Below are positions 1-24,839 of a DNA stretch of 24,839 nt, in pieces. The DNA comes from a virus. The stretch is from positions 1-24,839 of IMG/VR virus record IMGVR_UViG_3300021961_000597, one strand, 5' to 3'. The notes under the pieces are model-generated. The model saw nothing but the letters and a program-made list of their open reading frames with translations. It was not told the origin of the DNA and did not search any database. The position numbers were made by a program, and so were the translations under genes. The number at the start of each line of letters is the position of its first letter. Position 1 is the first letter of the stretch.

Positions 1-1
1 T

Positions 2-103
2 TTGGGGCTGGGTCTGGGTCTGGGTCTAGGTCTTGGTATTGGTCTGGGTCTAAGTCTTGGTATTGGTCTTAGTCTGGGTCTAGGTCTGGGTCTGAGTCTG
101 AGT
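2..103 (+). repeat. 17 tandem hexamers of the CTGGGT type
   Basis: Seventeen contiguous 6-bp units follow the pattern YTNGGT/YTNAGT, with occasional ATTGGT. A 24-bp higher-order unit occurs twice (26-49 and 50-73). The plus strand at 4-24 has four runs of three or four G separated by 2-3 bases, a canonical G-quadruplex pattern. Whether the array acts as DNA, as RNA or only as codons cannot be told from this window. Confidence 0.85.
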
Positions 104-127
104 AAGGAGAATACGTATGAAAGATAA
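2..127 (+). CDS. C-terminal tail of a Gly-Leu repeat protein (5' truncated)
   Basis: One frame is open from the window edge to a TAA at 125-127. It reads as alternating Leu-Gly with some Ile and Ser, then ends KENTYER. The hexamer copies differ mostly by silent Leu changes (CTG, CTA, CTT) or conservative ones (Leu to Ile, Gly to Ser), which favours this frame as coding over the other two, which contain stops. It overlaps the dCMP deaminase start by 11 bases, and its last codons supply that gene's AAGGAG ribosome site. The function of the upstream protein is unknown. It could also be a non-coding repeat that happens to be open. Confidence 0.5.
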   Translation: MGLGLGLGLGLGIGLGLSLGIGLSLGLGLGLSLSKENTYER

Positions 128-569
128 GCATATAAAAGCCTTCATGAATACAGCCTACAACTTTGCCGTGTGTTCTACTGCCACTAGGTTAAAGGTAGGC
201 TGTATCATTGTAAAGGATAATCGTATCATTAGTATAGGATACAATGGTACACCGTCAGGTTGGGACAATGAGTGTGAACACATGTCTCTATGGATGAATG
301 GCAAGCTGATGCCGGAACCTGTCTATGTAACCAAGCCAGAGGTTCTACACGCCGAAACTAATGCTATTGCCAAGCTGGCAAGGACTGGTGGGGGTGGCGA
401 AGGGGCAACACTCTTTGTCACCCACAGCCCCTGCCTTGACTGTTCCAAATTGATTTTTCAATCTGGAATAAATAGTGTATACTATGGTGGGAAATACAGG
501 TCATCAGAAGGCTTGGAGTTTCTGGCAAAATGTAACGTCCCGTGTACACTAGTACCGGGATACTTTTAA
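117..569 (+). CDS. deoxycytidylate (dCMP) deaminase
   Basis: This 150-residue protein belongs to the zinc-dependent dCMP deaminase family, which converts dCMP to dUMP. The zinc and catalytic motif HAE is at residues 78-80 and the second zinc motif, PCLDC, at 105-109. The N-terminal half has the family's VGCIIV...GYNGTPSG strand and loop. Length is normal for phage enzymes. The start is supported by AAGGAG 7 bases upstream. Its product is the substrate of the ThyX encoded at 5531-6184, so the two form a dTMP pathway together with the ribonucleotide reductase at 14108. Confidence 0.95.
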   Translation: MKDKHIKAFMNTAYNFAVCSTATRLKVGCIIVKDNRIISIGYNGTPSGWDNECEHMSLWMNGKLMPEPVYVTKPEVLHAETNAIAKLARTGGGGEGATLFVTHSPCLDCSKLIFQSGINSVYYGGKYRSSEGLEFLAKCNVPCTLVPGYF

Positions 570-574
570 CTATA

Positions 575-594
575 GCGATTGCTAAATCGCAATC
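575..594 (+). promoter_or_regulatory. two mutually exclusive short hairpins
   Basis: GCGATT (575-580) can pair with AATCGC (585-590), or GATTGC (577-582) can pair with GCAATC (589-594). Both cannot form at once. The element lies between the dCMP deaminase stop and the AGGAG of speD and has no T-tract, so it is not a classic terminator. A processing or translation-control role is only a guess. Confidence 0.35.
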
Positions 595-615
595 ATATCT
601 AGGAGTTAGTATGCA

Positions 616-975
616 ATGACACAAGGGTATTGGGGTTATCACCTGATGCTGGATTGCTCCATGTGCGACAGGGGCAAGATTACAGACAGGGCGAATGTCG
701 ATGCATTTGCAAGGGAACTTGTAAAGCGTATTGACATGAAAGCCTATGGTGATCCACAGATTGTAAAGTTTGGAACAGGAAACAAGGCCGGGTTTACTCT
801 GGTTCAGTTAATTGAAACAAGTAATATCTGTGGACATTTCTGTGACGATAGTGGTGACGTTTACTTTGACGTATTTTCTTGCAAGCCTTTTGAAGTAGAG
901 GTTGTTAAAGATACAGTCAAAGAATACTTTGCTCCTGCCGCAATTAAAGCCAAATTTGTATTTCGTAATGCATAA
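616..975 (+). CDS. speD: S-adenosylmethionine decarboxylase-like proenzyme
   Basis: The 119-residue protein matches the prokaryotic class of AdoMet decarboxylases, which self-cleave to make a pyruvoyl cofactor and produce decarboxylated AdoMet for polyamine synthesis. The spacing of key residues fits: Ser69 (self-cleavage Ser), His74 five residues on, and Cys89 fifteen further, in the segments IETSNICGH and DVFSC. The residue just before the Ser is Thr rather than the usual Glu, with Glu67 one place earlier. AGGAG lies 10 bases before the ATG. SpeD-like genes are known in several marine phages. Whether this one serves polyamine synthesis or another AdoMet-linked task is unknown. Confidence 0.82.
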   Translation: MTQGYWGYHLMLDCSMCDRGKITDRANVDAFARELVKRIDMKAYGDPQIVKFGTGNKAGFTLVQLIETSNICGHFCDDSGDVYFDVFSCKPFEVEVVKDTVKEYFAPAAIKAKFVFRNA

Positions 976-998
976 TAAATCAAGGGAGGATTACGTCT

Positions 999-1250
999 AT
1001 GGCTAGGGATTACAAGAAGGAATATGACACCTATCATTCTTCTTCAGAGCAAAAAAAGAACCGGGCAAAACGTAATGCTGCCCGTAAAGAGATGGCTAAG
1101 GCTGGTCGTGTTGCCAAGGGTGATGGCATGGAGGTTGACCACAAACTAGCTATTAAGAATGGCGGTGGTAACTCTAAAGAAAATCTTCGCGTTGTAGATA
1201 AAAAGAAAAATCGTGGATGGCGCAAAGGTAAAACTGGGTACACGCCATGA
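999..1250 (+). CDS. small HNH-endonuclease-like protein
   Basis: An 83-residue, strongly basic protein. Its second half (about residues 45-72) has the layout of an HNH/beta-beta-alpha nuclease: EVDH at 45-48, a Gly-rich turn, then KENL at 60-63 and an Asn at 71 where the last H or N of the motif would sit. It has no CxxC zinc pairs. GGGAGGA sits 8 bases upstream of the ATG, and its stop overlaps the next start (ATGA). It could be a nicking or homing-type nuclease; being only a few hundred bases from the methyltransferase insertion makes that worth noting. The activity is inferred. Confidence 0.65.
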   Translation: MARDYKKEYDTYHSSSEQKKNRAKRNAARKEMAKAGRVAKGDGMEVDHKLAIKNGGGNSKENLRVVDKKKNRGWRKGKTGYTP

Positions 1251-1543
1251 CAAAGATAGTGTTGGTAGAATGGTATGATGCACAATCAGGATCTTCTGAA
1301 TGGAAGGAAATGAAAGAGGTTGTATCACTAAAGCCAGCACTAGGTAAGACTGTTGGATATCTTGTCAGCGAAGGAAAAGTTGACAAGATGCCTTACATAG
1401 TGGTATGTCCTCATATTGTAGGGATTGGTGATAAAGCTGTCGATGGTGACGGCGAACTAGCCATTCCAAAAGCATGGATTAAGAAAATAACTGTTCTACT
1501 TGACGATAAGGATGTCAAAGATGAATATCTTCTATTTTTTTAA
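1247..1543 (+). CDS. conserved-looking hypothetical protein with altered C-terminus
   Basis: I do not recognise this 98-residue protein. It starts in an ATGA overlap with the HNH-like gene, which supports the start. Its last 22 codons are the first copy of a 66-bp direct repeat. In the second copy (2615-2680) the same frame would continue after DEYLL as SSKRR and stop, whereas here it ends DEYLLFF. The present C-terminus therefore appears to have been created by insertion of the methyltransferase cassette. The change is only a few residues, so the protein may still be functional. Confidence 0.8.
   Translation: MTKIVLVEWYDAQSGSSEWKEMKEVVSLKPALGKTVGYLVSEGKVDKMPYIVVCPHIVGIGDKAVDGDGELAIPKAWIKKITVLLDDKDVKDEYLLFF
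1470..1535 (+). repeat. 66-bp direct repeat, copy 1
   Basis: It is identical to 2615-2680 except for one base (G at 1483, T at 2628). It covers the end of the 1247-1543 gene plus the ribosome site and first 15 bases of the gene that now starts at 2666. The two copies bracket the methyltransferase gene. Confidence 0.95.
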
Positions 1544-1574
1544 GTATAATAAGCAGATAGAAACAGCCTTTTAA
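1521..1574 (+). pseudogene. orphaned start of the downstream gene, now a 17-residue leader ORF
   Basis: Copy 1 of the repeat still carries the AAGGA site and the start codon of the gene that now begins at 2666. From that ATG the frame reads MNIFY as in the real gene, then diverges and stops at 1572-1574 after 17 residues. The stop is 17 bases before the methyltransferase ATG, so ribosomes ending there could be passed on to it. Translation of this remnant has not been shown; it is visible only as a start signal with an open frame. Confidence 0.55.
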
Positions 1575-2614
1575 TGATTTCGGAATGAAAAATGACACAA
1601 CAAAAAACGAAAGCACCTCGCAATCGAACATTAACGATTTTAGATTCAGAAAAAGATAATTTGGTCAAACGAATTGTTTCAAAAAATCAGTTAAGTTCTA
1701 TTGATAACTTTCAAAATAAAATTGTGAATTGTAATTACAAAGACGCAATATCCAAAATTACGGACAGTAGCATCAATCTTCTTATCTTAGACCCGCCGTA
1801 TAATTTGAATAAAAAGTTCAATTCGTTGAGTTTTTCTAAAACTTCTATAGGCCAATACACGTCTTATTTAGAGGATATTCTCTCTACATTTCTTCCTAAA
1901 CTCAAAGTGGATGCATCTGTTTACATTTGCGGCGATTGGTACAGTTCCATATCAATTTATGAGGCGGCTTCAAAATTTTTCAAAATCAGAAATCGAATTA
2001 CGTGGGAACGAGAAAAAGGTAGAGGGGCAAAAACTAATTGGAAAAATTGTAGCGAAGACATTTGGTTTTGTACCGTAGGTGATGAATACATTTTCAATGT
2101 GGACTATGTAAAACTAAGACGTTCCGTTATCGCACCATATAAAGAAGATGGAAAACCAAAAGATTGGATGGATTCTGATAACGGAAAGTTCAGAGACACA
2201 GCACCTTCAAACTTAATGTCTGACATAACAATACCTTTTTGGTCTATGCTAGAAAATACCGATCATCCCACACAAAAAAGTGAAAAATTGATTGCCAAAT
2301 TAATTTTAGCAAGTTCGAATGAAGAAGATTTAGTGTGTGATCCGTTTTTAGGTAGTGGCACCACAGCAGTCGTTTCTAAGAAATTGAAACGCAACTTTTT
2401 AGCATTTGAGCAAGAAAATGAATATTGTTTGTGGTCCCAAAAGAGACTTAACCAAGCCGATGAGGATATGACAATACAAGGATATAGTGACAATGTTTTT
2501 TGGGAAAGAAACACATTGTCACTTCAGAAAAAGCGTCAAAAAACAAGAGAAGTCACTAAAGAATACCAAAAATCATTAAATGTCTAAAAGTTGGCGTAGA
2601 TAATTTTTGGCATT
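1536..2614 (+). mobile_element. methyltransferase insertion cassette between direct repeats
   Basis: The DNA between the two 66-bp repeat copies holds one gene, a DNA methyltransferase, and about 80 bp of AT-rich flank. Removing the cassette with one repeat copy would restore two overlapping genes in the style of the rest of this operon. There is no transposase, integrase or inverted terminal repeat, so this looks like a phage moron acquired by recombination rather than an insertion sequence. A TATAAT lies at 1545-1550, but without a good -35 box. Confidence 0.65.
1592..2587 (+). CDS. beta-class DNA adenine/cytosine-N4 methyltransferase
   Basis: This 331-residue protein is an AdoMet-dependent amino-methyltransferase. 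The catalytic motif DPPY is at residues 67-70, and the AdoMet-binding motif DPFLGSGTT is near the C-terminus at 250-258, preceded by HPTQKS at 225-230. The order catalytic motif, recognition region, AdoMet motif defines the beta group. DPPY is most often N6-adenine but does not exclude N4-cytosine. No restriction enzyme gene adjoins it, so protection from host restriction or epigenetic control is more likely than a restriction-modification pair. The recognition sequence cannot be read from the protein. The gene looks more AT-rich than its left neighbours, which fits recent transfer. Confidence 0.92.
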   Translation: MTQQKTKAPRNRTLTILDSEKDNLVKRIVSKNQLSSIDNFQNKIVNCNYKDAISKITDSSINLLILDPPYNLNKKFNSLSFSKTSIGQYTSYLEDILSTFLPKLKVDASVYICGDWYSSISIYEAASKFFKIRNRITWEREKGRGAKTNWKNCSEDIWFCTVGDEYIFNVDYVKLRRSVIAPYKEDGKPKDWMDSDNGKFRDTAPSNLMSDITIPFWSMLENTDHPTQKSEKLIAKLILASSNEEDLVCDPFLGSGTTAVVSKKLKRNFLAFEQENEYCLWSQKRLNQADEDMTIQGYSDNVFWERNTLSLQKKRQKTREVTKEYQKSLNV

Positions 2615-2680
2615 AAGCATGGATTAATAAAATAACTGTTCTACTTGACGATAAGGATGTCAAAGATGAATATCTTCTAT
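2615..2680 (+). repeat. 66-bp direct repeat, copy 2
   Basis: Second copy of 1470-1535 with one mismatch. It supplies the AAGGA ribosome site (2653-2657) and start codon of the gene at 2666. The coding frame of the upstream gene can still be followed through it to a TAA just beyond the repeat, showing the ancestral overlap of the two genes. Confidence 0.95.
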
Positions 2681-3160
2681 CTAGCAAAAGACGCTAAAGT
2701 TTGTGCAGCTTATCACAACGATAAGCATGTAGTAAAGATGATTCTTGAATCTGCACAGCTTTTGTCTACAGCCCATCATATCATTGATGGTGAGCCGTCT
2801 ATTGACTGTTACAAGGCAACCCATAAAAACCATCCAAGTGCTATTTGGGCTAGGGAATCAGGCCGTAACTACGAATGGCTTTGGTGCCTTACTAAAAATC
2901 TTTGTAAAGAATATACTCGACGTTACAATAAAGTTCATAAGGTTGAAGAGTCTGGACTTCTTAATCGTCTTGCCAATCGTCCTTATGAACTAAACCTTGG
3001 TGAGTTTACTGATCCTCCGCAGTGTATGCCGGATAAATACAAAGTTGAAGGAGATTCAGTACAGGCTTATCGTAACTATTACATTGGAGACAAGGCTGGA
3101 TTTTCTAAATGGTATAAGAAAGAAGATATGAAACCTTCATGGTGGACAGAAGCTGCATAA
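2666..3160 (+). CDS. conserved phage protein of unknown function (MNIFYL family)
   Basis: A 164-residue protein. ATG 2666 is chosen because AAGGA lies 8 bases upstream and related phage proteins, as I recall them, begin MNIFxL. The N-terminal third has an H-x2-K-H-x2-KM-x2-E-x-AQLL pattern (residues 20-36) rich in conserved-looking His and Lys; the C-terminal part has several Trp and Tyr. Such proteins occur in many phages and are annotated inconsistently, sometimes as DNA repair glycosylases, and I cannot confirm that here. Its stop overlaps the next start (TAATG). Confidence 0.8.
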   Translation: MNIFYLAKDAKVCAAYHNDKHVVKMILESAQLLSTAHHIIDGEPSIDCYKATHKNHPSAIWARESGRNYEWLWCLTKNLCKEYTRRYNKVHKVEESGLLNRLANRPYELNLGEFTDPPQCMPDKYKVEGDSVQAYRNYYIGDKAGFSKWYKKEDMKPSWWTEAA

Positions 3161-3843
3161 TGGAAAATCACGCACTTTTTCCAGTTCTTATAAGTAAATT
3201 TCAATACGATAAAAATGATGTAGTAAAAGATACTTTACTATGTCAAGAAAGTATTGATAAATACTTTAGGGATGGAATAACCTGTGAACCTATATGTAAC
3301 AGTTTACACCATGAAGAAAAATTAACTGATTTATATAAGTTTGTAAGTAAATCTGTAAAAGAATATCTAGATGTATGTAATGTTAAAACAGAATTGTTTG
3401 ATGTTATGGTACATAAATCTTGGTTAAATGTAGGAAAAGATAGTGGTAATCCAAGACACAATCACATGGATTCCCACATGTCTTTCGTATACTATGTGCA
3501 CACTCCTTATAAAAATTCAATAAGATTTTTTGCTGACAAGAATGTGTATGAACCATATGATAACTTTTATACTAACTATGTAAAAGAAAATCAATGGAAT
3601 GTATTTAATTCAAGATCATGGACATTCCCTCCAAATGACGGCGTATTATTTGTATTTCCCGCCGCGCTGTCACATGCGGTTGACGGTCCTATTGGTAATA
3701 AATTTGTTGTTAACTCTGTAAACGATCTGTTACAATGCCGCATAGCAATAGCTGGTGACGTTATGATCGTGGCTAAAGAAGTAATTAAAGAAACTTATCG
3801 GGTTGTGCAGCCCTATAACTTTTGGAGAAAATTCGATGAATAA
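3160..3843 (+). CDS. 2-oxoglutarate/Fe(II)-dependent oxygenase
   Basis: A 227-residue protein resembling the phage 2OG-Fe(II) oxygenases of the 2OG-FeII_Oxy_5 group. The likely iron ligands are His102-x-Asp104 and His172, within the segments PRHNHMDSH and LSHAV. The double strand FVYYVHTP that follows the first ligands is typical. The start is taken at the TAATG overlap with the previous gene. The substrate is unknown; marine phage enzymes of this class may act on proteins, nucleic acids or small molecules. The gene is more AT-rich than the replication block, as are the small genes after it. Confidence 0.8.
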   Translation: MENHALFPVLISKFQYDKNDVVKDTLLCQESIDKYFRDGITCEPICNSLHHEEKLTDLYKFVSKSVKEYLDVCNVKTELFDVMVHKSWLNVGKDSGNPRHNHMDSHMSFVYYVHTPYKNSIRFFADKNVYEPYDNFYTNYVKENQWNVFNSRSWTFPPNDGVLFVFPAALSHAVDGPIGNKFVVNSVNDLLQCRIAIAGDVMIVAKEVIKETYRVVQPYNFWRKFDE

Positions 3844-3976
3844 TGATCTTAAAAAATATCAAATTGAAAATATGGTTTTTCAAGCTAAACAAACAACTAA
3901 AGATGCTTTACTTTTTGTTAAAGTATTTGTAGCTTTAGGTATAGCTATTAGTTTAATTAGTCTGGTATTAAAATAA
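3836..3976 (+). CDS. 46-residue single-pass membrane protein
   Basis: A short ORF with GGAG 8 bases before its ATG overlaps the oxygenase end by 8 bases and the next start by one base (TAATG). It encodes a polar, charged N-terminal half and one hydrophobic helix near residues 26-45 that ends in a Lys. The packing into the operon and the good ribosome site support it as real. Its function is unknown; a small lysis-related or superinfection-related membrane protein is possible. Confidence 0.65.
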   Translation: MNNDLKKYQIENMVFQAKQTTKDALLFVKVFVALGIAISLISLVLK

Positions 3977-4161
3977 TGTATACAGAAAAACCTAATGTAA
4001 TATTTTTTAATGTGTACCGGAATTACGTTGAACCAACAAAAGACTTCAATAGGTTGGAACGTATTGAAAAGATTGAAGAACTTCGTCGTGTAAAAAACCG
4101 CTTGACAGTCATTGAAAACGAGGTTATAAATGAACTTGAGCAGTTACACAAGAGAACTTAA
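3976..4161 (+). CDS. small coiled-coil protein, unknown function
   Basis: A 61-residue protein, starting in a TAATG overlap. After a polar N-terminus, residues 24-58 form one long charged helix with regularly spaced Leu, Ile and Val, which suggests a coiled coil. It has no membrane segment. I do not recognise the family. Its 3' end overlaps the next gene and contains the promoter-like sequence at 4102-4130. Confidence 0.65.
   Translation: MYTEKPNVIFFNVYRNYVEPTKDFNRLERIEKIEELRRVKNRLTVIENEVINELEQLHKRT
4102..4130 (+). promoter_or_regulatory. sigma70-type promoter candidate
   Basis: TTGACA at 4102-4107, a 17-bp spacer, then TATAAA at 4125-4130: 11 of 12 consensus positions with ideal spacing. 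A transcript would begin near 4136, just inside the next gene, so it would serve the genes from 4385 onward, including the SleB hydrolase. It is within coding sequence and could be chance. Confidence 0.5.
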
Positions 4162-4363
4162 GAAGAAGAAAAAGGAAATGGTTAGAAGAAGTAAACTTAA
4201 GAAACTCTTAGAAGATACTTTAGAAGTTCTTTCAGATTTAAAACTTAATGGAAAACTTACTGTAGTAACTTATAAAGAAGTTTCTAAATTACATAATGAT
4301 TTAGAATGTATGTATAAGAAAGTAAGAAAATCTACTAAGACAGATCATTCTACTATTATCTAA
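4130..4363 (+). CDS. small Lys-rich protein, unknown function
   Basis: A 77-residue, very basic protein. It has a cluster of Lys and Arg at residues 8-25, followed by Leu-rich helical stretches. The gene overlaps the previous one by 32 bases in another frame. No strong ribosome site is visible. The base content is AT-rich, like the genes on either side. It could bind nucleic acid on charge grounds alone, but no known domain is visible. Confidence 0.6.
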   Translation: MNLSSYTRELKKKKKEMVRRSKLKKLLEDTLEVLSDLKLNGKLTVVTYKEVSKLHNDLECMYKKVRKSTKTDHSTII

Positions 4364-4384
4364 TATCCTACAGAGGATTCTAAA

Positions 4385-4597
4385 ATGTCTAAGAAGTATG
4401 ATTTCAAAACTTATAGTGAAATTTCAGCTATGCTAAGAGATTATGTATTAGACGTTTCAGGAGAAACTCATATCGAAGATATTCCATTAGAAGAAATTAA
4501 TGATTTCTTAAATGGTGTAGAAGTTTGGACAGAAGAAGAAGAACTATTTGAAGCTATTGCAGACCTAACACCAAATAGAAATAGAACTATGCACTAA
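4385..4597 (+). CDS. small acidic protein, unknown function
   Basis: A 70-residue protein with many Glu and Asp, particularly in residues 25-57. AGAGGA lies 7 bases before the ATG. I see no known domain, membrane segment or metal-binding motif. Small acidic proteins in phage early regions sometimes mimic DNA or bind host enzymes, but nothing specific shows that here. It precedes the SleB hydrolase by 13 bases. Confidence 0.65.
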   Translation: MSKKYDFKTYSEISAMLRDYVLDVSGETHIEDIPLEEINDFLNGVEVWTEEEELFEAIADLTPNRNRTMH

Positions 4598-4610
4598 CAG
4601 GGAGAAGATA

Positions 4611-5096
4611 ATGTTCAAAGTAATTTCACTTTGGTTTGTCTTTTTTGTTTGTTTTGTCTTTTTGAGTAAAGTTTCTAGTGGTAAAGAATATAATGTTAAA
4701 CAAGTTGAGTGTCTAATTGAAGCAATTTACTTTGAAGCACGTTCAGAAAGCTTTGATGGACAACTTGCTGTAGCCAATGTAATTCTGAATAGGGTTAACA
4801 ATGAAAAGTTTCCAAGAACGATTTGCGGGGTTGTACACTACGGCCATGTTAACAAGCGTGGTATTCCTGTACGTGGTCGTTGTGCTTTTAGTTACTGGTG
4901 TGATGGCAAACCTGAACATATGGTCAACACCACTGCGTACAGAAGTGCAGCAGAAGCTGCAACACTTGCCCTTGAAGGCTTTGTGATAAAGGGACTTGAC
5001 AGAGCAACCTATTATCATGCAGATTACGTGAAGCCTGATTGGGCTGTTAAAAAAAAGTTTATCAGGAAACTTGGTACGCATCTCTTCTATAAGTGA
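4611..5096 (+). CDS. SleB-type cell wall hydrolase with signal peptide
   Basis: A 161-residue protein of the Hydrolase_2 (SleB) family of peptidoglycan-cleaving enzymes. A hydrophobic N-terminus (residues 3-19) acts as an export signal or membrane anchor. The domain follows: EAIYFEARSE at 37-46, CAFSYWCDG at 91-99, YHADYV at 135-140 and a C-terminal THLFY, all family hallmarks. GGGAGA precedes the ATG. It is separate from the M15 endolysin on the other strand, so the phage has two murein hydrolases. This one may act in lysis or in local wall opening; an export signal without other lysis genes beside it leaves this open. Confidence 0.9.
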   Translation: MFKVISLWFVFFVCFVFLSKVSSGKEYNVKQVECLIEAIYFEARSESFDGQLAVANVILNRVNNEKFPRTICGVVHYGHVNKRGIPVRGRCAFSYWCDGKPEHMVNTTAYRSAAEAATLALEGFVIKGLDRATYYHADYVKPDWAVKKKFIRKLGTHLFYK

Positions 5097-5102
5097 TATA
5101 AA

Positions 5103-5510
5103 ATGAACCTTGACAAGACGACGAGTCTTCTGCTAAAGATTGCAGAGGACATTCCAGAGCCAGTCCGAAACTATCGGCTGGCTTCTGCTATTATCTATAA
5201 GAAACAAATTGTAGGTCTGGGAGTCAACAGATATAAAACTGATCCTTTTCAGTCTAAGTATATGAAGAATCCTTATAGTATTTTTGTTCATGCGGAAATC
5301 GCAGCAATTAAAAATGCTCTAAAGAGAATTAAAGTTCTTGACTTCAGACGTAGTTCACTGGTAGTAGTAAGGGTAAAGCGGAATGAGGGTAACACACAGT
5401 TCATACCAGCCCTATCCAAACCTTGTGTTGGATGTATGTCTTGTATATATGAGTTTGGTATCAGAGAGGTGTTTTTTATAAACTCAGATGGCTTTTTGGA
5501 TAAATTATAA
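5103..5510 (+). CDS. second cytidine/deoxycytidylate deaminase-like protein
   Basis: A 135-residue zinc deaminase of the CDA superfamily, with HAE at residues 63-65 and PCVGC at 107-111 as the zinc and catalytic motifs. It differs clearly from the dCMP deaminase at 117-569: it lacks the GYNGTPSG loop and has a different N-terminus. It lies directly before thyX, so a role in making dUMP from cytosine nucleotides is plausible, but base, nucleoside or nucleotide specificity cannot be read from the motifs. Confidence 0.8.
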   Translation: MNLDKTTSLLLKIAEDIPEPVRNYRLASAIIYKKQIVGLGVNRYKTDPFQSKYMKNPYSIFVHAEIAAIKNALKRIKVLDFRRSSLVVVRVKRNEGNTQFIPALSKPCVGCMSCIYEFGIREVFFINSDGFLDKL

Positions 5511-5530
5511 ATAAAGTATAGAGGTATTAA

Positions 5531-6184
5531 ATGAAAGTAGAGTTTGTAGATTCTATGGGTACAGATCTTACTGTCTGTAATTCAGCTAGGGTATCGTTTG
5601 ATAAACAGGCTGAGTGGGATATTCTTGATGGGCAGAAAGTTTTAAAGTTCTGTGATAAGAAGCTGATTGAATATCTTGCGAACCATGACCACTTTACGCC
5701 GTTCACACATTGTGCTATTACTTTACGAGAGACTGTGCCAATCTTCGTAGCTAGGCAGAGGTTCAAACATACAGTAGGATTTAGTTATAATGAAGTATCT
5801 CGTCGGTATGTAGATACCACCCCAGACTTCTATAAACCAAAGCATTGGCGTAAACGTGCAGAGAACAAGAAGCAAGGCAGTAGCGAAGAGGTTGTTAAAG
5901 TAAAGGTTAAGGACTACGAAAATGCCGTCAAGACATGCATCAGCCTGTATGAAGACCTTTTAAGCCAAGGCGTGTGTCCAGAGCAAGCTAGAATGATCCT
6001 GCCACAGTCTATGTACACCAGTTACTACGTCACAGGTTCTTTGTTTGCTTTTGCCCGTGCCTATATGCTAAGGTCATCTCCTGACGCACAGGCTGAAATT
6101 AGAGAACTTGCGGAAGACTGGAATAAAATTATTAGTAAAATATTTCCGGTGTCTTGGAAAGCATTAAGAAAGAGGACTAAATAA
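5531..6184 (+). CDS. thyX: flavin-dependent thymidylate synthase
   Basis: A 217-residue ThyX, which makes dTMP from dUMP using FAD, NADPH and methylene-tetrahydrofolate. The signature RHR-x7-S appears as RQR-x7-S at residues 75-85, followed by YNEVSRRY. His to Gln at the middle position is conservative, but it is a change in the motif that gives the family its name. The segment FTPFTH at 55-60 is also typical. AGAGGT precedes the ATG. Its stop overlaps the next start. It completes the dTTP route with the deaminases and the reductase. Confidence 0.95.
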   Translation: MKVEFVDSMGTDLTVCNSARVSFDKQAEWDILDGQKVLKFCDKKLIEYLANHDHFTPFTHCAITLRETVPIFVARQRFKHTVGFSYNEVSRRYVDTTPDFYKPKHWRKRAENKKQGSSEEVVKVKVKDYENAVKTCISLYEDLLSQGVCPEQARMILPQSMYTSYYVTGSLFAFARAYMLRSSPDAQAEIRELAEDWNKIISKIFPVSWKALRKRTK

Positions 6185-6339
6185 TGGCTGCTAAATCTTC
6201 AGGTTCCAGACTAAAATCTGGTGCCAAGAATCAAATCAATGCTCGACACATAACTACAAGCATTGGAAAGTCTAACAATTCCAAACCAAAGAATAAACAC
6301 AGGCGTAGATCATGGAAGCCATACAGAGGACAGGGTTAA
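6184..6339 (+). CDS. 51-residue basic protein, unknown function
   Basis: A short ORF beginning in a TAATG overlap with thyX. The product is rich in Lys, Arg, Ser and Asn, with a KHRRRSWKPYRG stretch near the end, and no hydrophobic segment. It overlaps the following lipoprotein gene by 28 bases. The strict packing supports it as a gene. Binding to nucleic acid is possible from its charge, but no domain is recognised. Confidence 0.6.
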   Translation: MAAKSSGSRLKSGAKNQINARHITTSIGKSNNSKPKNKHRRRSWKPYRGQG

Positions 6340-6458
6340 TATTAGTCTTACTTTTATCTTCTTGTAGTTCTCCAGAGTTTGGTGTAAAAGTTGATAAAGA
6401 GGTTTTATCAAAACAACCAAGTAGCGGTATACAACCACAGATAAAATGGAAGTTCTAA
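6312..6458 (+). CDS. small outer-membrane lipoprotein, Rz1-like spanin candidate
   Basis: A 48-residue ORF with a short N-terminal signal (Arg6, hydrophobic 9-15) and a lipobox LSSC ending at Cys18, which would be lipidated after cleavage by signal peptidase II. The mature part is about 31 residues and contains two Pro. Size, signal and out-of-frame overlap with the preceding gene are what is expected of an outer-membrane spanin subunit. The inner-membrane partner could be the protein at 20485-20742. The start has only a weak upstream AGG. Confidence 0.6.
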   Translation: MEAIQRTGLILVLLLSSCSSPEFGVKVDKEVLSKQPSSGIQPQIKWKF

Positions 6459-6461
6459 ATT

Positions 6462-6767
6462 ATGCCAAAGAAACCTAACAAATCTGATGCTGAAGTTTAC
6501 TGTTTAATTCAAGAAGCTTTTAAAAGATACTCTAGTGGTAAGTTAAGTTTTGAAAGACTTTCAAGATATGAGATGATTGAGTTAGGGTTTGACCCAAACG
6601 ATCCACAAGATGTTTTAAAGTATGATAAGTTTATGAACGATCTTGCTGAAAACTTAGATAAAATGGAAGAGTATCTGAAGTGCTTCGATGAACCTACTGA
6701 ACTTGAAAATGATGTTGAATTTGAAGCAGACTTTAATTTAGAAGAAGACGAAGAACAAAATGAGTAA
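6462..6767 (+). CDS. acidic protein, unknown function
   Basis: A 101-residue protein with a mixed N-terminal half and an increasingly acidic C-terminus: residues 78-101 are largely Glu and Asp. It has no known motif or membrane segment. The gene overlaps the next one by 8 bases, in an operon-like arrangement. The acidic tail resembles those of DNA mimics or of proteins that bind single-stranded DNA-binding partners, but that is only a composition-based suggestion. Confidence 0.65.
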   Translation: MPKKPNKSDAEVYCLIQEAFKRYSSGKLSFERLSRYEMIELGFDPNDPQDVLKYDKFMNDLAENLDKMEEYLKCFDEPTELENDVEFEADFNLEEDEEQNE

Positions 6768-6942
6768 CCTCTGGGAAAAAGAAAAGAAAAGAATTTTTAG
6801 GGAACTTTATAAACAATATCTTGACGAGGGATATGATCATAAAGTAGCTAAGAAGCTGGCGCAGGAAGAAGCAACAGAGTTGTCTGAACTTGACGACAGG
6901 TTTGTGAAGAACATCTTCAATGCAGAATATGGTGACGACTAA
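6760..6942 (+). CDS. small charged helical protein, unknown function
   Basis: A 60-residue protein starting 8 bases before the preceding stop. It is rich in Lys and Glu and predicted to be mostly helical, with no recognised motif. Its TAA shares a base with the next ATG (TAATG), so it belongs to the same translational chain leading to the primase-helicase. Confidence 0.65.
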   Translation: MSNLWEKEKKRIFRELYKQYLDEGYDHKVAKKLAQEEATELSELDDRFVKNIFNAEYGDD

Positions 6943-7160
6943 TGTATAAGATAATTCGTGAGACATCTTTTAATAAGGAGTGTGTAGAAAAGTGCTACAC
7001 GCTTGAAGAACTTGACGAAGCATTACAGTCACATTTACTATTGATGGCGCATCTGGGATATTCTACACGTATCCATGAGAATGGTTTTGATGTTCTAAGC
7101 CAAGGAGATTTACCAATTGTGGTATCACACTTCAGGATCGAGGAAGATGGAAAAAAATGA
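6942..7160 (+). CDS. hypothetical protein
   Basis: A 72-residue protein of unknown function. It contains two Cys at 14 and 18, an acidic helix, and a beta-rich C-terminal half that reads like a small alpha-beta fold. It starts in a TAATG overlap and its last 14 bases overlap the start of the primase-helicase, suggesting coupled translation. I do not recognise a family. Confidence 0.65.
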   Translation: MYKIIRETSFNKECVEKCYTLEELDEALQSHLLLMAHLGYSTRIHENGFDVLSQGDLPIVVSHFRIEEDGKK

Positions 7161-8841
7161 CAGCGTTGCAGTTAAGACCCACCAACCATGTGAGGACTGT
7201 GGTTCAAGTGATGCCTTGACAATTTATTCGGATAGGCATACACATTGTTTCAGTTGTGAGAGTACACGCTTTCCTAATAAACCATATGACTACGACGAGG
7301 ATGACGATATGTCTACTGAAGACACTGTTGTTAACGTATCTAATTTCAATACTCAAAAGCCTGTTCCTCGCGGTTTCGTTGCCGCACTACCAGATCGTAA
7401 GATTTCTAAAGAAACCTGTGAAAAGTATGGTGTGCGTGTAGTACAGGATAAAGATGGTAAGATTGTAAGTCACCTGTATCCATACTTTGATCGTAACAAT
7501 AATATTGTAGCTTATAAAGTTCGTGATGTAGCAAACAAAGAGTTTACTGCTGAACCTATGGGTAGCCTTGGTCGTGCCACACTCTTCGGTGAGAACATCT
7601 GTCAGCAGGGTGGTAAGTATGTGACCATCACAGAGGGTGAACTTGATGCGCTGGCGGCTTATGAGATGCTAGGCAGCAAGTGGCCTGTCGTATCTATTAA
7701 GGACGGCGCAGCATCAGGCTTCAAGAACTGTAAGAACAGCTATGCATTTCTAAACAGCTTTGAAAACATTGTTATCTGCTTTGATAACGATGATAAGGGT
7801 AAGGCTGCTGCACAGAAAGTTGCTGAACTGTTTGAACCTAACAAGTGCCGCATTGTTTACAAAGACCTAAAGGATGCGTCTGACTACCTTAAGGAAGGTC
7901 GGCGTGAGGACTACGTTAAGGCTTGGTGGGCTGCTAGGGTCTATACCCCCGCTGGTATTATCAACCTCAAGGATTATGGTCCTGAACTGTATGACGAGGG
8001 GCAGCAGCAGACCTGTCTATACCCCTTTGGTGGTCTTAATGAAAAGCTGTATGGTATTCGTACTGGCGAACTTGTTACAGTCACCGCCGGTACTGGCACA
8101 GGTAAGTCCTCAGTAATGCGTGAACTGATGCACCATGTTCTTAATAATACAAATGAGAACATTGGCGTTATCTCTCTTGAGGAGAATGTTCGTTCTACTA
8201 TCTTCCATCTTATGTCAGTAGAAGCTAATGCTCGTCTGTACATCAGGGAAGTGCGTGAGAACTTTCCAATGAAAGATCTTGAACAGTGGCAGAAGGCTAC
8301 TGTAGGAACTGGTAGGTTCTTTGCCTTCGATCATTTCGGTTCTCTCAAGACAGAAGAAATTCTTGCCCGTGTTCGTTACATGATCAAGGCTTTAGACTGT
8401 AAGTGGATTTTCCTTGACCATCTGTCAATCCTTGTGTCAGGTTTGGAAGGGATGGATGAACGTAGGAACATCGACATTCTTATGACGAAGCTTCGTAGCT
8501 TAGTTGAAGAAACAAACTGTGCGTTGCTTCTTGTCAGCCATCTGCGCCGTACTAGTTCAGATAATGGACATGAAGAAGGCAAGGAAGTATCTCTAGCGCA
8601 TCTTCGCGGTAGTCAGTCTATCGCACAGCTTTCAGATACAGTCATTGCTCTTGAACGTGACCAGCAGTCAGACGATCCTAACATTGCAAACACTACAACA
8701 ATCCGTGTACTAAAGAACCGTTATGCCGGTGAGACTGGTATCGCATGTCATCTGTTCTTCAATAAGGAAACAGGACGGTTGACAGAGGTAGCCAAGTTAG
8801 GCGATAATGGTGGCGAAGAATCAGATACCGTGGAGTTGTGA
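7147..8841 (+). CDS. T7-like primase-helicase
   Basis: A 564-residue bifunctional replication protein. The zinc-binding primase domain has Cys15, 18, 34 and 37. A TOPRIM catalytic core follows, with Glu163 and an Asp213/Asp215 pair, and then a RecA-like hexameric helicase domain with Walker A GTGTGKS at 315-321, Glu345 and a Walker B Asp424 (FLDH). All key residues are present. ATG 7147 is preferred over the in-frame TTG 30 bases upstream, since the zinc domain follows directly. Met55, at 7309, has GAGG 7 bases upstream and could start a shorter form without the zinc domain, as in T7. The gene lies 1 base before the polymerase. Confidence 0.95.
   Translation: MEKNDSVAVKTHQPCEDCGSSDALTIYSDRHTHCFSCESTRFPNKPYDYDEDDDMSTEDTVVNVSNFNTQKPVPRGFVAALPDRKISKETCEKYGVRVVQDKDGKIVSHLYPYFDRNNNIVAYKVRDVANKEFTAEPMGSLGRATLFGENICQQGGKYVTITEGELDALAAYEMLGSKWPVVSIKDGAASGFKNCKNSYAFLNSFENIVICFDNDDKGKAAAQKVAELFEPNKCRIVYKDLKDASDYLKEGRREDYVKAWWAARVYTPAGIINLKDYGPELYDEGQQQTCLYPFGGLNEKLYGIRTGELVTVTAGTGTGKSSVMRELMHHVLNNTNENIGVISLEENVRSTIFHLMSVEANARLYIREVRENFPMKDLEQWQKATVGTGRFFAFDHFGSLKTEEILARVRYMIKALDCKWIFLDHLSILVSGLEGMDERRNIDILMTKLRSLVEETNCALLLVSHLRRTSSDNGHEEGKEVSLAHLRGSQSIAQLSDTVIALERDQQSDDPNIANTTTIRVLKNRYAGETGIACHLFFNKETGRLTEVAKLGDNGGEESDTVEL
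8779..8808 (+). promoter_or_regulatory. sigma70-type promoter candidate before DNA polymerase
   Basis: TTGACA at 8779-8784, an 18-bp spacer, then GATAAT at 8803-8808, giving 11 of 12 consensus bases. It sits in the last codons of the primase-helicase, with a predicted start near 8815, 28 bases before the polymerase ATG. Confidence 0.6.
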
Positions 8842-8842
8842 G

Positions 8843-10564
8843 ATGCGGGTAGTACTGGACATTGAAACAGATGATCTTAATGCCACAGTAATTCATTGCA
8901 TCGTAGCCAAGGATATAGATACAGGTAGTATCTACACCTTCAAGGGTAGTGAATGTTATACCGATTTCCCTGCATTCACAAAGAATGTAGAGAAGTACAT
9001 CATGCACAATGGCATATCTTTTGATGCACCAGTACTGAAGCGTCTGACGGGCGTTGATATCAAGTTAAGTCAGATTATTGATACAATGATCTTGTCACAA
9101 CTTTTAAATCCTATGCGTGAAGGTGGTCATTCTTTGGAAGCTTGGGGTAACACTCTGGGCTTTCCAAAGATTGACTTTCAAACCTTCACTCATCTTACAG
9201 ATGATATGGTAAAGTACTGTATCAATGACGTACAGTTGACGCACAGGGTCTATGTGTCTATGCTCAAGGATCTAGAAACCATTTCAGAATCCTGTGTGGT
9301 GCTTGAGCATCAGATACGTGCCTTGGTGAATGAACAAGAGCGTAATGGTTTTACTCTTGACATTCAGAAGGCTATGATACTAATTAATAAACTTAAAGAT
9401 AAGGCTACAGAAATTGAGAAAGAAGTTAAGTCAATCTTCTTCCCATTGCCAGTTCCTGTCAGAGAAGTTACGCCAAGATTCAAAAAGGATGGTACACTAT
9501 CTACTGTTGGCCTTCGTCATTTTGACGATAGATCTGTTGTTGCTGGTCCTCATACTTCGATAGAGTTTCAAGAGTTTAATCTCCAGTCTAGACAACAGAT
9601 CGTTAGGCATCTTCTTTACAGGGGTTGGAAACCTTCTAAGTTTACAGAGAAGGGTCATCCTATAGTAGATGAATCTGTACTAATGGAAGTAGATATTCCT
9701 GAAGCCAAGAAGATTGCAGAGTATCTGCTTCTTGAGAAACGAATTGCACAGGTTCAATCTTGGCTTGACCTTGTAGAACAGGACGGTAAAGTTCATGGTA
9801 AGGTTCTTACTCTACGTGCTATATCAGGACGTATGGCCCATCATTCGCCAAACATGGCACAGGTTCCTGCAAAGTATTCTCCGTATGGTAAGGAGTGTAG
9901 GGAATGCTGGACAGTTAGCAGCACTGATAATGTTCTTGTTGGTTGTGATGCTTCTTCGTTGGAGTTACGTGGGTTAGCCCATTACCTACAGGATAAGAAC
10001 TTCACAAAGGAAGTTGTGGAAGGTGATATTCATACTTCCAATCAGAAAGCTGCTGGCCTTGAAACCCGTGACCAAGCAAAGACATTCATCTACGCCTTCA
10101 TCTATGGTGCTGGTCCTGCAAAGATTGGTAAGATCGTAGGCGGTGACGCTGATAGGGGCAGAGAACTGATTGATACGTTCCTTTCAAACGTCCCTGCTCT
10201 TGCAACTTTCAGAAAAAAGGTTGACAGGATTGCTAAAACAGGTTATCTTCCCGGCTTGGATGGTAGAAAGCTTGTTGTTAGATCTGAACATGCAGCAGTC
10301 AATCTCCTCATTCAAGGTGCTGGTGCTGTTATCTGTAAGCAGTGGCTGGTTGAGATTCACAAACTAAAGACGAAGTACAACATTCCAGCAAAGCTTCTAG
10401 GTTCTATTCATGACGAGTATCAGTTTGAAGTACCCAAGAGTCAGGCTGAAGCATTTTGTAAGATAACAAAGCAAGCTATGAAGAATGTAGAAAAGCTTCT
10501 AAAGGTTCGTTGTCCACTTGACAGTGAATATCATATTGGCTATAATTGGTCGGAGACACACTAA
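8843..10564 (+). CDS. family A DNA polymerase with 3'-5' exonuclease
   Basis: A 573-residue replicative polymerase of the T7 type. The exonuclease domain has DIETD at 6-10, Asp61 and Tyr125-x3-Asp129. Polymerase motif A is DASSLELR starting at Asp369, motif B is Arg409-x3-Lys413-x3-Tyr417-x3-Tyr421, and motif C is HDE at 523-525. All catalytic residues are intact. The start follows the helicase stop by one base; an in-frame ATG 36 bases earlier would overlap the helicase and lacks the motif spacing. Residue Tyr417 corresponds to E. coli Pol I Phe762, and Tyr there is typical of T7-like enzymes. It is shorter than T7 gp5 (704), with less sequence between the exonuclease and polymerase domains. 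Confidence 0.96.
   Translation: MRVVLDIETDDLNATVIHCIVAKDIDTGSIYTFKGSECYTDFPAFTKNVEKYIMHNGISFDAPVLKRLTGVDIKLSQIIDTMILSQLLNPMREGGHSLEAWGNTLGFPKIDFQTFTHLTDDMVKYCINDVQLTHRVYVSMLKDLETISESCVVLEHQIRALVNEQERNGFTLDIQKAMILINKLKDKATEIEKEVKSIFFPLPVPVREVTPRFKKDGTLSTVGLRHFDDRSVVAGPHTSIEFQEFNLQSRQQIVRHLLYRGWKPSKFTEKGHPIVDESVLMEVDIPEAKKIAEYLLLEKRIAQVQSWLDLVEQDGKVHGKVLTLRAISGRMAHHSPNMAQVPAKYSPYGKECRECWTVSSTDNVLVGCDASSLELRGLAHYLQDKNFTKEVVEGDIHTSNQKAAGLETRDQAKTFIYAFIYGAGPAKIGKIVGGDADRGRELIDTFLSNVPALATFRKKVDRIAKTGYLPGLDGRKLVVRSEHAAVNLLIQGAGAVICKQWLVEIHKLKTKYNIPAKLLGSIHDEYQFEVPKSQAEAFCKITKQAMKNVEKLLKVRCPLDSEYHIGYNWSETH
10518..10546 (+). promoter_or_regulatory. perfect consensus sigma70 promoter
   Basis: TTGACA at 10518-10523, exactly 17 bp, then TATAAT at 10541-10546. 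All twelve positions match. It is embedded in the last codons of the polymerase, with a predicted start near 10553, 13 bases before the next ATG. It would drive the 10566 gene and the nuclease-like gene after it. Confidence 0.78.
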
Positions 10565-10565
10565 A

Positions 10566-10742
10566 ATGAAACAGCTAAGGCTTCCACTAGACTTAGCGGC
10601 ATCTGACAACCATTGGCGTAACCTTCTTATTAGTCAACTAGAAGAACAACATGGTTACAGATCAACACTAGATCTTCCTTCTATTGCAGATGCTATTATA
10701 ATGGAAGCTGAAGATAGGGAGGATGAAATTGACCAATCTTGA
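10566..10742 (+). CDS. small hypothetical protein
   Basis: A 58-residue protein of unknown function. ATG 10566 is chosen because it follows the polymerase stop directly and the alternative upstream start is buried in the polymerase. The C-terminus is acidic. It overlaps the next gene by 20 bases and lies just downstream of the perfect promoter at 10518-10546. Confidence 0.65.
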   Translation: MKQLRLPLDLAASDNHWRNLLISQLEEQHGYRSTLDLPSIADAIIMEAEDREDEIDQS

Positions 10743-11289
10743 AAAGAATACTGTTGTTCAGTTAACAGACTTTGAACTTACTGTTGGTAAAGCTATTGGT
10801 GAACGTCGAAGTGGCTACAACAGATCAAAGAATGTTAAGAAGCAGAACGTAGACAAGAAACGTACTGGCGTCGAGATTGATATTCTTGGTGCACAGGGTG
10901 AACTAGCTTTCTACAAAATGATTGACAGGTTTCCAGTAGAACCTTTTATCACTGATCGTGTTATGTCTAAGAAAACTGGTAGTGATATTGGCGATGTTGT
11001 CATTGATGGTTTTACTGTAGACATTAAATCTACAGAGCATAAAACAGGAAGGCTTATTGCAAGAAAAGCCTTTGAAAGTAAGTGTATTGATATCTATTGT
11101 CTTATGACAAAGGAGACAGACAACTCGTTCTGTTTCAGAGGTTTCTTTCCAGCAAAAGAATTGCTGGTAGAAAGTAGGCTTGGCGTACTAGGAACATACG
11201 TCAACCGGCCTTGTTACATTGCAACACAGGAAGAACTTTATGACTTTTCTGAATGTGTTGAAAAAATTAGTATTGACAAGGCTTCGTAA
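10723..11289 (+). CDS. PD-(D/E)XK nuclease-like protein
   Basis: A 188-residue protein with the layout of a restriction-endonuclease-like fold: Glu60 in a helix, Asp91 after GSDIG, then Asp100-x-Lys102 at the end of a strand, followed by Ser-Thr. It could be a phage nuclease acting on recombination intermediates or host DNA. The start is uncertain: AGGGAGG directly abuts ATG 10723, too close for good initiation, while it is 6 bases before an in-frame TTG at 10729. A consensus-like -35 box for the next promoter lies in its final codons. Confidence 0.65.
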   Translation: MKLTNLEKNTVVQLTDFELTVGKAIGERRSGYNRSKNVKKQNVDKKRTGVEIDILGAQGELAFYKMIDRFPVEPFITDRVMSKKTGSDIGDVVIDGFTVDIKSTEHKTGRLIARKAFESKCIDIYCLMTKETDNSFCFRGFFPAKELLVESRLGVLGTYVNRPCYIATQEELYDFSECVEKISIDKAS

Positions 11290-11301
11290 GTAGTGTAGAG
11301 T
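11273..11301 (+). promoter_or_regulatory. sigma70-type promoter candidate before ssDNA-binding gene
   Basis: TTGACA at 11273-11278, 17 bp, then TAGAGT at 11296-11301, matching 4 of 6 at -10. The predicted start is near 11308, upstream of a hairpin and the ssDNA-binding protein gene. The intergenic position makes a regulatory role more likely than for sites inside genes. Confidence 0.5.
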
Positions 11302-11317
11302 ACCAAAACTGAAAGAG

Positions 11318-11334
11318 CCACATTGTGTGGTTTT
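11318..11334 (+). terminator. short hairpin followed by TTTT
   Basis: CCACA (11318-11322) pairs with TGTGG (11326-11330) across a 3-base loop, followed at once by TTTT. It lies between the nuclease-like gene and the ssDNA-binding gene. The 5-bp stem is short for a strong terminator. Because the promoter candidate is upstream of it, it may instead be a leader hairpin or attenuator of the ssDNA-binding gene. Confidence 0.45.
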
Positions 11335-11348
11335 GAGAAAAGGAGAGT

Positions 11349-11831
11349 ATGAGAATTATGGCTAAGAACAATGCAAAGCTTCAGACGAAGATCATCTCAG
11401 GTAAGGTTTTTTGGGCTTCAGTTATTGAGCCAAACACAACCTATGAGCCAGCTTGGCAAGTAGATATTTGCCTTACCCCTGCTACGAAGAAGATTGTAGA
11501 AGGCGATAGCCTTACCGTGAAGAACAAAGGTGATGACCGTGGTGACTTTATCACCCTGAAGCGTAAGGTACTGCGTCAGGATGGAACCAAGCGTCAAGCA
11601 CCAGTTGTTAAGGATTCACAGAATAATCCTTGGAATGGTCAGCTTATTGGTAATGGTAGCGTATGTAACATTAAGTACACTCCGTATGAGTGGAACCGTA
11701 GTGGTAAGTCCGGTGTATCTGCTGACCTAACAGCCATTCAGGTTGTTGACTTTGTTGGCTATACCAAGGATGACTTTGAAGCTGTTGATGGCTACACCAT
11801 TGATAGCGACAGGGAAGTTGTAAACCTGTAG
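11349..11831 (+). CDS. single-stranded DNA-binding protein, gp2.5-like
   Basis: A 160-residue protein resembling the phage ssDNA-binding proteins of the T7 gp2.5 type, with an OB-fold pattern of strands and conserved-looking FWASVIEP, WQVDI and NGSVCNIKY segments. It would coat single strands during replication and recombination. Its C-terminus has Asp and Glu residues but is less acidic than that of T7 gp2.5. Two starts are possible: ATG 11349 is only 3 bases after AGGAG, and ATG 11358 is 12 bases after. It lies between polymerase and nuclease genes and has its own leader with promoter and hairpin. Confidence 0.8.
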   Translation: MRIMAKNNAKLQTKIISGKVFWASVIEPNTTYEPAWQVDICLTPATKKIVEGDSLTVKNKGDDRGDFITLKRKVLRQDGTKRQAPVVKDSQNNPWNGQLIGNGSVCNIKYTPYEWNRSGKSGVSADLTAIQVVDFVGYTKDDFEAVDGYTIDSDREVVNL

Positions 11832-11869
11832 TATGAGTAACACGGGGCTAGGACATTTGACTAGCGGCA

Positions 11870-11904
11870 TGTAGTAGGTGAGGAGCGGGACTACTACAAT
11901 TTTT
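11870..11904 (+). terminator. hairpin with T-tract after ssDNA-binding gene
   Basis: TGTAGTAG (11870-11877) pairs with CTACTACA (11891-11898) over a 13-base loop, and the sequence continues into ATTTTT. A weaker hairpin, GCTAG/CTAGC, lies just upstream around 11848-11865. The whole 115-bp gap from 11832 to 11946 is thus structured and non-coding. Confidence 0.6.
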
Positions 11905-11946
11905 GAAGTGGACATAGTATCAACATAACGAAGGACTGAAAATAAA

Positions 11947-12183
11947 ATGATGTCAAATGAACAGCGTATCCTTAAAGCCCTACGTGCTAACCGTCGAGTT
12001 ACACGTAAGACTGCAATTGAAAATGGTTGGGCAGAGAACCTGACTGCAACCATTTCGCGTCTTCGCAAGTTTGGCTTTGTTATCGAAGCCCTACGTGCTA
12101 AGACACCTGAAGGTGAAGCTTACACTCGCTACAAGCTTGTTTCTTCTCCCAAGAAGAATCCATTTGCCGCTGTAGCAGCCTAA
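11947..12183 (+). CDS. small helix-turn-helix protein
   Basis: A 78-residue protein resembling the phage HTH_39 winged-helix domain: EQRILKALRANRRVTRKTAI, then ISRLRKFGFVI and a beta wing with TRYKLV. It is probably a DNA-binding regulator or replication accessory. Two consecutive Met codons (11947 and 11950) are both possible starts. A 16-bp sequence, AAGCCCTACGTGCTAA, occurs twice within the gene (11975-11990 and 12086-12101), each copy encoding ALRA. It sits downstream of the terminator-like hairpin, and so may be made from a separate transcript. Confidence 0.7.
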   Translation: MMSNEQRILKALRANRRVTRKTAIENGWAENLTATISRLRKFGFVIEALRAKTPEGEAYTRYKLVSSPKKNPFAAVAA

Positions 12184-12207
12184 GTTAACTTGACAGAGGT
12201 AACAGCT

Positions 12208-13053
12208 ATGAAAACCATTGACACGCTGGTTGAGGATATCTATAGCCTCTTTGCCAGTGATACAAAAACAACAATAAAAGAAGAAGACCTGAAGGCCCTT
12301 GTTGATGGTATTTCACATGCTGTTACCTCTGCTCTTTCTGAACGTACAGAGAGGAATAATCTACGCCTCTCTATGATTGGGCATCCTAACCGTAAGGTTT
12401 GGTACAACATCAAAGGTGCACCTAAACGAAGCTTATCTGGTCCTACAATGATCAAGTTTCTTTATGGTGACATCATTGAACAGCTTCTTATCTTTCTTAC
12501 TAGAACCGCTGGACACACTCTTGAAGATCCTCAGAAAGAGGTTGAGGTTGGTGGAGTAAAAGGCCATCACGATGCAATTGTTGATGGTGTTCTTGTTGAT
12601 TTTAAAAGTGCTTCACCATACAGCTTTAAGAAGTTTAAAGAAGGCACTATTCTTAACGACGATCCATTTGGTTACATTGCACAGATTTCTGCTTATTCAA
12701 AAGCAAACAACAAACCAGATGCTGGCTTCGTTGCTATTGACAAGGTAAGTGGTGAGATTGTATTCTGTCCAATCCATGCTATGGAGATGATCAATCCTGA
12801 CATACGTATTGAAGAACTTAAATCACTTTTGGAAGATGACAGTCCGCCTTCTAGATGCTATGATGCTGTTCCTGATGGGAAGTCTGGGAACCTTCGGCTT
12901 TCTGTTGGGTGCAGTTTTTGCGACTATCGTGATCACTGTTGGTCTGATGCTAATAACGGCGTGGGAATTAGGACGTTTATGTATTCAAACGGTCCACGGC
13001 ACTTTGTACAGATAGTAAAAGAACCTGACGTACCAGAGGTTAAAGATGCCTAA
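12208..13053 (+). CDS. PD-(D/E)XK exonuclease, RecB/Cas4-like
   Basis: A 281-residue protein with the RecB-family nuclease motifs: Glu91, then GHHDA at 119-123, DFK at 131-133, and QISAY at 159-163. The C-terminal region has Cys residues in C-x2-C-x5-C spacing (CSFCDYRDHC), recalling the iron-sulfur cluster ligands of Cas4/AddB relatives, although a full set of four is not evident. ATG 12208 with GAGGT 7 bases upstream is preferred over an in-frame TTG. Its 3' end overlaps the endonuclease I gene by 8 bases. It probably processes DNA ends for recombination or degrades host DNA. Confidence 0.85.
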   Translation: MKTIDTLVEDIYSLFASDTKTTIKEEDLKALVDGISHAVTSALSERTERNNLRLSMIGHPNRKVWYNIKGAPKRSLSGPTMIKFLYGDIIEQLLIFLTRTAGHTLEDPQKEVEVGGVKGHHDAIVDGVLVDFKSASPYSFKKFKEGTILNDDPFGYIAQISAYSKANNKPDAGFVAIDKVSGEIVFCPIHAMEMINPDIRIEELKSLLEDDSPPSRCYDAVPDGKSGNLRLSVGCSFCDYRDHCWSDANNGVGIRTFMYSNGPRHFVQIVKEPDVPEVKDA

Positions 13054-13426
13054 GTTCAGATCAGGTTCTGAACAGCGTCTATATGATTTTCTAAAAAAGA
13101 ATAAAGTTAAGCATCGTTACGAACCTCATAAAATAAAGTACCACGTTTCCCTTATTAGAAGTTATCTTCCAGACTTCTTGCTTCCAAACGGTATTGTCCT
13201 AGAAGTTAAGGGAAGATTCACAACTGCCGACAGGCAGAAGCATCTTTACATTAGGCAGAACCATCCATTGTTGGACATTCGGTTTGTCTTTGATAATCCT
13301 AAATCAAAATTGTATAAAGGTTCTAAGACTACTTATGCTGAGTGGTGTGAAAAACATAACTTTATATTCTGCTCTGCCAAGGACAAAGATATTTTACTAG
13401 AGTGGTGTAAAGAAAAAAGTGATTGA
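13046..13426 (+). CDS. endonuclease I, Holliday junction resolvase (T7 gp3-like)
   Basis: A 126-residue protein of the T7 endonuclease I family, which cuts branched DNA before packaging. The active-site pattern fits: Glu9 in the first helix, Asp43 in YLPDF, Glu53-x-Lys55 in LEVKG, then DRQKH. The C-terminal half has the usual DIRFVF strand and a Trp-rich tail. Length is close to T7 gp3 (149). It overlaps neighbours at both ends. Confidence 0.93.
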   Translation: MPKFRSGSEQRLYDFLKKNKVKHRYEPHKIKYHVSLIRSYLPDFLLPNGIVLEVKGRFTTADRQKHLYIRQNHPLLDIRFVFDNPKSKLYKGSKTTYAEWCEKHNFIFCSAKDKDILLEWCKEKSD

Positions 13427-13754
13427 CAGCAGGATCAACCTTGATATAGAAGAACTGTTAGAACAGGATGCTCCACCAGAGAAGATTCTGTTTCTATGTG
13501 TTATTCTACAAGCCTTACTTGATGCAACCAAACCATCTGGACCTTCAGAACCTGAAGAAGAGGTTATGGCACGTAGATCAGCACAGGCTTGGTTCCTTGC
13601 TTCAATAGGTGTAACATCAGAAGATTTCGTAGCCGTGTGTGATTTAGCTGGTATTGATCCTAAAAGAATGAGAACATTTGCTTTTAAGGTTATCAAATCC
13701 AAGGAGGTTAAATATGTTCGGAAGCGAATTAATACAGTCCTCTCTTTCAAATGA
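13419..13754 (+). CDS. conserved phage hypothetical protein
   Basis: A 111-residue protein starting at GTG 13419, which overlaps the previous gene by 8 bases; the upstream A-rich stretch is a weak ribosome site. The centre reads RRSAQAWFLASIG...DFVAVCDLAGIDPKRMR, a pattern I associate with a common phage/prophage protein of unknown role with a small helical DNA-binding look. The last part is basic. It overlaps the next gene by 41 bases in another frame. Confidence 0.7.
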   Translation: MIDSRINLDIEELLEQDAPPEKILFLCVILQALLDATKPSGPSEPEEEVMARRSAQAWFLASIGVTSEDFVAVCDLAGIDPKRMRTFAFKVIKSKEVKYVRKRINTVLSFK

Positions 13755-14091
13755 TAAAGGTGATACAGTGGTAGAATACCCAAAGCAAAAAGATCCATTC
13801 CACAAGAATGAACTGGATCAAATGTTCACGTTTAATGAACCTGAACTTCTTGACGAAATTCGTAACTATATTGTATCAACTTACACACAGCATTATGCAC
13901 AGGGTAAATATCAAGCATCTGACACAATCATTGATGCTGGGTATGGCGAAGGCTTTATCATGGGCAATATTCTTAAGTACTGGAAGCGTTACGGTAAAAA
14001 GGAAGGGCATAACAGGAATGACTTGCTTAAAATCATCCACTACGCTATAATGATGCTTTCACTTCACGATCAGTCAAACCAAACCCGTTAG
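13714..14091 (+). CDS. DUF3310-like protein
   Basis: A 125-residue protein. ATG 13714 is chosen because a perfect AAGGAGG lies 7 bases upstream. The C-terminal half, GFIMGNILKYWKRYGKK followed by NRNDLLKIIHYAIMML, resembles DUF3310, a small phage domain often found near nucleotide metabolism and replication genes. The N-terminal half is not recognised. It is followed by the ribonucleotide reductase after 16 bases, consistent with a nucleotide-related role. Confidence 0.7.
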   Translation: MFGSELIQSSLSNDKGDTVVEYPKQKDPFHKNELDQMFTFNEPELLDEIRNYIVSTYTQHYAQGKYQASDTIIDAGYGEGFIMGNILKYWKRYGKKEGHNRNDLLKIIHYAIMMLSLHDQSNQTR

Positions 14092-14107
14092 AGGAGAATA
14101 CATCACT

Positions 14108-16009
14108 ATGTCTAACTACCTTCCTACAGACTATCAGAATTTCATTGCGTTATCACGTTATGCTCGTTGGTTGCCTGAACAAAACCGCCGAGAGAATTGG
14201 TCTGAAACGGTAAAAAGATATATTGATAATGTTGTTCGTCGTGTAATTCCTAATGAAGAAAAGACTATCAACAAGCTAGAAGAAATGATCCTCAATCTTG
14301 AAGTCATGCCTTCTATGCGTATGATGATGACGGCTGGCTCTGCCCTTGACCGGGACAATACCTGTGCCTACAACTGTTCCTATCTTCCTATTGACGATCC
14401 TAAAGCCTTTGACGAAGCCATGATGATCCTACTCTGTGGCACAGGTGTTGGGTATAGTGTCGAAGCTAAGTACACCAATAAGCTTCCTGAAATTCCAGAG
14501 AAGCTTTTCGATTCAGAAGATATTATTAAAGTTCATGACAGTAAGGAAGGTTGGGCTAAAGCTTTCCGTAAGCTTCTGGCTATGCTATACAGTGGTGAAG
14601 TTCCCAAGTGGGATGTATCAAAGGTTCGTCCTGCCGGTTCCCGCTTAAAGACTTTTGGTGGCCGTGCATCAGGACCAGAACCTCTTGTAGAACTATTCCA
14701 ATTCTGTGTTGAAACATTCAAGAAGGCTGCTGGTAGAAAACTAAATACAATTGAATGTCACGATATTATGTGCAAGGTGGCGGATATCGTTGTGTCTGGT
14801 GGTGTTCGTCGGTCTGCAATGATCAGCCTGTCAGACCTACAGGACGACAAGATGCGCCATGCTAAGTCTGGCGAATGGTGGACTTACTCCCCACATCGTG
14901 CATTAGCTAATAACTCTGCAATCTATGAAGAGAAACCAGATACAGAAACATTCTTACGTGAATGGCTTTCACTTGTAGAAAGTAAATCTGGTGAACGTGG
15001 TATCTTCTCTCGTCAGGCTGCAACTAAACATGCAGCAAAGAATGGTCGGCGTGATGTTGATCATGAGTTTGGAACTAATCCATGTTCAGAGATTATTCTA
15101 CGCCCGTACCAGTTCTGTAATCTAACTGAAGTTGTAGTCCGTTCTTCAGACACAGAAGCTACACTTAAGAATAAAGTTTGGGCTGCTGCTGTGCTAGGCA
15201 CAATTCAGTCAACCTTTACTAACTTCCCCTATCTACGTAAAGTCTGGAAGCGTAATACAGAAGAAGAACGTCTACTTGGTGTTTCTCTTACAGGGATTAT
15301 GGATGCACCTATCACCAATAAGCCTGATTCTAAGTTTCTTTCTGTTTTGCGTGACCACGCTGTAAAAACAAACAAGGATTGGTCAGAGAAGCTTGGCATT
15401 CCCCAGTCAACAGCCGTCACATGCTGCAAGCCATCTGGCACTGTCAGCCAGCTTACAGACGCAGCCAGCGGCATCCACGCAAGGCATAGCCAACATTACA
15501 TTCGGACTGTACGTTGTGATATTAAAGATCCAATTACCAAGCTAATGCAAGATGCTGGTATTCCAAATGAGCCAGAAAAGTTTCATCCTGATCGTGTAGT
15601 TGTATTCTCTTTCCCAATGAAAGCCCCTCCCGATGCTATTACTCGTAACGACATGACGGCCATTGAGCAGCTTGATATGTGGAAGACCTATGCACTAAAC
15701 TGGACAGAGCATAAGCCTTCTGTTACAATCTCTGTGCGGGACAACGAGTGGGTTTCTGTTGGTGCTTGGGTTTACGAGAACTTCGATATCTGCTCTGGTA
15801 TTTCATTCCTGCCACACTCTGACCATATCTATGATCAGGCACCATATCAGGATTGCACAAAGGAACAGTACGAAGAACTTCTTGCAAAGATGCCAAAGCA
15901 AGTAGATTGGTCACAGATTTCAAAGTATGAAAGCCAAGACAACACAACTAGCAGTCAGCAGCTTGCTTGCACAGCCGGGGTATGTGAGGTAGTGGATCTG
16001 GTTCAATAA
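14108..16009 (+). CDS. adenosylcobalamin-dependent ribonucleotide reductase (class II)
   Basis: A 633-residue monomeric class II reductase of the Lactobacillus leichmannii type, which reduces ribonucleoside triphosphates using coenzyme B12. Active-site residues are present: Cys90 and Cys337 as the redox pair, with Asn324, Cys326 and Glu328 (NPCSE) in the finger loop. The C-terminal redox pair Cys621-x4-Cys626 also matches that type. It is shorter than the bacterial enzyme (about 739). No NrdB or NrdG partner is nearby, as expected for class II. Function depends on B12 from the host. AGAGGAG lies 11 bases upstream of the ATG. Confidence 0.95.
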   Translation: MSNYLPTDYQNFIALSRYARWLPEQNRRENWSETVKRYIDNVVRRVIPNEEKTINKLEEMILNLEVMPSMRMMMTAGSALDRDNTCAYNCSYLPIDDPKAFDEAMMILLCGTGVGYSVEAKYTNKLPEIPEKLFDSEDIIKVHDSKEGWAKAFRKLLAMLYSGEVPKWDVSKVRPAGSRLKTFGGRASGPEPLVELFQFCVETFKKAAGRKLNTIECHDIMCKVADIVVSGGVRRSAMISLSDLQDDKMRHAKSGEWWTYSPHRALANNSAIYEEKPDTETFLREWLSLVESKSGERGIFSRQAATKHAAKNGRRDVDHEFGTNPCSEIILRPYQFCNLTEVVVRSSDTEATLKNKVWAAAVLGTIQSTFTNFPYLRKVWKRNTEEERLLGVSLTGIMDAPITNKPDSKFLSVLRDHAVKTNKDWSEKLGIPQSTAVTCCKPSGTVSQLTDAASGIHARHSQHYIRTVRCDIKDPITKLMQDAGIPNEPEKFHPDRVVVFSFPMKAPPDAITRNDMTAIEQLDMWKTYALNWTEHKPSVTISVRDNEWVSVGAWVYENFDICSGISFLPHSDHIYDQAPYQDCTKEQYEELLAKMPKQVDWSQISKYESQDNTTSSQQLACTAGVCEVVDLVQ

Positions 16010-16584
16010 TGATTTCTGACTTTCCGTACTATTCATTTACAGAGGAATTACCAGAAGAACTTTGTCATGGCCTTATTAAATTAGGCAACAGTTTAGAATT
16101 GGTTCGCGGTGGGCTGTTTGAAAGTGACGGCACAAAGTACGACTCAAGAATTAGAAACAATTCTATTTCTTGGATTAACTCATCTGATATTATCACCCTG
16201 CTGTACGTCTATATAAACAGGGCTAATATTGAGGCTGGTTGGAACTTTGATCTTGCCGACTTTCAAACCCCACAATTCTGTAAATATGAACAAGGTCAGT
16301 ACTACAACTGGCACGTAGACATAGGAACAGAAGGGCCAGATGATCAATATGTAAGGAAGCTTACAGTTGTCGTTGCCTTAAATGAGAACTACACTGGTGG
16401 TGATTTTCAGGTAGAAAAAGCTAATGTACCCACCAGCACAGATAGATATAATACAGTTAAAGAACTTCATAAGACAGGGACTATAACTGTACTACCATCC
16501 TTCATGCACCACAGAGTAACCCCTGTTGAAAATGGTACTAGATATTCTTTGGTTGGATGGTTTACTGGACCTATGTTTAGATAG
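16009..16584 (+). CDS. 2-oxoglutarate/Fe(II) oxygenase, prolyl-4-hydroxylase type
   Basis: A 191-residue protein with the PKHD-type hydroxylase pattern: NWHVD at 100-104 gives ligands His102 and Asp104, His168 is the third, and Arg178 binds 2-oxoglutarate, within H-R-V-T-P-V-x2-G-x-RYSLVGWF. It starts in a TAATG overlap with the reductase. It differs from the oxygenase at 3160, so the phage carries two. The target is unknown; the following glycosyltransferases raise the possibility that hydroxylation and glycosylation act on the same substrate, but a strong promoter separates them. Confidence 0.9.
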   Translation: MISDFPYYSFTEELPEELCHGLIKLGNSLELVRGGLFESDGTKYDSRIRNNSISWINSSDIITLLYVYINRANIEAGWNFDLADFQTPQFCKYEQGQYYNWHVDIGTEGPDDQYVRKLTVVVALNENYTGGDFQVEKANVPTSTDRYNTVKELHKTGTITVLPSFMHHRVTPVENGTRYSLVGWFTGPMFR

Positions 16585-16587
16585 TAC

Positions 16588-16616
16588 TTGACAAATATAA
16601 AATTATAATATATAAT
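16588..16616 (+). promoter_or_regulatory. perfect consensus sigma70 promoter before glycosyltransferases
   Basis: TTGACA at 16588-16593, exactly 17 AT-rich bases, then TATAAT at 16611-16616. All twelve consensus positions match. Unlike the others it is in a true intergenic gap. The predicted start is near 16623, leaving a leader of about 26 bases with a weak AGAAGAA ribosome site. It should drive the two glycosyltransferase-like genes and the small terminase. Confidence 0.88.
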
Positions 16617-16648
16617 GGTAGATCCTATTAACAACTAGAAGAATATCC

Positions 16649-17410
16649 ATGTTCCTAAAAAAGCCAACAATTTACATAGGTTACGACCCTACAGAAGAAA
16701 TCTATTGCGAAGTACTTAAGAAGTCTATTGAGGCTAATACCAAAGATAGCTATAATATTGTACCTATTGTACAATCTGAGGTACGCAGGGCTGGCCTTTA
16801 CTGGCGCAGCGGGGAACTAACAGAATCTGGTGTTGTAGATACTTTTGATCGTAAGCCCTTTTCCACAGAGTTTAGCTTTACACGTTTTCTAGCCCCTATG
16901 CTAAACCAGTATAGTGGGCTTGCTTTATTTATGGATTGTGATATGTATGTACGATCAGATATCACAGAAATCTTTGATACACATGGCTCCAATCGTAACG
17001 TAGCAATTAGCTGCGTAAAACACGACTATGCACCAGCAGAATCTACAAAGATGGGTGGTAAAGTTCAGACTGTGTATAACCGAAAGAACTGGTCTTCTTT
17101 TGTTTTGTGGAACTGTGACCATCCTAAAGTAAAAGAACTTACCACTGGTGACGTAAACACAAAGACCGGCTCATGGCTACATGGATTCTATTGGCTTGAA
17201 TCAGAATTTATTGGTAATATCAAGCAAGAGTGGAACTGGCTTGATGGACATAGCGCAGAGAACATTGAACCTAAGAATGTTCACTTCACTACTGGTGGTC
17301 CTATCTATAAAGATTGGAAGCCTACCCGCGAAGTTGATGGTAAGTATGCTAAGGAGTGGAAGGACTTTTATTTAGATAAATTAAAGGTAAAGAAAAAGAA
17401 ACATGATTAA
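16649..17410 (+). CDS. glycosyltransferase, GT-A fold (GT8-like)
   Basis: A 253-residue protein with an N-terminal IYIGYDP strand and loop and a DCD metal/nucleotide-sugar motif at residues 96-98 (LFMDCDMYV), as in GT8-like retaining glycosyltransferases. No membrane segment is seen, so it is probably cytoplasmic. The end overlaps the next gene by 8 bases. Sugar donor and acceptor are unknown; phage virion proteins, host surface glycans or modified DNA bases are all possible. Confidence 0.8.
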   Translation: MFLKKPTIYIGYDPTEEIYCEVLKKSIEANTKDSYNIVPIVQSEVRRAGLYWRSGELTESGVVDTFDRKPFSTEFSFTRFLAPMLNQYSGLALFMDCDMYVRSDITEIFDTHGSNRNVAISCVKHDYAPAESTKMGGKVQTVYNRKNWSSFVLWNCDHPKVKELTTGDVNTKTGSWLHGFYWLESEFIGNIKQEWNWLDGHSAENIEPKNVHFTTGGPIYKDWKPTREVDGKYAKEWKDFYLDKLKVKKKKHD

Positions 17411-19052
17411 TTTTGTAACTTCATTTAGCCCAGATGGCTATAAAACCTATGCCAAGGATATGCTCCTCTCAGTTATTGAGAACTGGAAGGACGATCTTAA
17501 ACTAACAGCATACTACCACGACTTTACGGAAGATCTAATTGCTGATCTACCAAAGTCTTCTCAGATTGAATATCGTAATTTGAACGATGTTCAAGATATG
17601 CTAGACTATCGTGATCGTATGAAGCTTTATGATGGCACGATGGGTGGTAAAACGCCTTACAATTGGCGTATGGATGCCATTAAGTGGTGCCATAAGGTCT
17701 ATGCCATGACAGACTGTGCTTTTAAGCTTGGCGATGATATGGCAGATGCTGGCTGGCTAGTGTGGTTAGATGCAGATACAATTACAACAAAACCCCTGTC
17801 AGAAGAAAAGCTGCTAAAGATTTTTCCAGATAAAGCAGAACTTGTCTATCTTGGTCGAAAAGATGTTGACTACAGTGAGACTTCTTTCGTAGCTTTTAAT
17901 ATCAGTAGCGAATCACCTTACTGCCTACTTGGTGATCTTCGTGGCTGTTATGATATTGGTGAAGTTATTTCATATCGTGAGTGGCATGATGGCTTTATCT
18001 TTGATCGTCTACTAAAGATTTACATTGCTCATGGATTACGTGCACATAATCTAACTCCTAACGTAGACGGACTAGCCGCCTTTGCACAGTCAGAACTGTC
18101 TCAGTACATGACACACTTCAAAGGTAATCTCAAGAATGTACCAAAGGATGCTTTAAAGAATATACCAAAAGATAGAGTACCTATTGTTGTACGTCCAAAA
18201 GACTGTATGCCAAAAGACTATATTATCAATAATGTCAATCAAAACTTAAAGCTTATTAAAAATTGGGGTATTTCTAAATCGTGTAGGCCAAATCCAGAGC
18301 ATGCAATCATTGTTTCTGCTGGCCCTTCTACAGACTTTCAAGAACTTAGGCGTGTTATAAAGCAAACAAATGGTGTTGTACTTAGTGTAAAGCATAGTTA
18401 TCCTAAGCTTCTAAAAGAAAACATCCATCAGTGGGGTTGTATCATTCTTGATCCTCGTCCTATTGATGGTATATCAACACATGGTATTCTTCGTAAAGAT
18501 CTGTTTGAGACAGTAGATTCAACTACTAACTTCTTTGTCGCCTCAATGACCGATCCTTCAGTTACTAAACATCTTATGGAACGAACCAAGAACATTCATG
18601 GCTGGCATGCATATTCAGATGCTGTTCGTGAAGCTACACAAAATCCAAAGATGTTTGAGATTTCCAGTGAAGCAAACATTCCAAAGGATACTACCTTTGT
18701 AACTGGTGGAACCTGTGCTGCAATGCGAGGCTTTGGTCTTATGCACATTCTAGGCTTCCGTAACTTTCATCTATTTGGCTTTGACTGTAATGTGACAGGG
18801 CTTACAGACGATCAGAAGAAGGAAAGGCTAGACGATAAACCAAAGTACATTCCTGTTGAAACTAATGGTGAGAAGTTCTGGACTACAGGAGAACTTCTAG
18901 CTATGGCACAGGATTGTGAACGACTGTTTAACAACAAGACTATTGATGCTAATATCAAGCTATATGGTTCTGGTACACTGGTTTCTGAAGTATTCAAAAA
19001 CTCTTTCCATGCCAATCTACCTTACTTCCTAGACTACTTTGAGAGTAAATAA
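17403..19052 (+). CDS. two-domain protein: glycosyltransferase-like plus DUF115/MAF-like
   Basis: A 549-residue protein. Residues about 1-240 look like a GT-A glycosyltransferase, with LVWLDADT at 119-126 giving a DxD motif. A linker with a short repeat (NVPKDALKNIPKD, 245-257) leads to a second domain from about 300, beginning HAIIVSAGPS and containing a Gly-rich turn and a later ILGFRNFHLFGFD segment, as in the DUF115/MAF_flag10 family of flagellin glycosylation proteins. The fusion is not one I recognise as standard. Domain calls are by eye. Confidence 0.65.
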   Translation: MINFVTSFSPDGYKTYAKDMLLSVIENWKDDLKLTAYYHDFTEDLIADLPKSSQIEYRNLNDVQDMLDYRDRMKLYDGTMGGKTPYNWRMDAIKWCHKVYAMTDCAFKLGDDMADAGWLVWLDADTITTKPLSEEKLLKIFPDKAELVYLGRKDVDYSETSFVAFNISSESPYCLLGDLRGCYDIGEVISYREWHDGFIFDRLLKIYIAHGLRAHNLTPNVDGLAAFAQSELSQYMTHFKGNLKNVPKDALKNIPKDRVPIVVRPKDCMPKDYIINNVNQNLKLIKNWGISKSCRPNPEHAIIVSAGPSTDFQELRRVIKQTNGVVLSVKHSYPKLLKENIHQWGCIILDPRPIDGISTHGILRKDLFETVDSTTNFFVASMTDPSVTKHLMERTKNIHGWHAYSDAVREATQNPKMFEISSEANIPKDTTFVTGGTCAAMRGFGLMHILGFRNFHLFGFDCNVTGLTDDQKKERLDDKPKYIPVETNGEKFWTTGELLAMAQDCERLFNNKTIDANIKLYGSGTLVSEVFKNSFHANLPYFLDYFESK

Positions 19053-19606
19053 TGGCTAAGAAACAATCTACACATGAGGGACTTTCTGAAAAGCATGAGA
19101 AGTTTGCTCAAGCTTATGTAGTCTATCGTAATGCTACGGAAGCTGCAAAGGTAGCTGGTTATTCAGCACGATCTGCAACCAATCAGGGTTGTCGGCTTGC
19201 TAATGATGCCCGTATCAAGGAACGTATTGAGGAACTAGAGAAAGAACTAGAAACCAAGATTAACGTCATTGAGGAGATTGAGCAGCAGTATGTTGCAGCC
19301 AAACAGAACAACCATACCAACACTGCTCTTAAAGCACTAGAACTTCTTGCTAAAGTAAATACCAAACAAGAAGAAGTAATCCCCTCCTCTATTCATGAAC
19401 TAGAGGCTGATATTATTAAATATCTAGAAATTTTAGGTGAGGAAAGGGCAACAAGGATCTTTCTTCGTTGCTCTTGGTTTGCAGAAGAAGAAGAGGGGGA
19501 TGCCGACAATCAAGCCGACAATCCCCCTCAAGATAGTGAAGAAGACCTAGAAACAGGTCTTTCCCCTTCTTCACTAGAAGATGTTAATTCTTCTGACCAG
19601 CAATAA
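19052..19606 (+). CDS. terminase small subunit
   Basis: A 184-residue protein. The N-terminus (SEKHEKFAQAYVVYRNATEAAKVAGYS, cut here to its features) has the helix-turn-helix of Terminase_2-type small subunits, which bind packaging sites. A charged coiled-coil helix follows at residues 50-80, and an acidic, Ser-rich tail ends the protein. It starts in a TAATG overlap with the previous gene. The large subunit is not in the window. The tail codons contain two strong inverted repeats, and the 3' end overlaps the opposite-strand holin by 23 bases. Confidence 0.82.
   Translation: MAKKQSTHEGLSEKHEKFAQAYVVYRNATEAAKVAGYSARSATNQGCRLANDARIKERIEELEKELETKINVIEEIEQQYVAAKQNNHTNTALKALELLAKVNTKQEEVIPSSIHELEADIIKYLEILGEERATRIFLRCSWFAEEEEGDADNQADNPPQDSEEDLETGLSPSSLEDVNSSDQQ
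19493..19529. terminator. GC-rich inverted repeat near convergent gene ends
   Basis: GAGGGGGAT (19493-19501) pairs with ATCCCCCTC (19521-19529), giving a 9-bp stem with a 19-base loop that itself contains a directly repeated GCCGACAATC. It lies in the tail of the terminase gene, about 60-110 bases from the convergent stops, with no T-tract on the plus strand. It may block transcription from either direction. Confidence 0.5.
19534..19576. terminator. nested inverted repeat near convergent gene ends
   Basis: TAGTGAAGA (19534-19542) pairs with TCTTCACTA (19568-19576), and directly inside it AGACCT (19543-19548) pairs with AGGTCT (19555-19560) around a 6-base loop, with a 7-base bulge on one side. 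It lies 8 bases from the holin stop. It probably marks the transcription boundary between the two arms. Confidence 0.55.
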
Positions 19607-20108
19607 GCTTATTCTTTTCTGCACTACCGGCGCTGCTACCAAAGTAGTAAGACACTACAGTACTTGCAGTACCTCCTAGCCAGCCAATTGCAATGTTGAC
19701 AAAGGCCATATCAACCTTTAAAGTCTGTGGTAGGAATGTTACAAGGCCAATGTAACCAAAGAAAGAAGCAAGTGTAATAAAGCCTAGAATGGCTGGCATC
19801 TTGTCTTTAGTGGACATTTCCCTTAGACGAGCAGAAGCACGATCATCTGCTGCAATCTTCTCCAGATCAATATCTAAAGCCTTCATCTGCACTTTGAAGT
19901 CAGCTTCTACCTTCTTAATTGAAGCAAGCTGTTCTGGCGTTGCAGATGCTAAGGCTTTTTCCATTTCACCGGATGAACCATCTGACTTACCTAGTAGGGC
20001 TTCGCTAAGTGCCTTAGCAGCCATGCCACCAAAAGGTCCACCAATAGCTGTGCCTAGTGTTGGTGCTACAACACCAAGAATATCTTTTGCAACTTTACCT
20101 AGATCCAT
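19584..20108 (-). CDS. holin-like membrane protein
   Basis: A 174-residue protein with a Gly- and Ala-rich amphipathic N-terminus, a charged central helix, and two clear membrane segments at about residues 103-127 and 133-154, ending in a short Lys-rich tail. This layout matches phage holins of the 3TM type seen beside endolysins. GGAG, encoded by the last codons of the M15 gene, precedes the ATG by 10 bases. It is the last gene of the minus-strand unit. It would set lysis timing with the endolysin encoded just upstream. Confidence 0.75.
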   Translation of the reverse strand: MDLGKVAKDILGVVAPTLGTAIGGPFGGMAAKALSEALLGKSDGSSGEMEKALASATPEQLASIKKVEADFKVQMKALDIDLEKIAADDRASARLREMSTKDKMPAILGFITLASFFGYIGLVTFLPQTLKVDMAFVNIAIGWLGGTASTVVSYYFGSSAGSAEKNKLIAGQKN

Positions 20109-20111
20109 AGT

Positions 20112-20498
20112 TTAATAACTCCATATTGTTGGTCTTGGACTTGAGGAACTATTTGTCATTGTGTCTAGATGAATGAACCTCTTGTCGTGTGGTCCTTTTT
20201 GTGATACACCAATACCTGTAAAGCCTAGCTTTAGTGCTAGATCAATGACACGATATGCGTCACTTCCAGACACAAGAATATCTACGGCTTTACCATATGT
20301 ATGTGGTGAATTAGATGCACCACCAACCTTCTCATTATGCTCTTTACTACGATATGCAGAAGATAGAAATATTGGTTTGTTAAAGGCTTCACGTAGCATA
20401 ATTAGCTTTTCCATGAAGTCAGCATCCATGTCACACTGACCAGTACCTTTACACTTCAGTTCATCTTCTGTAAAATATTCCCAATTACTTTTTACCAC
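20112..20498 (-). CDS. peptidase M15 endolysin
   Basis: A 128-residue zinc peptidase of the M15_3 type that cuts peptidoglycan peptides. The metal-binding residues are His66 and Asp73 in SPHTYGKAVD and His110 in RFIHLD. There is no signal peptide, so it needs the holin to reach the wall. The start is a GTG at 20496-20498 overlapping the previous gene by 14 bases; an AGGG 10-12 bases upstream is a modest ribosome site. It is encoded between the spanin-like gene and the holin. Confidence 0.9.
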   Translation of the reverse strand: MVKSNWEYFTEDELKCKGTGQCDMDADFMEKLIMLREAFNKPIFLSSAYRSKEHNEKVGGASNSPHTYGKAVDILVSGSDAYRVIDLALKLGFTGIGVSQKGPHDKRFIHLDTMTNSSSSPRPTIWSY

Positions 20499-20742
20499 TA
20501 TCTAATACCCTATCCATAATTTTATCTAGCTTCATTTCCAGACGATCAAAGCGGTTCATAATCTTCTGAATATCTTTGTCTACGTCTACCTTAAGGGCAT
20601 ACTCCCGTGCCATCTCTTCTCTGGTAATAGAGATAAGTTTACGCACTTCGGCAATCTGTACGTTAACACCACGTACCCACCATACTGTGCCACCAGCAGC
20701 AACACTAAGCAATAGATTCCATAACATATTTACTTCTGGCAC
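20485..20742 (-). CDS. single-pass membrane protein with coiled coil, i-spanin-like
   Basis: An 85-residue protein with a hydrophobic segment at residues 7-22 and then a charged helix of about 55 residues, probably a coiled coil. The start is a GTG, chosen because AGGAGG lies 6 bases upstream; an ATG five codons later is further from it. The AGGAGG is part of the last codons of the large virion gene. Its place before an endolysin suggests an inner-membrane spanin or a DUF2730-type lysis accessory. No outer-membrane spanin overlaps it, though a small lipoprotein exists at 6312-6458. Confidence 0.6.
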   Translation of the reverse strand: MPEVNMLWNLLLSVAAGGTVWWVRGVNVQIAEVRKLISITREEMAREYALKVDVDKDIQKIMNRFDRLEMKLDKIMDRVLDSGKK

Positions 20743-20744
20743 AG

Positions 20745-23700
20745 TTACCCTCCTATTTTAATATCTGGTGGTTCACCATATAGATCAGCCCCACGGTAAT
20801 AATTTTCTATTTCATTAAATAAACCACGTAGTTTTTGTAATTCATCTGCATTAAAACCACCCACTTTATTTTCCATACTTTTTCTGATATCTGTCCAATA
20901 GTTACCTTCAGAAGATAATCTTTGTGGTGTAAAACTTCTCCTTACTATACCATTTATAACATTTTGTGATGGAGCAACACCAGATAAATCTTTCAATTTA
21001 TATATTCTATCAATTTCATTTCTTGACATAAAATAATAAAGAGTATCGTCCAGTTTACGAAGATTCTTCTGATACTCAAACTGTGCCTTTAATGCAGCAT
21101 CATATTCTTTACCCATGTCTTGGAAAGTATATGAACTAGTAGGATCAGATAGAGTTGAAGTCAGTTTTTGTTTAAAGTTATTCCAAGAAATTCTAGATGG
21201 TTCCGAAATTTCTTTAAGTGCAAAGCCAGTAAACTTTCTTGGATCAATACTCTTTACAGATAAACCCAAGTTATCCATTGCGTTTGTTGAAATCCAATCA
21301 ATGGGATTATCAGTTCTTTTAGGCATACCACCAAAGCTTCTTGGATTTAATGCCCTATCTAATGCTGAAAATGTGGTATTATCTGTTATACCCGTACTGG
21401 TTATAGCATTTCTAAATGATTTTACTATACCCGGTTCAACTAATTTATAAGTATTTAAAGCAGCATCTCCAGCAGCTACTCTTGGATTTGTTATTGCATT
21501 AGCAATGTTATCACCAATTTGTACAATAAATGTTGGATCTAAGTATGGTTCATAAAGTTTTTTTGCAGCATACTTAATACTTTCATCAATGTCTTTAGAT
21601 ACATCTTGACCCATAGCTGCTTTTGATAAAATTGGCATAAAAGCACCAAATATATAATGATCTGGATCCATATAACTTAGATTAATATAGTCTGGAAGAC
21701 CATATTTATTTAAACCAACACCAATAAGAGTATCGTTTCTCTCGTAAGGTGATATAATATTTGATTGCTTTAATTTTTCTATAGCTTCAGTCATCCCCAT
21801 TGCTTCATTAAAAGCAACTGCACCCCCATAAATACCCATTCTAGTTGCGTACCAAGACATAAGACGTTCAATACCTCTACGTTGAAGAGTCTTATTTCCT
21901 GTTTCAAAACCCATACGCATTTCATTAGTAGCTGTTTTAAATAGGTTATGTGTGTTTCGCAGACGTTCAGTTACGAAGCCAGTAAAGTTTCCAATTACAG
22001 GAATTGCACTACTTTTTTCTAGAACAGTTGCAATACGACTATAAACAGGGGCTAGATTATTTACATTTTTAGTTGCTTCTTCACTTAGATAAGCCATCTC
22101 CTTTGCCATATCTCTAAAAGATAAGGCTTGGTTATTATATTCATTTCTAAACTTTCTTAGTAACTGATTTCTTTCTGCCCTATTAAAATTTCTAACAAGC
22201 ATATCTTGTTGATCAGCTATAAGTTCTGGGAAATCTCTTTCAAAATTATTTAGAGTTTGAATTTTAATATTTGGATCTGGATAATCATTGAGAATTTTTT
22301 TCAAATTCTGACGTTCATTATAATAAATACCAGTCTTAAAGAAATCGTCGCCATAACCATAAATATTTTTTGCAGTCTTGGTTACTTTTAAATCAGCTAA
22401 CTTTGACGCAAATGAATCTGAATCTATATTTTGAATGTCTCTAATTCGTTTATTTAGTTGTCCTAAATCAACATTAGAACCTAATACACCAGTATTCTTT
22501 AATTGTTTTTCAAATACTTTTTGGTCTAATGGATCTAGACTTCTAAAACTGCTTAAACCACTTAGTACTCCGGGCATATTTCCAGAAGAAGAGGTATAAA
22601 ATAAAGAACTTCCAAAGTTTCTTACAACACCGGGAGGGTTATAAACTGTTTTACCAGTTTTAATTCCTGTTTGTAATTTGTATATATTTCTTAATGTCCA
22701 ACCACCAAGACCTTCACTATACAAAGCTTTATCAAAAATACCAACAGGATCATAAAAATTCTTTATCTTATCTGCGAAGTCTTTTTTAACCCATACGTTT
22801 TTAAGATCATCTGTAAATAGTTTTGTATACGGAGCAGAGAACACAGCTTTATCATTACCGGGATCAACCAGTTTAACTAGATCAGTTGTTCCTAATGCAC
22901 GTACCGCGTCATCTTTGGTAGCAGATCTAAAAGCTTCATTTATCTTTATAGCTTCTTTTGCAAAACCATTAGCCATTCTGCTCTTAGATGTTGTATCCAT
23001 CATGCCAGTAATAGATTCAAAAATACGTTGTGTTGGACGTTCATTTAACCCAATAATTTTTGAGTATGCGGGAGGAAATGCTCCTCTAGAACTAAACACA
23101 TTTTCATTACGTCTACTACCAGTTAATGGTTCGTATAAATCTTTAACGTATTTTTCTACTATTTCATCAACTCTTTGTTGAGGAAATGAAATATTCCCTT
23201 TTGCATCAGTAAAGTTTTCCCAGATATATTTAAAATCTTCGTTGGGATTTTGTACGCCACGCTGTAATTGGCTAAAGTAAGAATTTTTATCTTGAAGAAT
23301 AATAGCTTGCATATCAGAAACAATTGATGGATTTTGTTGTACAAATTCATCAAATGGAACAGACCGTTTTTTACCAATATAACGAGTAGCTACATTTCGT
23401 AAATAGTTATTATTATTTACAAATGTATTTAAACCTTGCTGATTTAAATTAGATCTTAGACCATAAGCACTTGCTTCTGGAATAAGTTCATTTCTTAGTA
23501 CACCAATGTCATTAGCCAGATCATTAGAAAGCTGCCTTACCTGTTGTATAGCAGCAGGATTATTTTCTAAAGCATCGTTCATAAGACGTACTTGTTGTGG
23601 TGTCCATTTAGCTTCTGGTGCGTTGAATACTTTTTCAGCTTTTTCTAGAATGGACTTTTGAAGATCTGCTCCTTTTTCTCCTAAAGAATAAGTTATAGCA

Positions 23701-24626
23701 TTTTCACGTTCCATTACACGGCTGAAATTTTCATTTAAACCGCCAGAAGGAAGTAGATTTTTTTCTAAGATTGGCTTAACTTTAAAATATTCTAATGCAT
23801 TACCAATGCCTTTAGAAGCATAACTACCAATAAGATCTAAAGTAAGACCAAAAGCTGGTGCCGATACACCACCAAGTAGACCAGCCCCTACAACATAATA
23901 AGGATTAATTTCTTTTGTTAAACCAATATCTTTTTCTAATTTCTGAAGCATAAGATTTTGAGTAGCTTCAGCAGTACCAGCAATGCCACCCTCAACCGCC
24001 AATGTCTTTATTACAGCAGGATTTTTTAATGCCGCCAATCTTGCGGCTAAAATACTACTACGTATAGTCACATTTGCAGCCGCTGCCCCGCCCATAGTGT
24101 ATGCAGAAGCTACAGCAGTTATAAAATTTGATGGTGAAGTAATTCCGGCCAGAGCATAATCTGTAATTGCAGATAATGTAGGTGCACCCTCAGAACTTCC
24201 AAATGAAGGCATCTTATCTAGATATGTTAAAGCTGTACGAAGCATTGCCTTTTGATCGTCATTATATTTTGACTCTTTAAATAAAGCAACACCTGTAGAT
24301 AACTCATTTACATTTATGTATCTTTGTCTAGTTAAAAATGTATCAAGAATTTGTTTAGGATCTTCACTAACAGTTTCTCCCATATCTTGCAGTGCATAAT
24401 ACATAGCAGAAATAGCATTGCTATTCTTTAACATATCATTATAAGATATTTTTTCTGGAAGACTAGCAGGGTCAGCAGACACACTTTCTCCAGTAGAAGA
24501 ACCATTGGTAGAAGGTTTATTATAACCTAGTTCTTCTATTAATTCATCCGCAGTTTTAGGACGAGAATCAGCTTGTGCTGTTTCTAGTTCATCATTCTGT
24601 GGCAATGTGTAGCTAGTGTCTGTCAT
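20745..24626 (-). CDS. giant internal virion protein (putative ejection protein)
   Basis: A 1293-residue protein, by far the largest here. It is rich in helical, charged and Asn/Gln segments with several hydrophobic Ala/Gly stretches at about residues 160-200 and 245-275. Its size, composition and place between structural genes and the lysis cassette match the large internal virion (DNA ejection) proteins of T7-like phages such as gp16. No lysozyme or transglycosylase motif is evident by eye. It is AT-rich compared with the adjacent lysis genes. The ATG at 24626 follows the upstream gene by 3 bases. The role is inferred from context. Confidence 0.7.
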   Translation of the reverse strand: MTDTSYTLPQNDELETAQADSRPKTADELIEELGYNKPSTNGSSTGESVSADPASLPEKISYNDMLKNSNAISAMYYALQDMGETVSEDPKQILDTFLTRQRYINVNELSTGVALFKESKYNDDQKAMLRTALTYLDKMPSFGSSEGAPTLSAITDYALAGITSPSNFITAVASAYTMGGAAAANVTIRSSILAARLAALKNPAVIKTLAVEGGIAGTAEATQNLMLQKLEKDIGLTKEINPYYVVGAGLLGGVSAPAFGLTLDLIGSYASKGIGNALEYFKVKPILEKNLLPSGGLNENFSRVMERENAITYSLGEKGADLQKSILEKAEKVFNAPEAKWTPQQVRLMNDALENNPAAIQQVRQLSNDLANDIGVLRNELIPEASAYGLRSNLNQQGLNTFVNNNNYLRNVATRYIGKKRSVPFDEFVQQNPSIVSDMQAIILQDKNSYFSQLQRGVQNPNEDFKYIWENFTDAKGNISFPQQRVDEIVEKYVKDLYEPLTGSRRNENVFSSRGAFPPAYSKIIGLNERPTQRIFESITGMMDTTSKSRMANGFAKEAIKINEAFRSATKDDAVRALGTTDLVKLVDPGNDKAVFSAPYTKLFTDDLKNVWVKKDFADKIKNFYDPVGIFDKALYSEGLGGWTLRNIYKLQTGIKTGKTVYNPPGVVRNFGSSLFYTSSSGNMPGVLSGLSSFRSLDPLDQKVFEKQLKNTGVLGSNVDLGQLNKRIRDIQNIDSDSFASKLADLKVTKTAKNIYGYGDDFFKTGIYYNERQNLKKILNDYPDPNIKIQTLNNFERDFPELIADQQDMLVRNFNRAERNQLLRKFRNEYNNQALSFRDMAKEMAYLSEEATKNVNNLAPVYSRIATVLEKSSAIPVIGNFTGFVTERLRNTHNLFKTATNEMRMGFETGNKTLQRRGIERLMSWYATRMGIYGGAVAFNEAMGMTEAIEKLKQSNIISPYERNDTLIGVGLNKYGLPDYINLSYMDPDHYIFGAFMPILSKAAMGQDVSKDIDESIKYAAKKLYEPYLDPTFIVQIGDNIANAITNPRVAAGDAALNTYKLVEPGIVKSFRNAITSTGITDNTTFSALDRALNPRSFGGMPKRTDNPIDWISTNAMDNLGLSVKSIDPRKFTGFALKEISEPSRISWNNFKQKLTSTLSDPTSSYTFQDMGKEYDAALKAQFEYQKNLRKLDDTLYYFMSRNEIDRIYKLKDLSGVAPSQNVINGIVRRSFTPQRLSSEGNYWTDIRKSMENKVGGFNADELQKLRGLFNEIENYYRGADLYGEPPDIKIGG

Positions 24627-24629
24627 GGT

Positions 24630-24839
24630 TTATGGATATGTTCGAACATTGGATCTATCTGGAGTAACAGAAGCTGTTCCTGTACCCTGCATAGAAGGTG
24701 GATTTTTTATAGTACCAGCAAGAGCTTCTGCTAACCTTTTTACTCCGCCATCTTTAACAATCTTTGAATATTCAAGTATTGCTTGCTTATCATTAATAGG
24801 TCTAAGTTTTTCTGCAATATAAGCCAAATCTTTATCTGA
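24630..24839 (-). CDS. C-terminal part of an upstream structural gene (5' end outside window)
   Basis: A minus-strand frame is open from the right window edge to a TAA at 24630-24632, giving at least 69 residues (ending SNVRTYP). The frame has no stop before the edge, and its only possible starts are non-ATG, so the gene probably begins outside. It is rich in Lys and Ala helices with a Pro/Gly/Thr-rich tail. It precedes the giant virion protein by 3 bases, so it is probably another virion component, but I cannot name it. Confidence 0.6.
   Translation of the reverse strand, partial: SDKDLAYIAEKLRPINDKQAILEYSKIVKDGGVKRLAEALAGTIKNPPSMQGTGTASVTPDRSNVRTYP

Follow-up and report, generated by a model that had tools for sequence, protein, structure and literature searches.

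A Type II methyltransferase gene inserted at a gene overlap of a podovirus-like marine phage, between 66-bp copies of its target and beside a remnant of a restriction enzyme gene

The DNA analysed here, referred to as the window, is the whole 24,839-nucleotide stretch of the viral record IMGVR_UViG_3300021961_000597, which by its gene content belongs to a podovirus-like marine phage. Comparison with related phages confirms that positions 1536-2614 are an insertion with a 66-bp target duplication. By its sequence, the insert represents part of a Type II restriction-modification (R-M) system. Very probably, an ancestral phage received, at the overlap of two genes here called A and B, a fragment of such a locus in which methyltransferase and nuclease stood tail to tail; two illegitimate joins are the likeliest route. 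The features of the locus are collected in Table 1.

Table 1. Features of the insertion locus, in window coordinates
Feature	Position	Strand	Basis
Upstream gene A, 98 aa, now ending ...EYLLFF and stop	1247-1543	+	88% identical to L002, 67-68% to L169 and L170
First 66-bp copy (copy 1) of the target duplication, with the end of gene A and an orphaned start of gene B	1470-1535	+	Repeat search; contiguous with ancestral left flank
Insert, 1,079 bp, 33.4% GC against 38.9% in the rest of the window	1536-2614	+	Absent from L002, L169 and L170
Left end of insert, 37 bp	1536-1572		Not homologous to L082; no exact viral match to its 25-base core
Intact beta-class DNA methyltransferase, 331 aa (DPPYN and DPFLGSGTT motifs)	1592-2587	+	Pfam N6_N4_Mtase 1.3e-34; PADLOC Type II MTase 7.9e-58
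Remnant of cognate restriction enzyme gene: its final 12 codons and stop, NAKNYLRQLLDI and stop	2576-2614	-	62/65 reverse-strand match to L082; translation
Second 66-bp copy (copy 2), with the ribosome site and start of gene B	2615-2680	+	Repeat search; contiguous with ancestral right flank
Downstream gene B, 164 aa, pyrimidine-dimer-glycosylase-like	2666-3160	+	PF03013 3.6e-6; phrog_624 2.6e-56; 93% identical to L002

The two copies of the direct repeat agree at 65 of 66 bases (98%), and a repeat search returned exactly the coordinates and identity given by the initial annotation of this DNA. The copies lie 1,145 bp apart from start to start and are the only two in the window. The longest exact direct repeat in the window measures 52 bp; 20 first-order Markov sequences matched in composition gave 13-18 bp. 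The sole mismatch is a G at 1483 and a T at 2628. As the related contig L002 has G at this position, the ancestral base survives in copy 1, and the change is in copy 2. The changed base sits in the copy that no longer codes for gene A.

The initial annotation had proposed that the ancestral phage had two overlapping genes that were both kept by the insertion, and it named as a check the existence of relatives in which these genes are adjacent and overlapping without the methyltransferase. Related viral contigs retrieved with genes A and B as queries bear this out. Three phage contigs, L002 (= L168), L169 and L170, have A and B adjacent with no methyltransferase between them, and A ends 32 nt inside B in all three. 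The 66-bp sequence is single-copy in these empty sites. L002 is the closest to the window, while L169 and L170 are more distant (71-73% identity in gene B) and share the same gene order. The methyltransferase was not found in the full records of the three contigs, those of L002 and L169 being short fragments. The insertion is present in only one contig, and among named phages only distant relatives of the region were found. In a block-by-block comparison of the window copies with L002 about the start of gene B, copy 1 gave 75-96% identity up to its end and 31-43% beyond it, and copy 2 gave 16-41% upstream and 86-94% downstream. The ancestral left side thus runs unbroken into copy 1, and copy 2 runs unbroken into the ancestral right side, which defines the sequence between them as an insert with a target duplication.

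Both flanking genes remain readable. When the frame is followed across a scripted empty-site join of the flanks, the ancestral form of gene A has 101 aa and ends ...EYLLSSKRR, close to the ...EYLLPSKKS of L002. After the insertion, gene A has lost its last five residues and gained FF, with the rest kept. These two endings, FF and a stop after copy 1 and SSKRR and a stop by way of copy 2, are those that had been read at the outset. Gene A has a weak match to phrog_25889, a family of unknown function. The ATG of gene B and a Shine-Dalgarno-like AAGGA both lie within copy 2, as had also been noted, and the same ATG is present in copy 1 at 1521, where it leads nowhere.

Elsewhere in the window, the DNA polymerase is closest to those of pelagiphages HTVC104P and HTVC103P, at 48% identity. 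A degenerate GGTCTG-type hexamer array occupies 1-108, at the edge of the contig and immediately ahead of a dCMP deaminase gene, and is probably an assembly break point. An S-adenosylmethionine decarboxylase-like gene (616-975) lies near two deaminase genes (117-569, 5103-5510) and ThyX (5531-6184). A 549-aa protein with an MptE-like domain (17403-19052) has no PHROG match and adjoins a possible glycosyltransferase and a small terminase gene, and a 1,293-aa ORF on the reverse strand (20745-24626) has no Pfam or PHROG match.

The insert consists of one gene only and contains no transposase, integrase or other mobility gene. DPPY and FxGxG motifs in beta order, together with the Pfam match, identify the encoded protein as a beta-class N6/N4 DNA methyltransferase. 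Compared with its closest relative, in the viral contig L082, its dN/dS is about 0.26-0.34, indicating purifying selection. With its motifs kept and this level of constraint, the enzyme is probably active. Solitary phage DNA methyltransferases serve against host restriction, and here the phage probably benefits by having its DNA shielded from the cognate nuclease. A 16-nt imperfect inverted repeat is found near the methyltransferase ends (1565-1580 / 2570-2585), not at the ends of the insert. The 25-base core of the left 37 bp of the insert has no exact match in viral contigs, and only chance matches of 12-16 bp were seen in the other loci compared.

L082 is a 202.9-kb contig whose methyltransferase is 97% identical in DNA over window positions 1573-2589, so that homology to L082 begins 37 bp inside the left end of the insert. 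Several other L082 genes match PHROGs, mostly of unknown function. The L082 methyltransferase is followed on the same strand by a 368-aa gene, the product of which matches the PADLOC Type II restriction enzyme model PDLC03461 (REase_II) at 7.3e-59. An invariant E...D...KTK pattern runs through eight relatives, and E...D...(D/E)xKTK is conserved in this nuclease family. The predicted model of the L082 protein (pLDDT 82) has HincII and R.SwaI as its best PDB matches, with modest TM-scores and partial overlap. The nuclease found no match in plasmids.

The trace of this nuclease in the window lies at the right end of the insert, where 2551-2615 matches L082 6066-6130 on the reverse strand. The C-terminus of the L082 nuclease, NAENYLRQLLDI, is matched by the window remnant NAKNYLRQLLDI and its stop. 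The remnant is 39 bp long, antisense to the methyltransferase, and overlaps its end by 12 bp. This position of the nuclease end implies that the donor had methyltransferase and nuclease tail to tail and that the nuclease was cut off by the junction. The L082 pair therefore resembles the window in its methyltransferase and in the nuclease C-terminus that forms the remnant, but differs in having the nuclease on the same strand as the methyltransferase and no direct duplication around the pair.

The nuclease gene of L082 is itself flanked by 39-bp inverted repeats (4960-4998 / 6092-6130, 95% complementary). Flipping this gene would give the tail-to-tail order of the window's donor; it may be invertible, or the repeats may record an inversion with duplication. 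Within the family, the tail-to-tail order is found in L105 and L095, and in the viral loci L225, L227 and L228 with 4-bp overlaps. Taken with L150, these loci show methyltransferase and nuclease in three orders, head-to-tail both ways and tail-to-tail, which suggests frequent rearrangement of the family.

In the favoured account of the insertion, a fragment of a Type II R-M locus, with the methyltransferase forward and the nuclease reversed, would have been joined into the ancestral phage at the A/B overlap. The left junction lies just past the start of gene B and the right junction 66 bp upstream of it in phage coordinates, so that the intervening phage sequence now stands on both sides. The captured fragment includes the methyltransferase in full, but of the nuclease gene just its final 39 bp. 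The two joins would most likely have taken place during phage replication or break repair, either by template switching or by two genome copies each joining one end of the donor fragment. In a compact phage genome, gap-type joins would break A or B, so that only overlap-type products would survive selection. The product would be a phage with its own methyltransferase, protected against hosts with the cognate nuclease, in which neither A nor B is lost. We infer illegitimate recombination rather than the action of an autonomous element. Microhomology at the right junction amounts to 1 nt at most, which fits illegitimate joining and proves no route. Recombination between the 66-bp copies would plausibly restore the ancestral arrangement, making the methyltransferase a removable module.

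A second case was seen in L230, an unrelated viral contig in which the nuclease beside a methyltransferase of the same family also appears to be cut off at a duplication, in a gene order different from that of the window. A 94-bp repeat, 87% identical, stands directly around the methyltransferase (3879-3972 / 5032-5125) and has only these two copies in the 50.7-kb record. The right-hand one includes the beginning of a gcrA-like gene (PF07750, 1.8e-9). The end of the insert, MTKTVADLLTFISEYN, is about 16 codons long and resembles nuclease starts such as MTLEDAIAFITEYK (L225, L227, L228). By position and resemblance this stub is the putative start of the nuclease. No empty-site relative of L230 was found.

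The viral survey for flanking repeats covered 17 loci including L230, and repeat pairs of the L230 kind are rare, with one in 1.15 Mb of control viral loci. Among 85 loci, mostly bacterial, four had any flanking direct repeats around the methyltransferase and there was no convincing duplication. The repeats of L162 (142 bp, 97%) and L138 (53 bp) were rejected as target duplications, as they have 22 and 41 matches in their respective genomes and are dispersed repeats. The 36-bp repeat of L224 was also rejected, being of hairpin type with further partial copies. At L162:4543-4684, a patescibacterial methyltransferase and an HTH gene lie between two near-identical 142-bp dispersed hairpin repeats and are possibly a repeat-mobilised unit. 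The capture event in the window is real and well resolved, and a recurrent pattern is possible. A broader generalisation is quite doubtful: that phages repeatedly capture the methyltransferase half, with insertion duplicating 60-100 bp of target and trimming the nuclease, possibly started by restriction breaks in infecting phage DNA, the breaks being afterwards joined to the R-M locus.

It is also unlikely that a complete R-M pair came in first, making a longer duplication, and that a later deletion took out the nuclease together with the left part of copy 2. In that event 66 bp would be a minimum and not the original length of the duplication. The remnant is in frame and recent, and a nuclease would be of little use to a lytic phage, both of which suit such a history. 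However, it needs two events, and L230 is truncated likewise at its repeat boundary, which a single capture explains more simply.

The L230 case bears as well on a mobility function carried or attracted by R-M units, under which the methyltransferase would be a mobile unit inserted, in the manner of transposition, at staggered cuts 66 nt apart that were then filled in. Two family members on unrelated viral contigs lie between long unique duplications, the imperfect inverted repeat stands near the methyltransferase ends, and long target duplications of variable length accompany the insertion of some R-M units (PMC3874152). This account is nonetheless decidedly improbable, as the insert has no transposase or integrase, none of the 85 loci has a convincing duplication (the strongest, L162 and L138, being dispersed repeats), the inverted repeats are off the insert ends, and the cut in the nuclease falls elsewhere in L230 than in the window.

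Campbell-type integration would have a circle, with one 66-bp copy and the methyltransferase, recombine into an empty phage, the original event having occurred in another phage. The same final structure is expected, and 66 bp of homology suffices for many phage recombinases. An earlier similar event would still be needed to put phage DNA beside the methyltransferase, and no such circle or other carrier was found, making this route very unlikely. A chimeric contig joined at the repeat is the most improbable of these readings: the insertion is known from a single metagenomic contig, but an assembler could have built it only from reads linking the methyltransferase to phage DNA on either side, the two junctions are clean, one base distinguishes the copies, and L002 homology switches exactly at the copy edges. 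A transposon or composite IS was rejected, as the insert has no second gene and the inverted repeats are not at its ends, as was homing by the neighbouring HNH gene (999-1250), which lies outside the insert and is also present in the empty-site L169 and L170.

The structure that two illegitimate joins would have left has a counterpart in bacteria, where the insertion of R-M genes is accompanied by target duplications that are long and variable, about 100 bp (PMC3874152). This pattern, insertion with long target duplication (ILTD), was described from bacterial genome comparison (Nobusato et al. 2000, Gene 259:99; Furuta et al. 2010, NAR 38:2428), and single R-M component genes appear to be mobile (Kobayashi group and colleagues), as far as the summaries in PMC3874152, PMC3031569 and PMC1643837 go. 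By these summaries, the window shares with ILTD an empty and an occupied site in close relatives, a long direct target duplication, an R-M gene inside and no linked transposase. The empty site is present in L002, L169 and L170; the direct repeat, of the order of 100 bp in ILTD (PMC3874152), has 66 bp at 98% identity; the insert holds R-M genes, the methyltransferase whole and the nuclease only as its 39-bp remnant; and no known mobile element is responsible. The window differs in its target, which is an overlap between two phage genes, and in having kept just the methyltransferase half, beside a nuclease stub at the junction.

A literature search of partial coverage found no phage precedent for ILTD. 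The pattern itself is already known for bacterial R-M genes, and this case adds its occurrence in a phage, a gene overlap that stays preserved and a remnant of the nuclease. Relative to the initial annotation, the origin from a truncated Type II R-M system and the second case in L230 are new. The bacterial insertion pattern is thereby extended to phages, with loss by recombination between the 66-bp repeats as an exact prediction. The window shows a phage caught in gaining what is likely an antirestriction gene: the empty sites, a close relative of the donor, the two junctions and a nuclease fossil can all be seen. Like the solitary methyltransferases of other phages, this one is complete and has no functional nuclease beside it, but here the capture can still be read from the empty sites, the duplication and the nuclease remnant.
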